A stretch of 64,000 bases of DNA from Lachnospiraceae bacterium (GCA_017461725.1 JAFTXG010000004.1:62001-126000); one strand, 5' to 3'. Positions 1 through 64,000 are shown, counted from the stretch's first letter. Program-made: numbers and translations. The notes: generated by a model not told the origin, from the sequence alone.

Positions 1-271
1 TTTCACCGGAATAACGACCGTCCTGAAACCGCTTCCCGGCATCAAGCTCTTTGATTTCTTCAAGCGTCATCTCCCCCAGTTTTTTGTCCACTCCGGACAC
101 ACGATAAGCATTTTCATCGTGCATCAACACCGGAACACCATCTTTGGACAACCATATATCAAACTCAATGGCATCCACTCCCAATTCAATGGCCTTTTCA
201 TAGGAAAGCATGGTGTTCTCCGGATATTTCGCACAATAGCCTCTGTGTCCTTCCACTACGATATTTTTCAT
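1..271 (-). CDS. Glycerophosphodiester phosphodiesterase, N-terminal part (cut by window edge)
   Basis: The reverse strand reads 90 codons from an ATG at 271 and runs off the left edge still open. The start carries the family hallmark: EGHRG near residue 8, then PENT, a DAIEFDIW segment with the metal-binding Glu/Asp pair, and VLMHDE. These are the catalytic His-Arg and metal ligands of GDPD TIM-barrel enzymes, which hydrolyse glycerophosphodiesters to glycerol-3-phosphate and an alcohol. It follows the isomerase gene by about 48 bases and is probably the tail of the same operon. No signal peptide is seen, so the product is likely cytoplasmic. Confidence 0.88.
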   Translation of the reverse strand, partial: MKNIVVEGHRGYCAKYPENTMLSYEKAIELGVDAIEFDIWLSKDGVPVLMHDENAYRVSGVDKKLGEMTLEEIKELDAGKRFQDGRYSGE

Positions 272-318
272 GATAATCTCCTTTTCCTGCATTTTTTCCA
301 GATAAGCGCAACACTTAT

Positions 319-1284
319 TTACGCCCACCACATCTCGCCTGCGTTCTCATAAATAATGGACTCTTTCAACAAAGCAATAGCCTTTTCCAACCCTTCCTTA
401 GGACTCATCAGACCATCTTCATGCTCGATGCTGATCGCACCGTCATAACCAACAGCCTTAAGTACACTGATGATATTGTTCCATACTTCTTTGGAATGAC
501 CATACCCTACTGTTCTGAATACCCATGAACGATTCAGGATATTACCGTATCCCTGGGTGTCAAGCACACCGATCTTTGCGGTATTGGCCTCATCAATCTT
601 GGTATCTTTTGCATGGAAGTGGTAAATCGCACCCTTCAGCATCTTGATTGCTTCACAAGGGTCAATTCCCTGCCAGAACAAGTGGCTGGGGTCCACGTTT
701 GCACCAATCATATCGCCCACTGCCTCACGAAGCTTTAGCAGAGTGGAAGGATTGTATACACAAAAGCCCGGATGCATTTCAAATGCAATCTTCTTGATAC
801 CGATTTCTGCAGCTAACTTTGTGGTCTCTTTCCAATATGGGATGAGCACTTCATTCCACTGCCAGTCCAGAATTTCCAGATATTCCGGCGGCCATGCACA
901 GGTTACCCAGTTAGGATTTTGGGACTCTGCACAATCACCGGGGCATCCTGAGAAGCCAATGATGGTATCTACACCCAACTGTACTGCTACCTTCATCGCA
1001 TCCACAAATTCCTCATGGAATTTTTTCGCTGCTTCCTTATTGGGATGTACCGGGTTACCATGACATGCCACTGCAGACAGCTTCATGTTATATTTCTTAA
1101 GCAGTGCCTTAAATTCTTCGATCTTTTCCGGATTTGCCAGATATTCCTTTGGATCAAGGTGTGCCTTGCCGGGATATCCGCCTGCACCGATCTCCAGGCT
1201 GTCAACGCCAAGTCTGCTTAAATATTCCAATGATTCTTCCAGACTCATCTGATTGAGTACCGGAGACATTACTGAAAGTTCCAT
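319..1284 (-). CDS. Sugar phosphate isomerase/epimerase-like TIM-barrel protein
   Basis: About 321 residues of the xylose-isomerase-like TIM-barrel (AP endonuclease 2) superfamily. Visible pieces are DSLEIGAGGYPG near the N-terminus, a FEMHPGFCVYN strand, ANVDPSHLFWQGID and FHAKDTK, which supply the usual Glu/Asp/His metal ligands. The substrate cannot be read from sequence. The open frame also allows a TTG six bases upstream, but that sits too close to the AAAGGA ribosome site, so the ATG at 1284 is chosen. It lies downstream of two Gfo/Idh/MocA oxidoreductases, an arrangement typical of inositol or keto-sugar handling. Likely cytoplasmic. Confidence 0.85.
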   Translation of the reverse strand: MELSVMSPVLNQMSLEESLEYLSRLGVDSLEIGAGGYPGKAHLDPKEYLANPEKIEEFKALLKKYNMKLSAVACHGNPVHPNKEAAKKFHEEFVDAMKVAVQLGVDTIIGFSGCPGDCAESQNPNWVTCAWPPEYLEILDWQWNEVLIPYWKETTKLAAEIGIKKIAFEMHPGFCVYNPSTLLKLREAVGDMIGANVDPSHLFWQGIDPCEAIKMLKGAIYHFHAKDTKIDEANTAKIGVLDTQGYGNILNRSWVFRTVGYGHSKEVWNNIISVLKAVGYDGAISIEHEDGLMSPKEGLEKAIALLKESIIYENAGEMWWA

Positions 1285-1302
1285 AATCAAACGTCCTTTC
1301 TG

Positions 1303-2364
1303 TTATTTACATCTCTCTTCGAAATCAGTGATAACTTTATTCTGCTCACCTGACTCGAATACCGCTTCCATTAGTTTCATAACACGCATTAATTCTGCAT
1401 GTTTAACTAGTTGTTCCTCTTCACCTGCGATAGCTTTGATCACATTGCGATAGAACTCTCTGACATCCGCCTTCTGTTTCGGAAGGGGATACTCTTTGAT
1501 GGTCTCACTGGTTCTGGGAGCCATGGTCTTGGTCAGACCTGCCGCCGTTACCACCGGCACTGCATCTCTCTTCTCCCAATCAGATACCATGGTGATCTTT
1601 CCGTCCTGTGCCCAGTTCTCGATGACAGCTGAGCCATTCTCACCCAGCATATACCATCTGGGTAAGCTGATAAAGTTACTGGTTCCAACTTCCACAACTA
1701 CGGTCAGTTCATCCTCAAACTTGATGTATACGGTAAATCCATCATCACATTTCTCATTGGTCACATAGGACAGGTCTGCATAAATGGAAACCACTTTTTT
1801 AGGGATCATCTGCATGATCTGATCTAACAGGTGTACCCCCCAGTCCAAAACCATACCGCCGCCGCATTCTTTCTGATTACGCCAGTCGCCCGGAATTCCT
1901 CTGGAACCCTGAACTCTTGACTCAATGCGAAATACCTTGCCTAAAGTACCTGCTTCATATATATGTCTGATGGTCCGGTAATCCTCGTCCCATCTTCGGT
2001 TCTGATGGACGGTAAACAACACCTTATTTACTTTAGATGCGTCAATCATCCGCTGCAGCTGTTCATGATTTAAGGCAACCGGTTTTTCGCATACCACATG
2101 CTTACCTGCCTCCATGGCCCGAATGCACACATCCATATGAAGCTGATTCGGAATCGCTACGGTTACAATCGTAACCGCAGGATCCGCCAAAAGCTCCTCT
2201 AAAGATGCATACGCACGAATACCATCTTCTTCTGCCGCTGCATTTCTGCTCTCTAAAACGTCATAAACACCGATAAGCTCTAATTCTTCGATCTCACTTA
2301 TCTTTCTGCAGTGCCAACCGCCCATGCCGCCATATCCAACCACGGCAATTCCTGTTTTTTTCAC
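1303..2364 (-). CDS. Gfo/Idh/MocA family oxidoreductase
   Basis: NAD(P)-dependent sugar or inositol dehydrogenase family protein of about 353 residues. The Rossmann start VVGYGGMGG is at the extreme N-terminus, followed by the family signature CEKPVALN and a C-terminal substrate domain. The open frame can be read from a TTG at 2394, but the GTG at 2364 has a GAGGAA ribosome site at good spacing and gives the usual short lead into the Rossmann fold, so it is preferred. It sits between a second oxidoreductase and an isomerase, implying a multi-step oxidation and isomerisation route for an imported sugar. The exact substrate is unknown. Confidence 0.85.
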   Translation of the reverse strand: MKKTGIAVVGYGGMGGWHCRKISEIEELELIGVYDVLESRNAAAEEDGIRAYASLEELLADPAVTIVTVAIPNQLHMDVCIRAMEAGKHVVCEKPVALNHEQLQRMIDASKVNKVLFTVHQNRRWDEDYRTIRHIYEAGTLGKVFRIESRVQGSRGIPGDWRNQKECGGGMVLDWGVHLLDQIMQMIPKKVVSIYADLSYVTNEKCDDGFTVYIKFEDELTVVVEVGTSNFISLPRWYMLGENGSAVIENWAQDGKITMVSDWEKRDAVPVVTAAGLTKTMAPRTSETIKEYPLPKQKADVREFYRNVIKAIAGEEEQLVKHAELMRVMKLMEAVFESGEQNKVITDFEERCK

Positions 2365-2433
2365 CGTTTTTTCCTCGCTTTCTTCCACTTTCAATACGAT
2401 TCCACTTTCAGTGTCTGCATTGACATGATTATA

Positions 2434-3600
2434 TCAGCATTCCGGAATTTCAATTTCAATTTCACGTCCTGCTTCTGCAGATTTGAAGATACCATCCAAA
2501 ATAGCCTGATTGTAAAGGATCTGAGAAGTAGGTACAGGTGCTTCTGTGCCATTCTTTACTGCATCCAGGAAAGAACGAATCTTCAAATCAAACCGATTGG
2601 CATCAGACTTAATGATTGGAATTTCCGTCTCAGTCTGCTGTCCGCATACTTCATGATACAGCTTCATTGCACCTCCAACCGTTCCGTTCCAGCATTCGGT
2701 AGAAGGAATTCTCAAGCCTCCTTCTGTACCAAGGATGATGGTATCACCAGGGGTATCTATGTTCATTGCCCATGCAATACGGAAGTCAAGAATGATGCCG
2801 CCGTCCAAACGAATAAATGCTGCCGCAAAATCATCTACCTGGAACTTCTCAGCATATTCAGGCTTTCCTTTTGCTACATAGCCACTGTAATCAGGACGAG
2901 TACCGAAGAAGTTAGACTTATAACCCGATACAGTCAGTGGCTTCGGATAACCGATGGCATTTAAAACCATATCAAGGGAGTAACAACCGATATCACCCAA
3001 AGCACCGAGACCTGCTGTTGCATCTTCAATGAAAGTAGTTCCAAAAGGTGTAGGGATACCGCGTCTTCTGCCGCCACCGGTCTGGATGTAATATACTTTA
3101 CCAAGAACACCGGAATCTATGATCTTCTTAATCATCTTCATATTCTCATCAAATCTTGGCTGGAAGCCGACAGAAATGATCTTGCCGCTTTCCTTTTCTG
3201 CCTTTCTGATTTCCAATGCTTCCTCCAGGGTAACACACATAGGCTTCTCAAGCAGCACGTTAACACCCTTCTGCATTGCATAGATTGCACATTCGGCATG
3301 GGTTCTGTTATATGTACAGATGCTGACAGCATCTAATTTCAGAGATTCATCATCCAACATTTCCTTGTGGCTTGGATAACATTTCGCCTCTACACCAAAT
3401 TTTTCAAAGAAAGCTTCTGCCTTACCTTCTACCAGATCCGCACCAGCTACGATTTCTACATCCGGCTGGTTCAGATAACTTAACATATGTGCCTCTGCAA
3501 TCCATCCGGTTCCGATAATACCAACACGAACCTTTTTAGACGCATCAATTACCGTTTCATTTACTACTTCTTTAAAACGATCCAAAATATTTTCTGCCAT
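2434..3600 (-). CDS. Gfo/Idh/MocA family oxidoreductase
   Basis: A 388-residue member of the same NAD(P)-dependent dehydrogenase family as the next gene but clearly not a recent copy. It has a GIIGTGWIAEAH nucleotide-binding loop around residue 28, LLEKPMCV as the family Lys-Pro motif, and a GALGDIGCY segment of the substrate domain. The ATG at 3600 has a good AAGGA site. Two paralogous oxidoreductases in tandem before a TIM-barrel isomerase suggest sequential redox steps such as oxidation to a keto-glycoside and later reduction; this pairing is an inference. Confidence 0.87.
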   Translation of the reverse strand: MAENILDRFKEVVNETVIDASKKVRVGIIGTGWIAEAHMLSYLNQPDVEIVAGADLVEGKAEAFFEKFGVEAKCYPSHKEMLDDESLKLDAVSICTYNRTHAECAIYAMQKGVNVLLEKPMCVTLEEALEIRKAEKESGKIISVGFQPRFDENMKMIKKIIDSGVLGKVYYIQTGGGRRRGIPTPFGTTFIEDATAGLGALGDIGCYSLDMVLNAIGYPKPLTVSGYKSNFFGTRPDYSGYVAKGKPEYAEKFQVDDFAAAFIRLDGGIILDFRIAWAMNIDTPGDTIILGTEGGLRIPSTECWNGTVGGAMKLYHEVCGQQTETEIPIIKSDANRFDLKIRSFLDAVKNGTEAPVPTSQILYNQAILDGIFKSAEAGREIEIEIPEC

Positions 3601-3712
3601 TTTCTTATCCTTCCTTACTTTTATGTTTTATATGATATAAGGGTCAAAAGGTCATGCGTTTCATGCTTGCATGGAAATTGACACCCACATCTAGATACCG
3701 TATTCGTAACGA

Positions 3713-4705
3713 TTAATCCGCAAAAAATGAATGCAGGAACTCCTCCATCGGACCATCATACTCCGCTTCAGCAAGAAACTCTTTACCCAACTGATTTCCC
3801 CATGAATAAAGAATAACTGTCTTTCCGTTAAATTCACAAATATCTACGTCACTGTTATTGCAGTCTATCGCCCCTTTAATATACGCCAGCTGTTCAGCCG
3901 TAAATTTCTCGGGACACTGCACAATCTTATCATCATCATCAGAAAACATAATGGGATTCTTCAATCCCAGCTCGAACGCCGAAAAGTCGGTCGTACGCAC
4001 AATATACGGCTGCCAGCGATGACATGGGAGGCCTTCCAGATAAATCATATAATAACGGTCATCACCGGGGCAGTAACGCAGCACGGGACATGCCGTATAC
4101 CTCTCTCTGCTGTATACATGCTCTCCCATCTCCATCAGCTCCCAATTCAACAAATCCTGACTTTTGGCGAATACTATGGTAAACGGTTCTCCTACCACTT
4201 CGGCATCACCACCCAGTTCAATCGCCATGTAATAGCCATCCCGGCCCTTACACACCGAATTATTATATATTCGCAATCTGTCAGAGAGCTTCAGTATCTC
4301 TTTGCTTTCCCAAGTGGTCATATCCTTTGACCACAATACCTTCATAACATTGCCGGCATTCTCCGTTACACCAAACGCATATGCTGTATCTCCTTCAACA
4401 TGTGCAGAGCCAAAATACATATTATGACCGAACGGCTTCGTACTTTCCTCTGTTTCCATATCCGTAAAACGAAAATAGCAGCAATCTTCCTGATTACCGT
4501 AATAGCCTCTTCCTATTGTATTATTCCGTATCCATTCAAACCGCAGCAACCTGTCTTTCCAGACTACAGGAGTACTTTCTACGATATCAATATCCAGCGT
4601 CCCCTTTTTGACCAGTTGTTTTTGCGGGAACAACTCTTTTTTCATCAAATCTTCTCTATAGTTCAATAACACTTTGGCAGCCTCCCTTGCCAGGTCTTCC
4701 TTCAT
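3713..4705 (-). CDS. Beta-propeller glycoside-hydrolase-like protein (GH43/GH130-like)
   Basis: A 330-residue protein without signal peptide or membrane segments. Its short repeated strands (for example DRLLRFEWIRNN, DCCYFRFTDME, TAYAFGVTENAG, RYYMIYLEGLP) look like blades of a five-bladed propeller, as in GH43, GH32 or GH130 enzymes. Catalytic residues could not be assigned with confidence, so enzymatic action on a sugar is inferred mainly from fold impression and position after the sugar transporter. It is the first gene behind the internal terminator at 4717-4752 and has only a weak ribosome site. Confidence 0.6.
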   Translation of the reverse strand: MKEDLAREAAKVLLNYREDLMKKELFPQKQLVKKGTLDIDIVESTPVVWKDRLLRFEWIRNNTIGRGYYGNQEDCCYFRFTDMETEESTKPFGHNMYFGSAHVEGDTAYAFGVTENAGNVMKVLWSKDMTTWESKEILKLSDRLRIYNNSVCKGRDGYYMAIELGGDAEVVGEPFTIVFAKSQDLLNWELMEMGEHVYSRERYTACPVLRYCPGDDRYYMIYLEGLPCHRWQPYIVRTTDFSAFELGLKNPIMFSDDDDKIVQCPEKFTAEQLAYIKGAIDCNNSDVDICEFNGKTVILYSWGNQLGKEFLAEAEYDGPMEEFLHSFFAD

Positions 4706-4716
4706 ATTTTACTTTC

Positions 4717-4752
4717 AAAAAGGCCAGCCGACCATCCGGCGGCTGACCTTTT
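4717..4752 (-). terminator. Internal rho-independent terminator after the solute-binding protein
   Basis: On the reverse strand a 13-bp stem (AAAAGGTCAGCCG against CGGCTGGCCTTTT, one G-U pair, 9-base loop) runs into a T-tract directly after the binding-protein stop. It should stop most transcripts leaving the transporter genes and let a minor share through to the metabolic genes at 4705 and below. Confidence 0.8.
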
Positions 4753-4767
4753 CCTATCAAGGAAATA

Positions 4768-6816
4768 TTAATAACTGTATCCGGCCAACGCTAAATCTGC
4801 TTTGTTCGCTTCTACCCAATCTGCTGAGAACGTTTTCATCGTTTCTGCAGTCAGACCATTCTCGTCTGCATAAACTCTCAGTTTATCCAGATTTGCCTCG
4901 AATTCAGCCTCTGATTCGGAAGCCAGAACCTTCTTTAACTGATCCTCGAAGCCGGGGCGTGCAGACCAGAATGTTTTAATGTCTTCATTTGTCTGACCAA
5001 ACGCACCGTGAATTGTCGAAGCCTGTGTCACATAAAGAGTATTATCTGTTTCTGTCCTTCCGGGTAAAATACCTGGATTGTAAATCAGATAAGCACTTCC
5101 TTCGCCCTTCTCCAGATACTGCTTTTCCAAATATTGAGGATTAAGGAATGTCGAACCTAAGCTTCTAAAGAACACATTATTCGGTGCACTCGCTGTACCG
5201 GATGCACATAAGCCGTATTTGCGGAATTCACCATTATCTTCCTTGTGAATCACTGAATTGTACAATGCTTCATCCTTATAAGTACGATGTCCGTCCGCAT
5301 CAGTCGTAAAGAGTCCTGCACTTTCAGGTCCCCAGAAGAAATTGTTCGTACCAACTACGGAGTTCATATAGTTGATAGCATGAATCAGCTGATCCATCTC
5401 TTCATCACTAAGTGTATCCTTGAAAATACCATAGTACGTATTCAAGGTTACTGTAGAAATACCAGATACATCCTCTCTTACAGGAATATCGAACCAAACC
5501 GGACGATACTTATATCCGTCGCCGGCATATTTATCACCATTCGAGTTTTGCACATAATGAACGGCATAATGATGATTATTGACCTTTTCAGCCCACATGG
5601 TCTTATTATCCAACAGAGAGTCCTTGGCAAGGATACCCTCTCTGACCATTTCATTCATGCCTTTGATATACTCAACAAACCACTCACTGTCAATGGTTCT
5701 CTTGACCACCTGTTCAGGATCCTTCTCCGTCAAATCCACGTAAGAGAAGTAGTCAGTACTGCTTCCGGCACCAGTTACGAAGTAAGGAAGGAATGCACCC
5801 AAATACCAGTTATCCGTCTCTGTATGAGGTCCGTACATAACCTCCATGGGTTTTCCATCAAGACCAACATAGCCGCCGCCATCAATCAATTCTTTGATGT
5901 CTCTCAGCAAATCCTGGAATTCTTCAAAACTGTCAATTCCAAGATCAAAAATCTGTTCTTCTGTGAAAGTACCGTTTTCCATATAGACTTCGCGGATTTC
6001 ATCCATGGTCATGGCTTCAGGATAAAGTGCTGTCAAGATATCATCACGAATCCAGATCGTCTGGGCTGATGTTCTGCCCGCCTGACTGGTGGTATTTTTT
6101 CCGTAAATATTAAAATACTCTGCATCATATTCCTCAACACTATAACCGGTCTTCTCATACAGATTTGCCATTCTGGTACCATTACCGGTCTCACCGTAAG
6201 GAATACCATAAATAGCTCCATCTTCTGTTCTCATCTGATCATAAACAAATGACATTTCCTCTGTCGGCAGCCAATATGTCACCTGATCCAGATCGCCATT
6301 CTCATAGTACTCTGTCAGATCAGCCAGATAACCCTCATCATACAAGGTTCTCATCTGAGAATCAATGCCATATCCCATAACAACAGTCGGCAGATCCTTT
6401 GACGCAACTACCATAGGAAGTTTTGCCGCGATATTCTGTCCGTTATTATCAAAACATTCATCCCAGTTAACCTTTACACCGGTAACACGTTCAAATTCCT
6501 TCCACGCCACATCGGTCTCCGGATATGCAGAAAACGGATCCACACCTGCAGTGGTACTTGCAGCAAACCAGAAATTAATTTCCAGAGTGTCCCCTTCCCA
6601 ATCCGGCAGCTCGGAAGTGTCTGAAACATCGTTCAGCATCTCCCAATAAGGTTTTTCGGTTTCTTCTTCAGTACTTCCTACAGTAGTTTCTACTGTACCA
6701 GTACTTTCTGCTGTGGAACTTTCGCTTTCCTTTACTGTCACAGTGTTTCCGCATCCTGCCATAGCGGATACTGCCATAGCCATTCCCAGCAACAGTGCTA
6801 CTACTCTCTTTTTCAT
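4768..6816 (-). CDS. Extracellular solute-binding lipoprotein of sugar ABC importer (LplA-like)
   Basis: About 682 residues. A lysine-rich start, hydrophobic stretch and AMAGCG lipobox mark a lipoprotein exported and anchored on the outer face of the membrane. A Thr/Ser/Glu-rich spacer follows, then a large type-1 binding fold of the LplA/YtcQ class (LEINFWFAAST near the start of the mature domain). These proteins deliver oligosaccharides to LplB/LplC permeases, encoded immediately upstream here. The ATG at 6816 is preferred over one six bases earlier, which would overlap its own AAGGAGG site. The ligand is unknown. Confidence 0.9.
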   Translation of the reverse strand: MKKRVVALLLGMAMAVSAMAGCGNTVTVKESESSTAESTGTVETTVGSTEEETEKPYWEMLNDVSDTSELPDWEGDTLEINFWFAASTTAGVDPFSAYPETDVAWKEFERVTGVKVNWDECFDNNGQNIAAKLPMVVASKDLPTVVMGYGIDSQMRTLYDEGYLADLTEYYENGDLDQVTYWLPTEEMSFVYDQMRTEDGAIYGIPYGETGNGTRMANLYEKTGYSVEEYDAEYFNIYGKNTTSQAGRTSAQTIWIRDDILTALYPEAMTMDEIREVYMENGTFTEEQIFDLGIDSFEEFQDLLRDIKELIDGGGYVGLDGKPMEVMYGPHTETDNWYLGAFLPYFVTGAGSSTDYFSYVDLTEKDPEQVVKRTIDSEWFVEYIKGMNEMVREGILAKDSLLDNKTMWAEKVNNHHYAVHYVQNSNGDKYAGDGYKYRPVWFDIPVREDVSGISTVTLNTYYGIFKDTLSDEEMDQLIHAINYMNSVVGTNNFFWGPESAGLFTTDADGHRTYKDEALYNSVIHKEDNGEFRKYGLCASGTASAPNNVFFRSLGSTFLNPQYLEKQYLEKGEGSAYLIYNPGILPGRTETDNTLYVTQASTIHGAFGQTNEDIKTFWSARPGFEDQLKKVLASESEAEFEANLDKLRVYADENGLTAETMKTFSADWVEANKADLALAGYSY
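4825..4838 (-). promoter_or_regulatory. Candidate catabolite-responsive element inside the binding-protein gene
   Basis: The reverse strand reads TGAAAACGTTCTCA, a full match to the cre consensus TGWAANCGNTNWCA used by CcpA. It lies inside the 3' end of the solute-binding gene, just upstream of the internal terminator. CcpA can act as a roadblock from such positions, but a chance match within coding sequence is possible. Confidence 0.35.
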
Positions 6817-6869
6817 AGCCATACCTCCTTAAATTTATTTTAGAATCTGCAATCATTGCAGAAATTCTC

Positions 6870-7769
6870 TCAATCTTTTACAGCACCCACTGTAACGCCC
6901 TTGATAAAATATTTCTGTAAAAATGGATATACCATGACAATCGGCAATGTCGTAACAAGAATCATTGCACTTTTTACCGCTTCTGAGGTAACTGCAATAT
7001 TAGCTTCATCAATAAATTCGCCTCTTAAAGCGGCCTCCGAGATCATTGCCTGGATTTTTTGACTCTCTTTTAATATCTGTACCAATACATATTGAAGTGT
7101 GTACATTTTTTTGTCAGTAAAAAAGTACATGGTAGTCGTCCAGTCAGACCAAGAACCCACTGCTGTCCACAGAGCAATGGTTGCCATGATCGGCTTAGAC
7201 AGAGGCATAATAACCTTCATCAGAATTTGCATCTCACTGGCGCCATCTAACTTCGCTGCCTCCGGCAGACTATCCGGCAAAGAATTAATAAAGGTACGAA
7301 TAATGATCATGTTATAAAGGCTGAAGCACCCGGGTACAAAATACAACAAAAAGTTATTGAGCAGTCCTGTGTTTGAGTACAATATGTATCTCGGGATCAA
7401 ACCACCGCCAAAATATGCCGGAATCATAAAAAACATCAACAATCCGCTTCTCCCGACAAGATCCTTATGTGTAAAAACATAAGCTGCCGAAAACTGTACA
7501 AATAACGTCAGCACCACGTCACAGATAACTCTGGCCACGGATACTACGGCTGCACGCGGAAGGGCCTTGTCTGATAACAGAGTTTTAAAATTATCCAGTG
7601 TAAAAACCCGGGGGAAAATGGTGATCCCGCCCATTGCAGTATCTTTACCGTCATTAAATGCTTTTGCAATGATATTTAAATAAGGGGCCACCATAATAAC
7701 CACCAAGCATATCATAAATAGGGTATTAAAAAACAGAAAAACTTTTCTTGAAAAAGATTCTTTTCTCAT
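6870..7769 (-). CDS. Carbohydrate ABC transporter permease (LplC/MalG-like)
   Basis: About 299 residues with six predicted membrane helices. The EAA loop is visible as LPEAAKLDGASEMQILMKVIMP near residues 190-210, the site that docks the ATPase. The C-terminus ends in the LQKYFIKGVTVGAVKD pattern typical of LplC/YtcP permeases. A GTG two codons upstream is possible, but the ATG at 7769 has AGGAGG at seven-base spacing. It pairs with the permease at 7781-8710. No ATPase is encoded nearby, so a shared MsmX-type ATPase is expected. Confidence 0.93.
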   Translation of the reverse strand: MRKESFSRKVFLFFNTLFMICLVVIMVAPYLNIIAKAFNDGKDTAMGGITIFPRVFTLDNFKTLLSDKALPRAAVVSVARVICDVVLTLFVQFSAAYVFTHKDLVGRSGLLMFFMIPAYFGGGLIPRYILYSNTGLLNNFLLYFVPGCFSLYNMIIIRTFINSLPDSLPEAAKLDGASEMQILMKVIMPLSKPIMATIALWTAVGSWSDWTTTMYFFTDKKMYTLQYVLVQILKESQKIQAMISEAALRGEFIDEANIAVTSEAVKSAMILVTTLPIVMVYPFLQKYFIKGVTVGAVKD

Positions 7770-7780
7770 CTGCACACCTC

Positions 7781-8710
7781 CTACCAGATTCCCGAACCGG
7801 TAATTTTTTTCGCCACCCAGTTAGTTACCACAACTAAAATCAGGGACACAATGCCCTCTGTAAAACCAATTGCCGATGCCATAGAATAATTACCGTTCTG
7901 AATACCGGTCTTGTACACGATGGTTGAAATCGTTTCAAAATCAATAAATGGATTCTGAAGACCATATACCAGCTGGAAATTACTTCCAAAAACAGAGCCC
8001 ATTCTGAAAATCAGCAGGATTACACAGGTAGGAAGCATATGCGGCAAGGTGATGTACCACATTTTCTGCAGATGTTTTGCACCGTCCACCTCTGCCGCTT
8101 CATAAAGTTCAGGATTAATCCCTGCCAGTCCGGCCAGATGCACGATTGTTCCCCAGCCTACTCCTTTCCACAAAGTAAGCAGTGACAAAAACCATATAAA
8201 ATTTTTTTGTTCTGCCAGCGGTGTAATCCGATCTGTCGCCCCAAAAAACAGTCTGATATCATTAAACAGACCCTGACTTCCAAAAATAACCTGCACCATA
8301 CCGATTACGGCCATCCATGACAGAAAATGAGGCAGGTAGCTCGCTGTCTGTACAAATTTCTTAAATTTAACATTTTTAATTTCATTAATCAAAAGCGCGA
8401 GAATGATAGGTGCCGGAAAACTGATCAAAAGATCCAGCATACTGACCTTCAATGTATTCCATATTGCCGTAGTAAATTCACTCTGCGAAAATATCTTTCG
8501 AACATTGTCAAGTCCTACCCATTCACTTCCCCAAAGTCCCCGAAAGATGGAAAAGTCCTGAAATGCCATGACAATACCCGGCATCGGACAATAATTGAAA
8601 AAGAATACTACCAATAAAGATGGAAGTAACAATGCATATAAATGTCGCTGTTTATACATTTTTAGCAAAGTTTTTTTCGCTGCAGCTTTTTTTTCGATTT
8701 TTTGTGACAT
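7781..8710 (-). CDS. Sugar ABC transporter permease (LplB/MalF-like)
   Basis: A 309-residue integral membrane protein, first gene of the transporter operon. It has the LplB-type lead (YLLPSLLVVFFFNYCPMPG-like helix after a basic N-terminus) and the EAA docking loop NPELYEAAEVDGAKHLQKM. With the downstream permease it should form the channel of an oligosaccharide importer fed by the lipoprotein at 4768. The gene is preceded by about 100 bases holding direct repeats that may bind the YesN-like regulator next door. Confidence 0.93.
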   Translation of the reverse strand: MSQKIEKKAAAKKTLLKMYKQRHLYALLLPSLLVVFFFNYCPMPGIVMAFQDFSIFRGLWGSEWVGLDNVRKIFSQSEFTTAIWNTLKVSMLDLLISFPAPIILALLINEIKNVKFKKFVQTASYLPHFLSWMAVIGMVQVIFGSQGLFNDIRLFFGATDRITPLAEQKNFIWFLSLLTLWKGVGWGTIVHLAGLAGINPELYEAAEVDGAKHLQKMWYITLPHMLPTCVILLIFRMGSVFGSNFQLVYGLQNPFIDFETISTIVYKTGIQNGNYSMASAIGFTEGIVSLILVVVTNWVAKKITGSGIW

Positions 8711-8750
8711 CGTGCAAACCCCTTTCGCTTCGTTTGTCTAAATGATAACA

Positions 8751-8790
8751 TTTGTACCATCAATTTTGGTGTCGATTATGTTTGTACTGA
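8751..8790 (-). promoter_or_regulatory. Direct repeats upstream of the transporter operon, possible regulator site
   Basis: TTTGTACCAT at 8751-8760 and TTTGTACTGA at 8781-8790 are direct repeats exactly 30 bp apart, about three helical turns, in the gap between the kinase gene and the permease start. AraC-type regulators such as the one encoded at 10727 commonly bind spaced direct repeats. Role inferred from position only. Confidence 0.35.
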
Positions 8791-8809
8791 TTTAAATATG
8801 TCACTATCT

Positions 8810-10555
8810 TCACTGATTCACTAAGCTTTTCTGCGGAATCCGAAGCGTAACACAGGTCCCGTCGCCAGGACTGCTTTTAAAGTCAAGTCCATATTCGCTT
8901 CCATAATATGTCTCTATACGCTGTTGAACATTATATAAACCATATCCGCCATTCTGCCCGTCTCTGGTGGGTTCTGTCAAAATATGTTTGATCTGTTCCT
9001 TGGTCATGCCAATGCCATTATCGCTGATTTCAAACACAATATCCTCACCTTCCAGACACGCCTTAATCCTGATGATACCTCCTGCCTCATTTGCACGCAC
9101 CCCATGCTCCAACGCATTTTCCACGATCGGCTGAAGTAAATGTTTTATAATTGTATATTCTTTTACCCTCTCATCAACATCAAAATAATAACTGACATTC
9201 TGCATTTGATAGGCAAATATCTCCAGACTTAAATACTCCCTGATCATCGCAATTTCCTCTTCAATGCGTATTACCAGGTGCCCTTTACTCAATACAATCC
9301 GATAATACCTGATCAAAGATTCAATCCGTTGACGCAAGTCCCTTTCCTTCACCTGATAACAAATGCTGGTCAATGTATTATACAAAAAATGTGGATTTAA
9401 ACGCATCTGCAGCAGTTCCAGCTCCAAACGATTTTTCTCTGTCTCATATTGTTCAATCATCGAATAGTATTCCTTTGTACTGAAAATAAGCTTGCGGATT
9501 CTTTTTTCAATTCCCTGAAAATCACTGTCCTCAATCATATTTCCTGATGATTCCGCCAAAATTGTATCCAGCTCATCATTCATTTTCGCTAAAAAGTGTG
9601 TAATTTTATTTGTCAACATAGTTGCCGCCAGATAACTGCAGACTAAAACCGTCATGACAAACAACACAACTATCGCGAAAAAGCTCAACATATTTTCACT
9701 GGTCAAATCAGCCACATAATCCTCCGGAAAGAGGCAGATAATCCTGCTTTCTTCCAAACCGGACACCTGATTCACATATGCATAATACCCCGGACTTTTT
9801 TCGGTTTCGCTGTAAATTTCAAGCATCTGCCGGCTCTGTTCAGACTCAGCGGAAAGCAAAAGCATCTGCGGATGGCCATTCAACATCAGCTGTGCTCCAT
9901 ACAAACTTCCCTCCGGAAGCTTTATATCTGCCGTCTCCAGCATCTGGGACACCGGCATGCTCATCTCCAATATACAGTCGGCACCATTAGAATTCGTTAT
10001 TTTAGTATAAAAACAAACATTTTCTCCGATGTCATTTTTTAAGCGGCTTATCTTCCGAACCGTCATAAACTGCTCCCCTGTCTCCAAACTCAGAATTTTG
10101 TCTGAGATGGGATCCCCTTCGCCAAATTCCTGCCGAAGCTTGTCCAATGAATAGCAATACCCTCCATAATTATGATTGCTCCGATAAGAATACCATCTGA
10201 TCGACAAGTAAGCGTTATCTGCCGTAATGGTATCAACGGTTTCTCGCAGCGTAGTGATAAAATCCAGTCCTTCTATCAACCCCATTGTCTCAATCTTTGA
10301 CAGCGCTGTGCGGATGGGCACGCTGTTATAGATATACATAAGCTTCTGCTCCATCTCCAGAATCCCATTTTCTAATTTTTCACCGGTAACCGCAATCATC
10401 TTAGCATGTTCACTCAGTGCAGCCATTTCCCATTTTACTCTTTCACTGCGCAGATAAAATATTCCAAATATTGACAGCGGAATAATTGCAAACAATGCAA
10501 TAACCATTGACAGGCGTAAGCGATATGAAACTCTTCCCCATATTTTCCTCATCAT
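8810..10555 (-). CDS. YesM-like sensor histidine kinase
   Basis: A 581-residue membrane kinase. Helix 1 spans about residues 14-35, an extracytoplasmic sensor domain follows to about 288, helix 2 is at about 289-311, then a HAMP-like linker. The His_kinase motif LNPHFLYNTL places the phosphorylated His at 389, and the C-terminal ATPase domain shows the VENALEHG N-box and NGIGM and GYGLYNV G-boxes. It probably senses an extracellular sugar or loaded binding protein and phosphorylates the regulator encoded divergently at 10727. Confidence 0.93.
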   Translation of the reverse strand: MMRKIWGRVSYRLRLSMVIALFAIIPLSIFGIFYLRSERVKWEMAALSEHAKMIAVTGEKLENGILEMEQKLMYIYNSVPIRTALSKIETMGLIEGLDFITTLRETVDTITADNAYLSIRWYSYRSNHNYGGYCYSLDKLRQEFGEGDPISDKILSLETGEQFMTVRKISRLKNDIGENVCFYTKITNSNGADCILEMSMPVSQMLETADIKLPEGSLYGAQLMLNGHPQMLLLSAESEQSRQMLEIYSETEKSPGYYAYVNQVSGLEESRIICLFPEDYVADLTSENMLSFFAIVVLFVMTVLVCSYLAATMLTNKITHFLAKMNDELDTILAESSGNMIEDSDFQGIEKRIRKLIFSTKEYYSMIEQYETEKNRLELELLQMRLNPHFLYNTLTSICYQVKERDLRQRIESLIRYYRIVLSKGHLVIRIEEEIAMIREYLSLEIFAYQMQNVSYYFDVDERVKEYTIIKHLLQPIVENALEHGVRANEAGGIIRIKACLEGEDIVFEISDNGIGMTKEQIKHILTEPTRDGQNGGYGLYNVQQRIETYYGSEYGLDFKSSPGDGTCVTLRIPQKSLVNQ

Positions 10556-10595
10556 AGTGGCTACCTCCCTCTTTATTTTAACTTATGTTAGTATG

Positions 10596-10625
10596 AATTA
10601 AGTCTCGTTTTTGACTGACTTAATT
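10596..10625. promoter_or_regulatory. Inverted repeat between kinase and regulator genes
   Basis: AATTAAGTC at 10596-10604 and GACTTAATT at 10617-10625 are perfect 9-bp arms whose centres are 21 bp apart, two helical turns. The site lies in the 171-base gap between the divergent kinase and regulator genes. It could be an operator for either direction; the binding protein is unknown. Confidence 0.35.
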
Positions 10626-10726
10626 AAAATCTTCACACTTTTTTCCCTTTCATCTTATCATATCGTTATGATTATGTTACAATTATACCAAAACAAAGTA
10701 TTTATTTACGCCAGAGAGGAAACAAT

Positions 10727-12055
10727 ATGTTCAAATTAATGATAGCTGACGATAATCCCTTTGTATTGAATGAACTTTCCACTATCATTGATTGGGAAGA
10801 TTTCGATATGTGCATTACCGGTACTTTCTCAAACGGAAAAAGCTTACTGGATGCTGCCAAAGCAGATATGCCTGACGTTGTTCTGACCGATATTTCCATG
10901 CCTATTATGAATGGCATGGATCTTGCTAACGCACTCCGTCAACTTTCATCTGATGTAAAAATTATCTTTATTTCCAGCTATGCTGACTTCACATATGCAC
11001 AAAAAGCTTTGCAAATGCAGATTTTTGAATATATTTTGAAACCCTTTGAGGAAAAGCAGTTATCCGATACTATGGCTCGCATATTGAAAGAGCTGCAGAC
11101 AGAATATTTTCAGCGTTATGAACAAAACAAAACACTGAAACAAGTTGAAACCTTTAGAATGCATGCTCTGGAAAAATATATGTGCGAGTTACTCTACCAT
11201 ACCATCGAAGATTCCCGCGTGCTTTCAGAACTGACAACATTAGAAGTAACACTTTACTCCTCCTATAAACTGCAGCTTGCCCTGATTACTCCTGATAACG
11301 AAACCGGCATGTTCCGAAGCAGCACTGTCAGCAAAATCCGCTCTATTCTTTATGCCCAAAAACATCAGGATTTTCAAGCCATCCTGATGCCTGTCGCAGA
11401 TGGTCACCTTGCCATTCTATTCATTTGTAAGAGTGATTTTTCTGATATAAAGAATTGTCTGGCACAATTAAGCATTGACATTGAAACAATGACTGGATTA
11501 CGTGCCACCATAGGATTCAGCAGATCTGCCAAAAGCTTTGCAGACCTTCCTATGCTTTATGTTCAAGCCAAAGAAGCAACCACACAGGCTTATTCCATGC
11601 ATATCCCACTCTTAGAATATAAAGCAATTCAATGTTTCAGCAACACTGATTATCCAGGTGATAACGCTGTCGAGGATGTTTCTCTTTACTCTAATGGCCA
11701 AAAAATCACATCCTCTACCACAAAAAAATATATCAAACAGATAAAAGAATATATTGAAGCGCATTATGCTGAGCAAATTACCACTCGGGATGTCAGTTCG
11801 GCTGTTTATTTATCCACAAACTATGCGAATCACATTTTTACAACGAAATACGGATTTACTATTTATGAATATGTGACACAATGTCGTATAGAAGCTGCCA
11901 AAAAGCTGCTCAGAGAAACAGACAAGCAGGTTGCTCTGATTGCCGAATTGGTAGGATATCAGGGAAAAACCAACTTTTACATCTCCTTTAAACGAAATGT
12001 AGGTATCACTCCTACAGAATACAGAAGAAGAGCCGAAGGGAGCAGCCATCCATAA
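10727..12055 (+). CDS. YesN-like response regulator with AraC DNA-binding domain
   Basis: 442 residues. An N-terminal receiver has acidic residues at 8-9, the phospho-acceptor Asp at 55 in VVLTDISMP, and a conserved Lys in YILKPFEE. A linker of about 200 residues leads to a C-terminal AraC-type double helix-turn-helix from about residue 335 (IEAHYAEQITTRDVSS onward, ending GITPTEYRRR). It is paired with the kinase at 8810 and most likely activates the neighbouring sugar operons. The last codons form one arm of the shared terminator at 12031. Confidence 0.93.
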   Translation: MFKLMIADDNPFVLNELSTIIDWEDFDMCITGTFSNGKSLLDAAKADMPDVVLTDISMPIMNGMDLANALRQLSSDVKIIFISSYADFTYAQKALQMQIFEYILKPFEEKQLSDTMARILKELQTEYFQRYEQNKTLKQVETFRMHALEKYMCELLYHTIEDSRVLSELTTLEVTLYSSYKLQLALITPDNETGMFRSSTVSKIRSILYAQKHQDFQAILMPVADGHLAILFICKSDFSDIKNCLAQLSIDIETMTGLRATIGFSRSAKSFADLPMLYVQAKEATTQAYSMHIPLLEYKAIQCFSNTDYPGDNAVEDVSLYSNGQKITSSTTKKYIKQIKEYIEAHYAEQITTRDVSSAVYLSTNYANHIFTTKYGFTIYEYVTQCRIEAAKKLLRETDKQVALIAELVGYQGKTNFYISFKRNVGITPTEYRRRAEGSSHP

Positions 12056-12072
12056 CGCTGCTCCCTTCGGCT
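12031..12072. terminator. Bidirectional terminator hairpin between convergent genes
   Basis: A perfect 16-bp stem (12031-12046 against 12057-12072) with a 10-base loop. Its left arm encodes the last residues of the response regulator and its loop holds the stop codon. It lies between the convergent regulator and isomerase genes. The following tract is only moderately T-rich. Confidence 0.7.
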
Positions 12073-12086
12073 CATTATCATTTCAT

Positions 12087-12857
12087 TTAAAAGATGTTCT
12101 TTCTCAGGTAATCTGCACTTGTCTTAATGGATTCAAAACAGTCAATCTCCCAATGATAATCCTGCTCCACAACATAGTATTTCACACCGCTCTCCTGTGC
12201 CGTCTCAAAAATCCGATCCCAACTCAGATTACCGTTACCGATTTCTGTAATTTGTTGTACCGGCTCATTGTCTTTTGGCATAATCCGCTTCATATCTTTC
12301 AAATGAAGAATATCTATACGTCCTTTCAGTTTTTCGATCCAGTGCCTGATGTCTCCTCCGCCATACTGTACCCAGTAAGTATCCAGTACAAACGAAGTAT
12401 TTTGGGGATCAAACCCTTCCACCAGCATATCCATAGTCGTCTTACCATTTTCCCATCTGTAAAATTCCTGACTATGATTATGATAAGTAAACTTCATACC
12501 GTGTTTACCGGCCTTTTCAGCTACGATATTTACCTTTTCAATAAAATCTTTCACATCATCTATGGAATCAAATTTCATCATTCCAAGTCCCATATTTGTA
12601 GTGCCAAGGAGTTTATGATTTTCTAAAGACTGTTCAAAATCATTGACCATCATATTAAAATTATCATGTGTTCCAACGATTTCGATACCTTCTTCTCTGG
12701 CAATACGTCCAAAATCTGCATATGGAATCATACACCCTGCAGTCTGTGCCTGCGTATATCCATATTTTCTCATCTTTTGAAATGATTCATGTATGTCTTT
12801 TTCATTTTTCATAAAATCTCTGATTGTATAAAGCTGCAGTCCCAATTCTTTTCTCAT
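12087..12857 (-). CDS. Sugar phosphate isomerase/epimerase-like TIM-barrel protein
   Basis: 256 residues of the xylose-isomerase-like TIM-barrel superfamily. The strand ends LQLYTIRDFM, IVGTHDNFN, FTYHNHSQEF, SFVLDTYWVQYGG and ILHLKDMK carry the expected His, Glu and Asp metal ligands. It is the last gene of the second reverse-strand operon, 22 bases after the metallo-beta-lactamase-fold gene. Substrate unknown; similar proteins act as epimerases, dehydratases or keto-sugar lyases. Cytoplasmic. Confidence 0.87.
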   Translation of the reverse strand: MRKELGLQLYTIRDFMKNEKDIHESFQKMRKYGYTQAQTAGCMIPYADFGRIAREEGIEIVGTHDNFNMMVNDFEQSLENHKLLGTTNMGLGMMKFDSIDDVKDFIEKVNIVAEKAGKHGMKFTYHNHSQEFYRWENGKTTMDMLVEGFDPQNTSFVLDTYWVQYGGGDIRHWIEKLKGRIDILHLKDMKRIMPKDNEPVQQITEIGNGNLSWDRIFETAQESGVKYYVVEQDYHWEIDCFESIKTSADYLRKNIF

Positions 12858-12879
12858 TGTTCTCTCCTATATCACAAAA

Positions 12880-13746
12880 CTATAAAATAATTTTATTTGT
12901 CCCATCTTTTGTAACATAATGCTTTTTCGCACCAAGCTGTTCCATCCATTTTCTGGTCATGGAAGTACCATACATTCTATCTCTGCGAACTCTTCTCGCT
13001 TCGTCATAATCAGCCTGATAATGAGGAATCTCCGGTTCATTATATAACCAGTCCGGACAACACCATAGGCAGATTTCAGGTGCTATGGCTGCATATACTT
13101 CCATACCACAGTTCATATGTCCGTGATGAGCCATCTGAACCATATCTGCTTTCAACAAATGCCTTGATTCTCTGTAAAGCACATCTCCACCTTCGGGGCC
13201 TAGATCCCCTAAAAATAATACACTTTTTTCGGGTGTTGACAGCTTAAATACAAGGGAACTGTCATTCATCAAATTATTGGTAAGGTAACTGTGATATGCA
13301 TACAGAAAATCAATTCTCACCTCGTCAATGTAAACAGACTCTCCCTGCTGCGTAATGTGCACCTTATCTTCAAAAAGAGGAAGCACCTCATTAAATGCAG
13401 GCAGTATTCCCAACAATTCTGATTTAAAATAATCATAATTATACACATCATGATTATGAATGATCTCAAAGGGCGGAAAATTATAATATATTTTTTCAAT
13501 ATCAAAATCAGCTCCACCGTTTTTTTGAAATTCAGCAACGAATCCGCTTATATGATCACCATGGGCATGTGTAAGTATCCAGGCAGAGATATGTCTTCCG
13601 CCAACATACTGTTTCAGCAAATCCATATCTTCAGCTCTTCCCCCGTCAACAATGATTACATTGTCTTCTTTTGTTATGATTACAAAGGACATCATAAAAG
13701 GGCTGGTTTCTGTAATCTGATACATTACTGTTTGTTTCATTTTCAC
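12880..13746 (-). CDS. Metallo-beta-lactamase-fold hydrolase
   Basis: 288 residues with the MBL metal motif THAHGDH (His60, His62, Asp64, His65) and later ligands in LFLGDLGPEGG and MAHHGHMN. It resembles the ComEC/Rec2-like branch of MBL hydrolases, but lacks membrane segments or an export signal and so is cytoplasmic. GTG at 13746 is kept as start because AGGAGG lies five bases before it; an ATG two codons in is the alternative. Lying between a glycosidase and an isomerase, it may hydrolyse a lactone or ester of the imported sugar, but this is a guess from context. Confidence 0.85.
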   Translation of the reverse strand: MKMKQTVMYQITETSPFMMSFVIITKEDNVIIVDGGRAEDMDLLKQYVGGRHISAWILTHAHGDHISGFVAEFQKNGGADFDIEKIYYNFPPFEIIHNHDVYNYDYFKSELLGILPAFNEVLPLFEDKVHITQQGESVYIDEVRIDFLYAYHSYLTNNLMNDSSLVFKLSTPEKSVLFLGDLGPEGGDVLYRESRHLLKADMVQMAHHGHMNCGMEVYAAIAPEICLWCCPDWLYNEPEIPHYQADYDEARRVRRDRMYGTSMTRKWMEQLGAKKHYVTKDGTNKIIL

Positions 13747-13755
13747 CTTTACCTC

Positions 13756-15807
13756 CTATTTTTCATGTACATAAAATGCCATACCGTCTTTTGCGGCTAT
13801 AAACAGTGGTTCACCCAAAGAATACTCTCTTCCGGAAAGCACCTCCGTCAAGTGCAATGGTCCAGCCAGCGCAGGAACAAAATTCATATCCCTTCGCGGG
13901 AAAAAAGATACGATGCGATTGTCAGCATATACCGCACATTCTGCCGGTGCATAGCAGTGCACACCTGCACTTTCAACAATATTTCGCAGCAAATCCACAC
14001 CCGGGTTCAGTGTGGAGATGATAAAATCCCCCTGTGTGTTCTGCACAGCAATCAATCCATCTTCATTATAGGAAACAGGGATACAGTCAACAGATGGCTC
14101 AATTGTAAACGTGGGAGCGGGTCGCTTCGGCACATCCAAAAGTCTTACACCGTTCTCCGCCTCTGTTTTTCCGCAGTACAGGATATGTGCTTTTTCAGGC
14201 AGGGCTTTCCGTAGTCTGACAATAAAATCATTATCTAAACATAACGGCGTCAGCAATACTGCAAGCTGCGTACGGGATAGGTCAATACTTCCAACATCAT
14301 GTGAAAGTATGATATCGATTGGCGTCCCGGTAAGTTGTAAGTCCCGCAACAGATTTTCAGTATGTTCAACGACTGATGGATGCGTACACAATATACTGTT
14401 TTCGTCAACAATAACCGTAATCTGTGCAACACTGCGGTGTTCCTTTTTACGTAACACCTCTGAAGCCTTCAGTAAGTTTTTCAGGTGTGACATAATGCCT
14501 TCATCATCATACCAGCCACCTCCTAAATCCATATACCAGAGCCCTGAGTTATGTGAGATATTTTTACATAACTCCCGCAGCATAACACTATAGGTCTCTT
14601 CCGCACAGGTTGCGTTTCCAATGTTATCCCCTACTGTAAGGTGTGTTCGATTATCACATTCGTCCATCCACAGTCTGGTATGATTGACAGATACAGCCGG
14701 TGCAAGCTCCCCGCCCGGTTCCCCCGGAGCACAGCGAAAATAGGATTTGGGACCTGCAAAAAAATCAACATTACCGCTCTCCAGCAAACGCTTCCATCCA
14801 AGATGCCCGGCAAATGCACAGCGCGTCATATGGAGGCAATATCCGTAAAAAGCCCCTACCGGCTTTCCTCCGGTATTTTGCTTAACAACATCAGCAAAAT
14901 ATATTAGTGCATCCGTATTCATCTGTGTGGTAAACAAATCATAGTCAATGCTCCAACAATCCTCCTGTTCATTTTTATAAAAGTCATTGCTGGACACATA
15001 AGCCTTCTCCCGCAAATAGGATGGAGGCACGATTTCTGCTTCACACTGTGGTCCCCAAGCTTGCACCATTGCCTGCTTCGAACCATATTTCTCTAGCCCC
15101 CATTCATAAAAACGAGCCTGATTTGTTATACCAAAATCACCAAATTTTCCGCTGATCCGCCCCCAGGGCATGGACTCTCCGGAAATGCCATATGCAATAT
15201 GGTATGCCAGAATACGATCTCCCCAAGGAGACTTTTCCAGATGCAATACCAAACGGCGCAATGCTTCTCCTGCATCTTCAAGCCACTTTCGAGAGGAAAA
15301 ACTCTGCAGCGATATTACTCCCCCCACATTTGGTCTGGTGTCCTGCCAGCCATTCGCATTATAGTAACCCACCTCAGACTCATACCCCAGATAATCATGC
15401 TTCAGGGTTCCCACCAGAGAACGGATTTCCTCCACGCTGCGAGGGCCGTTTTCATAGACGGTTATCTCTGTGGGGTTCTCACGACACCAGTCTATGGGAA
15501 CATTCAGCTTAATCCGCGGAATAAAATATTCTGTTTTCCCAGATGAAAAAATCGTCTCCAGCACCTTGTCGCACAGCGAATAATCATACTGATTTACCCC
15601 TACCCATCCGCTATGCAGAATGCAGGTATGTATTCTGACTCCCGCATCAGAAAATGCATCATGAATGCGCATCTGTTCCTCAAAATTTTTGCTGAATACC
15701 AACGGCGCACCGGTTTCATCTGCCATAGGTGGATCATAACAAAACCCCAGTCTTGACCAAAAAACCGGATTATCACGTAAGAATTCAAGAACTTTTCGTT
15801 TATCCAT
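13756..15807 (-). CDS. GH42-like glycoside hydrolase
   Basis: 683 residues with no signal peptide. The organisation fits a beta-galactosidase-like (GH42-type) enzyme: a TIM barrel to about residue 420 and a glutamine-amidotransferase-like trimerisation domain after it (ILSHDVGSIDLSRTQLAVLLTP region), then a small C-terminal beta domain. AYHIAYGISGESMPWG is the likely acid/base Glu region and LWMDECDN a candidate for the nucleophile region, both weaker than in textbook GH42. It probably trims oligosaccharides after import. It ends nine bases before the MBL-fold gene. Confidence 0.7.
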   Translation of the reverse strand: MDKRKVLEFLRDNPVFWSRLGFCYDPPMADETGAPLVFSKNFEEQMRIHDAFSDAGVRIHTCILHSGWVGVNQYDYSLCDKVLETIFSSGKTEYFIPRIKLNVPIDWCRENPTEITVYENGPRSVEEIRSLVGTLKHDYLGYESEVGYYNANGWQDTRPNVGGVISLQSFSSRKWLEDAGEALRRLVLHLEKSPWGDRILAYHIAYGISGESMPWGRISGKFGDFGITNQARFYEWGLEKYGSKQAMVQAWGPQCEAEIVPPSYLREKAYVSSNDFYKNEQEDCWSIDYDLFTTQMNTDALIYFADVVKQNTGGKPVGAFYGYCLHMTRCAFAGHLGWKRLLESGNVDFFAGPKSYFRCAPGEPGGELAPAVSVNHTRLWMDECDNRTHLTVGDNIGNATCAEETYSVMLRELCKNISHNSGLWYMDLGGGWYDDEGIMSHLKNLLKASEVLRKKEHRSVAQITVIVDENSILCTHPSVVEHTENLLRDLQLTGTPIDIILSHDVGSIDLSRTQLAVLLTPLCLDNDFIVRLRKALPEKAHILYCGKTEAENGVRLLDVPKRPAPTFTIEPSVDCIPVSYNEDGLIAVQNTQGDFIISTLNPGVDLLRNIVESAGVHCYAPAECAVYADNRIVSFFPRRDMNFVPALAGPLHLTEVLSGREYSLGEPLFIAAKDGMAFYVHEK

Positions 15808-15852
15808 ACACTCGTTCCTTTCCGGTCAGGAATTAAAGCTTAACTCCTTCCA

Positions 15853-16647
15853 TCAAAATACATTGTAATACTGCTCAATCATGTCCCTGAGTTTACACAA
15901 GGCCTCATATGCCCTTTGATAAAACGCTTCATCTGTCAGTTCTTCGTATATAGCTTTGCCTTCGTACCGGGCTGCCTTTGAAGTTTCAAGCATCAGTGTC
16001 CCCTGATATCCACTTTTCGCAATCGCTTCCGCAACATATGTAAAATCTATTTTCCCATCAAAAGGAAGCACATGATTATCGACATTCATTTCACAGGCAT
16101 TATCATGTATATGCAATGCTGCAAGCTTTTCCCCGAATAATGGCATAAACTGAAGTCCCGGTGTGAAACAATACTCATGACCGCAATCCCAACAGAAACC
16201 GGCACTCGTATATGTATCCAGACTCCACTTAAGGTTCTCCAGATACCTTTGATTCTCGAATGCAATCGTAACCCTGCCTGCATCGGCACATTCGACCAAT
16301 TCCGTAAATCTCCTCACTCCAATCTCATTGATTTCCGGCATTGGGCAACCGGCTGATAAATGAAGCACCAGCACAGGAATGTTATATCTCTTGCACCTCT
16401 CCACACTGTCTTTCAGTCTTTTCAACATTTCCTCACCAGCCGCGCCTTCACGCCACATATCATTGATTTTATCAAAAGGAGCATGCAGATTTTCACAAAT
16501 GATGCCATTTGCCGCCAACTCATCCATGATCTCCTCAAAAGCGGGATCCTCCGCCGCAACAAATGTCCTGAGCAAACCGACTTTCTTCATTTCTGCAATT
16601 TGTTTTTTGTACGGCATTCTGCTGCTGATACTGATACCTATTTCCAT
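15853..16647 (-). CDS. Sugar phosphate isomerase/epimerase-like TIM-barrel protein
   Basis: 264 residues. The barrel ligands appear in ICENLHAPFD, VLVLHLSAG, TIAFENQRY, GFCWDCGHEYCF and LHIHDNACEMN, ending TLMLETS. It is the third member of this superfamily in the island and is not closely similar to the other two by eye, which points to different steps rather than redundancy. A good AGGAGAA site precedes the ATG. It sits between the serine hydrolase and the GH42-like gene in one operon. Confidence 0.86.
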   Translation of the reverse strand: MEIGISISSRMPYKKQIAEMKKVGLLRTFVAAEDPAFEEIMDELAANGIICENLHAPFDKINDMWREGAAGEEMLKRLKDSVERCKRYNIPVLVLHLSAGCPMPEINEIGVRRFTELVECADAGRVTIAFENQRYLENLKWSLDTYTSAGFCWDCGHEYCFTPGLQFMPLFGEKLAALHIHDNACEMNVDNHVLPFDGKIDFTYVAEAIAKSGYQGTLMLETSKAARYEGKAIYEELTDEAFYQRAYEALCKLRDMIEQYYNVF

Positions 16648-16705
16648 TTGTCACTTCTCCTCACATATATTTTCCATTGTCTGAAGGAATTTTTTAATTG
16701 CCTCT

Positions 16706-17881
16706 TCAAAAGCAGGAGTACACCACATTCTTAAGCATGGGCAGATACCGCTTCTCGTCAGGCTTCAGCATATGCTGCACATAAAACACGCCCAGCCCGA
16801 TCTGCGGATCGATCAGCGCTGTCGCTCCGGCGGCTCCGCTCCAGCCGAACTCACCCAGGTTGCTGATGACCCCGGATTTCGCCGGGTCTATGTGGGTACG
16901 AACGCCCAGACCGTATCCGCAGCCCGCGCTCTGTCCCACCGCGTACGCTTTCAGCGCTTCGCCGCTCAGCCGGTTCGTTCTCATCAGATTCACCGAGTAT
17001 CCGGACAATATCCGCTCTCCGTTGAGTCCCACGCCGTAATTGGCCAGGGCAGCCATCAATTTGACATATTCGGACACAGTGGTCGTGATGCCTGCGCCGC
17101 CGTTGTCATATTCCTCGCCCAAATCATGCTGATTTGTTTTTCCGGCATTCTTAAACACACGGCCTGACCCGTCTCCCTGCACCTGGGTCTTCAGGCGGTC
17201 GTACTCCTCGCTGCCCGGTGCCACCCGCTCATACTGGCACGCCAGCCGCTCCAGCGTTTCCGGCGTGTGGTGATATGTCGTATCCTTCATCTCCAGCGGG
17301 TCAAAAATGTTTTCCTGCACATAATCCCTGAATTTCTGCCCGGACACCACGCTGATCAGGGCAGCCAGCACATCGTGGCAGATACTGTACTGAAAGCGGG
17401 TCCCCGGCTCGAAGGACAGCGGATCCTTCGCCACACATTTGATGGTCTCCACCGTGTCCATTCTGCCCTTCGTCACTTCCCGGGCCTTCTTAAACCCTTC
17501 AGTATCATAGTTGTAGGTGAAACCGGCCGTCATGGTGAATAAGTCCCCGACCGTGATAAAATTTTCGGCCTTTTTCAGCTCACCGGTTTCCGTTTTTATG
17601 TACATCTCCTTAAATTCGGGAATATATTCATACAGCGGGTCCGTCAGCAGGAATTTCCCCCGCTCCAGAAGCTGTGTCCCGGCGGTCACCGTGGTGATTT
17701 TCGAGCAGGAGTAGATATTGAACATCTCCTCCCCGGTCATCGGAATCTGATTTTCCCAGTCCGAATAACCGCATGCGTACTGAAACACCCTTTTGCCTCC
17801 CAGATATACCAGGATGGCATTGCCCGGCGATACCGCCTCAGCTCTGTAGTCCATAAAATTCCTTAAATTCGTAAAGTCCAT
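16706..17881 (-). CDS. Serine hydrolase of the beta-lactamase/penicillin-binding fold
   Basis: About 391 residues, class C beta-lactamase/esterase fold. The active-site SxxK is SCSK at residues 58-61, and a QYSICHDV segment stands where the YxN motif is expected, with Ile in place of Asn. No export signal is present, so a cytoplasmic esterase acting on acylated sugars fits better than a cell-wall role. The ATG at 17881 (GAAGGG site) is preferred to the frame opening 36 bases earlier. The gene is markedly GC-rich compared with both neighbours, a sign of separate acquisition. Confidence 0.85.
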   Translation of the reverse strand: MDFTNLRNFMDYRAEAVSPGNAILVYLGGKRVFQYACGYSDWENQIPMTGEEMFNIYSCSKITTVTAGTQLLERGKFLLTDPLYEYIPEFKEMYIKTETGELKKAENFITVGDLFTMTAGFTYNYDTEGFKKAREVTKGRMDTVETIKCVAKDPLSFEPGTRFQYSICHDVLAALISVVSGQKFRDYVQENIFDPLEMKDTTYHHTPETLERLACQYERVAPGSEEYDRLKTQVQGDGSGRVFKNAGKTNQHDLGEEYDNGGAGITTTVSEYVKLMAALANYGVGLNGERILSGYSVNLMRTNRLSGEALKAYAVGQSAGCGYGLGVRTHIDPAKSGVISNLGEFGWSGAAGATALIDPQIGLGVFYVQHMLKPDEKRYLPMLKNVVYSCF

Positions 17882-17986
17882 TTTCGACCCTTCCCTTTCT
17901 TTGGCACACATAGCCATCTCAATAGGGTATGACCACCTGCCCCAAAAACATAAAACCTTCCTTTCTGTAATCGTTCAATTCTTTTT

Positions 17987-19387
17987 CTAAATGTATTTAG
18001 TAATATCACCAAAAATCAGTGCCATGGGATAATCTCTGATGGGAAAGCTGGAATAAATATCTGCTCCTATAACTCCCTCCTCCTTCATTGTATCCGGTAT
18101 CGAATAAACACTGCCATCCATGAAATCTACCAAATGAACCTCCTTCATAAGTGCTGAAGCAATCGTAAATGTCCCCTCATAATCCGTTGTCATCAAATTA
18201 GAAGGAATCCAAAAAACATATATTTCATTATCCCCTATTTTAAAACCTCCCTGTATAATCTCGTCATGGCGCGGTTCCGCACTAAAAGTCAGTTCGCTGT
18301 GCTGTGGCTGAACCATAATCGGCAGATTTTTGATTTCAATCTCATCAGAGAAAACGCTTGCGAGATTCTGCATCACATAATAAGATAACTTCTCTTTATA
18401 TTCACCGGTTGCACATCCATTTTCATCAAACTCAGCAGCCAAAAGACCAAAATAGCCAAACTTACTTATCTTTTCACCCGGTTTGTAATCAAAACCTTCC
18501 ATCATATCCATTGCGGAGAAATAAGAGGTAAATTTTACATTTCCGAGCAAATCAACCATTGCGTGACGAAGTAATTGTTTTGCCTGTTTTCGCTCTGTCC
18601 AACTTCCTGTGCGAACCGCACCTGCGCCATTCCTTTTTGACTGCGAACCTGATTCACCCTGAATAATTTCAATCTTGTCATTATACATATCCGCAATTGC
18701 TTTATACACCTTTATGGTTTGAATGGCACCGACTTCATCGCGTGTATATTCATGAAAGGTCAACCCATCAATACACTCTCCCATCCCTGCCATAAATGCT
18801 GCATTTAAAAAATATACGTATTTCTTACAGACAGAACCGCCAATGATGTATGCATCTTTATAAGCCTCTCGAATCACCTTGGCTGTATCAACAACAAATT
18901 TTCCATATTCAGTTCCATCCGGACCAGACTTCCAACACCATGCTCCATCGGGCTCGTTCCAGACTTCCCATTCATGGATTCTGTCCTTAAAATGGCTTAC
19001 CACCTCATAAACATATGCTTTCCATGCTTCTAGATACTCCCCTGATGTAGGAGCTACTCCTGCTGCGCCAAAATACTTCTTCGCCTCATCACTATAGAGT
19101 CCATTGCCATAGCAGAGACAAATCCATGGACGCAATCCTCTCGCGATAAGGTTATCCACTACTTTATCAAGCCACGAAAAATCATAGACACCTTTTTCCT
19201 TTTCTGTTTTTGCCCAGCCAGACTGGATTCTTACCCATTTCACTCCCAATTCAGCCACTTTATCATATGCTTTTTCCGGATCAAAAGCATCCCTGTCTAA
19301 TTTCTCAAAACCTACTCCAAGGCGTGAATTTTGAACTTCAAGCGCATGCTTTGACTTTAATTTTCCTATTTTAATTAATCGTTCCAT
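17987..19387 (-). CDS. GH39-like glycoside hydrolase
   Basis: 466 residues without signal peptide, in the clan-A TIM-barrel pattern. EVWNEPDG gives the acid/base Glu at 145 and IIQGESGSQS the nucleophile Glu at 245, the spacing expected for retaining GH39-type beta-xylosidases or iduronidases. A small beta domain completes the C-terminus. It is the first gene of the operon running down to 12087 and has a strong AGGAGG site. It probably releases monosaccharides from an imported oligosaccharide; the exact linkage is not readable. Confidence 0.8.
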   Translation of the reverse strand: MERLIKIGKLKSKHALEVQNSRLGVGFEKLDRDAFDPEKAYDKVAELGVKWVRIQSGWAKTEKEKGVYDFSWLDKVVDNLIARGLRPWICLCYGNGLYSDEAKKYFGAAGVAPTSGEYLEAWKAYVYEVVSHFKDRIHEWEVWNEPDGAWCWKSGPDGTEYGKFVVDTAKVIREAYKDAYIIGGSVCKKYVYFLNAAFMAGMGECIDGLTFHEYTRDEVGAIQTIKVYKAIADMYNDKIEIIQGESGSQSKRNGAGAVRTGSWTERKQAKQLLRHAMVDLLGNVKFTSYFSAMDMMEGFDYKPGEKISKFGYFGLLAAEFDENGCATGEYKEKLSYYVMQNLASVFSDEIEIKNLPIMVQPQHSELTFSAEPRHDEIIQGGFKIGDNEIYVFWIPSNLMTTDYEGTFTIASALMKEVHLVDFMDGSVYSIPDTMKEEGVIGADIYSSFPIRDYPMALIFGDITKYI

Positions 19388-19514
19388 TATGTTGCCCTCC
19401 TTTTATTCGGATTACTTCCTAAATTTAGCACATTTCTCCCTTCGGTTTGTTATCGATAATTTCTCAATTAGTTAAAAATATAATGATTCATGCCTGCCAT
19501 GTTAATTGAACCAC

Positions 19515-19550
19515 AAAAAAGGTACTGTCACCCACTTTGGCAACAGTACC
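19515..19550 (-). terminator. Rho-independent terminator of the DUF5107 gene
   Basis: On the reverse strand a stem GGTACTGT with inner CC/GG pairs closes on a short loop and is followed by six T residues, ten bases after the stop of the DUF5107 protein. It separates that gene from the GH39 operon. Confidence 0.85.
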
Positions 19551-19559
19551 CTTCTACAC

Positions 19560-22500
19560 TTATAAAAAACCAAATCTTTGGAAGAAAAAGGCAAATAAAT
19601 TTTCGTTATTTAACTCTACAGAATGCAGGATACTCTCTGCTGCTTTCTTATGATTACCCATAAAATCATCGCAAAGGGCAGTCAGATACAAGTACTGTGC
19701 CTTTCTGAGTTTTGCAGGTTTATCCACGAATGGAATAAAGAACGGCGTGGTTCCGAAGTAACCGTTATCCTTTACGTCCTTGATCTTACTCCACTCTCGG
19801 ATATACTTAGTCATCAGATGCTGTGCTTTAGTCTCTTCACCTAAATGCATGAATGCCTTTGCCTGATAATAAGGCAATTCCTTCAGATGCATATTACTAA
19901 AATACTCAATCTGTATCGTTGCAATATAAGAGAAAATTGCAGCTGCTTCCTCTTTCTGTCCCAATCTTTCTAAACACAATGCCTCCTGATACTTCAGCGG
20001 TACCAGTTTGCAATGATTCCATATTCCTGCTCCCAGAGATTGTGGCAATACCTGTCCCTCTCGGAAGAATTTGATAGCATCTTCTAAATTGCCTTTGTCT
20101 AATTCTTTTTTACCTTTCACAAGATACGCAAACATATACTGGTCCGCAATCGCGTGTTCACCGCCCTCACATGGTACAAAATCATGAGACATCAACACCT
20201 CAATTGCCGCATCCGGCAAATCACATTGATTATAGGCTTTGGCAAGTTCTGTCAAGATATCATCGCGGGTAACACAAGGGGACTTTTTTATCAAAGCAAC
20301 TTTTTCTTCCGAGGCAATCGTCATCTTGTCCATCAACACCACTGTTTCATAGAGAAGTTCCTGATCATTTGGTCTTGCTTCTACCAGTTCTTTCATAATG
20401 CACAGTGCTCTCTCAGCCTGATTCAGATGACTGAAACATGCCACGGCCAGATTACGTCTTGCAATATAATTCTCTTCACATGCTTCCCAAAGATTCGCTG
20501 CCTTTTCATATTGCAACTTGTTATAATACAGACATCCCAGCAGCATCTTTGCCTCGCTGCTGTCCGTAGTCGAAATCACATCCTCTAAAACTGCGATCTC
20601 TTCATATCTGTGCGGATAGCATTTTCCGAGATCTGCCGCTTCTGCTTTCTTATAGTCTTCTATTCCACATACTCCCGCCATCTTCTTATAGAAACCAAGT
20701 GTATAGTAAAGTGCCTTACGCCTGCAATCCGGACGGCTTTCTTCTAGGCTGGAAAGCAATCTTACAATATCCTCATATCTTCCCATTGCTGCCAAATCAA
20801 AAGCAAGGTCAAGACAAGTCTGAACAGCATCACTGTCCATGCGAGCATAGAGGTCTGTTTTATCTGCCAAGAAACGCATCATATGGTCTAACGAATCACT
20901 CGCAAGCTGCTTTTTCACAATCACTTCCGCTTCTTCGATTTTTCCAAGTTCTCTCAGTGCAATCACAAGACACGCCAATGCCAGATTATTCTTTCTTCCG
21001 TAATCCAACGCATTTTCTGCATGACGCACTGCTTCCGCATAATCCTGACGCTTGATGTCAATCACTGCGATTCTTGTCATTGCCTTTGCGACACAGTCCG
21101 CAGCCCAATATGCTTTATAGTAGAAATCATACGCCTCTTTGGTATTTCCTTCTGCTTCCAAAATTCTGCCCATCGTATAATATGCTTCACCGCTTTGCAG
21201 GCGCTCATTGTATATCGTCAAGGCTTCAATGGCTCTTTTTGCATATGATTTTGCCGATTCCAGACAATATCGGTTAAGCTCATATTTCGCCATTGCCACT
21301 AACGACGGAATATGATTGATATTACGCTTCAAGGCTTCTTTCCAGAAACTGTCCGGATTGGTGTGCGGATCGCGATACTGGTCTACATGCACACCTGCCA
21401 GATATAATTCGTCGGCATTGTTCATGCCGGCTGCGGAAGGCATATCTGTAATTACCTCCGGCATATTGTATTTATCAAAAACTTTCTCTGTATATTCTGC
21501 CACACAAGCACCATCTGCTATCACTGTCACCGTCACAAATTTTGGCAGAACCGGTATCTCTGCAACCAAAACATCTGTCGGAATCAAATCGGTCGTTGTT
21601 TCAAAATAGATCGTGTTTTCATCAAAGATTTTTATCGTAGCTGACTTGTACGTTTTCGTCGTCTGCAATTTCAACAACCCTTGTTCTCTGTCAATACAGA
21701 ACGCACAGTTGAGGTTTGCGTAAGTTGGAGAACCGATTTTGGTAATCGGATACCAATGCTGAGAAAACTCTTTGGTTTCATACGGTGCGAGCCATGCAAA
21801 ATTCGGTTGATTGTCCGAATAAGAGCCTGCCATCAACTCCGCATATTCCCCATCTGTATCTGTAAGTGCATTCTCCCACGATTTTGACAGCTGACAATAC
21901 GCCCAGGTAAACATTTTCTTACCCGGTGAAATGTGATGGTCGCCAATATGTACCACACCGCACTCCTTCCCATGATCATAACCGCCAAAGAAATCATAAT
22001 CCGAAGCAGCCGCAAAGTAGGATGTGGCCTGTTTTGTATTCTTATGCCAGGAAATATCTCTGTCCTCTTCCATTGGTATTCCGTTGAACACACCGTTTCC
22101 GGCAATCGGATAGGTTGTTCTCGATTTCAAATAGTGGAAATTCACATAAGACACATCCTGCGGGAAAAAGATTTGATAGTTTTCATTTACCGGCACTGCC
22201 GCATTTTCCCACCAAAGAAATGATTTCTCCACAGCATTGCGGTTGTATAAACGCATTCTGGTTTCCAGGCTGGTCTCGCCCGGTCTCAAAATAACACTTA
22301 CCATGCCCTTCATTCTGTCAATCGGATCATGCTCGGACAGATGACAGGCAACTGCGCCGTCTTCCATCTCTTCTACCGTAAAATCGCACGGCATGAATCC
22401 GGATGCACGATGATGGAATGGCCAGTTAAATTCCACTCCGCCGGAAATCCAAGAGCCTAAAACACCAATCAGAGCCGGCTTAATCACATGTTGCTTATAA

Positions 22501-22781
22501 AAATAGTCGTATCCCGTTGTCTTATCCAACGCAGAATAGATTCTGCCTCCGATTTCCGGCAAAATTTCAATTTTTACATATTCATTCTCCAAAGTAACTA
22601 ACGTGTACTCTTTATCCTCCTTATGCGTGCGGTCCACTTCCATCACCACTTTGTTCGGATATGGTCTCCCGCTTGTTCTCTGATGCACACGATTTTCCGC
22701 AAACATCGGCATTTCTTCTGCCGCCGGTTCCGGATATGTAGGGATTACAATTTTTCCAATTTCGAACTTCACTCTACCCAA
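19560..22781 (-). CDS. DUF5107 domain protein with TPR repeats
   Basis: 1073 residues. The first roughly 330 form the DUF5107 sugar-mutarotase-like beta sandwich (EIGGRIYSALDKTTGYDYFYK, VEFNWPFHHRASGFMPCDF), followed by a linker and a long array of TPR helices to the C-terminus. Such proteins are common beside glycan-use genes in Firmicutes and are thought to bind or process carbohydrates. No export signal is seen. The start is a TTG at 22781 with AGGAGG at seven-base spacing; the next in-frame GTG is too far from it. It is divergent from an AraC regulator that probably controls it. Confidence 0.85.
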   Translation of the reverse strand: MGRVKFEIGKIVIPTYPEPAAEEMPMFAENRVHQRTSGRPYPNKVVMEVDRTHKEDKEYTLVTLENEYVKIEILPEIGGRIYSALDKTTGYDYFYKQHVIKPALIGVLGSWISGGVEFNWPFHHRASGFMPCDFTVEEMEDGAVACHLSEHDPIDRMKGMVSVILRPGETSLETRMRLYNRNAVEKSFLWWENAAVPVNENYQIFFPQDVSYVNFHYLKSRTTYPIAGNGVFNGIPMEEDRDISWHKNTKQATSYFAAASDYDFFGGYDHGKECGVVHIGDHHISPGKKMFTWAYCQLSKSWENALTDTDGEYAELMAGSYSDNQPNFAWLAPYETKEFSQHWYPITKIGSPTYANLNCAFCIDREQGLLKLQTTKTYKSATIKIFDENTIYFETTTDLIPTDVLVAEIPVLPKFVTVTVIADGACVAEYTEKVFDKYNMPEVITDMPSAAGMNNADELYLAGVHVDQYRDPHTNPDSFWKEALKRNINHIPSLVAMAKYELNRYCLESAKSYAKRAIEALTIYNERLQSGEAYYTMGRILEAEGNTKEAYDFYYKAYWAADCVAKAMTRIAVIDIKRQDYAEAVRHAENALDYGRKNNLALACLVIALRELGKIEEAEVIVKKQLASDSLDHMMRFLADKTDLYARMDSDAVQTCLDLAFDLAAMGRYEDIVRLLSSLEESRPDCRRKALYYTLGFYKKMAGVCGIEDYKKAEAADLGKCYPHRYEEIAVLEDVISTTDSSEAKMLLGCLYYNKLQYEKAANLWEACEENYIARRNLAVACFSHLNQAERALCIMKELVEARPNDQELLYETVVLMDKMTIASEEKVALIKKSPCVTRDDILTELAKAYNQCDLPDAAIEVLMSHDFVPCEGGEHAIADQYMFAYLVKGKKELDKGNLEDAIKFFREGQVLPQSLGAGIWNHCKLVPLKYQEALCLERLGQKEEAAAIFSYIATIQIEYFSNMHLKELPYYQAKAFMHLGEETKAQHLMTKYIREWSKIKDVKDNGYFGTTPFFIPFVDKPAKLRKAQYLYLTALCDDFMGNHKKAAESILHSVELNNENLFAFFFQRFGFL

Positions 22782-22897
22782 AACAATTCCTCCTTGATTT
22801 TTGAATTATCTTATTATATTCTATAAGAAGCAACCATTAATTTATATATAGAAACTTACTGATTTTTTAACAAATCTTACTATAGGAGTTATATTTT

Positions 22898-23677
22898 ATG
22901 TTATTGCTGCCCGAAAATATCAGATGCGGTTATTGTGATTGCAGTGAGTTTGGCGGATTGAAAATTTCCCCACCAAGAATCGTATATCAGTATGAGATAG
23001 AATTTTACCTTGAAGATGGTCTGACAACAACTGCTGACGACAAAACATACGACATAAAGAAACACTTTATACAGATTGCCACTCCGGGACAGGTTCGGCA
23101 TAGTGTGCTTCCGTTTCAGACTGCCTACTTAAAGTTTTCAGCCACGGGCGAACTGGCGGATGCTTTATCTCGTGCACCGAAATATTTCTGCAGCAGCCAT
23201 CCTCAAGTCATGCTCGATTTGATGAAAGAAATTATACTACTCAATGAGAGTGACAACCACATACTGCTACACAGCTGTATACTATCGCTCATTCACACCG
23301 TACTTGCAGATTCCCAAATACCGGCAGAGCGACAGGGTGAAAATTACCATGTCATTTCAAATGCCAAAAGATACATAGAAGCTCATTATGCGGAGCGCAT
23401 TACGCTCAAGGATATTGCAGAAAGTGTGTATTTAAGCAGTATCTACTTTCACAATATTTTCACTTCTGCTCTTGGTATGACACCTCATCAATATCTGACA
23501 AACTATCGGATTGAAAAAGTGAAAGAGCATTTGTGGAACACCCAAAAAAGCGTCAGTGAAATTGCTGAAATCACAGGTTTCGGATGCCAGCAATATCTGA
23601 ATAAGGTATTTAAAAAAGAAACCGGCATGACACCGATTTCTTATCGAAAGGCGTTTCAGAAAAACTATTTACTTTAA
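22898..23677 (+). CDS. AraC family transcriptional regulator
   Basis: 259 residues. The N-terminal half (to about 150) is a cupin-like sensing domain. The C-terminal AraC double helix-turn-helix starts near AKRYIEAHYAERITLKD and ends GMTPISYRKAF. It is transcribed divergently from the DUF5107 gene across a 116-base gap, the usual arrangement for a local activator responding to a sugar. A TATAGGAG ribosome site precedes the ATG. Confidence 0.9.
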   Translation: MLLLPENIRCGYCDCSEFGGLKISPPRIVYQYEIEFYLEDGLTTTADDKTYDIKKHFIQIATPGQVRHSVLPFQTAYLKFSATGELADALSRAPKYFCSSHPQVMLDLMKEIILLNESDNHILLHSCILSLIHTVLADSQIPAERQGENYHVISNAKRYIEAHYAERITLKDIAESVYLSSIYFHNIFTSALGMTPHQYLTNYRIEKVKEHLWNTQKSVSEIAEITGFGCQQYLNKVFKKETGMTPISYRKAFQKNYLL

Positions 23678-23695
23678 CATTGGAGGCGCTTAATC

Positions 23696-23761
23696 ATGAT
23701 TTAATTTGGAATTATCGGCGCGGATACAATTAGCACCTCTACTCAGATTAATTTTTGCTGA
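23696..23761 (+). pseudogene. 5' stub of a Gfo/Idh/MocA oxidoreductase gene
   Basis: After the AraC gene, a GGAGG site and ATG at 23696 open a frame that reads Met-Ile-stop and then FGIIGADTIS, the classic N-terminal Rossmann sequence of Gfo/Idh/MocA oxidoreductases. The homology ends within about 15 codons and the rest of the gene is absent. The nonsense codon and missing body show a deleted gene, probably once co-transcribed with the AraC regulator. The end coordinate overlaps the 3' end of the small membrane-protein gene. Confidence 0.6.
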
Positions 23762-24017
23762 GTAAGTAAATGGCAAAGATATCAGCGAGTGCAGTGAGGA
23801 GAAAGATCATTCCTGCCGCTGCCATCTTGAGCCGATAAGAAGTCATTCCGTCCTGCCCGATATTTACGAGCAGTATGCTCAATACACAGACCATCAACAT
23901 GATCTTTGAAAACCGCTTTACTACCAACCGCACGAAAGAAAATGCGATCAGGAGTAACCGAACAATAAGTGAACACAACAGGATTGCACCATCTCTCAGA
24001 AATACAACTGCATTCAT
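23748..24017 (-). CDS. Small hypothetical membrane protein
   Basis: 89 residues with two or three hydrophobic segments (about 9-30, 38-52 and 64-86) and short basic loops. An AAGGAGGG ribosome site six bases before the ATG argues that it is translated. No family is recognised and no partner is evident. It lies between the oxidoreductase stub and a repeat-rich intergenic region. Confidence 0.55.
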   Translation of the reverse strand: MNAVVFLRDGAILLCSLIVRLLLIAFSFVRLVVKRFSKIMLMVCVLSILLVNIGQDGMTSYRLKMAAAGMIFLLTALADIFAIYLLSKN

Positions 24018-24560
24018 GGAACTCCCTCCTTATGCAAATAAAATATACTGTACTCTGAGCATAGCAGGATATGTAAGATATGTAAAATGTGCGAAATAAG
24101 GAATCTCGCTTGCGAGATTCCTGCACCGAGCGCGGTCGCGACAGCGACATCTTCCCCACGCGCGCAGTGTGCATCCGCCCGGAGGGGTTTTAACTTACAG
24201 GAAATTTCTCTGAAATTTTCTGTAAGTTAGAAAACGCTGCAGGCTTCCACCCGCAGCATCACCATGATAAATCAGATTAAATTATGTCAAATCCGGTCAA
24301 ATCCAGCGATACCACATCAGCCGATTTCCATCAAAATACTATGAGGCGTTCGGTGTCCAAACGTGGGCAGATCAAGCGATAAAATCCACCTCGAAAACAG
24401 CCCGAAATCCACCCAAAATCCGCCTCAATTTGTCCTATTTTTTAACACATTTGGGGTCAAAAATGCCCATTTGTCCTATGGTTAACACATAAAAACACGA
24501 TCAAAACAGGTCAAACCGCGTCAAACCCAGTCAAACAAAATCAGCGTTTCCGGACATAAG
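24018..24560. repeat. Gene-free region of palindromes and phased short repeats
   Basis: About 540 bases without a credible gene. It holds a palindrome at 24100-24121 (10-bp arms, 2-base centre), an 18-bp stem at 24191-24229 with one G-T pair, two copies of ATTTGTCCTAT followed closely by TTAACACAT (24428-24450, 24469-24490), and TCAAA at an exact 10-base period (24501, 24511, 24521, 24531), with GTCAAA again at 24286 and 24296. Several of these look like dispersed intergenic repeats rather than regulatory sites of one gene. Confidence 0.55.
24191..24229. repeat. Strong 18-bp inverted repeat
   Basis: TAACTTACAGGAAATTTC pairs with GAAATTTTCTGTAAGTTA around a TCT loop, with a single G-T pair. 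No T-tract follows in either direction, so it is not an ordinary terminator. Confidence 0.7.
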
Positions 24561-24597
24561 AAAAACCCCGGAAAGCGTTGATTTTCCAGGGTTTTTT
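24561..24597 (-). terminator. Rho-independent terminator of rplM-rpsI
   Basis: On the reverse strand the arms AAAAAACCCTGGAAA and TTTCCGGGGTTTTT form a stem with an eight-base loop and a terminal T-run, about 30 bases after the rpsI stop. Confidence 0.85.
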
Positions 24598-24626
24598 GGC
24601 ATTTTCGATTGTAAAAATCCAGCAAA

Positions 24627-25019
24627 TTATCGCTTGCTGAACTGAGGAGCACGACGAGCTGCCTTGAGACCGTACTTCTTTCTCTCCTTCATACGAGGAT
24701 CTCTGGTCAGGTAGCCTGCCTTCTTCAGTACAGGACGGTAGTCAGCATCTGCCTGAAGCAGTGCTCTGGACAGACCGTGACGGATAGCACCAGCCTGGCC
24801 GGTGAAGCCGCCGCCATGAACGTTAACGATAACATCGAACTTGTCAACAGTCTCGGTAGCAACGAGAGGCTGACGAACGATAACCTTCAGAGTCTCCAGA
24901 CCGAAATACTCGTCCAGACCTCTCTTATTTACAGTAATCACACCGGTACCGGGTACAAGGTAAACACGTGCGATGGATTTCTTTCTTCTTCCAGTTCCGT
25001 AGAATTTTGTAGTAGCCAC
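24627..25019 (-). CDS. rpsI: 30S ribosomal protein S9
   Basis: 130 residues, full length for S9. The N-terminus [15 protein letters not shown] and the C-terminal tail APQFSKR, which reaches the ribosomal P site, are diagnostic. It is the second gene of the rplM-rpsI operon, 27 bases after rplM, and ends at a clear terminator. Codon use is the restricted set of a highly expressed gene. Confidence 0.99.
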
Positions 25020-25046
25020 TATAATTTCCTCCTTCCAGCGCCTCGA

Positions 25047-25475
25047 TTAAAATGTCAGTACTTCGGGCTTCTGAGCAGCATGAGGATGTTCAGCGCCTGC
25101 GTATACATGAAGCTTGGTGTACATCTGTCTTCCTAAAGGTCCCTTGGGAAGCATACCCTTAACTGCAAGCTCTACAACCTGCTCGGGCTTCTTCTGGAGC
25201 ATCTCTCTCAGAGTGGTCTCCTTCATGCCACCAACGAATCCGGAATGATGATAATAGATCTTCTGATCCAGCTTCTTGCCGGTAACAACGATCTTATCAG
25301 CGTTAACAATAACTACATAATCGCCGCAATCCATATGAGGAGTGTAAATCGGCTTGTTCTTTCCTCTCAAAACCTTAGCTACTTCAGATGCCAGACGACC
25401 AAGAGTCTGTCCCTGAGCATCTACTACATACCACTTTCTATCGATGGTAGCCGGACTAGCCATAAATGTCTTCAT
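25047..25475 (-). CDS. rplM: 50S ribosomal protein L13
   Basis: 142 residues, standard length. Recognisable parts are [18 protein letters not shown], the [15 protein letters not shown] segment and [21 protein letters not shown]13 is an early assembly protein of the large subunit. The gene has an AAGGAGG site and is driven by the strong promoter at 25589-25617. Confidence 0.99.
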
Positions 25476-25582
25476 CGGTAAACCTCCTTGTTTATCTCAC
25501 AACAATGATTTCATCGCTCTGCATCAACCGGTCTGACAGTCTTCCGGGGCATAGGTTTCCTGGTGAGCCTGGTTGTCACAGC
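25476..25582 (-). promoter_or_regulatory. rplM 5' leader, possibly an L13-type autoregulatory leader
   Basis: About 105 bases of transcribed leader precede rplM. It contains CCGG arms that can close a small stem (CCGGAAG...ACCGG on the reverse strand) and other short pairings. Firmicutes rplM transcripts often carry an L13-binding leader RNA; the position fits, but the consensus could not be confirmed by eye. Confidence 0.35.
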
Positions 25583-25588
25583 CTCCTA

Positions 25589-25617
25589 AATATAGCACAC
25601 GAAGTCGGGTGTGTCAA
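25589..25617 (-). promoter_or_regulatory. rplM-rpsI promoter
   Basis: Reverse strand TTGACA (25612-25617), 17-base spacer, TATATT (25589-25594): a near-consensus vegetative promoter as expected for ribosomal proteins. Confidence 0.88.
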
Positions 25618-25667
25618 CCTCTTTTTTACTTATTTTTCAAGTATTTTTTCTTGTACAATTCGTTGTC

Positions 25668-25740
25668 AGGCTGCTGCAAAATAGCCCAAAACTTATTTGC
25701 AAAAAAGAAACATTTAATGTAAGGCTATTTGCAGCAGCCT
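25668..25740. repeat. 73-base inverted repeat downstream of the alcohol dehydrogenase
   Basis: AGGCTGCTGCAAAATAGCC (25668-25686) pairs with GGCTATTTGCAGCAGCCT (25723-25740), 18 bp with one bulged A, around a 36-base AT-rich loop. It begins ten bases after the dehydrogenase stop and may act as its 3' end, but lacks a terminal T-run. Confidence 0.55.
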
Positions 25741-25750
25741 ACACCTCTTA

Positions 25751-26938
25751 TCAATGATTTGCCATCTTATAAATCTCGATCACTTCATCCTTTGTCAGCT
25801 TCTTGAAGCTACCCAAAGTTGCAGTTCCCTTCGCGGTGGGATTGTCCGCCAGCTTTCCAAGCATCTCCTCGTCCTGCACAGGAATATTTGCCTCGGTGAA
25901 GCAGGTGGGCATATCCAGTTCCTTGAAATAGTCCACCGTAGCCTTGATACCGGCCAACGCTGCCTTTTCGTCATCCGCCTCATCGATGCCCCAAACATTG
26001 CGCGCGTAGCGGGCGAACCGGGAAGGATTTTCCTGCCATACATACTCGGCAAACCAGCCCCACATCACGGACAGGCTGGCACCGTGTGCCGTGTCAAACC
26101 ATGCACTCAGGGGATGTCCCAGACCATGAACACTGAAATCGCGGATGCCGCCCAGACCGGTCAGACCGTTGTGGGAGATACTTCCGCACCACATCAATTC
26201 GCTCATAGCATCGTAATCACATTTATTCTTCGCAGCCACCTTGCCAGCCGCAATGGTGGTGCGCAGCACAGACTCCGCGATCTGGTCGGTCAGCTCATTA
26301 CCGATACCGGCCTTTCCACAGAAATAGCGATCCAGTGTGTGCATCATAATATCCACGATACCGCATCTCACCTGATAATCGGGCAGTGTGTAGGTCAGCT
26401 CGGGGTTCATGATGGAAAATGCCGGGCGGTTAAAGGGCGTGGAGATACCCTTCTTATAATGTGTCTCCTCGTTGGTCAATACCGCAGAATCACTCATCTC
26501 GGTGCCGGTTGCGGACAGCGTCAGCACGCAGCCGATGGGAAGAGATTTGGTCAACGGAATCTTTTTCAGCCACAGATCCCAGAAGTCCTTATCCGGGTTG
26601 GCTGTGCCGTGGGCAACCGCTTTGCCGGTATCGATGGCACTTCCGCCTCCCACTGCCAGCACAAAATCTGCTCCAAACTCAATAGCTTCCTTGATCATTT
26701 CCTTTGCCTTTGCGAGGGTGGGATTAGGCTTTACACCGCCACTGGCCATGCAGGCAATGCCTTCCTCTTCCAGCTGCTTCATCACGCGATCCAACAGACC
26801 ACTGCGCACCACGCTGCCGCCGCCGTACACAACGAACACTCTGGTACCGCCGAACTCCTTCACCAATTTACCGGTCTGTAATTCTGTGTCTTTTCCGAAA
26901 ACTACTTTTGTAGGTGTGTACTGTTCAAATGCCAACAT
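25751..26938 (-). CDS. Iron-containing alcohol dehydrogenase
   Basis: 395 residues, the usual length of the group III YqhD/BdhA-like dehydrogenases that reduce aldehydes to alcohols with NAD(P)H. The GGGSAIDTGKAVA segment is the cofactor-binding signature. The metal ligands lie in VDIMMHTLDRYF and HGLGHPLSAWFDTAHGA. It stands alone behind its own promoter. In a fermenting anaerobe it probably disposes of reducing power; the aldehyde substrate is not evident. Confidence 0.93.
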   Translation of the reverse strand: MLAFEQYTPTKVVFGKDTELQTGKLVKEFGGTRVFVVYGGGSVVRSGLLDRVMKQLEEEGIACMASGGVKPNPTLAKAKEMIKEAIEFGADFVLAVGGGSAIDTGKAVAHGTANPDKDFWDLWLKKIPLTKSLPIGCVLTLSATGTEMSDSAVLTNEETHYKKGISTPFNRPAFSIMNPELTYTLPDYQVRCGIVDIMMHTLDRYFCGKAGIGNELTDQIAESVLRTTIAAGKVAAKNKCDYDAMSELMWCGSISHNGLTGLGGIRDFSVHGLGHPLSAWFDTAHGASLSVMWGWFAEYVWQENPSRFARYARNVWGIDEADDEKAALAGIKATVDYFKELDMPTCFTEANIPVQDEEMLGKLADNPTAKGTATLGSFKKLTKDEVIEIYKMANH

Positions 26939-27028
26939 ATCCGTTCCTCCTTTTTATCCAAGCCGGGCACCGCCCTTTGTACGATCCCCGTACGCGCCGC
27001 ACCTCAACTGATATGATTACCTACCCAC

Positions 27029-27057
27029 ATTTTAATCTAAGTCAGCAAAATAATCAA
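27029..27057 (-). promoter_or_regulatory. Promoter of the alcohol dehydrogenase gene
   Basis: Reverse strand TTGATT (27052-27057), 17-base spacer, TAAAAT (27029-27034), about 90 bases upstream of the start. Confidence 0.7.
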
Positions 27058-27128
27058 CCAAAATACACCTGGTTTTCCATTAAATTTCCAACGCCATCAA
27101 AAACATCACCGAAACTCTCTCATAAAAG

Positions 27129-27153
27129 AAAAAAAGCCGTGTCTCCACAGCTT
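27129..27153 (-). terminator. Rho-independent terminator of the pit operon
   Basis: Reverse strand AAGCTGTG, GAGA loop, CACGGCTT and a run of T, 38 bases past the pit stop. The tetraloop and T-run make this a strong terminator. Confidence 0.88.
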
Positions 27154-27190
27154 CTCTTCTCAATCGGCTTCGCCGAACTCTATGTAGCTA

Positions 27191-28264
27191 TCAACCAAAA
27201 TAGCCGCTGGTAATCCATGCAACCAGATAAGCCATCACACCTGCAACGGTGGGGGAGCTTACCCATGCCACAGCAATGCGCTTCAGCACGCCGAAACGTA
27301 CATTCTTTGCACCCTTGGTCAGACCTGCACCGATAACTGCACCAACAACAGCCTGGGATGTGGATACGGGGATACCCATCCAGTTGCCCATGATGACGAT
27401 GGTCAGTGCCATACCGATGATAACCACAAATCCCTCAATCTGGTTCAGCGGTGCGATACTGCTTCCTACGGTCATCATAACCTTCTTGGAATAGGTAAGT
27501 ACACCGAGCGCAATGGCGATACCGCCGATCACTGCAGTCACCTGTGCGCTGGTCAGCAGGTTTGCTGCCACGCCGGTGGTCTCAAAGAAAGGATCGTAGT
27601 ACAGTGCCGTCACGTTAGCGGAACTGTTCATACCGATACTGTAGGAAGCGAATGCTCCTGCGCCCAGATATCCGATACGGATCATGGTGTCATAATGGGC
27701 CAGACTGGTCAGTCGTTTCTCCAGGAACTTATGAACGAGCTTTACCAGAACGAACGAGATGATCGCCGCTCCCACCGGGTTGATGACCCAGGTCATGGCA
27801 AACTTCTCGATCTGAGGAAGATTTACCGCCAGAATCGCAGGATCGGAGTAATCCGCATAGAACAGACCCCAGCCGATGATCGCACCGGTGATGGACTGGT
27901 TAGCTGATACGGGGAACTCCAGACAGCTCATAATAAATACAGTAACACCTGCACAGATGAAGATGATCGCAGCCTTCAGTGCTGATTTCAGCCGAAGCTC
28001 CTCTACCGTTCCGTTTGCAATTGCATTTTTCACAGCCTCCTCAGAAGCCGTTACTTCGTTACTGGTGGACAGCTCTGCCACCTTTCCGATGTTGTTTTCT
28101 CCGGCCAGAAATGCGCCGATCACAACCAATACCGCGATGATCCAGATGGCATGACGGTACTTAACTACGCCGGTCGCAACAGCGGTACCGAATGCGTTTG
28201 CCGCATCGTTCGTACCCAGAGACCAGCCCATAAAAACGCCCGCAAGCAATAATAAATATATCAT
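27191..28264 (-). CDS. pit: Inorganic phosphate transporter, PiT family
   Basis: About 357 residues with ten or so membrane helices. The repeated PiT signature GTNDAANAFGTAV is at the N-terminus and its partner WMGIPVSTSQAVVGAVIGAG is in the second half. PiT proteins move phosphate with a cation. A TTG start overlapping the upstream stop is possible, but the ATG at 28264 has better spacing from the AAAGG site. It is coupled to the DUF47 gene upstream, the normal pairing for this family. Confidence 0.94.
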   Translation of the reverse strand: MIYLLLLAGVFMGWSLGTNDAANAFGTAVATGVVKYRHAIWIIAVLVVIGAFLAGENNIGKVAELSTSNEVTASEEAVKNAIANGTVEELRLKSALKAAIIFICAGVTVFIMSCLEFPVSANQSITGAIIGWGLFYADYSDPAILAVNLPQIEKFAMTWVINPVGAAIISFVLVKLVHKFLEKRLTSLAHYDTMIRIGYLGAGAFASYSIGMNSSANVTALYYDPFFETTGVAANLLTSAQVTAVIGGIAIALGVLTYSKKVMMTVGSSIAPLNQIEGFVVIIGMALTIVIMGNWMGIPVSTSQAVVGAVIGAGLTKGAKNVRFGVLKRIAVAWVSSPTVAGVMAYLVAWITSGYFG

Positions 28265-28269
28265 TTGAC

Positions 28270-28932
28270 TCAAGCCTTTCTGGTAATCAACATAATCTGA
28301 ATTCTGTCTGCGATATCCTCAATAATATCGGAAACGTCACAAACCAGCTCCACAAAGTTAGCCAGCTGCATACGCTCTGCCAGATCATTTTTCTGCGCAT
28401 AGATGCGCTCGTACAGATCCATCTCAATCTCATCTACTTCGCTCTCAAGATCGCGGATCTCATCCAGAATCGCATGATCCTTCAACAGCTCGTCAAACCT
28501 GGAGAACAGCTTGCCAATGGCCGTAACCAGTACACTGAACTCCTTCTGAGTGATCGCCATAATCTTCAGGATCTCCTCAGTATACTCCTTAGGGAAACGG
28601 AACTTCTGCAGAACCATCATCTCTGCAACATGCTCACACTTGTTTGCGATCTTATCACACTTGGATGCAACGTCGATCAGTTCTGATCGGGTAGCCGGCA
28701 AATAAGCCACATTATTCAGCGACTCAATCATCGCGCGCAGCGAACGGTCCGCTGCTCCCTCCATCTGATAAACGCTCTCTGCCAGCGCACGCAGGGTCTC
28801 AATGCTGGTGCCATGATCAACAGCTGCCTTGGTAAAATTGGAAAAGCTTACCAGACATCCCTCTACATCCTTGATCTGCTCCAAAATCAGAGTGTGAACC
28901 TTGGCTGTGTTACTCTTAGAAAAGATACCCAT
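28270..28932 (-). CDS. DUF47 family (PhoU-like) partner of the phosphate transporter
   Basis: 220 residues, all helical, matching the PhoU-related DUF47/TIGR00153 family (EIEMDLYERIYAQKNDLAERM, ISDIIEDIADRIQIML). These proteins bind metal clusters and are encoded with Pit transporters, whose activity they are thought to regulate. First gene of the operon, with a GGAGGAGG ribosome site and the promoter and Pho-box-like repeats upstream. Confidence 0.9.
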   Translation of the reverse strand: MGIFSKSNTAKVHTLILEQIKDVEGCLVSFSNFTKAAVDHGTSIETLRALAESVYQMEGAADRSLRAMIESLNNVAYLPATRSELIDVASKCDKIANKCEHVAEMMVLQKFRFPKEYTEEILKIMAITQKEFSVLVTAIGKLFSRFDELLKDHAILDEIRDLESEVDEIEMDLYERIYAQKNDLAERMQLANFVELVCDVSDIIEDIADRIQIMLITRKA

Positions 28933-28976
28933 ATGTTACGACCTCCTCCATCTATACATTTATTTTCTATCTTTAA

Positions 28977-29005
28977 ATATTACCAATATTCATAATTAGT
29001 GTCAA
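28977..29005 (-). promoter_or_regulatory. Promoter of the DUF47-pit operon
   Basis: Reverse strand TTGACA (29000-29005), 17-base spacer, TAATAT (28977-28982). Confidence 0.85.
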
Positions 29006-29009
29006 TCAG

Positions 29010-29058
29010 CCTTAACAAAGTTTAACTTATGTTTAACATTACTTTTGTCCATTTTTAA
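29010..29058 (-). promoter_or_regulatory. Candidate Pho box: phased TTAAA repeats
   Basis: On the reverse strand, TTAAAC at 29031-29036 and 29020-29025 are 11 bases apart, TTAAGG follows at 29010-29015 and TTAAAA precedes by exactly two periods at 29053-29058. Direct TTAACA-like hexamers at 11-base spacing just upstream of the -35 are the form of a Bacillus-type PhoP site, and the gene downstream is a phosphate transporter. Confidence 0.55.
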
Positions 29059-29078
29059 CAATAAAACGTTTTTCATCC

Positions 29079-29115
29079 AAAAAAAGAGCGCATGAATAAT
29101 TTTATTCACGCACTC
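29079..29115 (-). terminator. Rho-independent terminator of the MerR-like gene
   Basis: 14-bp stem (29086-29099 with 29102-29115, two G-U pairs) and a T-run on the reverse strand, about ten bases after the stop. Confidence 0.88.
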
Positions 29116-29124
29116 CTGTTAATT

Positions 29125-29874
29125 TTAGTTTATTGAATATGTTCTCTTTTTCCAACGCCTCCGGTTCCCTTTTCCATGGGTGATCGTCGCTGCCGCTTCT
29201 GCCCGGTATCTGCCCTTCTGCTGTCGGCTGCGGATTGACAGATCCAGTTCCTTGAACCGTTCCTCCTCCCGCTCCTCTCGTTCCCGGTCAAGGTAATTCA
29301 TTTCCTTAATCACCCGATTGCTCACCTGATCACTGATTTCGTCACTGATCCGGTCAAACTCAGACTCCATGGCATCCACAAGGATCTCCGCCATCAGCTT
29401 GCGGAATTCTCTCATTTTTTCCTGCTGCTGAGCTGCGGCCACGGCTATGTATGGCGAGGCATCCTCCCCCATTTTCCCCGTATGATTTTCCGGCGGAAGG
29501 ACCAGCGGCAGCCTGATCTTATCATCCGGCCCATTCCCATCCTTCTGACCGCTATCTCCCTCGCTGTCTTCATTCCACATTTCGCCCGGTTTATCCGTCT
29601 GCTCCTCCCCGGGATCATTCTGTTCCCGGACCTCAGCGGCAAATGCCTTTTCCCGCTCCATCTCCTCCAGACACTGTTTGATTTCCTTCAACTGATATCC
29701 CTGTCGCTTCAGCTCCTTGATCGTTCTGAATATTTCCAGCTGGACGTCCGTATAATAGCGATGTCCCAGATCATTCCTTGGTATCTTTAATGCAAGTTCT
29801 TCTTCCCAGTATCGCAACACGTGAGACTCCTCATCCACCAGACGTGAAGCCTCCGAAATTAAATAATGGGACAC
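29125..29874 (-). CDS. MerR-type helix-turn-helix protein with long charged tail
   Basis: 249 residues. The N-terminal 70 form a MerR-like winged helix (LISEASRLVDEESHVLRYWEEEL, HRYYTDVQLEIFRTIKELKRQGYQLKEIKQCL). The middle is acidic and low-complexity, and the C-terminal part is a charged coiled coil (about 145-215) ending in a basic tail. There is no effector domain, so it may be a structural or DNA-bridging protein of the RacA type rather than a metal sensor. GTG start with a GGAGAAGGA site. Confidence 0.75.
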   Translation of the reverse strand: MSHYLISEASRLVDEESHVLRYWEEELALKIPRNDLGHRYYTDVQLEIFRTIKELKRQGYQLKEIKQCLEEMEREKAFAAEVREQNDPGEEQTDKPGEMWNEDSEGDSGQKDGNGPDDKIRLPLVLPPENHTGKMGEDASPYIAVAAAQQQEKMREFRKLMAEILVDAMESEFDRISDEISDQVSNRVIKEMNYLDREREEREEERFKELDLSIRSRQQKGRYRAEAAATITHGKGNRRRWKKRTYSIN

Positions 29875-30040
29875 GAGTTTCCTTCTCCTTTCCGCAAACT
29901 TTGCTTAAAGTATAACAGAGAGAAAAAAGCTTGGCTATCCTCAACTCGTCCCAATATTCAACCTTAATCCGGCCCCAATCGACAAAACAGCCCGCCGATG
30001 AGCGTTCTTCCGCTTCGACAGGCTGCATATCATTTAATTC

Positions 30041-30646
30041 TTATTTGTCACCAAGCGCTTTTCCTGCCTGCTTCTTTTTAGGTGCAGGCCTCTTCACACT
30101 GTACCCGAAGGTCCCCAGCTTCTCACCCAGCGTAAAATACGTTCCATGGGAATAGGCGATAGGCTCTGCCGCCGTCAGGCTGAATTTTCCGTTCTCATCC
30201 AAATAGGCCTCGGCCGCGTGGACAGCCACCACCTCAGCCAGAAACATATGATGGGACCCTAATTCCTTGATCTCCGTCACCTTACACTCGATATTCACCG
30301 GACTCTCCCCGATCATCGGTGCGTTAACCACAGATGCCTCTTCCTTTGTCAGATGCATCGCCTCGAATTTATCCACATCACGGCCGCTTCTCACTCCACA
30401 GAAATCGGTGGCCTTCGCCAGCTTTCTCGTGGTCAGATTGATGACAAACGCCCCAGTCTCCCTGATCATCTGATAAGAATATCGGCTGGGTCTGACCGAA
30501 ATGTAGGTCATGGCCGGGTCAGAGCAGACTGTGCCTGTCCATGCAATGGTAAGCACATTGTCATGACCGTCCTTGTCACGGCAGGTGACCAGCACCGCCG
30601 GCAGCGGGTAAAGCATATTGCCGGGCTTCCAAGATTGTTTCGCCAT
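30041..30646 (-). CDS. Flavin reductase-like protein
   Basis: 201 residues of the flavin reductase-like FMN-binding split-barrel family (LYPLPAVLVTCRDKDGHDNVLTIAWTGTVCSDPAMTYISVRPSRYSY-type opening; FVINLTTRKLAKATDFCGVRSGRDVDKF). Members bind FMN and act as reductases or electron carriers; in anaerobes the partner is often unknown. It stands alone, with a short gap to a repeat-like element on one side and the MerR-like gene on the other. Confidence 0.88.
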   Translation of the reverse strand: MAKQSWKPGNMLYPLPAVLVTCRDKDGHDNVLTIAWTGTVCSDPAMTYISVRPSRYSYQMIRETGAFVINLTTRKLAKATDFCGVRSGRDVDKFEAMHLTKEEASVVNAPMIGESPVNIECKVTEIKELGSHHMFLAEVVAVHAAEAYLDENGKFSLTAAEPIAYSHGTYFTLGEKLGTFGYSVKRPAPKKKQAGKALGDK

Positions 30647-30684
30647 AGTTTTCCTCCACTTTCTATCTATAAGAGGCCATCACA

Positions 30685-30886
30685 CAATGTTTGGCAACGT
30701 CCTTTTCTGCGAGAGGGACCGACAGGACGTATTGCGAATAGCGGTTAGGGACGCAAAAGTCGCATCTGCGACGAAGCGCCCACGAGACTTTTCCGCTGCG
30801 AGGATGAGCGGATCGGGAGCGCGGTTTTCAGGTTTATTTCCTGGCAGTCCCCTCCTACGCTCAACGTAAAAGGCCGCCAAACATTG
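30685..30886. repeat. 202-base element bounded by 11-bp perfect inverted repeats
   Basis: CAATGTTTGGC (30685-30695) and GCCAAACATTG (30876-30886) bound a gene-free, GC-rich block between the flavin reductase and dnaB. The inside can be read as a 66-codon frame on the reverse strand, but it has no ribosome site and an arginine-rich, low-information product. A non-autonomous repeat (MITE-like) or a folded RNA fits better. I have an unverified impression of similar sequence recurring in related genomes. Confidence 0.5.
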
Positions 30887-30904
30887 CTTGACAGCCCAAA
30901 ATTA

Positions 30905-32254
30905 TCAATTTCCCGTCTGACCGGGCATCGCCGCGCTGGTGTACTTCATGAACTCAGCCAGCCATACCAGATTTACGGTACCCACAGGGCCGTTTCTCTG
31001 CTTAGCGATAATGATCTCGGTGATACCCTTGTCTGTGGTATCTTTATTGTAATATTCGTCACGGTAAATAAACATTACCACGTCGGCATCCTGCTCAATA
31101 GAGCCGGACTCACGCAGGTCTGACAGCATCGGACGCTTGTCGGTACGACTCTCCACCGCACGGCTCAGCTGTGACAGTGCGATTACCGGCACATTCAGCT
31201 CCCTCGCCAGACCCTTCAGCGAACGGGAGATCTCAGCCACCTCCTGCTGACGGTTGTCCTGATTCTTTTTACTTCCGGTCATCAACTGCAGGTAGTCGAT
31301 GATAATCATACCCAGTCCCTGCTCCAGCTTGAACTTACGGCACTTGCTGCGCAGCTCGCTGATGGAAATACTGGGGGTATCGTCGATGATCAGCCTGGAA
31401 TTGCCGATAACGCCTGCGCTCTCGATCAGCTTATCCCAATCCTCGTCAGTCAGCGAACCGTTTCGCAGATTCTGCGCATTTACGCGGGATTCCTGTGCAA
31501 ACAGACGGTTTACCAGCTGCTCCTTGGACATCTCGAGGCTGAATATGGCTACGGATTTTCCTTTTTTGAACGCCACATGCTGGGCAATATTTAACACAAA
31601 CGCGGTCTTACCCATGGAGGGACGCGCCGCGATCAGGATCATATCCGAGGGCTGAAATCCGCTGGTCATATAGTCCAGATCCACAAATCCGCTGGGTACG
31701 CCGGTGACGGCGCTCTTATTTTTCGCGGCCGCCTCGATGCGTGCCAGCACATTCAATGCCACCTGGCGGATGGACACGAACTCTCCCGCATTACTGTCCT
31801 TCAGCAGATTGAACACCTTTTTCTCGGTTTCCTGCAGAATATCATCCACACTCTGAGTGCCGGCGTAACAGTCATTGATGATCTCTTCATTTGTCTGAAT
31901 CAGCCGACGCATCACCGCCTTATCATGGACGATCTGGGCATAGGACTTTATGTTCGCCGAGGTGGGGACTGCGTTGAGCAGCTCCCTGACCATATCCAGA
32001 CTGTACACCTCGGGAGCCACATTTTTCTCCTTGAGGCGGTCCTGCAAGGTCACCAGATCCACCGGCTTGCCTTCGTTGTGCAGCTCGGCCATCGCCTCGA
32101 ACATGACACCATATTGATGATAATAAAAATCCTCCGGGTGAAGGATCTCCGTGGCCGACGTGATCGCCTCACGGTCCATCAGCATGGCTCCGATCACAGA
32201 CTGCTCGGCCTCAACGCTGTTGGGCATGACCCTTCTGATTACCGATTCTTCCAT
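30905..32254 (-). CDS. dnaB: Replicative DNA helicase DnaB
   Basis: 449 residues, full length. N-terminal DnaG-binding domain (PNSVEAEQSVIGAMLMDREA) and C-terminal RecA-like motor with Walker A ARPSMGKTAF, Walker B MIIIDYLQLM, and the arginine-containing SQLSRAVESR motif. It unwinds DNA at the fork. The open frame extends 27 bases further up, but the ATG at 32254 carries GGAGGAAACT before it and is preferred. It follows rplI and gdpP, the usual Firmicutes order. Confidence 0.98.
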   Translation of the reverse strand: MEESVIRRVMPNSVEAEQSVIGAMLMDREAITSATEILHPEDFYYHQYGVMFEAMAELHNEGKPVDLVTLQDRLKEKNVAPEVYSLDMVRELLNAVPTSANIKSYAQIVHDKAVMRRLIQTNEEIINDCYAGTQSVDDILQETEKKVFNLLKDSNAGEFVSIRQVALNVLARIEAAAKNKSAVTGVPSGFVDLDYMTSGFQPSDMILIAARPSMGKTAFVLNIAQHVAFKKGKSVAIFSLEMSKEQLVNRLFAQESRVNAQNLRNGSLTDEDWDKLIESAGVIGNSRLIIDDTPSISISELRSKCRKFKLEQGLGMIIIDYLQLMTGSKKNQDNRQQEVAEISRSLKGLARELNVPVIALSQLSRAVESRTDKRPMLSDLRESGSIEQDADVVMFIYRDEYYNKDTTDKGITEIIIAKQRNGPVGTVNLVWLAEFMKYTSAAMPGQTGN

Positions 32255-32583
32255 AGTTTCCTCCGGGGGGTTGCCAACCATCCGGCGAGAATTTGTTCTT
32301 TCGCCGCAGACACGTTGATTTTTGCGCTCCGCTCCGCCCTTGATTAATCATCATTTTGCCTCCATCAAACCGGGTCGGACAAAATGATGATACGTATGCT
32401 CGCGTCGCCTGCAAAAATCTGCCTATCGTCTGCTTACGAAAAACAAATTTCTACGCCTATAAATTGGCAAGCCCATATAAACACTGCTCGTTTGCTCGCC
32501 TGTAAACAGGCTTTGCAAACTATTATCTTCTGAATCTTCCTTATTTAAGGATATCACCAGGTTTAAGACATCTATAGTATAGA
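32255..32583. repeat. Gene-free gap between rplI and dnaB with inverted repeats
   Basis: About 330 bases with no gene. ATCATCATTTTG (32347-32358) and its complement (32380-32391) form a perfect 12-bp stem with a 21-base loop, and a short GCCTG/CAGGC hairpin lies near 32500. A short reverse frame crossing the region lacks a ribosome site. The only evident use is the dnaB ribosome site at its end; the rest resembles dispersed intergenic repeat DNA. Confidence 0.45.
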
Positions 32584-33030
32584 TTACTTGCCGGATACAT
32601 GTACCTTCAAGGTAGCGGTCACGTCTCTGTGCAGACGGATGGATACGTTGTGTACGCCCAGAGTCTTGATGGGCTCGTCCAGCACGATCTTCTTTTTATC
32701 CAGCTCAAGACCCAGCTGGGCCTTCGCCGCCGCCGCGATCTCCTTGGAGGACACGGAGCCGAATACCTTACCCTCCACGCCGCTCTTTACGGACAATTCC
32801 ACCTTTTTCTCCGCCAGATCGGCTGCCAGCTGCTTTGCATTCTCCAGCTGCTCCTTAGCCACCTTGTCAGCGTGAGCCTTCTGCAGCTTCAGATCATTTA
32901 AGTTGGAAGCGTTCGCCTCCACGCCCAGCTTCTTGGGCAGAATAAAGTTACGGGCATATCCGTCGCTCACCTCAACGGTCTGTCCCTTTTTTCCCAATGA
33001 TTTTACATCCTGTAACAATACGACTTTCAT
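32584..33030 (-). CDS. rplI: 50S ribosomal protein L9
   Basis: 148 residues, full length. The N-terminal L9 signature is MKVVLLQDVKSLGKKGQTVEV...GYARNFILPKKLG, then the long connecting helix and a C-terminal domain ending in a DVTATLKVHVSG strand. Its start overlaps the gdpP stop by one base (TGATG), so it is translationally coupled to gdpP. Confidence 0.99.
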   Translation of the reverse strand: MKVVLLQDVKSLGKKGQTVEVSDGYARNFILPKKLGVEANASNLNDLKLQKAHADKVAKEQLENAKQLAADLAEKKVELSVKSGVEGKVFGSVSSKEIAAAAKAQLGLELDKKKIVLDEPIKTLGVHNVSIRLHRDVTATLKVHVSGK

Positions 33031-35099
33031 CAGATTTCTCCTCTCTCGATCATTCCTTTTACGGTTTCTTTTACCAGTTCCTTCGCCTGCGCCACGGTAC
33101 AGTCTCTCATCTGCGCTCCGGCAGCGCTTAAGTGACCGCCTCCACCCAGACGCTCCATGATGATCTGTACATTTACCTCGTCGATGGAGCGGGCACTGAT
33201 ATATATCTGATTCTGATATTCACACAATACAAACGCAGCCTTGATCCCGATGATATTTAACAGCTCGTTGGCCGCCTGCGCGCTGACGATGTTCGGATTC
33301 TCCAGCTCTGCCGCGGGACACTCGCTGACGGCAAATCCATCTGCAAACAGCTCCGCCTCACTGATCGCCTTTGCCTTCGCCCGACTGTCCTCCAGATTAT
33401 CGCGGAACATCTTGCGGACTCTGGTCACATCAGCTCCGTTGCGTCTTAAGAACGCCGCCGCCTCAAAGGTGCGGACACCGGTCTTATTCATGAAGTTATT
33501 TGTATCCACCATCATGCCGGCATACATGGTATCCGCCTCAAGGGGTCTTAGCTTGATCCCGTCACCCACATACTGCAGAATCTCTGCCACCATCTCGCAG
33601 GTCGAGGACGCGTAGGGCTCCACGTAGGAGAGCACTGCATCCTCCACGCTGTCCGCCATCTGGCGATGATGATCGATAACTACCACGTTGGGCATCCACT
33701 CGATCAGATCAGGGCACTCGGTATAGCTGGAGCGATTGACATCCACCATAATCATCAGGGTGTTCTCATCCGCCAGCTCCACCGCCTGCGTTTCATTGAT
33801 AATCATCTCCTCGGGATACTCCGGATTATTCATGAACCGCTCAACCATCGGTATCATGGCACTGGGCAGCTCACTGATGATAATATGCGCCTCCTTGTCC
33901 AGAACAGTGGCGATCTTAAACATGCCGACTGCCGCTCCGAAGGCATCACTGTCAATATTTTTATGGCCCAGGATCATAATCCGCTCTTTGCTGCTGATAA
34001 TCTCCTCCAGCGCATGCGCCTTGACTCTGGCCTTCACGCGGGTACTCTTTCCGGTCTGCTCGCTCTTTCCGCCGTAAAAGGAAATGGTCTCCCCATCCTT
34101 CACCACAACCTGATCGCCGCCGCGGCCAAGGGCCATGTCAATGGCGGTGCGGGCATACTCATAGCTCTCCGCCAGCGTCTCACCGCCCACACCGAAGCCG
34201 ATACTTAAGGTGGCCGCCATATCATTTCCAATATTGACTGCCTTCGCCTCGCCCAGAATCGGGAACTTCGCCTCACAGAGGGCAGCCAGCTGTACCTTCT
34301 GCATGACCACAAAATATTTATCTGACTCCGTCTTTCTCACGATACCGCCTGCGTTGGCAATACTTTTATTGATCCGTCGGTCGATCAGCGCTACCAGAAG
34401 GGAACGGCGCACCTCCTCGACACTCTCCAGCATCTCGTCATAATTATCCAGATAGATCAGTCCCACGACCATCTTCTGCTGCTCGATCTGATGCTCATAC
34501 TCCACCCGGTAGGTCTCGTCAAACAGGCAGGCAAACACCAGCTTAAGCTTTCCATCGTCCTCCGATCCCTGCTGCACAGTCGGCAGGACAGCCCCATCCT
34601 GCTCACCGAGAAGTTCTCCCGCGTCGGTATGTACGGGACGCACATCCAGTCGATAATAGCGCTCCCCGTAAACCACATCATAGGACGCAGACTTATATAC
34701 CGGGAATACTCTCTTTTTCTTTAGCTCGGGGAAAATATCCTTCAGCTTGCGATCATTTCTGCGACCCACAACCTCCCGGAATGCAGGGTTCATCCAAAGA
34801 ATCTCTCCCCTCTCATCCAACATGGCATAGGGGATGTCCATCTCCTCCAGCAGCTGTTTCTGAATCCCCATGTACTCCACAGCAAACTCTGCCAAGTCTC
34901 TCATCAGACTGCGGCGGCGCAGAAAATAAAATCCACAGGTCACTGCGGCCATGATCAGCACAAAAATCGTCAGCATGACACCTGCACGCAGATCCACAAA
35001 ATAAATGCCGATATTCATCACCGCCAGACAGGCAGTGGTCACGATGGGCCAGCCCATATTTGTTCTCAGTTTTCGGGATAAATCACGCGTTGTTTCCAT
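33030..35099 (-). CDS. gdpP: Cyclic-di-AMP phosphodiesterase GdpP
   Basis: About 689 residues. Two N-terminal membrane helices, a PAS-like domain, a degenerate GGDEF domain (MVVGLIYLDNYDEML onward) and a C-terminal DHH/DHHA1 phosphoesterase with ILGHKNIDSDAFG (metal-binding His and Asp residues) and VVIDHHRQ, ending GGGGHLSAAGAQ. It degrades cyclic di-AMP and so affects potassium balance and cell-wall stress. The ATG at 35099 is chosen: it has a GGAG site, whereas the one at 35120 lies almost at the expected transcription start. Confidence 0.96.
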   Translation of the reverse strand: METTRDLSRKLRTNMGWPIVTTACLAVMNIGIYFVDLRAGVMLTIFVLIMAAVTCGFYFLRRRSLMRDLAEFAVEYMGIQKQLLEEMDIPYAMLDERGEILWMNPAFREVVGRRNDRKLKDIFPELKKKRVFPVYKSASYDVVYGERYYRLDVRPVHTDAGELLGEQDGAVLPTVQQGSEDDGKLKLVFACLFDETYRVEYEHQIEQQKMVVGLIYLDNYDEMLESVEEVRRSLLVALIDRRINKSIANAGGIVRKTESDKYFVVMQKVQLAALCEAKFPILGEAKAVNIGNDMAATLSIGFGVGGETLAESYEYARTAIDMALGRGGDQVVVKDGETISFYGGKSEQTGKSTRVKARVKAHALEEIISSKERIMILGHKNIDSDAFGAAVGMFKIATVLDKEAHIIISELPSAMIPMVERFMNNPEYPEEMIINETQAVELADENTLMIMVDVNRSSYTECPDLIEWMPNVVVIDHHRQMADSVEDAVLSYVEPYASSTCEMVAEILQYVGDGIKLRPLEADTMYAGMMVDTNNFMNKTGVRTFEAAAFLRRNGADVTRVRKMFRDNLEDSRAKAKAISEAELFADGFAVSECPAAELENPNIVSAQAANELLNIIGIKAAFVLCEYQNQIYISARSIDEVNVQIIMERLGGGGHLSAAGAQMRDCTVAQAKELVKETVKGMIERGEI

Positions 35100-35129
35100 T
35101 TGACTCTCCGTTTCGGGCATATATAGTTA

Positions 35130-35158
35130 ACTATAGCACGATTCTGCAATTCGTGCAA
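35130..35158 (-). promoter_or_regulatory. gdpP-rplI promoter
   Basis: Reverse strand TTGCAC (35153-35158), 17-base spacer, TATAGT (35130-35135), ending about 30 bases before the chosen gdpP start. Confidence 0.8.
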
Positions 35159-35159
35159 G

Positions 35160-35190
35160 TAAAAGCGGGAGGCCGAATCGACCTCCCGCT
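35160..35190 (-). terminator. Rho-independent terminator of the ABC exporter operon
   Basis: Reverse strand AGCGGGAGG and CCTCCCGCT around a nine-base loop, followed by TTTTACTT, shortly after the second exporter gene. Confidence 0.85.
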
Positions 35191-35204
35191 ATGATTTCTC
35201 TCAT

Positions 35205-37094
35205 TTATGCCTTCATGGCATTTCCGGTATACAACTGATAATACTTGCCCTTCTCATCGATCAGCTGGTCATGAGTACCTCTCTCGATGATCCGTCCCTG
35301 CTCCAGTACCATGATGCAGTCACTGTTGCGAACCGTGGACAGACGGTGAGCGATGACGAAGGTGGTTCTGCCCTTCATCAGCTTATCCATGCCGTCCTGC
35401 ACCAGACGCTCGGTACGGGTATCGATGGAGCTGGTCGCCTCGTCAAGAATCAGCACGGGCGGGTCTGCGATGGCCGCTCTGGCGATGGCCAGGAGCTGTC
35501 TCTGACCCTGACTCAAGTTGCCGCCGTCGCCGGTCAGCATGGTGTCATAACCCTCGGGCAGTCTGCGGATGAAGCCGTCCGCGTTGGCAAGCTTTGCCGC
35601 TGCGATAACCTCCTCGTCGGTGGCATCCAGCTTTCCGTAGCGGATATTGTCCGCAACGGTTCCGGTGAACAGGTGGGTGTCCTGCAGTACGATGCCCAGA
35701 GAGCGCCGCAGGTCAGCCTTCTTGATCTTGTTGATATTGATGCCGTCATAGCGGATCTTTCCGTCCTGAATATCGTAGAATCGGTTGATCAGGTTGGTGA
35801 TGGTGGTCTTTCCCGCGCCGGTGGAGCCGACGAAAGCGATCTTCTGACCGGGTGTCGCGTACATCTTGATATCGTGAAGGACCATCTTCTCGTCGGTGTA
35901 GCCGAAGTCCACGCCGTCAAATGTTACGTCACCTTTCACCTCCACATAGGTGGTGGTGCCGTCTGCCTTATGGAAATGCTTCCACGCCCAGCGTCCGGTG
36001 CGCTCCTCCGTCTCGGTAAGCTCGCCGTTCACTTCCTTTGCGTTGACCAGGGTCACATAACCATCATCCACCTCAGGCTGCTCATCCAGAAGCTTAAACA
36101 CACGCTCCGCTCCGGCCAGCGCCATGATAATACTGTTGAACTGCTGGCTCACCTGGTTGATGGGCATACTGAAGTTCTTATTAAAGTTAAGGAAGGACGC
36201 CAGACTTCCCAGGGTAAAGCCGCCCACACCGTTGATGGCCAGGATACCGCCGAAGATCGCACAGAACACATAGCTTAAGTGTCCCAGCTGTGCGTTGACG
36301 GGGCCCATGACATTGGCAAATTTATTTGCGTTGTTTGCACTGATGAACAGCTGCTCATTCAGCTCATTAAACTTCTCAATATTTTCCTGCTCGTGGCAGA
36401 ATACCTTAACCACCTTCTGGCCGCCCATCATCTCCTCAATGAAGCCGTTGACCGCACCGAGGGACTTCTGCTGCACCACGAAGTTGCTTCCGCTCAAAGA
36501 CATGATCTTCTTTGCGCAGTACATCATCACCGCCACCATCACCAGAGTCAGGATGGTCAGCGGAACACTGAGGATCAGCATATTGATGAACACGCTGACA
36601 ATGGTAAAGCAGCTGGAGATAATCTGAGGAATGCTCTGGCTGACCATCTGACGCAGCGTGTCGATATCGTTGGTATACACGGACATGATGTCGCCGTGGG
36701 CATGAGTGTCAAAGTACTTGATGGGCAGACTCTGCATGTGATGGTAAACCTCGATACGCAGGTTACGCAGAACACCCTGGCTCACATACATCATGATACG
36801 GCTCTGGGTGAATGCGCCCACGATACCCAGCAGATAAATCAGCGCCATCCGTCCGATGGCCTGCGCCAGCACGCTGAAATCCGGGTTTGCCGCAGCTTTC
36901 AGCGGCTCAATGATACCGTCGATCAGGGTCTTCATAAACAGTGTTCCCTGAATGCTCACATATACATTGACGACAATGCAGACAAATACAATAATGCAGG
37001 CAAACCAGTAGTCCTTCATGACATATCGCATCAGTCTGGAAAACAGCTTGCCGGGGTTTTCCAGTTTGGGACGGGGTCCTCTAACCGGTGCCAT
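35205..37094 (-). CDS. ABC exporter half-transporter, catalytic-site subunit
   Basis: 629 residues: six-helix exporter membrane domain, then an ATPase domain with Walker A GSTGAGKTT, signature LSQGQRQ, Walker B VLILDEATSSID with the catalytic Glu, and the H-loop IAHRLSTV. An insert of about 35 residues before the ATPase domain (around residue 355) is characteristic of this partner. It is coupled by a one-base stop/start overlap to the upstream half-transporter, and the two should form one heterodimeric multidrug-type exporter. Confidence 0.95.
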   Translation of the reverse strand: MAPVRGPRPKLENPGKLFSRLMRYVMKDYWFACIIVFVCIVVNVYVSIQGTLFMKTLIDGIIEPLKAAANPDFSVLAQAIGRMALIYLLGIVGAFTQSRIMMYVSQGVLRNLRIEVYHHMQSLPIKYFDTHAHGDIMSVYTNDIDTLRQMVSQSIPQIISSCFTIVSVFINMLILSVPLTILTLVMVAVMMYCAKKIMSLSGSNFVVQQKSLGAVNGFIEEMMGGQKVVKVFCHEQENIEKFNELNEQLFISANNANKFANVMGPVNAQLGHLSYVFCAIFGGILAINGVGGFTLGSLASFLNFNKNFSMPINQVSQQFNSIIMALAGAERVFKLLDEQPEVDDGYVTLVNAKEVNGELTETEERTGRWAWKHFHKADGTTTYVEVKGDVTFDGVDFGYTDEKMVLHDIKMYATPGQKIAFVGSTGAGKTTITNLINRFYDIQDGKIRYDGININKIKKADLRRSLGIVLQDTHLFTGTVADNIRYGKLDATDEEVIAAAKLANADGFIRRLPEGYDTMLTGDGGNLSQGQRQLLAIARAAIADPPVLILDEATSSIDTRTERLVQDGMDKLMKGRTTFVIAHRLSTVRNSDCIMVLEQGRIIERGTHDQLIDEKGKYYQLYTGNAMKA

Positions 37095-38845
37095 CAGTGA
37101 TCACCTCCGTTCTCGTCAAAATCACCGCTGCCCTGAGTCTGGGACTCATACACATCGCGGTAGATCTCATTGTTCTCCAACAGCTCCTCATGGGTGCCGA
37201 AGCCGTTGATCCGCCCATTCTCCATGACAATAATCCGGTCAGCCCTCTCCACGCTGGATACACGCTGTGCGATGATCAGCTTGGTGGTGCCGGGGATTTC
37301 CTCGGCAAAGGCCTTGCGGATCTTTGCGTCGGTGGCAGTATCCACCGCGCTGGTGGAATCATCCAGAATCAAAATCTTCGGTTTCTTTAACAGAGCGCGG
37401 GCAATACACAGACGCTGTTTCTGTCCGCCGGAAACATTGGTTCCGCCCTGCTCGATATGGGTCTCGTACCCGTCGGGGAAACGCTCGATAAACTCATCAG
37501 CGCAGGTCAGCCTGCAGGCATGCTTACACTCCTCCTCGGTGGCCTCCTTGTTACCCCAGCGCAGGTTATCCAGAATCGTGCCGGAGAACAGCACATTTTT
37601 CTGAAGCACCACAGAGACCTCATTTCTCAGGGTCTCCAGGTCATAGTCACGGACATCCACGCCGCCGACCGTGACACTTCCGCCGGTCACATCATAGAGT
37701 CGGCTGATCAGGTTGACCAGACTGGACTTGGCGCTTCCGGTTCCTCCGATGATACCGATGGTCTCTCCGGATCGGATCTCCAGGTCGATATCCTTGAGCA
37801 CCGGCTCGGCGCTGTCTTTTTTATAGGAAAATACTACGTCCTTGAATACGATGCTTCCGTCCTTCACCTCGTAAACAGGGTTGGAGGGATTGACCAGATC
37901 GCTCTGCTCGTTAATGACCTCGGCCACACGCTGACCGGCAGCCGCACTCATGGTCATCATGACAAAGATCATGGAGAGCATCATCAGGCTCATCAGAATA
38001 TTCATGCAGTAGGTCAGGAGGCTCATCAGCTGACCGGTGGTCAGGCCGTCCATGACGATCATCTCCGCGCCCATCCAGCTGATCAGCAGGATACAGGTGT
38101 AGACCGTCAGCTGCATCAGCGGATTATTTAAGGTGAGAATGCGCTCCGCGTTGATGAACATCTTGTACAGGTTTTCCGCCGCCTTGGTGAAACGGTTCTT
38201 CTCGTAATCCTCGCGGACATAGGCCTTCACCACGCGGATGGCCGAAACATTTTCCTGCACGCTGGCATTCAGCTCGTCATACTTTTTGAACACCTGACGG
38301 AAATATTTGGTGGTCCGTCCCATGATCAGGACCAGGCAGAGACCCAGGAAAACAACCGCAAGCAGGTAAATGCTGGCCAGCTTGGGACTGATAAAGAAGG
38401 CCATCACCATGGCGCAGATCAGATTGCCCGGCGCGCGGAAGCACATACGCAGGATCATCTGATAGGCATTCTGCACGTTGGTCACATCGGTGGTCATACG
38501 GGTGACCAGACCGGCGGTGCTGAATTTATCCAGGTTCGCAAAGGAAAAGGTCTGGATATTCTCAAACATGGCCTTTCTTAAGTTTCGCGCAAAGCCGGTG
38601 GATGCCTTGGCTCCGCACCAGCCGCCCATGTATCCGGTGAACAATCCTACCGCAGCGGTCAGGATCATCAGCGCTCCCATCTTATAAATATGATTGATAT
38701 CTCCCACTTCCACACCCTTGTCGATGATGGACGCCATGATAAGCGGGATGATCGTATCCATGATGACCTCCAGAACCATAAACACGGGGGTCAGAATGGA
38801 AACAGTCTTGAATTCTTTGATCTGTCTTGCCAGAGTCTTTAACAT
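37094..38845 (-). CDS. ABC exporter half-transporter, degenerate-site subunit
   Basis: 583 residues: exporter membrane domain then an ATPase domain whose Walker A reads GGTGSAKSS (Ala for the usual Gly), signature VSGGQKQR, and Walker B ILILDDSTSAVD with Asp in place of the catalytic Glu. This is the degenerate half seen in heterodimeric exporters such as BmrC/D or TM287/288, where only one of two sites hydrolyses ATP. It is the first gene of the operon, behind a consensus promoter and a MarR-like operator. Substrate unknown. Confidence 0.95.
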   Translation of the reverse strand: MLKTLARQIKEFKTVSILTPVFMVLEVIMDTIIPLIMASIIDKGVEVGDINHIYKMGALMILTAAVGLFTGYMGGWCGAKASTGFARNLRKAMFENIQTFSFANLDKFSTAGLVTRMTTDVTNVQNAYQMILRMCFRAPGNLICAMVMAFFISPKLASIYLLAVVFLGLCLVLIMGRTTKYFRQVFKKYDELNASVQENVSAIRVVKAYVREDYEKNRFTKAAENLYKMFINAERILTLNNPLMQLTVYTCILLISWMGAEMIVMDGLTTGQLMSLLTYCMNILMSLMMLSMIFVMMTMSAAAGQRVAEVINEQSDLVNPSNPVYEVKDGSIVFKDVVFSYKKDSAEPVLKDIDLEIRSGETIGIIGGTGSAKSSLVNLISRLYDVTGGSVTVGGVDVRDYDLETLRNEVSVVLQKNVLFSGTILDNLRWGNKEATEEECKHACRLTCADEFIERFPDGYETHIEQGGTNVSGGQKQRLCIARALLKKPKILILDDSTSAVDTATDAKIRKAFAEEIPGTTKLIIAQRVSSVERADRIIVMENGRINGFGTHEELLENNEIYRDVYESQTQGSGDFDENGGDH

Positions 38846-38904
38846 GCTTCCTCCTCCTTTTTCTAATGCAGCTTCTCTCTTTTGTCACTAAATTCGCGAA
38901 AGCA

Positions 38905-38924
38905 TTTGTTAGCTCCCTAACTAA
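38905..38924. promoter_or_regulatory. MarR-type operator in front of the exporter operon
   Basis: TTTGTTAG (38905-38912), CTCC spacer, CTAACTAA (38917-38924): 8-bp arms with one mismatch, lying just downstream of the promoter -10, where a repressor would block initiation. The TTAG-based inverted repeat is typical of MarR family sites. No marR gene is adjacent. Confidence 0.6.
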
Positions 38925-38936
38925 TTCCAGTTTCCT

Positions 38937-38964
38937 ATTATAATGTAAAATATATATATGTCAA
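38937..38964 (-). promoter_or_regulatory. Consensus promoter of the exporter operon
   Basis: Reverse strand TTGACA (38959-38964), 16-base spacer, TATAAT (38937-38942): both hexamers perfect, so regulation is likely by repression. Confidence 0.88.
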
Positions 38965-39007
38965 CTGAATTTTCTGTGACAAATCTATGATGTTTTTATT
39001 AAGTCAA

Positions 39008-39036
39008 TTGACAACCCGGCAAACAACCGTTAAGAT
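39008..39036 (+). promoter_or_regulatory. Promoter of the 230-residue membrane protein gene
   Basis: TTGACA (39008-39013), 17-base spacer, TAAGAT (39031-39036), ahead of a GGAGG ribosome site. Confidence 0.7.
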
Positions 39037-39088
39037 ATAGTAATGTTTAGATCAGAATTATTCTGAATGGCAATACGGAGGCGTACAA

Positions 39089-39781
39089 ATGAGAGATATC
39101 TGGGATTCTATCGTTAATTTTTTCCAAACTGAGTGGGCAAAGCTCAAGCCCATGAGCTTCAATGATAAACTGGTATACATCTGGGAATATTACAAGCTTC
39201 ATATTATTATTTTCCTTACGGTACTGATCTCGACGATCTCCATCATCAACACGGTCAGAGAAAACCGTGCCGGAGGCGAGGTCGTCTTCGGTGTGGCTAT
39301 CGTCAATGACATGAACGGAAATGACGCAGCTGAGCAGCTGGCGACAGAGTTCGGCGACTATCTGGGACTGGTCTACGGAGAACAGTGCGTTCAGGCCAAC
39401 GGCGGCTATTCTGTGGGAAATACCGGTATGGACTACTACGAGGTGTCTTCCATTCTGATGATGGTGGATGCAGGTGCAGGCAATGTGGATGTGGCCATCT
39501 GTCAGGAGAATGCCCTGCAGTACTTTGAGAATGTGGACGATGTGATCTGGATGGATCTGAACGATATCATCGGCGCAGACCGGGTGGCCGAGCTGGGTGA
39601 CCGGATCTTCTACTATACAAATGCAGACGGAGAGAGCTTCCCCTGCGGCATCTACATCAAGGATCATCCCGTGCTGGCAGCTCACAGCTCTACCCTAAAG
39701 GAGCCCATGGTCGTTTTCCCGGCTGCGGCTCGGCATGTGGAGTATATGGATGATTTTGTGGATTATATTTTAGGTGAGTGA
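39089..39781 (+). CDS. Hypothetical membrane-anchored protein
   Basis: 230 residues. A cytoplasmic amphipathic N-terminus (about 1-35) leads to one hydrophobic segment (IIIFLTVLISTISIINTV, about 38-55), then an outward domain of about 170 residues rich in acidic residues with a DVAICQENALQYF...VDDVIWMDLNDII core. No family is recognised. It has its own promoter, stands divergent from the exporter operon and convergent to the 39912 operon, and ends at a strong terminator. Its outer domain faintly resembles a solute-binding lobe, not enough for a call. Confidence 0.75.
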   Translation: MRDIWDSIVNFFQTEWAKLKPMSFNDKLVYIWEYYKLHIIIFLTVLISTISIINTVRENRAGGEVVFGVAIVNDMNGNDAAEQLATEFGDYLGLVYGEQCVQANGGYSVGNTGMDYYEVSSILMMVDAGAGNVDVAICQENALQYFENVDDVIWMDLNDIIGADRVAELGDRIFYYTNADGESFPCGIYIKDHPVLAAHSSTLKEPMVVFPAAARHVEYMDDFVDYILGE

Positions 39782-39828
39782 TCATCGTATTGCAATTCAA
39801 TGCTTTTATTCTCACTTTCCAAAAATGC

Positions 39829-39878
39829 TTCCGGAGAATCGATGAATGCGCTCCGCATCACGATTCTCCGGAATTTTT
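39829..39878. terminator. Bidirectional terminator between convergent transcripts
   Basis: A perfect 13-bp stem TTCCGGAGAATCG (39829-39841) with CGATTCTCCGGAA (39861-39873), five T residues after it on the forward strand and five A residues before it, so it serves both strands. Confidence 0.9.
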
Positions 39879-39911
39879 GTATCATGTGTCAGTCTCTAAT
39901 CGTTGGTGCAA

Positions 39912-42278
39912 TCACCGATTCTCCGCCAAATACAAACTTGCCCTTCTCTGGATCACCTCTGCCGTCTCTGCAGCCGTTTTCGACCCGGCAAAAAAGCCTT
40001 CTGCCTCCTCCAGAATCAGGCTGATCAATTCTTCATTGTAAAAAGCTGTCTTATCCACTGAGCGAATAAATTCCAGATAGGCTTTCGCCTCCTTCCTGGT
40101 CAGTGGCTGGATCGTCACCTCATTGCCGTTGATGCCCATCGTCGGTTCGTACTCCACCCTATTTCCGTTTTCATCCAGATAATAGTACGGCTCGGTGGCC
40201 TTTTCTGCCAGAGCCTCCAGCACATCGTTTCGCACCGACAGCCGGAAGTGATCAGGGTCAGACTGGTACTCCTCCGACAAAAAGCAGCTCAGCAGCTCCC
40301 AGGCGCCCTCCTTACAACTGCTCTTTGCGGAGATGGCAAAGCTGCCCTCCTCCATCAGTACCGAGCCGATTCCCTCCGCAGTCGGGAATCCGATCCAGGT
40401 GATGGGCTCACCGAAATAATAGTCCTTCGTCTGCTTCATGTCATCGAAGCTATAAATGGAGGCTACATACAAAAGCACCCGATTCTCCCGGTACAGGCTT
40501 CTCTCATTCATCCAGTAATCATCCCCCAGCGAGGAATAGTCGATCTCCTCCGGGAACCTGGCCGTCCACTCCAGCAACTCGATAAACTCCTCTGACTCAA
40601 AATCGCAGGTCCCATTTCTCACATCCAGATAAGTGTCCCCAAAATACATCACACAGACGGTCAAAAGTTCACTTCGGGTGACCAGATCAAAGGCCTCACT
40701 GTCCGGATAGTTCTTCATGACCTCCAAAATCTCACTGACAGTCCATTGCTCCCGGTTTCCCACCACAGAGGTCTTTGCCGCCGCGGTTCCGATGGAAAAG
40801 CCGATGGGCATCTGATAAAGCTTTCCGTCCACGGTGAAAGCCTCCATCACGTTGGCCAGCAGATCCTTTCTGTTCAGTTCCTTGTCTTTGTCGATCCATT
40901 CGTACAGATCCTCAAACATCCCCTGCTCAATGTAGCTGTCCACCGGCATATTGTAATTATCCAGGATCATCACATCGGGAGTCCGCCCCGCCACAATATC
41001 GTTATTTAATATGGTCAGACCTCCCTCCGGCTCCGCAGCTGTATTAAAGTCTGCATAGTCGGTCACGGTCACCAGATATTTATCGCTCGTCTGGTTAAAG
41101 GCGATAATATCGCTGAGCATATCTGAGCCCAGATAAAAGCCGCCCAGCGTGACAGTCTGCTTATCCTGAACCAACTCCGGATCAACCTTTTTCAGCAGAC
41201 AGAGCTCCTGTTTCCATGTCTGCTGATCGAACATGACCGCCAGGATCGTTTCCTCCCCCACCGCCAAAAACTGATGGATCTGACCGGAATCAATGCCCGA
41301 ATTGACGAAATTCAATACCTCTGTATATTGACTCTCCCCCATATTGTAACCAATGATTTTCTCACCGTTCTGGAACAGCAGGTCATACCCGCAGCCGGCC
41401 AGCAGATTGCCGCCGGAGGAGAAGCCTTCCCAGGGCACCTCCAATGCCTGACCCGCAGTCCCCTTTTCCCCGTCGATCTCCACGATCTGATAACCGGTAC
41501 TGTTCATGTAGCCGTTGGCGAAAATCTGTCCCTCTACAGTGACAGCAATGTGGTAGATTATATTCATACCGGGGATAGTGACCTCCCCAATCATTTCCCC
41601 GTCCGCATCATAGATCAATACAGTCTCCGAAGTGTTGATCAGCACCCGGTCGTCTGTGCAGGCGATCTGCGCCGTGTACATGGCAAGCGGAATATCCGCC
41701 TTCCACAGCTCATTCCCGTCCCGGTCCAGCTTGACCAGCTGCCATGTACTGTCACTGCCGGGCATCTCCACCACGCCGCCGGAACCGCCCATATCTGTGG
41801 GTGTGCCGTAAGTCTCCATCACGCAGTATATGTTTTCCTCGCCGTCCATGGCGATTCCTGCCACCCCTGTGGCGACATCATCCTCCGCCTCCGGCGGCGC
41901 AAACCGGCACATTTCCGTGAACACCAGCTCCGAAACATCAGCGCGGAGGATCACCTGTGACCGCCGATTGCCGTTCTCCTGATCGTAAACATCCCCGAAC
42001 AAATAGACCTGGTTATTCTTGCATATCATATCGGAAACATATTCCATCGAAATTTCCCCGTCCAGCTTTTCCAGACGGTAAAGACTGTCCTTGTTGACGC
42101 TGACCTTGCCCGGGTCTGCCTGTGTGCTGTCAGAGTTCTGGCCCTGTTTTCCGTCCGCAGCCTTCCCGCAGCCGGAAAACAGACACATAAAAATCCCGAT
42201 GCAGATCAGCAGCGCCACAGCATTTCCAAACAGCCAGCAGACACCTCCCCCGGTCAGTCGAATGCGCTTTTCTCTCAT
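39912..42278 (-). CDS. Large lipoprotein: propeller-like domain plus solute-binding domain
   Basis: 788 residues. A basic start and hydrophobic stretch end in a FSGCGK lipobox (Cys37). Residues about 60-390 are short repeated beta strands of the form NGNELW...AYVFDADG, like a propeller. From about 395 (VTLGGFYLGSDMLSDIIAFNQTSD) a type-1 extracellular solute-binding domain follows, ending FFAGSKTAAETAEVIQRRASLYLAE. Such length is about twice that of an ordinary binding protein. It is a paralogue of the next gene upstream and last in the operon, with a promoter of its own at 42319. Confidence 0.82.
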   Translation of the reverse strand: MREKRIRLTGGGVCWLFGNAVALLICIGIFMCLFSGCGKAADGKQGQNSDSTQADPGKVSVNKDSLYRLEKLDGEISMEYVSDMICKNNQVYLFGDVYDQENGNRRSQVILRADVSELVFTEMCRFAPPEAEDDVATGVAGIAMDGEENIYCVMETYGTPTDMGGSGGVVEMPGSDSTWQLVKLDRDGNELWKADIPLAMYTAQIACTDDRVLINTSETVLIYDADGEMIGEVTIPGMNIIYHIAVTVEGQIFANGYMNSTGYQIVEIDGEKGTAGQALEVPWEGFSSGGNLLAGCGYDLLFQNGEKIIGYNMGESQYTEVLNFVNSGIDSGQIHQFLAVGEETILAVMFDQQTWKQELCLLKKVDPELVQDKQTVTLGGFYLGSDMLSDIIAFNQTSDKYLVTVTDYADFNTAAEPEGGLTILNNDIVAGRTPDVMILDNYNMPVDSYIEQGMFEDLYEWIDKDKELNRKDLLANVMEAFTVDGKLYQMPIGFSIGTAAAKTSVVGNREQWTVSEILEVMKNYPDSEAFDLVTRSELLTVCVMYFGDTYLDVRNGTCDFESEEFIELLEWTARFPEEIDYSSLGDDYWMNERSLYRENRVLLYVASIYSFDDMKQTKDYYFGEPITWIGFPTAEGIGSVLMEEGSFAISAKSSCKEGAWELLSCFLSEEYQSDPDHFRLSVRNDVLEALAEKATEPYYYLDENGNRVEYEPTMGINGNEVTIQPLTRKEAKAYLEFIRSVDKTAFYNEELISLILEEAEGFFAGSKTAAETAEVIQRRASLYLAENR

Positions 42279-42318
42279 AAAATAAACCCTCCCGCTATTT
42301 AATGATCGTTATGTCACC

Positions 42319-42347
42319 ATCATAGCGAAAGGGTCATTAAGAACCAA
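42319..42347 (-). promoter_or_regulatory. Internal promoter before the second large lipoprotein
   Basis: Reverse strand TTGGTT (42342-42347), 17-base spacer, TATGAT (42319-42324), in the 120-base gap between the two lipoprotein genes. Confidence 0.55.
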
Positions 42348-42398
42348 GTGGTTAACTCCTTAAAAATTGATTAAGGGAGAGGTCTTCCCCTCATATCA

Positions 42399-44924
42399 TC
42401 AGCTGTTCTCCGCCAGAAAAATACTTGCCCGGCTCTGGATGATCTTTGCCACCTCTTCCGCGCTCTTCTGTCCGGCGAAGAAGTGCTCCGCGTCCTCCAT
42501 GATGATATTCAGCACCTCCGTATTCAGGGTGGAAACCCGGTCTACGGTCTTCATGAATTCAATATATTTATCGATCTCCTCCTGCGTCAGAGGCTCGATC
42601 ACGATCTCTTTGTCCCCCACCCAGTAGGTGTCCTCCACCACGACCTCATTTCCATTTTCGTCAATGTAGGTGTAGGGCTTCATCGCCTGCTCGCCCTTCT
42701 CCTCCAGCGCACTGAGCTTCACCGGGAAGCACCATATCTTATCGGACATTTGATACTCGTCGGTGAGGAAACGGCGGATAAACTGCCATGCGCCATCCTT
42801 ATTCTCACTCTGGGAGGAGATGGCGAAGGTGGTCTCCGGCTGCAGGACAGAACCGCTGCCCTCTGAGGTAGGGTAGCCGATACAGGTGATGGCCTCACCA
42901 AATGCCGCGCCTCTGAGATATTTTAATTCCTCGAAGGCAGAGATGGTGGTACTCTGAAGCAAAGTCTTGTTTTCCCTGTACATGGTATCGTAGTGCAGGT
43001 AATAATCATCATCAACCTTATTGTAATCAATCTCCGCCGGGAAGGTATTGGCCCACTCCAGCAGTTTGATGAACTCCTCCGAATCAAAGCTGCAGGTGCC
43101 CTCCAGCTCGTTCATAAACTGATGACCCACCACGTTCATACAGCTGTTCATCAGATCCTGTCTCGTCCACATTTCAAACATCTGGCTGTCCGGGTACGCG
43201 GCCTGCAGTGCCAGCACATCGTCGATGGTCCATCCGGGTCCCTCGCCCACCAGCGCGGTCTTTCCCACCACGGTGGAAACGGCGAAGGAGGGAGTAATCT
43301 GATACAGCTTGCCGTCCACAGAGAAGGCGTCCAGCACATTGGGCATGAAATCCTCCGCCTTCAGCTCCGGGTCCGCGGCGAGCAGCTCGTTCAAGTCCGC
43401 AAACGCCCCTTTGGAAATATAGCTGTCCAGCGGCATATAATAGCTGTTGGTAATCAGAATGTCCGGTGCCTTCCCGCTGTTGATATCATTGTTCAGCTGC
43501 TGGGTGCCTGCCTCAGGATTGGCGCTGGTATTATAGTCACTGTAAACGACCACCTTAATCCGGTAATCCTCATTGGTCTTGTTGAATTTGATAATCTCGC
43601 TGGTCATCTGATAGTCGTTCCACATCATACCCAACGTCAGAATAACCTTTTCCTTCACATCCTCCGGGGCCACCTTGGTCAGAGAAAACATCTCCAACTT
43701 CCCGTTGTCCGGATTATACGCACCCATGTAGAAGCTGTTCTCACCGCTGGGACTGATAAAACTCATATTCCCCACATCGATGTCCGAATCCACATAATTC
43801 AGGATCTCGGTATAATTCGCATCCCCGATATTGTAACCGGCAATGAAGGAGCTGCCCTGCAGGAAAATATCGTAGCCGATCCCGGGAATCATTGTCAGTC
43901 CCTGACTGCTCCATGGAGCCTCAATCTCCGCCTCCAGCGCACCGGTCTGCAGATTCAGGGGCTTCAGTACATACTTACCGTCACCGTTGGTATAGTCATA
44001 GTAAGTCACATAGGTACGTCCGTCCGCCAGCATGACCATACTGTTGATCCACATATCTCCGACCAGCTCGATTTTATTCAGCGGCGAGCCCTGATCGTCA
44101 AACACGTAAACCACACTCTCCGCATTGACCAAAATCTTCCCGCCGCCGCAGACCATATGACTTGCGTAGGTAACCTCCGGTATCGTCAGATTCCACAGCT
44201 CATCGCCGTTCCGATCCATCTTCACCAAAATCATCTCCGACAGATATTCCTCGGGTGTCTGGGTCCAACGGTTAAACAGCAGGATCAGATTGCCCTGGCC
44301 GTCGCCCACAATATTCTGAACATACTCTCCTGTATATATCTCCCGGCCCGGCTCCGGCTCCTGTATCGACTCCGTTTCCTGCTCTGGGTCAACTTCCTGC
44401 CCCGTATCGCTTTCCTGATTCGGCTCATTTTCCTGTTCTGGTCCGCTTTCCTGATCCGACTCGCTTTCTTGCTCCGACTCGCTTTCCTGATCCGGCTCAG
44501 CCCCCTGCACCGGCTCACTCTCCATAATCGCCGGTCCGTCCGGGTATTTTTCCGCCCCCTCACTGTACTCATAGATGGAGCTCAGCTGTGTCCCATCCGC
44601 ATTTCCGGCAAATATATAGTAGGTCGAGGCCCAGGTCTCCTCATCATACTCATAGCCAGAAATATACATCGTGTCTCCGCTGAGGATCAACCGACTGATC
44701 TCGCTGATGGGGAGATCAAATCCCGCCGGAGTGCTCCTGTAGATCACGTCCTTGTTCAGCAGCTCGCTGTTATTGTTCTTTTCACCGTCTTTACCGTCGC
44801 TTTTTCCCGGAGAGTTCCCTCCGGTCTCGCCGTTGCCGGAAACCGTCCCGCAGCCTGCCAACAGCAACATGCACATACTAAACGCCAGCAAAATACTAAT
44901 CCATCGTCTCAGCTGTCTCTTCAT
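42399..44924 (-). CDS. Large lipoprotein: propeller-like domain with acidic hexapeptide insert plus solute-binding domain
   Basis: 841 residues. Lipobox LLAGCG with Cys25. A propeller-like region runs from about 55 to 425 and is interrupted at 145-192 by eight acidic hexapeptides. A solute-binding domain starts near VILTLGMMWNDYQMTSEIIKF and ends FFAGQKSAEEVAKIIQSRAS, closely matching the paralogue downstream. The start overlaps the end of the MacB-like gene by 29 bases. It should be tethered outside the membrane and may sense or bind a polymer with one domain and deliver a ligand with the other. Confidence 0.83.
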   Translation of the reverse strand: MKRQLRRWISILLAFSMCMLLLAGCGTVSGNGETGGNSPGKSDGKDGEKNNNSELLNKDVIYRSTPAGFDLPISEISRLILSGDTMYISGYEYDEETWASTYYIFAGNADGTQLSSIYEYSEGAEKYPDGPAIMESEPVQGAEPDQESESEQESESDQESGPEQENEPNQESDTGQEVDPEQETESIQEPEPGREIYTGEYVQNIVGDGQGNLILLFNRWTQTPEEYLSEMILVKMDRNGDELWNLTIPEVTYASHMVCGGGKILVNAESVVYVFDDQGSPLNKIELVGDMWINSMVMLADGRTYVTYYDYTNGDGKYVLKPLNLQTGALEAEIEAPWSSQGLTMIPGIGYDIFLQGSSFIAGYNIGDANYTEILNYVDSDIDVGNMSFISPSGENSFYMGAYNPDNGKLEMFSLTKVAPEDVKEKVILTLGMMWNDYQMTSEIIKFNKTNEDYRIKVVVYSDYNTSANPEAGTQQLNNDINSGKAPDILITNSYYMPLDSYISKGAFADLNELLAADPELKAEDFMPNVLDAFSVDGKLYQITPSFAVSTVVGKTALVGEGPGWTIDDVLALQAAYPDSQMFEMWTRQDLMNSCMNVVGHQFMNELEGTCSFDSEEFIKLLEWANTFPAEIDYNKVDDDYYLHYDTMYRENKTLLQSTTISAFEELKYLRGAAFGEAITCIGYPTSEGSGSVLQPETTFAISSQSENKDGAWQFIRRFLTDEYQMSDKIWCFPVKLSALEEKGEQAMKPYTYIDENGNEVVVEDTYWVGDKEIVIEPLTQEEIDKYIEFMKTVDRVSTLNTEVLNIIMEDAEHFFAGQKSAEEVAKIIQSRASIFLAENS
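44349..44492 (-). repeat. Eight 18-bp repeats encoding acidic hexapeptides
   Basis: Within the 841-residue lipoprotein, 144 bases encode eight six-residue units beginning DQESES, EQESES, DQESGP and EQENEP and ending EQETES, IQEPEP. Later units are diverged. Such tandem repeats change length by slippage in whole codons. Confidence 0.85.
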
Positions 44925-45945
44925 ATCCCCACCTGTTTTTTGCCTTTCTGAGTTCCCACTGAACTCCGATCGCTTTTCGCGCCGCCCAGAAGGCGATCAC
45001 TGCGATCACTGCCAAAATCAACACACAAATACTCTGAAATACCAAAATTAATGCCAGCACATCCTCCCAGCCCCTGGCCGCATTCTCCCAACTGGGCCAG
45101 ATGATGCGCACGGTCTGCATGGAGCGGACTCCGAAATCAGCGAGCACCTTGAACAGCGCTTCCGCCGAATAGCGCTCCGAATTCTCCACCAGCACCGCGG
45201 TCTCCTCGCTTATCCCCAGTCTTTCGGTCACGACCTGTTTGCCGTAGCCGGACACCGGGTTCGGGAGAAGCAGCTCATAGCAGGATATCCCGTCGGTACT
45301 GCCGTAGCGGCTCAGGGAATCATAGGACAGATACACAGTCATCTTATCCGCACCGGCCTTTTTGTCCATCCGGTCAGCCTCCCGTCGAATCACCCCCGCA
45401 ATATAATGAGGCGCTCCACCGATGGTCACCGTCATCCCGGCCACATCGGAGGACCCGAATAACTGCCAGGCCGCATCCTCGTCGATGATGATCCCGTCCT
45501 GCATCAGGTCACTGCCGGAGAAATAGGAACCGTAGAGCAGCTTAAATGGATGGAACAGGAAAAAATCTCCTCCCACTCCGACTGCCGCCGCGCTGACGGT
45601 CGCCCTGTCACTGGTGACCTGTACCTCGCCGAAGCTGCTGTAGGCAGTCACCCACAGTCTGGCACTCTCCGTCGGTGGCGTGATCCCGTCCGTACTGAAT
45701 TTTTCCTCCAGCGAATACTCGAAATTTTTCAGCAGCATCGGATCGGGCTGACCTTCCCGCGTATAGAAAACACTCAGCTGTGTATATCCGCCCTCCGACG
45801 ACCACCGCTCTGCCAGGTGCTGGCTGTCCGGTATCCCTTTTATGTAAGCAGACACTCCGGACAGCACCGCCAGAATAACCGCTGACACCACGGCGACCAC
45901 GGCAGTTCTCTTTTCCTTTCTGCTGAATAGATTGAACCATTTCAT
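44896..45945 (-). CDS. MacB-like periplasmic-core protein with only two membrane helices
   Basis: 349 residues. Helix 1 is at about 15-34, then an outer domain of about 260 residues with MacB_PCD-like sequence (VGGDFFLFHPFKLLYGSYFSGSDLMQDGIIIDEDAAWQLFG), then one helix near 305-330 and a charged tail. Normal MacB or FtsX-type permeases have four helices and an attached or adjacent ATPase; both are missing here. It follows the HlyD-like adaptor by 12 bases, as MacB follows MacA, so the two may form an envelope assembly. Function not known. Confidence 0.75.
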   Translation of the reverse strand: MKWFNLFSRKEKRTAVVAVVSAVILAVLSGVSAYIKGIPDSQHLAERWSSEGGYTQLSVFYTREGQPDPMLLKNFEYSLEEKFSTDGITPPTESARLWVTAYSSFGEVQVTSDRATVSAAAVGVGGDFFLFHPFKLLYGSYFSGSDLMQDGIIIDEDAAWQLFGSSDVAGMTVTIGGAPHYIAGVIRREADRMDKKAGADKMTVYLSYDSLSRYGSTDGISCYELLLPNPVSGYGKQVVTERLGISEETAVLVENSERYSAEALFKVLADFGVRSMQTVRIIWPSWENAARGWEDVLALILVFQSICVLILAVIAVIAFWAARKAIGVQWELRKAKNRWGYEETAETMD

Positions 45946-45957
45946 GGCAGGCCTCCT

Positions 45958-47526
45958 TTATTCCGTCAGGCGGATCAGCTGGCCGGGTGCCACCGGCTTA
46001 CTTGCGGTGGTGATCACATATTCATATCCGTTCAGCAGACCGGAGATAGCGCTGCTGGTCTCATCGGAAGCGAGCACCTCCACGTCCACTCTGGTGGCCA
46101 CATAGCGGGTACCCAGAGGGCTCTGCTTATATTCCACGATCAGGATGAATTTGCCGTTATTGTCCTCGCGGATTGCGCTGTTGGGAACCGTCAGACTGTA
46201 CTCCGCACTCTTTTGACCCACAGAAATGCTTAAGGACTGACCGTCCATCACCTCGCCCTCAACGGTAAATACCAGAAGCTTATTGGTCTGAGGGTTGCTC
46301 GGGTCAACCCGGATCGCCGTCAGCACCGCGGTGACACCGCTGTAATACCAGGCGTTCTGGATATCCGCCACATCGCCCACGCGCAGAGAGGCTGCCTGCT
46401 CAGCTGTCACGGACATAGTCATGGTACACTCCTTGCCGGAAATCTGGATCGCCGCAACGGTGGCGCCGGCCTCAATGGTCTCTCCGGCGCGGTAGCTGAT
46501 CGAGGTAACGGTTCCGCTGACGGGAGACTTCACCTCCGCCGCTGTCTCCTTGGCCTTCAGTTCCTCCACCAGCGCCCGCTGTTCCTCGATCGCCTGAAGC
46601 TGTGCCGTCAGGCTCTGAATATTGCCGCTGGAAGCACGAAGGTCTGTGCTCTCCTCCGTGAGCTTCAACAATCGCTCCTGTGCGGCGTCTTTCCCCGCCC
46701 CGACTGTCTTCAACTGGCTGCTTAATTGTATGTACTGAAGCTGGGCCTGCCACATCGCTTTCAGCCCTTCTTTTCGTGCCTTCTCGCCCTCCGCATAGCG
46801 TTTTGCTTCCTCTGCCGCGGCCTTCTCTTCCTCTGTCTGTGCCTCGTTCATTGCCTTTTCAGCGGCCGCAAACAGTTCCTTGATATCCGTATCCAAAACT
46901 GCCTGTGTCTCGTTCAGTTTTCCCTGAAGATAAGATTCCGACTCTGAAACTCCACTGACTCCCGTCGCCGCCAGCTGGTCCTCCAGCGATATAATCTGCT
47001 TATCATACTCCTGCAGTTGCTTCTCCGTGGTCTCGATGGCTGCCTCCAGCTCCGCCAGTCTGGCCAGATTTTCCGCAAAGCTTCCTCCGGTTCCGTTCTG
47101 GGCCGCGTAGACATCCTCCGCCGGAATGCCGCTGGCAATGATACCACTCTCATAGCTGCTGATCATCTGCTCCAGCTGTTTCTGGGCATTTTTCAATTCC
47201 TCGCTCTCGGTCTCCTCCAGCATCAGGATCACCTGATCCTTCTCCACGGTATCCCCGCTGCGCACCAGAACACTGGCAACCACGCGGGTCTCATTCAGCA
47301 CCACCGAATAGGGATCGGCGGCACTGATGGTACCGGTTCCCCGCACCTTTGAAGTAATCGTCCCCGGTGCCACATACTGGGTGGACACCTCCGGCAGCGA
47401 ATAATTCATAAACGTGTTGGAGAACAGGGTCAGCACCAGCATGACCGATAAAAAGATAATCGCTGCATTTTTGACCCAGTCCTTTCTGTTTTTCGCACCT
47501 CTCGTTGCTCTCGTTTCTTCACTCAT
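45958..47526 (-). CDS. HlyD/RND-type periplasmic adaptor (membrane fusion) protein
   Basis: 522 residues. Short cytoplasmic tail, one helix (about 20-40), a barrel-sandwich half (VAPGTITSKVRGTGTISA), a long coiled coil (about 100-310, rich in Glu/Ala/Lys), then the second sandwich half (VKSPVSGTVTSISYRAGETIEAG) and a beta-barrel domain. This is the layout of MacA/YknX-like adaptors that connect a MacB-type permease to its cargo. It overlaps the sugar permease upstream by four bases, which is unusual, since adaptors normally travel with exporters. Confidence 0.87.
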   Translation of the reverse strand: MSEETRATRGAKNRKDWVKNAAIIFLSVMLVLTLFSNTFMNYSLPEVSTQYVAPGTITSKVRGTGTISAADPYSVVLNETRVVASVLVRSGDTVEKDQVILMLEETESEELKNAQKQLEQMISSYESGIIASGIPAEDVYAAQNGTGGSFAENLARLAELEAAIETTEKQLQEYDKQIISLEDQLAATGVSGVSESESYLQGKLNETQAVLDTDIKELFAAAEKAMNEAQTEEEKAAAEEAKRYAEGEKARKEGLKAMWQAQLQYIQLSSQLKTVGAGKDAAQERLLKLTEESTDLRASSGNIQSLTAQLQAIEEQRALVEELKAKETAAEVKSPVSGTVTSISYRAGETIEAGATVAAIQISGKECTMTMSVTAEQAASLRVGDVADIQNAWYYSGVTAVLTAIRVDPSNPQTNKLLVFTVEGEVMDGQSLSISVGQKSAEYSLTVPNSAIREDNNGKFILIVEYKQSPLGTRYVATRVDVEVLASDETSSAISGLLNGYEYVITTASKPVAPGQLIRLTE

Positions 47527-48407
47527 CCTTTTATACCCCCTTGATAGGTAATTCCTTCCACCAGATACTCCTCACCGTACAGAAAAATTAACAGTGAAGG
47601 TACCATATATATCGTAGCAACCGCGAACGCCAGCCCGACCTCCCCCTCATTGATCTTCGAGAGGAACACTGACAGCGGGTGAAGGCTGTCATCCCGCAGC
47701 AGGATCAGCGGCTGTTCAACCATATTCCAGTAGTCCATAAATACCAGAATCCCCACCGCGAATATCATGCCTTTGCAGAGCGGTGCACACACTCTGGTGA
47801 ATATCTGCCACTCCCTGGCCCCGTCGATCTTCGCCGCGTCGATCATCGCCGCCGGGATGCGCCGCATATACTTGGTCAGCAGATACACGGAGAACGGCGA
47901 GAATACACCGGGCAGCCAGATCGCCCACCGGGTATCCAAAATTCCCAGCCACTCCGACACAATGTAATTCGGCACCAGCGTGACCTGATAGGGCATCAGC
48001 ATGATAATAATGTAAGAAAAAAATACAATTCCCTTCAGCTTTCCCGGAAACCGGGCAAACCCATAGGACGCCAGCAGCGCGACCAGCAGCTGGAATGCCA
48101 CAATAGGAACCACCAGGATAACCGAGTTCCAGAACTTCATCAGATAATCCGGACTCTTTAACAGTACAGTAAAGTACTGACTGAAGGACACCATGTCCGG
48201 AATCAGTTTTAAGTTCACCCTGTCGGCGATAAACACTTTTCCGCCGGTGTCGGTGGTCTGAAAGATCACACCGTAATTGGACGATATCTCCGATGCGGAC
48301 ATCAGGGAATTGGTAATGGTCAGCACGATGGGAATCAAAAACAAAACCGCCAGCGCTGCCACAAGCACCGTCAGGATCGCGTTTACTACTACAGACTGCT
48401 TTCTCAT
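47523..48407 (-). CDS. Carbohydrate ABC transporter permease (MalG-like)
   Basis: 294 residues, six helices, EAA loop MIDAAKIDGAREWQIFTRVCAP and a C-terminus YLVEGITYQGGIKG. The second importer permease of the locus, overlapping the first by an ATGA of four bases. Residues after the second helix form an extra outer loop. It needs an ATPase supplied from elsewhere. Confidence 0.92.
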   Translation of the reverse strand: MRKQSVVVNAILTVLVAALAVLFLIPIVLTITNSLMSASEISSNYGVIFQTTDTGGKVFIADRVNLKLIPDMVSFSQYFTVLLKSPDYLMKFWNSVILVVPIVAFQLLVALLASYGFARFPGKLKGIVFFSYIIIMLMPYQVTLVPNYIVSEWLGILDTRWAIWLPGVFSPFSVYLLTKYMRRIPAAMIDAAKIDGAREWQIFTRVCAPLCKGMIFAVGILVFMDYWNMVEQPLILLRDDSLHPLSVFLSKINEGEVGLAFAVATIYMVPSLLIFLYGEEYLVEGITYQGGIKG

Positions 48408-49255
48408 CCCTCCACATCCTTTCCATAGTAGTTTTCAATCAGGAACAGCGCTCCGATGATCACGATCATCACCGCGCTCATGATGATAGCCGCCGCCGAC
48501 AACCGCTGATAGTTAAGCTTCTCAAACATATTGTTCATAAAATGCTGCAGCGTGTACAGGGTATCAAACGGATAATTACCAGTCAGCAGGTGCACCTCGC
48601 GGAATATCTTAAAAGAATTGATCAGGGAATAAATCGTCACGAACAGAATCGTCGGAGAAAGATAGCGAAGTTTTATGTAACGGAAGGTCTGGAACGAAGA
48701 CGCGCCCTCCAGCCAGGCCACCTCCAGCATTTCCTTCGGCATGCTCCCCAATGCAGCCATAAACAGAATCATATTATAACCCAGGTTTTTCCACAGGTAC
48801 ATCAGCACCACGACCAGCATGGCATACTCTGACTTCAGCCAGTCGATCTTGTCCACCCCGAACACGGCAAGCCCTTCATTGACCGCACCATTGTGGTGGA
48901 ACAACACCTGAAAGATCAGAATGACCGATGCCACCGGAACCATCATGGGGCTTAAAAACGCGGTCCTGAACTGGCTGCGAAGCGGAATACTTCTCTCCAG
49001 AATCAATGCCAGCAAAAGCGACAGTACTACCGCAAGCGGAACCGCCGTCACCGAAAAGGTGAAGGTATTTTTCGCCGCCATCTGAAATGCCGCATTATTC
49101 AGAACCTTAATGATATTGTCCAGGAAAACAAACTCTTTCCGGACAGGACTGTCAATCAGTGCGTAGTAAATCACCACCCCGAAGGGAATGATGAAAAACA
49201 TACTGACACCGAACAGGCTGGGCATCAGATACCTGACCCCTCTGTCTTTTCTCAT
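48404..49255 (-). CDS. Sugar ABC transporter permease (MalF-like)
   Basis: About 283 residues, six helices, EAA loop MPKEMLEVAWLEGASSFQTFRYIKL. It is the first gene of the mixed importer/adaptor operon. A GTG one codon before the ATG is an equally close alternative start; AGGAGG lies eight bases before the ATG. With the next gene it forms the channel for a ligand delivered by the large lipoproteins. Confidence 0.92.
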   Translation of the reverse strand: MRKDRGVRYLMPSLFGVSMFFIIPFGVVIYYALIDSPVRKEFVFLDNIIKVLNNAAFQMAAKNTFTFSVTAVPLAVVLSLLLALILERSIPLRSQFRTAFLSPMMVPVASVILIFQVLFHHNGAVNEGLAVFGVDKIDWLKSEYAMLVVVLMYLWKNLGYNMILFMAALGSMPKEMLEVAWLEGASSFQTFRYIKLRYLSPTILFVTIYSLINSFKIFREVHLLTGNYPFDTLYTLQHFMNNMFEKLNYQRLSAAAIIMSAVMIVIIGALFLIENYYGKDVEG

Positions 49256-49333
49256 CACACTCTCCTCCTTTTTATTTTATACGCAGATACCACCCCAACA
49301 TCCTTATATACGGGAGACAAAAATTATGATTTC

Positions 49334-49362
49334 ATTATACATTAATATACAGCTAAAGTCCT
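49334..49362 (-). promoter_or_regulatory. Probable promoter of the mixed transporter operon
   Basis: Reverse strand AGGACT (49357-49362), 17-base spacer, perfect TATAAT (49334-49339). The weak -35 suggests an activator is needed. Confidence 0.45.
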
Positions 49363-49450
49363 CTTTTTGAGCAAATCTTAATATAATTGTAATATTCTCC
49401 TGTGTGCCAAATGCAGATGCCAAATTTTTTGATTTTTTTCCAAAAAAGTA

Positions 49451-49479
49451 TTGACAAAAATCAATCCATATTGTATCCT
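49451..49479 (+). promoter_or_regulatory. perR promoter
   Basis: TTGACA (49451-49456), 17-base spacer, TATCCT (49474-49479), followed by the PerR-box-like site at 49488. Confidence 0.75.
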
Positions 49480-49487
49480 ATAACCGT

Positions 49488-49506
49488 AACAGGAATCATT
49501 ACTAAT
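49488..49506. promoter_or_regulatory. PerR-box-like operator before perR
   Basis: AACAGGAATCATTACTAAT matches the perfect palindrome at 49904-49922 at 16 of 19 positions and contains the AATNATT core of Fur/PerR boxes. It lies just downstream of the -10, as for an autorepressed gene. Confidence 0.6.
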
Positions 49507-49518
49507 TAGGAGGTGGAT

Positions 49519-49911
49519 ATGCAGCGCTACAGCCGACAACGTGAATCGATCATTGAGTATCTTCGATCCACAAATGAACACCCGACTGCAGAAACCGTTT
49601 ACCAGCATGTCCGCGTACAGCTCCCCAAAGTCAGCTTGGGAACTGTCTACCGAAATCTCTCACAGTTGGCCTCGGCCGGTGAGATACTCCGGTTCCCCTC
49701 GATTGACGGAGTTGACCACTTTGATGCGGATACCGCCAGTCACTATCATTTCATCTGTAACACCTGTGGACGTATACAGGACGTCCCGATGGCACCTTTA
49801 AGCGACATCACCCGTCTGGCCGGAGCCGGCATCGACGGCGAGATTACCGGACACGCAGTTACCTTCTATGGACACTGCAGTGATTGTATTCACACAGCTA
49901 AAGAACAGTAA
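49519..49911 (+). CDS. perR: PerR-like peroxide-sensing Fur family repressor
   Basis: 130 residues from the ATG at 49519 (GGAGG site; a GTG two codons earlier is less well spaced). Winged helix in the first 70 residues. Structural zinc cysteines are C80, C83, C120 and C123. The regulatory metal ligands line up with PerR: H21, an Asp at 69 or 71, H75, H77 and D88. The Asp at 88, where Fur has Glu, together with the rubrerythrin genes downstream, favours PerR over Fur. It likely represses itself and the following genes until peroxide oxidises its metal site. Confidence 0.85.
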   Translation: MQRYSRQRESIIEYLRSTNEHPTAETVYQHVRVQLPKVSLGTVYRNLSQLASAGEILRFPSIDGVDHFDADTASHYHFICNTCGRIQDVPMAPLSDITRLAGAGIDGEITGHAVTFYGHCSDCIHTAKEQ

Positions 49912-49922
49912 TCATTACTGTT
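49904..49922. promoter_or_regulatory. Perfect PerR-box-like palindrome before rubrerythrin
   Basis: AACAGTAATCATTACTGTT is a perfect 9-1-9 inverted repeat with the TAATNATTA core of Fur/PerR operators. It overlaps the perR stop codon and sits 54 bases before the rubrerythrin start. Confidence 0.75.
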
Positions 49923-49976
49923 TAATAAGAAAACTAAATAATGAAATAAAATTCAAAACAAGAAGGAGAAAGTTTT

Positions 49977-50564
49977 ATGAAAAAATTTGTATGTTCTGTA
50001 TGTGGTTATGTTCATGAGGGAGAGGCAGCACCCGAGAGATGCCCTGTCTGTAAGGTTCCCGCTTCCAAGTTTGTGGAGCAGACCGGCGAGATGAAGCTGG
50101 CAGCTGAGCATGAGTACGGCATTTACGCTAAGACCGTTAAGAATAATCCCGACATCTCCGAGGAGGATAAAAAGTACATCTTCGAGCAGCTGATGGCTAA
50201 CTTCCAGGGCGAGTGCTCTGAGGTAGGTATGTACCTGTGCATGGCTCGCATCGCTCACCGCGAGGGTTATCCCGAGATCGGTCTGTACTGGGAGAAGGCA
50301 GCTTACGAGGAGGCTGAGCACGCTGCAAAGTTTGCTGAGCTTCTGGGCGAGGACCTGGAGCCCAACATGAAGGCTACCACCAAGGCTAACCTGGCATGGC
50401 GTGTGGACTGCGAGTTCGGCGCAACCCAGGGTAAGACAGATCTGGCTATCTGCGCTAAGAAAAACGGCCTGGACGCTATCCACGACACCGTGCATGAGAT
50501 GGCACGCGACGAGGCAAGACATGGCAAGGCGCTGAAGGGTCTGCTGGATCGGTATTTCAAGTAA
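49977..50564 (+). CDS. Reverse rubrerythrin (NADH peroxidase type)
   Basis: 195 residues. The rubredoxin domain is at the N-terminus (C6, C9, C22, C25), followed by the four-helix diiron domain with ExxH-type ligands in the [10 protein letters not shown] and [10 protein letters not shown] helices. This reversed order marks the rubrerythrins of obligate anaerobes that reduce hydrogen peroxide with electrons from NADH via partner proteins. Codon use is strongly biased, suggesting high expression. The PerR-like box upstream indicates peroxide control. Cytoplasmic. Confidence 0.95.
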
Positions 50565-50565
50565 G

Positions 50566-50766
50566 ATGATTCCGGAATACTGCCCCTCCTGCAAGGAGAG
50601 GGATGGGTGGAAAGAGGATATAAATCCCTTTACCACAGGAATTCCAATCGGTAAACATATTCGCATCAAATTAATTCGCACAAGCGGATTTGGCTTTTAT
50701 AAGGTCACATATCGATGCGAAAAATGTGGATACGAAGCTAAGTATGATTACCGAGATAATACGTGA
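50566..50766 (+). CDS. Small zinc-ribbon protein
   Basis: 66 residues starting one base after the rubrerythrin stop. Two Cys pairs (CPSCK near the start, CEKCGYEAKY near the end) form a zinc ribbon or rubredoxin-like knuckle. The ribosome site is weak, so translation probably depends on coupling to rubrerythrin. Its function is not recognised; a role with the oxidative-stress genes is suggested by position only. Confidence 0.6.
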   Translation: MIPEYCPSCKERDGWKEDINPFTTGIPIGKHIRIKLIRTSGFGFYKVTYRCEKCGYEAKYDYRDNT

Positions 50767-50824
50767 GGTCCGGCATGGAAAGGCATATTAGACCGCGACT
50801 TCGCGTAAGCCTCTAACCTTACAA

Positions 50825-50918
50825 AAAAGCCGACCCGCAGGTTCCGGTCACGCTGCCGCGAATCCTAACCTACCTGCTACGCCTGCGACAGTACACGGAA
50901 TCTGCATGACCGGCTTTT
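50825..50918 (+). terminator. Long imperfect hairpin after the rubrerythrin operon
   Basis: AAAAGCCG (50825-50832) pairs with CGGCTTTT (50911-50918), and GCAGGTTCCG with CGGAATCTGC further in, enclosing about 50 bases. It ends in only four T residues, so it may be a terminator or a folded repeat element. Confidence 0.5.
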
Positions 50919-50999
50919 GATAAATACACCGCATAATAAAGAAGTGCCCTGCAAACACTTTTTACTGAATAATCAAATTAATTTCGGAGGTAATTTACC

Positions 51000-51134
51000 A
51001 TGAAATATATCTGTGATGTATGTGGCTGGGAGTATGATGAGGAGGAATCCGGAGTAAAGTGGGAAGATCTTCCCGAGGATTTCGAGTGTGAGCTTTGCGG
51101 AGTAGGCAAGGATCAGTTCTCTGCTGCAGAATAA
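51000..51134 (+). CDS. Short rubredoxin
   Basis: 44 residues from an ATG at 51000 with a GGAGG site ten bases ahead. The CxxC knuckles are CDVCGW (C5, C8) and CELCGV (C30, C33). Ordinary rubredoxins have about 52-54 residues and a CPxCG second knuckle; this one is shortened between the knuckles and has Glu for Pro. It would carry single electrons, probably to rubrerythrin or a related peroxidase. It is followed by a strong hairpin and ferritin. Confidence 0.85.
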   Translation: MKYICDVCGWEYDEEESGVKWEDLPEDFECELCGVGKDQFSAAE

Positions 51135-51166
51135 AATCAAACCTGAATTTATACCGACGACAAATG

Positions 51167-51198
51167 ACCGCCGGTCTCCGCGATCGGGGACTGGCGGT
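51167..51198 (+). terminator. Hairpin between rubredoxin and ferritin
   Basis: 14-bp stem (51167-51180 with 51185-51198, two G-T pairs), CGAT loop, followed by a modest T-rich stretch. It is likely an attenuator or a terminator for rubredoxin. Confidence 0.6.
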
Positions 51199-51226
51199 TA
51201 CTGTTTTCATCGAAAGGAGCTTCAGT

Positions 51227-51736
51227 ATGAATGAAAAAATAGCTGCTCTGTTAAATGAGCAAATCAACAAAGAATTTTACAGTGCATACCTTTATCTGGA
51301 TATTGCGAATTACTATGACGATCTGGATCTGGACGGCTATTCCAATTATTACATGATTCAGGCCCAGGAGGAACGGGATCATGCTCTCCTGTTCATCAAA
51401 TACATGCAGAACAATGGTCTTAAAGTGACCCTGGAGGCCATCCCAAAACCGGACAAAGAATTCAGTTCTATCCTTGATCCGTTGGTGATCGCGGCGGAAC
51501 ATGAGCGCTATGTGACTGCACTCATCAATGCAATCTATCATGAGGCTCACCAGGCAAAAGACTATCGAACCATGAAGTTCCTCGACTGGTTTGTGGATGA
51601 GCAGATGGAGGAGGAGGACTCCGCCGATACGATGATCAGCCGCTACAAGCTATTCGGACAGGATCCGAAGGGACTTTACCTGTTGGATCAGGAGTACGCA
51701 GGACGGGTTTACACTGCGCCTAGTCTGACATTGTAA
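51227..51736 (+). CDS. Ferritin
   Basis: 169 residues of the non-haem ferritin (FtnA) family: a four-helix bundle with ferroxidase ligands in the NKEFYSAYLYL helix (Glu16) and QAQEERDHALLF (Glu48-His52 region), then HERYVTALIN and FVDEQMEEEDSA. The start is the ATG at 51227 behind AAAGGAG; the frame remains open upstream but without homology. It stores iron as mineral in a 24-subunit shell and fits the peroxide defence set by limiting free iron. Confidence 0.95.
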   Translation: MNEKIAALLNEQINKEFYSAYLYLDIANYYDDLDLDGYSNYYMIQAQEERDHALLFIKYMQNNGLKVTLEAIPKPDKEFSSILDPLVIAAEHERYVTALINAIYHEAHQAKDYRTMKFLDWFVDEQMEEEDSADTMISRYKLFGQDPKGLYLLDQEYAGRVYTAPSLTL

Positions 51737-52001
51737 CATAAGGCTATCATATCGAAAAGCAGCTCAAGGATGAGACCATGAAGGGCGGCCACCTGTCTGA
51801 AACACAGGTTGGTCGCCCTGGTGCCATTGTCTCAGGACGCATTTCCCAGCCTTGCCGACCGTTTTCCCTGTCAAACAGTCCGACTTTAATGCAGGCACCC
51901 ACAGCGTCAGATACTTTATGTATGGTCAGACAGACTTATAATGATCCCTTTATGCCCGGATTGTACTGAAAAAAGAATTTGCTTCCTTATTTTATGAATG
52001 T
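51737..52001. other. Gene-free stretch with a long foldback
   Basis: No credible gene. GAGAC at 51772-51776 pairs with GTCTC at 51829-51833, enclosing GGGCGGCCACCTGT (51783-51796) paired with ACAGGTTGGTCGCCC (51804-51818). The result is a nearly continuous stem of about 60 bases without a T-run. It may end ferritin transcripts or be a structured RNA or repeat. The remainder shows nothing recognisable up to the promoter at 51979. Confidence 0.5.
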
Positions 52002-52007
52002 TATAAT
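51979..52007 (+). promoter_or_regulatory. Promoter of the FUSC-like gene
   Basis: TTGCTT (51979-51984), 17-base spacer, perfect TATAAT (52002-52007). Confidence 0.8.
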
Positions 52008-52079
52008 ACCGTCGGTGAATCACCTCACCACCACAAAACCCTTGATGATCAACGATTTTCATACTAAGGAGTAAGCTTT

Positions 52080-52646
52080 ATGAATCAGACTAATCCTAAC
52101 GCTCAGGTCGGTCAGCCTCAGCAGCCCTTCCGCTTTCATATCGGTCAGCGCAATGTCAAGACTGCCGTTGCCGCCTCTCTCTGCGCGCTGCTCTATTATC
52201 TGGTAAATAAAAACCCCACCTTCGCCTGCATCGGTGCCATTTTTGGTCTCGGCAGCGACATGGACAATTCCCGGTTAAACGGCGGAAACCGTTTTTACGG
52301 CACAGTGATCGGCGGCCTTTTGGGCATGCTTCTGTTCCGCATCTACATTATTTTCTATCCCGAAGCGGGGCATCATCCGCTGATTCTGCTGTTGCTTTTC
52401 ATCGGTGTCGTTCTGCTCATCATTGCCTGTCAGCTGTTCCGCTGGCCCGGCGGTGTGCAGCCCGGCGGCGTAGTTTTGTGCATCATTTTGTTCAACACTC
52501 CCGTGGACACCTACATCTCCTATTCTATCAATCGTATGATTGATACGGGTGTCGGAGTAGCCATCGCCCTGCTGATCAACTGGATTTTTTCCAGAGATCG
52601 GGTCACAAAATGGCTGATTGCCGCACATTTGAAAAAGAATTCTTGA
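52080..52646 (+). CDS. FUSC/aromatic acid exporter-like membrane protein
   Basis: 188 residues with five or six hydrophobic segments. The region RNVKTAVAASLCALLYYLVNK...FACIGAIFGLGSDMDNSRLNGGNRFYGTVIGG matches the aromatic acid exporter family (ArAE_1/FUSC-like). Related proteins are thought to export aromatic or amphipathic compounds; the substrate is unknown. It lacks the long cytoplasmic domain of larger family members. The scfA promoter overlaps its 3' end. Confidence 0.8.
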   Translation: MNQTNPNAQVGQPQQPFRFHIGQRNVKTAVAASLCALLYYLVNKNPTFACIGAIFGLGSDMDNSRLNGGNRFYGTVIGGLLGMLLFRIYIIFYPEAGHHPLILLLLFIGVVLLIIACQLFRWPGGVQPGGVVLCIILFNTPVDTYISYSINRMIDTGVGVAIALLINWIFSRDRVTKWLIAAHLKKNS

Positions 52647-52671
52647 CTTCCTTAAACGAATGTGTCATAAT
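52643..52671 (+). promoter_or_regulatory. scfA promoter
   Basis: TTGACT (52643-52648), 17-base spacer, CATAAT (52666-52671), overlapping the last codons of the upstream gene. Confidence 0.75.
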
Positions 52672-52704
52672 AAACTATACTTATCTTCTATGGAGGTTAT
52701 TATC

Positions 52705-52854
52705 ATGGAACATATTAAGACTATCGAGACTCGTAACCTGTGCGACAGCGCAAAGAACGGCGGATGCGGCGAGTGCCAGACTTCCTGCCAGTCTGCTTGC
52801 AAGACCAGCTGCGGTATCGCTAATCAGCAGTGCGAGAACAAGGAAAGCAAGTAA
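52705..52854 (+). CDS. scfA: SCIFF precursor peptide (six-cysteine RiPP)
   Basis: 49 residues from an ATG at 52705 with a TGGAGG site. The leader HIKTIETRNL and the core GCGECQTSCQSACKTSC are the conserved SCIFF pattern found in nearly all Clostridia. The core cysteines are C21, C24, C28, C32, C36 and C43; C13 is an additional one in the leader. The radical SAM enzyme encoded next makes thioether crosslinks from these cysteines. The final role of the product is not established. Confidence 0.95.
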   Translation: MEHIKTIETRNLCDSAKNGGCGECQTSCQSACKTSCGIANQQCENKESK

Positions 52855-52868
52855 TTGCAGAGCGAAAG

Positions 52869-52894
52869 ATGCCGCCGGACAGGCGGCATTTTTT
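52869..52894 (+). terminator. Rho-independent terminator between scfA and scfB
   Basis: ATGCCGCC, five-base loop, GGCGGCAT and a run of six T residues, 15 bases after scfA. It should limit scfB transcription. Confidence 0.9.
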
Positions 52895-52906
52895 ATCGTT
52901 TTCTTT

Positions 52907-52940
52907 CATTTCCCAATCGGTACACCGATTCCGGGAAATG
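52907..52940 (+). promoter_or_regulatory. Second hairpin in the scfA-scfB gap
   Basis: CATTTCCCAATCGG pairs with CCGATT and GGGAAATG (two bulged C bases), a stem of 14 bp with a four-base loop, ending about 30 bases before the scfB start. It may stabilise processed scfB mRNA or shape its translation. Confidence 0.5.
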
Positions 52941-52970
52941 CTTACTATACCAAATGAGAGGATTTTTATC

Positions 52971-54353
52971 ATGATACATCAGTATAAACTGGGCGGCTAC
53001 AATATTGTTCTGGACATCTGCTCCGGCTCCGTTCACGCGGTGGACGAGGTAGCCTACGATATTATTGCCATGTTTGAGACCCACGACCGGGAGACTGTTC
53101 TGCGCGCGATGGCTAAAAAATACGCTGACCGTGACGATATTACCGAGGAGGATATTCGGGAATGCTACGATCAGGTCGTGATGTTAAAGGAGCGCGGTAA
53201 ACTGTTCGCTCCCGACACCTTCGAGCCCATGGCAGGGCACTTGAAAGAAAAAACCTCCGGTGTCGTAAAGGCGCTTTGCCTGCATATCGCTCACACCTGT
53301 AATTTAAACTGCTCCTACTGCTTCGCCAGCCAGGGCAAATACCACGGCGACCGGGCTGTCATGAGCTTTGAGGTGGGCAAGCAGGCCCTGGATTTTCTGG
53401 TGGCTCACTCCGGCAGCCGCCGCAATCTTGAGGTAGACTTCTTCGGCGGCGAGCCTCTGATGAATTTTAACGTGGTCAAGCAGCTGGTGGCCTATGCCCG
53501 CAGCATCGAAAAAGAACACAAGAAAAATTTCCGTTTCACTCTGACCACCAACGGTATGCTCATTGATGATGATGTGATCGACTTTGCGAATCGGGAGATG
53601 AGCAATGTGGTCCTCAGTCTGGACGGCCGCAAGGAGATCCATGACCGATTCCGCGTGGACTATGCCGGAAACGGCAGCTGGGAGCGCATCGTCCCCAAGT
53701 TCCAGAAGCTGGTGGAGGCCCGCGGCGGAAAAAATTATTACATGCGCGGCACCTTTACCCACGCCAACCCGGATTTCCTGACCGATATTCAGCAGATGCT
53801 GGATCTGGGCTTTACGGAGCTGAGCATGGAGCCGGTGGTATGTGCACCCGGCGATCCTTCTGAGCTGACTGAGGAGGATCTGCCCATCGTTCTCGACCAG
53901 TATGAAAAGCTGGCTGAGCTGATGCGCGAGCGGGACAAGGCCGGAAAACCGTTTACCTTCTACCATTATATGATCGATCTGACCGGCGGTCCCTGCATTT
54001 ACAAGCGTATCTCCGGCTGCGGCTCCGGTACCGAATACATGGCGGTCACTCCCTGGGGCGATCTCTATCCCTGCCATCAGTTTGTGGGCGAGGAAGAGTT
54101 CAAGCTGGGCAATATCTGGGACGGCGTGGACAACACGGCGATCCAGGATGAATTCATGTCCTGCAACGTATATTCCCGCCCCGAGTGCCGTGACTGCTGG
54201 GCAAAGCTTTACTGCTCCGGCGGCTGCGCTGCCAACGCTTACCACTCCACCGGCTCGGTGAAAGGCGTTTACAAATACGGCTGTGAGCTGTTTAAAAAGC
54301 GTATGGAATGTGCCATCATGGTGGCGGTTGCCAGAACTCTGGAAGGAAATTGA
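52971..54353 (+). CDS. scfB: SCIFF maturase, radical SAM/SPASM enzyme
   Basis: 460 residues. The N-terminal 90 form a peptide-recognition (RRE-like) domain. The radical SAM cluster motif CxxxCxxC is C110, C114, C117 in AHTCNLNCSYCFA. The SPASM region follows (CGSGTEYMAVTPWGDLYPCHQFVG, then CRDCWAKLYCSGGCAAN) and holds two auxiliary iron-sulfur clusters. It forms thioether bonds in ScfA. The upstream reading frame extends further, but homology begins at 52971, where an AGAGG site is found. Confidence 0.96.
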   Translation: MIHQYKLGGYNIVLDICSGSVHAVDEVAYDIIAMFETHDRETVLRAMAKKYADRDDITEEDIRECYDQVVMLKERGKLFAPDTFEPMAGHLKEKTSGVVKALCLHIAHTCNLNCSYCFASQGKYHGDRAVMSFEVGKQALDFLVAHSGSRRNLEVDFFGGEPLMNFNVVKQLVAYARSIEKEHKKNFRFTLTTNGMLIDDDVIDFANREMSNVVLSLDGRKEIHDRFRVDYAGNGSWERIVPKFQKLVEARGGKNYYMRGTFTHANPDFLTDIQQMLDLGFTELSMEPVVCAPGDPSELTEEDLPIVLDQYEKLAELMRERDKAGKPFTFYHYMIDLTGGPCIYKRISGCGSGTEYMAVTPWGDLYPCHQFVGEEEFKLGNIWDGVDNTAIQDEFMSCNVYSRPECRDCWAKLYCSGGCAANAYHSTGSVKGVYKYGCELFKKRMECAIMVAVARTLEGN

Positions 54354-54356
54354 CCG

Positions 54357-55706
54357 ATGAACACACCGATCTGTGACTTTGTCCGCCGCTACCGCGACAG
54401 TGCTGCCCTGCGGCTTCATATGCCGGGACACAAGGGCCTCTCGTTTCTGGGGCCCGAGTCCCTCGACATCACTGAGATTGACGGCGCCGACAGCCTCTAC
54501 GAAGCCGACGGTATTATAAAAGAAAGTGAGGCAAACGCCAGCCGGCTGTTTGCCTCTTATACGTATTACTCCACAGAAGGCTCCTCCCTCTGTATCCGCG
54601 CCATGCTTTATCTGGCCGTAATGCATGCGAGACAGGCCGGAAAACATCCGCTGATTGCTGCCGGACGCAATGCGCACAAAACGTTCCTCAGTGCAGCCGC
54701 CCTGCTGGATTTCGATCTGACATGGCTCTGTCCGACGTCTTCGGACTCCTATTTATCCTGCCATATCGACCCAGCGTGGCTCGACCGTTTTCTCACTGAG
54801 GCTGCTGAAACACCCTCCGCCGTCTACCTGACCAGCCCTGATTATCTGGGCAATACGGTGGATATTCGCGGAATCGCTGAGGTTTGCCACCGCCACGGCT
54901 GTCTGCTTCTGGTGGACAATGCCCACGGTGCCTATCTGAGGTTTTTGCCGGAGTCTTCCCACCCCATTGATCTGGGTGCCGATCTCTGCTGTGATTCGGC
55001 CCACAAAACGCTGCCAGTCCTGACCGGAGGCGCTTATCTGCATGTCTCTTCGTCGGCTCCCGAGCTGTTTTGGACACAGGCCAAACACGCATTGTCCATG
55101 TTCGGCTCCACCAGCCCCTCCTATTTGATCCTGGAGTCGCTGGATGCGGCAAACCACTATTTGGCTGACGGGTATGCAGAAAAACTGGCTGGCTTTATTC
55201 CGAACATACAAGCGATGAAAGCCCGGCTGGCTGCCCACGGTTTCCCCTTTGCCGGGGATGAGCCACTGAAACTGACCATCGCTGCCAAACCCTACGGCTA
55301 CACCGGAAGGGAAATCGCCGACTATTTATTGGCGCGGCACATCGTCTGTGAATTTTCCGATCCGGATTTTGTAGTGATGATGGTAACGCCGGAGATCCAT
55401 GTCTCCGATCTGGCACGGCTGGAGGAATGTCTTCTCTCCCTTCCGAAAAAAACGCCGATCACCGAAATCTCTCCCCGATTTCACCGACCGGTACGGGTTA
55501 TGACCGTTCGCGAAGCGGCCTTTTCTCCCGTTGAAATCATTCCGGTTGCTGAGAGCGGTGGACGAGTCCTGGCTGCCGCCACGGTCGGCTGTCCCCCGGC
55601 GGTTCCCATCGTGGTCTGCGGAGAACGGATCGATGAGGCCGCGATATCCTGCTTTTCTTATTACGGGATAACGAACTGTTCAGTTGTAAAGGAGGGCCCC
55701 TTATGA
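54357..55706 (+). CDS. PLP-dependent Orn/Lys/Arg decarboxylase family protein
   Basis: 449 residues of the short, single-domain group (compare Bacillus SpeA/YaaO, about 480). LHMPGHKG is near residue 20, VDNAHGAY holds the Asp (187) that pairs with the pyridine nitrogen, and SAHKTLPVLTGGA holds the Schiff-base Lys217. It probably decarboxylates arginine, lysine or ornithine; which one is not evident. It starts four bases after scfB and overlaps the decayed peptidase start by four. Confidence 0.9.
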   Translation: MNTPICDFVRRYRDSAALRLHMPGHKGLSFLGPESLDITEIDGADSLYEADGIIKESEANASRLFASYTYYSTEGSSLCIRAMLYLAVMHARQAGKHPLIAAGRNAHKTFLSAAALLDFDLTWLCPTSSDSYLSCHIDPAWLDRFLTEAAETPSAVYLTSPDYLGNTVDIRGIAEVCHRHGCLLLVDNAHGAYLRFLPESSHPIDLGADLCCDSAHKTLPVLTGGAYLHVSSSAPELFWTQAKHALSMFGSTSPSYLILESLDAANHYLADGYAEKLAGFIPNIQAMKARLAAHGFPFAGDEPLKLTIAAKPYGYTGREIADYLLARHIVCEFSDPDFVVMMVTPEIHVSDLARLEECLLSLPKKTPITEISPRFHRPVRVMTVREAAFSPVEIIPVAESGGRVLAAATVGCPPAVPIVVCGERIDEAAISCFSYYGITNCSVVKEGPL

Positions 55707-55967
55707 TCTACTCTTCCCGACTTTCCCGCCTGCGCGCAGAGATGTACGCGACACAAATCGACTTTCTGCTTCTGACACCGTCGACCGACCTCTTCTATCT
55801 GACCGGTATGCGCGGTAAGCCTTACCCCCGGTAATGTATGCTCCGATGAACCAGGAATCTACCTGCCCGGGAAATTCGGAGTCCGGATTGAGGATACCCT
55901 GTTCCTCCACGAGGACGGCCCGGAACGTCTGACACAGCTGGATCATGAACTTCACGTAATGGATTAA
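55703..55967 (+). pseudogene. Remnant of an M24 family Xaa-Pro aminopeptidase
   Basis: From ATG 55703 the first 37 or so codons read as a creatinase/prolidase N-domain ([27 protein letters not shown]). Just after, in another frame, the sequence reads [26 protein letters not shown], the well-known C-terminal end of the M24 catalytic domain, and stops at 55967. Roughly 300 residues between are missing and the junction is frameshifted. It was translationally coupled to the decarboxylase through ATGA. Confidence 0.88.
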
Positions 55968-56092
55968 AAAAAGCAGAAAATTTTAGGTTTTTTTTAAAAA
56001 AATCAGCTCTACCCCTTTATTTCTGACTGAAAAAGTGGTAGAGTATATGCGTCAATTATTGACACACTCAAATTAAAAGGCGGTGTTGTTTT

Positions 56093-57286
56093 ATGGAAAG
56101 ATTAATTGGTACTGTTTCCAGAGGTGTGCGTTGTCCCATCATCCGTGAAGGTGACAATCTTGTTGATATTGTAGTAGACAGTGTTATGGCCGCTGCAGAC
56201 AGCGAGGGATTTGCGCTCAGAAATCGCGATGTTATCGGTATCACCGAGTCCATCGTTGCACGTGCTCAGGGTAATTATGCTTCCGTACAGGATATCGCAG
56301 ACGATGTCAAGGTAAAAACCGGTGGAGAGACCGTAGGTGTTATCTTCCCCATCCTTTCCCGTAATCGTTTTGCGATCAATCTGAAGGGTATTGCTATGGG
56401 CTGCAGGAAGGTAGTTCTTATGCTCAGCTATCCCAGCGACGAGGTTGGTAATGCGCTGCTCACCTACGATCAGCTGGACGAGGCAGGCATCAATCCCTAC
56501 TCTGATGTTCTGTCACTGGAAAAATATCGTGAGCTGTTTGGCGAAAACAAGCATGAGTTCACCGGCGTGGACTATGTTGAGTATTACGCTGACATCGTTC
56601 GCGAGGCAGGCGCTGAGATCGAGATCGTGTTTGCAAACCAGGCAAAGACCATCCTGAACTATACCAAAAATGTAATCACCTGTGATATTCACACCAGAGC
56701 ACGCACCAAGCGCATCCTGAAGGCTGCAGGTGCCGATGTGGTTCTCGGTCTGGATGATATCATGACCACTTCCGTGAACGGCAGCGGATACAACGAAAAG
56801 TACGGCCTGCTCGGTTCTAACAAATCCACCGAGGACAAGATTAAGCTGTTCCCCAGAGAGTGTAAAGATCTGGTTCTGGACATCCAGTCCTCTCTGCTGA
56901 AAAAAACCGGAAAGCTGATCGAGGTTATGGTATACGGCGACGGTGCATTCAAGGATCCCCAGGGTAAGATCTGGGAACTGGCTGACCCGGTCGTATCTCC
57001 CGCTTTCACCGATGGCCTGATCGGTACCCCCAACGAGCTTAAGCTGAAGTATCTGGCTGACAACGATTTTGCATCCCTCAGCGGTGCAGAGCTGAAAGAG
57101 GCGATCTCCAACAGCATCAAGTCCAAGGAGGGTAATCTGGTAGGAAACATGGCTTCCCAGGGTACTACCCCCAGACAGCTGACCGATCTGATCGGCTCTC
57201 TGTGTGACTTGACCTCCGGTTCCGGAGATAAGGGTACTCCGATCATCCTGATCCAGGGTTATTTCGATAACTACACAACCGACTAA
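56093..57286 (+). CDS. CofE-like (coenzyme F420-0:gamma-glutamyl ligase family) protein
   Basis: 397 residues. The sequence fits the F420-0:L-glutamate ligase family fold (DSEGFALRNRDVIGITESIVARAQGNY; PILSRNRF; VNGSGYNEKYGLLGSNKS; FTDGLIGTPNELKLKY), but no other F420 gene is visible and Clostridia generally lack F420. It likely joins glutamate or another amino acid to a different phosphorylated acceptor. Codon use is strongly biased, suggesting high expression. It stands alone with its own terminator. No membrane segments. Confidence 0.82.
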   Translation: MERLIGTVSRGVRCPIIREGDNLVDIVVDSVMAAADSEGFALRNRDVIGITESIVARAQGNYASVQDIADDVKVKTGGETVGVIFPILSRNRFAINLKGIAMGCRKVVLMLSYPSDEVGNALLTYDQLDEAGINPYSDVLSLEKYRELFGENKHEFTGVDYVEYYADIVREAGAEIEIVFANQAKTILNYTKNVITCDIHTRARTKRILKAAGADVVLGLDDIMTTSVNGSGYNEKYGLLGSNKSTEDKIKLFPRECKDLVLDIQSSLLKKTGKLIEVMVYGDGAFKDPQGKIWELADPVVSPAFTDGLIGTPNELKLKYLADNDFASLSGAELKEAISNSIKSKEGNLVGNMASQGTTPRQLTDLIGSLCDLTSGSGDKGTPIILIQGYFDNYTTD

Positions 57287-57298
57287 AGATAAAATTTA

Positions 57299-57328
57299 TG
57301 CCTCCCGGAAATCTCCGGGAGGCATTTT
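57299..57328 (+). terminator. Rho-independent terminator of the CofE-like gene
   Basis: TGCCTCCCGGA, four-base loop, TCCGGGAGGCA and four T residues, 12 bases after the stop. Confidence 0.88.
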
Positions 57329-57391
57329 CATAAACTATTTGTAACTATTTGTGTTAATCTTTCATTCTCGCCGACGAATCTCTGTGGTTGA

Positions 57392-58333
57392 TCACACCCA
57401 CTCATTCAGTGTTTCTTCCTGATACACCGTCTCACTCTCCAGCCTCTCACGGCGCTTCTTCAACATCACTCTTCCCAAAGCAAAGATCAGGATGAACAGC
57501 ACCGCCAGTCCTGCCAGGACTCCGCCGCCTTTCAGCAGCTCAGCGGATACCACCGCCAGAATGGGCTCTGCAATCACCTCACTGCCGGGTGCCGCGCTGA
57601 CCAGCATCGCCTTGGTGGCACTTCCCATGCCGAAGGCAGCCAACAGCGTCACCGCTGCGGAGAGCAGATACTCCACACCGAGCCACATGAAGCCTTTAAA
57701 CCGGACAAACCGGCACAACAGGATCAGCAGCGAAAGCACTGCTGCCACCGCAACCACCCCTATGAGAACTGTACCGTTTCTTGTCAGGGAAATCAGTTCG
57801 ATCATCTCTGCATCCAGCCCCAGATCATCCGCATCGGGAAGCATCAGCACGATATCTCCGGCATAATCCTCCATCATCTCACTGACCATGGGTTTGAGCA
57901 TCTCATCGGTTATCGGATACTGATCTCCGATGTAGGCCTTGACGATAGGCAGCAGTTCGTCTATATGCTCCTGTATAATTTTATTGATAGTTTCCTCTGT
58001 AAGGGTGATCCGGTCAGCCTCGCCCTCCAACACTGCAAACACGCTGTCCACATAAACAGTGAGTATTTCCTCCACCATTTCCGTATCCAGCAAAGACTCC
58101 AGCATAGCACCGTCGATACCCGATTCACTCAGTGATGCCGCCAGTTCCTCGTTTGCCATCACCATCTCAGTGTAATCAATATTTTTTACCACCTTCCGAA
58201 GCGTATCTGACTGCATGAAGGAGGTGGCCGCCGAGATCACCGGTGATGCAATCAGAAACACGGTCAGGATCAGGCTCAACACGAGCGCAATCAGAACACC
58301 AAATATATTTGCGATTACCTTTAACGCCTTCAT
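57392..58333 (-). CDS. Hypothetical membrane protein
   Basis: 313 residues. N-terminal helix (about 9-33), an outer helical, acidic domain of about 150 residues, then three further helices (about 186-208, 216-240 and 265-290) and a charged tail. No family is recognised. It is the last gene of a reverse-strand pair with the TPR/WG protein, 27 bases downstream, which suggests shared membrane function. Confidence 0.75.
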   Translation of the reverse strand: MKALKVIANIFGVLIALVLSLILTVFLIASPVISAATSFMQSDTLRKVVKNIDYTEMVMANEELAASLSESGIDGAMLESLLDTEMVEEILTVYVDSVFAVLEGEADRITLTEETINKIIQEHIDELLPIVKAYIGDQYPITDEMLKPMVSEMMEDYAGDIVLMLPDADDLGLDAEMIELISLTRNGTVLIGVVAVAAVLSLLILLCRFVRFKGFMWLGVEYLLSAAVTLLAAFGMGSATKAMLVSAAPGSEVIAEPILAVVSAELLKGGGVLAGLAVLFILIFALGRVMLKKRRERLESETVYQEETLNEWV

Positions 58334-58360
58334 ATGTTCCTACCCTCTTTCTCTAACCGA

Positions 58361-60613
58361 TCACTTAACGTTGAGATATCCCCACTTGCCATCCCGGCAG
58401 ACACTGATAAAATTCTCGGACAGCAGACCGATCTCATCGTAGGTCTCGCTGGTCCAGCTGCCGTCAACGGTGTGAAGTGTCATCCCGCTCACAGAAAAGC
58501 CATAGGACATATCATCCCATGCAACCACTTCCGCAGTTTTGTACAGATTATTTGCGATCAGGGATGCAGCCGCACCCTCGTAGAGAACCTTATCTCCGGT
58601 TGACAACGTCAACGGTGCATAATAATCACCGGTTCCTTTCAGCACAGCCTGCTCGCTCTCTCTGAGTGCGTAAACCTTATCCGGAACATACATCAGATCA
58701 ATCCCCATATCATACACAAGCTCTGTCAGTTCAAGGTTTCCGTTAACCGCCGTGACTCCTCTGTACACGCTTTCTCCGCTGGGATCATTGCCGCAGATGA
58801 CAAAGTCAAACTCATCCAGATCCGAATAACCCCACTGCACTTCTGTCATGCCGGGAACCACCATCAGTTCCTGTCCATCTGTGGAATACAACGCGGAGCG
58901 ATCTGCCCAGTTGAGCACCGCATAGTTGTTTGTCAACAAGGTAACCGTATATTCATCACTGCTGTCAAAGACCACATCACCGTTCGGTTTGATATACTGG
59001 TTCCTGTATGTATTTGCGGCAGTATCATACGTCTCAACTCTGAACAGCGTCACCTCATCTCCATCGAATGCCGCGCCGTCAAGCCACTCACACTCATAGG
59101 AAAATACCTCCGCCAGGTTTTCATCCAGATAAGTATACGTCCGGCCCTCGCCCACCACGTACTCATCGTAGGATACCACATATCCCGAACCACAGGGCTC
59201 AGCATATGAGAAGCCCTCTGCCAGAACCTGTCCCTCCGGCGATAAAATCGCCTGATAAAAACCGGTGGCAACCGAAACACCCTCAAAGTCCGTCATCGTG
59301 CTGACCGTAGCGATCATCTGCCCATTGACACCGTTGGTCATAGACCAGAAATTATCCGCCACAATATTGCCCTCGCGATCAATAAACTTCGACTCATTCA
59401 TGATACTCTGATGATGCGGATCCACAAGCATCACATATCCGGTGCCAAAATCAACCGCAAATCCGTCTATGCTCATGATAATCTCCAGATTCTCGTCGAT
59501 CCAGTGAGACTGGGTCCCGTCATAGATCACCACAGGGAAATCCACCGAGCTCAGATACCATGCCCTCTGTGCCGGATTCCACTCACAGAAGGTGCCGGAA
59601 GAGTATTGTACAGTCATACCCAGCATTCTGGGATCTCCCGGAGGAACCCAGCCGTAACCGACTATATCCGTCACCTTATGGTCCACGGGAAGCAGCTTGT
59701 TTCCATCCAGATCGATCACATTGCTGTAGGTGTCATTGGTGTTCAGATCCGTCACCCAGACAACCTCCGCTCTTCCGTTGTAGAAAGACGTGCATACATC
59801 TGTGAAATCTCCCGCTCCCCTGTACTGAAGGGGAATGACCTCGTTTCCTGCCGCGTCGATGTAACCATACATCCGGACTGTCTGTGTCCAGGTGCCGCCG
59901 TTTCCATCATCGACGGTATCCTGCTGTCTGAGTGCCACCAACGCCCGGCCCTCATGGAAATCCTCCGCATAGTCATACTGATTACTGATCACATTTCCCT
60001 CGGTATCAATGAAGAAATACTTCATGTCTCCGTCCACTTCCAGTCCGACTCTGGCAAACCCCTCGCTGAAGGGTGCAGCAAAATCGTACAGAAAAGCAAT
60101 GCTCTCCTCCATGGCGGTGATCACCGCGTCGGAATCAGGATCATTTCCATCGGTGGAGCCGGTCAGTGATCCCTGACTCTCCTGCTCTGTACTCTGGCTG
60201 TCATCTCCCTGATCTTCCGAATCAGGATCAATGTCCAGACCATACTCCTCGCTGATCTCATCCAGCATTTTCCGGATCTCTGCCTTCTGGGCCTCGTCCT
60301 CCACCGCTCCGGCACCAAGTACCAGGGTGTCAGCCGCAGCCTGGGGATCACCCAGCGCCAGATATACTTCCGCCAGACCCAGATAAGCTTCCGCATTCTT
60401 CGGATCAATGTCGATTGCCGCCTGGAACGCCAGAATCGCCGCCTCATAGTCGCCCTCTCCGTACAGCCGAACGCCCAGATCATACTGATTTTGCCAGGTA
60501 TCCTTCTTGCCGCACATCATCAGACAGAGTACGACTGCCAGCACAATGATCACTCCGATCACTCCGCCGATGAGATACGGCGATTTCTTTTTGTTTTTTT
60601 CCTTTGCTTCCAT
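58361..60613 (-). CDS. Membrane-anchored TPR and WG-repeat protein
   Basis: About 750 residues. A short basic start, one helix (about 15-36), two or three TPR units (WQNQYDLGVRLYGEGDYEAAILAF..., YLGLAEVYLALGDPQAAADTL), an acidic linker, and a long C-terminal set of WG-type beta repeats ending KWGYLNVK. Most of it lies outside the cell. Such proteins probably bind partners at the envelope; none is known. The start at 60613 (GGGAGAGGG site) is preferred to one 18 bases earlier. Confidence 0.85.
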   Translation of the reverse strand: MEAKEKNKKKSPYLIGGVIGVIIVLAVVLCLMMCGKKDTWQNQYDLGVRLYGEGDYEAAILAFQAAIDIDPKNAEAYLGLAEVYLALGDPQAAADTLVLGAGAVEDEAQKAEIRKMLDEISEEYGLDIDPDSEDQGDDSQSTEQESQGSLTGSTDGNDPDSDAVITAMEESIAFLYDFAAPFSEGFARVGLEVDGDMKYFFIDTEGNVISNQYDYAEDFHEGRALVALRQQDTVDDGNGGTWTQTVRMYGYIDAAGNEVIPLQYRGAGDFTDVCTSFYNGRAEVVWVTDLNTNDTYSNVIDLDGNKLLPVDHKVTDIVGYGWVPPGDPRMLGMTVQYSSGTFCEWNPAQRAWYLSSVDFPVVIYDGTQSHWIDENLEIIMSIDGFAVDFGTGYVMLVDPHHQSIMNESKFIDREGNIVADNFWSMTNGVNGQMIATVSTMTDFEGVSVATGFYQAILSPEGQVLAEGFSYAEPCGSGYVVSYDEYVVGEGRTYTYLDENLAEVFSYECEWLDGAAFDGDEVTLFRVETYDTAANTYRNQYIKPNGDVVFDSSDEYTVTLLTNNYAVLNWADRSALYSTDGQELMVVPGMTEVQWGYSDLDEFDFVICGNDPSGESVYRGVTAVNGNLELTELVYDMGIDLMYVPDKVYALRESEQAVLKGTGDYYAPLTLSTGDKVLYEGAAASLIANNLYKTAEVVAWDDMSYGFSVSGMTLHTVDGSWTSETYDEIGLLSENFISVCRDGKWGYLNVK

Positions 60614-60643
60614 TTCCCTCTCCCTCAACATAAAATGTTTTAT

Positions 60644-60970
60644 CTATTTTTCACTGTCTTCGTCATAAAACTCAGTCAGTGAATCGTACTCTCTCTTTGC
60701 GGTCTCCTCCACAAAACGTGGATAATTGTCCGGAGTCATACCGAACTCCATACCGAAACGAAGCTTCACCGTGGAAGATCGCAGCGATGCATAATTTTTA
60801 TCGTAATCCTCCTGCGTATAGATGCTCTTCTCCGGACCGCTTATCTTGGCGTCCATGTGATCCGTAAAGCAGATTTCTCTCAACCCGACCGCCTCAGCTG
60901 CTGCCACCATCAATTTCGGGTCGGTCCTACAGTCCTCCGAAACCCAAGAATGCATATGAAAATCAAACAT
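60644..60970 (-). pseudogene. Truncated PHP-domain histidinol-phosphatase-like gene
   Basis: 108 codons from an AGGAGG-led ATG. The first 93 or so match the PHP phosphoesterase family: DFHMHSW gives the His-x-His metal ligands, CFTDHMDA the third motif and FGMEFGMTPDNYPRF the next strand. The frame then changes character after AKREYD and ends at LTEFYDEDSEK, where intact enzymes continue for about 150 residues with the remaining ligands. An internal deletion is likely and the product should be inactive. Confidence 0.65.
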
Positions 60971-61127
60971 ATCACACCTCCTGAAATCTTTTCTATCGTA
61001 ACACGTTATTCCATTTTTTTCAATTCCTCTTCGCAGTGTTTATCACCTATTCTGCATATTCTCCTGCATATTTTCCATCGCCTGTTCATAGACTGAATCG
61101 AAGAAGCACGCTCCGTAAGGAGGCTTT

Positions 61128-61532
61128 ATGAAACGATTTTTCTCTCTCATCCTTCTCGTCTGCCTTTGCGCACTGATGGGGGCCTGCAGTGATAATTCCA
61201 CGGCAGAAAATCGGACTGACCTGGATTTTACGGTGGTGACCAGGGATCAGATCCCAGGGGAACTGCTGCAGATCCTGGAGACCAAGAAGGAAGGAAACTT
61301 CGCCCTCACCTACACTGACGGCAGCTGGCTCTACATTGCCATCGGTGCGGGCAAACAGCCCACCGGCGGCTATAGCTATGCAATTCAGGGCCTGTGGCTC
61401 GGTGACAATGCCATCCACATCGATGCAGATCTGCTGGGCCCTTCAGCTCAGGAGCAGACCACCAAGGTCCCCTCCTACCCTTATGTGGTGGTAAAGCTGG
61501 AGCATCGGGAGGAGCCGGTGGTATTTCAGTGA
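61128..61532 (+). CDS. PrcB-like lipoprotein
   Basis: 134 residues. Signal peptide and lipobox LMGACS (Cys20), then a PrcB_C-like beta domain with the typical GKQPTGGYSYAI segment. Relatives include the PrcB subunit of the Treponema PrtP protease complex and many small clostridial lipoproteins. It would sit on the outer membrane face. It precedes the SPOCS/LysM gene by 71 bases and may share its transcript. Confidence 0.8.
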   Translation: MKRFFSLILLVCLCALMGACSDNSTAENRTDLDFTVVTRDQIPGELLQILETKKEGNFALTYTDGSWLYIAIGAGKQPTGGYSYAIQGLWLGDNAIHIDADLLGPSAQEQTTKVPSYPYVVVKLEHREEPVVFQ

Positions 61533-61603
61533 TCTGCTGATGTAAACCGTCAGTCAATAACTGCGTGATTCAACCCTGTATTTTCTATGAATAAGGAGGC
61601 TCT

Positions 61604-63157
61604 ATGGATCTGACAACCAAAACCATACATATGGCAACGGTCCGGGGAACTGCGCTCACGCAGATTACCCTGGACGATGATTTTATTGTGCCTGATGTGC
61701 AGCCGGACATTGAACGGCTCATTGCCGATCAGGGCAATCTGGTCATCACCGATGTGCGAAAGACACCCGGCAAAGCTGACATCAGCGGTCAGCTGGAATT
61801 CCATGTACTCTACCAGGCTCCCGGCGGTCAGCTGGCCAGCCCACTGTCGGATAAGCTGACCTTTTCCGAGCGGATCAATCTTGAAAATCTTGAGGAACGG
61901 GATTACCTTCAGGTTCAAGGTGAAATCGAGGATCTGTCGGTGGACATCATCAACTCCCGGAAGATCAGCGTAAAGGCCATCGTCACCCTCACCTTAACCG
62001 CTGAAGGCTTGTCCGACGAAGATCTTCCGCTGGAGGTCTACGGCCCTGCCGCAGAGACGATCCGGGAGCCGCTGGAAATCTCCCGCCTGGCTCTCCGCCA
62101 CAAGGACACCTGCCGCGTCAAGGACGAATTTGACCTTCCCAGCTCACTTCCCGTCATCGGAAACCTCCTCTGGACTCAGGGCGCACTGCGCAGCATAGAG
62201 CTGCTCACCGGGGACGGCAGGCTGATGCTGAACGGCGAATTGGAAATTTTCTGTCTCTACAAGGGTGAGGCAGAGCATATCCCGATCCAATGGGTGGAGA
62301 AGACAGTGCCGATCCATCAGACCATTGAATTGCCAGCCGTGACCCAGGAAATGATTCCATTTGGCGACATCCGTCTGGGAAGCTGCTCCATCAAGGCAGA
62401 AGCCGATTATGACGGCGAGCTCCGGGTCATCACCGCCGAGGCCATCATCGATCTGGATCTGCAGCTCTACGAGGAGGAGCGGTTCTCCATCGTCAGCGAC
62501 CTCTACTCCCCCGAGCTGGAACTGGTTCCCGAATACCATATCGCCCAGTTGGAAAATATTCTGACCCGCAACAGTGCCAACATTAAAGTAAACGGAAAAC
62601 TGTCAGTCAAGAGCGACGACCGCATTCTGCAGATCATCCACGCGGACGGCAAGGTCAGCCTGGATGAGCAGCACCCCACCGGAGACGGCATCGCACTGGA
62701 GGGCACACTGACGGTCCGTGTCATGTTCCTGACTGCCAACGATTCCATGCCGATCCAGTCCATTACCGGTGTACTGCCCTTCAGCTACACCATCGATGCC
62801 GCCGGGATCGATGACAACTGTCTGTACCAGCTGAATCCCTCCGTGGAATTTTTGAATGCCATGATGCTGGGCGGCAGTGACCTGGAGATCAAGGCTGCGA
62901 TTCGCGCCGACGCTCTGGTGCGCCGCCAGTTCCCCTGTCCGCTGATCATCCGTGTAGAGGAACGCCCCTTTGACGAGAAAAAAATCCATCAACTGCCGGG
63001 CATCGTGGGCTATGTGGTCCAGGACGGTGATACCCTCTGGAAGCTGGCCAAGCGATTCCACGCGACGGTGGACTCCATCCGATCGCTGAATCAGCTGACC
63101 GGCGATGAGCTGAGGAAGGGGCAGCGGCTGCTGATCATGAAGCAGAGTAAGCTATAG
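61604..63157 (+). CDS. SPOCS (DUF3794) and LysM domain protein, spore-coat type
   Basis: 517 residues. Three SPOCS repeats are readable (around residues 30-145, 160-300 and 315-440; for example FIVPDVQPDIERLIADQGNLVITDVRKTPGKADISGQLEFHVLY begins the first). A C-terminal LysM domain reads YVVQDGDTLWKLAKRFHATVDSIRSLNQL. SPOCS and LysM proteins localise to the forespore surface or cortex/coat interface. No signal peptide, as expected for a protein acting from the mother cell. Confidence 0.9.
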   Translation: MDLTTKTIHMATVRGTALTQITLDDDFIVPDVQPDIERLIADQGNLVITDVRKTPGKADISGQLEFHVLYQAPGGQLASPLSDKLTFSERINLENLEERDYLQVQGEIEDLSVDIINSRKISVKAIVTLTLTAEGLSDEDLPLEVYGPAAETIREPLEISRLALRHKDTCRVKDEFDLPSSLPVIGNLLWTQGALRSIELLTGDGRLMLNGELEIFCLYKGEAEHIPIQWVEKTVPIHQTIELPAVTQEMIPFGDIRLGSCSIKAEADYDGELRVITAEAIIDLDLQLYEEERFSIVSDLYSPELELVPEYHIAQLENILTRNSANIKVNGKLSVKSDDRILQIIHADGKVSLDEQHPTGDGIALEGTLTVRVMFLTANDSMPIQSITGVLPFSYTIDAAGIDDNCLYQLNPSVEFLNAMMLGGSDLEIKAAIRADALVRRQFPCPLIIRVEERPFDEKKIHQLPGIVGYVVQDGDTLWKLAKRFHATVDSIRSLNQLTGDELRKGQRLLIMKQSKL

Positions 63158-63182
63158 TACGGTTCAAACAGGGGCTGTGAAA

Positions 63183-63212
63183 AATCGTCCCCGGATTGTT
63201 CCGGGGACGATT
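63183..63212. terminator. Bidirectional terminator between convergent genes
   Basis: A perfect 13-bp stem AATCGTCCCCGGA and its complement with a TTGT loop, between the SPOCS gene and the GHKL kinase. The reverse direction ends in five T residues. Confidence 0.88.
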
Positions 63213-63241
63213 CGTCATTTCGAGGTGAGGAATTCAAATTA

Positions 63242-63904
63242 TCACACCTGCGGAAGCAGTATTTCCGTTGTAAACGCACCGTCCTCGCTGTTGCGGCTGA
63301 TGTATCCGTCCAGGCGTTCCACGATCGTGTCTATGCGGACAAGCCCGAATCCGTGTCCGTCGCCCTTGGTGCTGCGGAACCGTTTCCCTTCCTTTTTCAT
63401 TTTCTTGCCCGCGGTAAAATTGGTAAAGGAAATATAGAGCTGTGTGTTCTTCATATCCATGTATACACGGATCACGCGCTGCGCCTCCGGCAGCTTCACA
63501 CTGGCCTCAATGGCATTGTCGAACAGATTTCCGATGATACAGCACAGATCAATCTCCGACGATTTCAATTTCACCGGAATATGTGCGTCTGCCACGACCT
63601 CAATCCCCTTCGCTTTTGCCAGAGAAATCTTGGAGTTGAGTATCGCATCGGTCATGGGATTGCCGGTCTTGATCACCGTGTCAACGGTGGTGAGATCCTC
63701 ATCCAAAAGGTCCAGATAGTGCCTGATCGCCTCCCAATCCTCCGATGCCGCATAGGCCTTCATTATTTGGATATGATTGCGGTAGTCATGCCGCCATCCG
63801 CGCATCTGCCGATACATATTATCGACCTCCCGATAGTGGGTCTCGATCAATTCGCGCTGATATGAAGCTATCTGTCTGTCAATTTTCTTTGAAAAAAATC
63901 CCAT
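63242..63904 (-). CDS. GHKL-domain sensor histidine kinase (AgrC/quorum type), cytoplasmic form
   Basis: About 220 residues. A short coiled-coil start leads to WRHDYRNHIQIM, where the His is the expected phosphorylation site, then the ATPase domain with IIGNLFDNAIEAS (N-box) and GHGFGLVRIDTIVERLDG (G-box). It lacks the multi-helix sensor of AgrC-type kinases, so its signal must come through a partner or a cytoplasmic cue. The ATG at 63904 (GAGGTG site) is preferred to the GTG at 63913. The partner regulator lies just upstream. Confidence 0.9.
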   Translation of the reverse strand: MGFFSKKIDRQIASYQRELIETHYREVDNMYRQMRGWRHDYRNHIQIMKAYAASEDWEAIRHYLDLLDEDLTTVDTVIKTGNPMTDAILNSKISLAKAKGIEVVADAHIPVKLKSSEIDLCCIIGNLFDNAIEASVKLPEAQRVIRVYMDMKNTQLYISFTNFTAGKKMKKEGKRFRSTKGDGHGFGLVRIDTIVERLDGYISRNSEDGAFTTEILLPQV

Positions 63905-63909
63905 CTGTC

Positions 63910-64000
63910 TCACCTCATATTGATAATGGCCCGGTTCACCCCGTCATACGCTCCTCTGGGCAGGGGAATGGCGGTCCCATCGTTCAGCCTGATCTCCGTC
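63910..64000 (-). CDS. C-terminal end of a LytTR-type response regulator (cut by window edge)
   Basis: The last 29 residues before the stop read EIRLNDGTAIPLPRGAYDGV followed by NRAII, the end of a LytTR DNA-binding domain. The stop lies five bases before the kinase start, giving a regulator-kinase operon. The receiver domain would lie beyond the window. Confidence 0.65.
   Translation of the reverse strand, partial: TEIRLNDGTAIPLPRGAYDGVNRAIINMR

Follow-up and report, generated by a model that had tools for sequence, protein, structure and literature searches.

A conserved Firmicutes gene block combining CUT1-type permeases with an efflux-type adaptor and a MacB core domain

Efflux is the setting in which adaptors and MacB domains have been known until now. 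What, then, are genes for both doing in a Lachnospiraceae operon that opens with two sugar-importer permeases? The operon lies in a 64,000-nucleotide stretch of DNA (the window) taken from contig 12 of a genome of 3.2 Mb, and an original prediction had described it as six same-strand genes encoding one machine of an undescribed kind. We re-measured the genes, their strand and their spacing (-4, -4, +12, -29 and +120 bases, in order, over the span 39912-49258), and all match that description exactly (Table 1). Pfam agrees on the protein types, namely two permeases, an HlyD adaptor, a MacB core protein lacking FtsX and two SBP_bac_8 proteins. The lipoproteins had been called propeller-binding; both do have a propeller, but the correct wording is propeller-containing. 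The first observation was in these respects correct, and even understated. A promoter and terminator scan found 10 terminator-like sites in the region against 7.5 by chance, a count that is not above chance.

Table 1. Features of the six-gene operon, in order of transcription, with coordinates counted from the first base of the window.
Feature	Coordinates	Strand	Remarks
MalF/UgpA-type permease (gene 1)	48404..49258	minus	ATG at 49255; BPD_transp_1 5e-15; UgpA-like 81.7 bits
MalG-type permease	47523..48407	minus	BPD_transp_1; GlcU-like 85 bits; motif DYWNMVEQP and EAA loop
HlyD/MFP-type adaptor	45958..47526	minus	N-terminal TM with LTLFSNTFMNYSLPEV motif; HlyD/Biotin_lipoyl
MacB periplasmic-core protein	44896..45945	minus	MacB_PCD 1e-10; two TM helices, without FtsX, without NBD
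Lipoprotein SBP-D copy 1 (841 aa)	42399..44924	minus	SBP_bac_8 2.6e-16; D-clade; beta-propeller and type I SBP
Terminator-like hairpin (weak)	42372..42393	minus	inside the 120-base gap separating the two SBP genes
Lipoprotein SBP-D copy 2 (788 aa)	39912..42278	minus	SBP_bac_8 3.6e-13; AF2 pLDDT 86

An unbroken gene order in eight families

A first survey covered 299 genomes of Lachnospiraceae. Strong orthologues of the MacB-like protein and strong MalG orthologues were each found in 28 of the 299, and these are the same set of genomes, the sole two mismatches falling at contig ends. Gene order was kept in 27/27 loci, contig ends aside, with MalF-MalG-HlyD-MacB-like present in every locus that had enough contig room. 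A MalG profile scan using the peptides WNMVEQP and MPYQVTLV picked out relatives of the system MalG in at least 587 stretches of the genome collection and gave 80 named loci in Lachnospiraceae, among them Kineothrix alysoides, Parablautia muri and Butyrivibrio. Among these 80, the successive adjacent pairs along MalF-MalG-HlyD-MacB-like are kept in 70/70, 74/74 and 71/71 informative cases, and the median gaps from MalF through to the downstream binding protein (SBP-D) are -4, 28.5, 12 and -4 bases. An SBP gene follows MacB-like in 68/73 loci and one stands ahead of MalF in 52/71.

The core block also occurs in seven other families of the phylum (f34, where it is found in 8/20 genomes, f177, f179, f200, f161, f14 and f82), and a diverged second subfamily from the same bacterial family is arranged SBP-MalF-MalG-HlyD-MacB_PCD. 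In a MalG tree the system proteins form one clade against three canonical MalG, and the carriers include many gut, rumen and soil Firmicutes. The association of MalF, MalG, HlyD and MacB-PCD across Firmicutes is well supported, and the system is real, ancient and widespread. The original prediction had proposed to look for the same gene order in relatives and would have yielded to an order that was not conserved; instead the order is universal, and its retention across eight families lends support to the idea of a single, undescribed machine. On the grounds of this universality, separate importer and exporter operons were rejected.

Importer engine and efflux-type parts

The system has the permeases, the binding proteins and the type of ATPase expected of a CUT1 importer. 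Both permeases are of MalF/MalG type with EAA docking loops, which are kept in MalG and deviate from consensus in the MalF of the main clade (EVA.LESA...IKLRY); MalF shows 62% mean column identity across 25 relatives, and the MalG motif is present in 117/119 system MalG. The extracellular binding proteins have the sugar-SBP fold, and in f34 and f14/f82 the operon is accompanied by a gene for an ATPase of the MalK/UgpC/MsmX type. The f34 gene lies directly after MacB-like in 7/8 loci and is divergently oriented next to the operon in the eighth, and both f34 ATPases tested contain OB_MalK and TOBE_2 domains. In f14/f82 it directly follows MacB-like in 4/4 loci and is itself followed by an SBP, the one protein tested scoring 466 bits against a cut-off of 432. 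The operonic ATPases are UgpC-type, and no MacB/LolD-type ATPase was found in the core block of any system locus.

The window operon has no ATPase gene, and a UgpC/MsmX-type ATPase is absent from every Lachnospiraceae locus examined. Matches to this ATPase were nevertheless found in 23/23 genomes tested, 20 of them above the curated cut-off, and the best one in the window genome is an orphan with Hsp33, asparaginase and PucR-type genes as its neighbours. Orphan MsmX-type ATPases power ATPase-less sugar importers (PMC7658222), and this one presumably supplies the window operon in trans; an MsmX-type ATPase is common in genomes and its presence does not prove pairing with the operon. The earlier statement that there is no ATPase for either an importer or an exporter is thus true of the window but misleading for the system, since in relatives the operon contains or adjoins a gene for an importer ATPase, which Lachnospiraceae would supply in trans. 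The simplest reading is that an importer of the CUT1/type I kind, and not an exporter, provides the engine, with transport probably directed inwards. This provision of an importer-type ATPase, with the operon or in trans, also leads us to favour an importer over a complex that only signals.

The adaptor consists of an N-terminal TM helix, a split lipoyl domain, a long alpha-hairpin and a beta-barrel. Its closest solved relatives are MFP, MacA and HlyD, and it is an adaptor of the kind found in MacAB/YknXYZ systems, with an RND_mfp score (62.9 bits) below the curated cut-off of 94.9. Conservation is highest in the TM/juxtamembrane segment (85%, compared with 62% for the barrel/lipoyl region, 31% for the hairpin and 49% for the whole protein, and with 77% and 73% for MalG and MalF). 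This segment holds the motif LTFFSNTIMN..LPEV, which is present in 113/123 full-length adaptors and absent from two MacAB adaptors of the same bacterial family. Because the motif is both highly conserved and system-specific, we infer that the segment packs specifically against the permeases. The window adaptor reads LTLFSNT where the system motif has LTFFSNT, which is why the LTFFSNT DNA pattern has no match in the window's own genome. The hairpins, measured by a motif rule as residues between the lipoyl halves, are estimated at 170-421 residues (median 295).

The MacB-like protein has the MacB periplasmic core domain: its AF2 model (pLDDT 92.3) matches MacB 3ftj (Z 14.9, rmsd 3.5, 198 aligned), the YknZ domain (Z 13.5, rmsd 3.4, 168 aligned) and LolE/LolC (Z about 8-11.5). 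The model and hydropathy both give two TM helices. A four-TM FtsX permease was sought and not found, since the window protein has two TM helices and gives no hit to FtsX, nor was a MacB/LolD-type ATPase found in the operon or fused; the system is therefore not a member of the MacAB group. Two TM helices were scored by hydropathy in 111/132 homologues. Deep-branching homologues (f14/f82, f200 and L261) have about four to five, as in MacB; the anchor may therefore be what is left of a complete MacB-like permease.

Both large proteins begin with a signal helix and lipobox, and the 841-residue SBP-D contains an acidic repeat at residues ~105-195. AF2 models the 788-residue protein as an N-terminal propeller of ~23 strands ahead of a C-terminal SBP half (residues 373-786), for which the best match is CbpC of Clostridium thermocellum (7x0o; Z 28.9, rmsd 3.8, 379 aligned). 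The lipoproteins are fusions of a beta-propeller to an oligosaccharide-type binding protein. Mean conservation is 0.38 in the propeller versus 0.57 in the SBP half, and the propeller is not universal, the f14/f82 SBPs being ~460-500 residues long. SBP phylogeny splits an upstream type (SBP-U) from the downstream type without exception (66 and 65 sequences, respectively). The window lipoproteins are two sister copies of SBP-D, and SBP-U, the usual upstream type, is missing at the window locus. At two loci (L083 and L099) MacB-like and SBP-D are encoded in one open frame with the SBP lipobox retained. The same propeller-SBP module occurs once more in the window genome, joined there to an M56 peptidase of BlaR1 type.

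A proposed machine and its rivals

The fixed order, the type and position of the ATPase, the occurrence of the parts in the same genomes, the EAA loops kept in MalG, the conserved adaptor motif, the match of the SBP half to CUT1 oligosaccharide-binding proteins and the MacB-like/SBP-D fusions lead us to regard as probable, by a modest degree, that the products form one membrane machine, a CUT1-type importer with efflux-type extracytoplasmic parts in which the adaptor serves as conduit or stalk. MalF and MalG would make up the path for translocation and offer the docking site for a MalK/UgpC/MsmX-type ATPase, which is operon-encoded in other families and would be a shared orphan acting in trans in Lachnospiraceae. 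The propeller-SBP lipoproteins would catch an oligosaccharide-like or glycosylated ligand. The adaptor, tied to the permeases through its conserved TM motif, would assemble on the MacB-type core domains, possibly as a hexamer by analogy with MacA and Spr0693, and the core domain would act as a docking base that has lost the part coupling it to an ATPase. The adaptor tube or stalk could then cross the space under the cell wall and hand the ligand, or the loaded SBP, to MalFG. A hexameric tube of the adaptor Spr0693 stands on a MacB-like permease in Streptococcus pneumoniae and reaches ~154 Å, about as far as the inner wall space extends (PMC5768738), and we propose by analogy that a tube of the same geometry may stand over MalFG. 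Against this explanation count the off-consensus MalF EAA loop of the main clade and the fact that no glycosidase or sugar-catabolic gene is linked in Lachnospiraceae.

The main rival is an envelope sensing or defence complex, in which the SBP-propellers would bind a glycosylated antibiotic or a piece of cell wall and the engine would pull this ligand off its target or signal its presence to a two-component system, much as in BceAB-type systems with their MacB-like permease. It draws on the neighbourhoods of deeper-branching loci in f14/f82 and the second subfamily, where OmpR-type two-component genes adjoin L259, L261, L263 and L289-L292. The L291 pair was identified as VanR (426.7 bits, cut-off 350) and VanS (409.5 bits, cut-off 400), L290 and L292 have genes near-identical to them by sequence start, and L290 has in addition a VanI ligase, VanW and a FemAB gene. 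Since vanI clusters occur in Desulfitobacterium/Desulfosporosinus (PMC4229326), the van-linked bacteria are probably relatives of these genera. The M56 peptidase fusion would also suit such a role. However, the vanRS linkage amounts to three loci in two genera, the neighbours may act separately, and no regulator family was found to recur beside the Lachnospiraceae type I loci. We consider this rival rather unlikely, though it deserves to be taken seriously.

A second rival is an ordinary oligosaccharide importer in which the adaptor and core domain form no conduit and are tethers that keep the SBPs close to the permease. The CUT1 permeases, SBP and ATPase are indeed all canonical, and near f179 loci there are GH9 cellulase genes (next door in two), a GH5 cellulase gene (in one) and GH94 genes (in one); f179 bacteria seem rich in such enzymes, however, so that this neighbourhood is weak evidence. 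The long hairpins and well-conserved barrel/lipoyl region of the adaptor go beyond what a tether needs, and we judge this reading improbable. Least credible, and by a wide distance, is a pair of unrelated adjoining units, a CUT1 importer and a MacAB-type exporter remnant, for although each half resembles a known family, the order is unbroken across eight families, an importer ATPase rather than a MacB-type one follows MacB-like, and the adaptor motif is system-specific.

What the preferred machine would carry is suggested by its SBP fold, which in the model points to an oligosaccharide-like ligand; the large ligand of the original prediction is a possibility. Same-strand neighbours of the Lachnospiraceae loci are mixed housekeeping genes (PHP, TPK, ThiF and iPGM), with glycosidases absent among the top families, and a carbohydrate utilisation locus was accordingly rejected. 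Both types of neighbourhood may be compatible with a ligand that is glycosylated or comes from the cell wall. As no sugar-catabolic gene accompanies the Lachnospiraceae loci and some relatives lie beside vanRS instead, uptake for nutrition is only a possible role.

Relation to known systems

We found no published description of an importer with HlyD/MacB architecture in a search that covered mainly freely available papers, and as far as that literature goes the system seems undescribed. With at least 587 MalG relatives, many in gut and rumen bacteria, it would be a common gut-bacterial transporter that has so far escaped description. A conserved importer with efflux parts would show that tripartite-type assemblies serve uptake too, and would open to experiment how large or captured ligands cross the sub-wall zone of Gram-positives. 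We suggest only tentatively, as something possible but short of probable, that it represents a separate class of monoderm ABC importer that spans this zone, its CUT1 permease being fed through a tube of efflux-type adaptors seated on degenerate MacB domains. On that reading no importer with a tripartite-type adaptor would have been known before.

AraNPQ, GanSPQ, YesOPQ and YtcPQ-YteP are not known to have an HlyD adaptor, a MacB core domain or a beta-propeller SBP. These ATPase-less CUT1 importers resemble the present system in their MalF/MalG-type permeases, lipoprotein SBP and use of a UgpC/MsmX-type ATPase in trans (PMC7658222). CbpC shares the SBP fold but is without the N-terminal propeller, and identity is about 20%. 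BceAB, LolCDE and YtrEF have a related extracytoplasmic core fold, but in these systems the permeases are complete FtsX-type proteins served by an ATPase of their own, and CUT1 permeases are absent. MacAB-TolC, YknWXYZ and Spr0693-0694-0695 likewise place an HlyD/MFP adaptor beside a MacB periplasmic core domain; unlike them, the main clade lacks the FtsX coupling region, has two TM helices instead of four and, in place of a MacB/LolD-type ATPase, brings importer permeases and SBPs.

Lipoprotein and neighbour in the window

One of the operon's two propeller-SBP lipoproteins, SBP841, carries an acidic, E/Q/S-rich repeat (residues ~105–195) as an insertion within the propeller region; the other, SBP788, is without it. 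The TM protein encoded convergently to the operon had no match in family searches or among the related loci examined.

Coordinates of the features described
Feature	Location	Residues
SBP841	window 42399-44924	
Convergent TM protein	window 39089-39781 (+)	230
Propeller-SBP lipoprotein pair	L224 (own genome, contig C16) 5151-14164	817 each
BlaR1-type/propeller-SBP fusion	L225 (own genome, contig C27) 6079-9537	1152
vanR/vanS-type genes and importer operon	L290 11499-18632	

Fusions and neighbours at related loci

At L083 and L099, the downstream SBP gene is joined in frame to the MacB-like gene. The importer operon is adjoined by vanR/vanS-type genes at L290, L291 and L292, the first of which additionally carries vanI, vanW and a FemAB gene.

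Propeller-SBP modules elsewhere in the genome

L224 encodes two further propeller-SBP lipoproteins but no permeases alongside them; nearby genes code for a sigma factor of the ECF type, for a serpin and for a DUF1848 protein. Both lipoproteins might supply ligand to the importer of the window operon. In L225, an M56 peptidase of BlaR1-type and a propeller-SBP module share a single frame. This module is a homologue of SBP-D, the downstream lipoprotein type to which SBP841 and SBP788 belong, and the fusion is possibly a sensor with the same ligand module.
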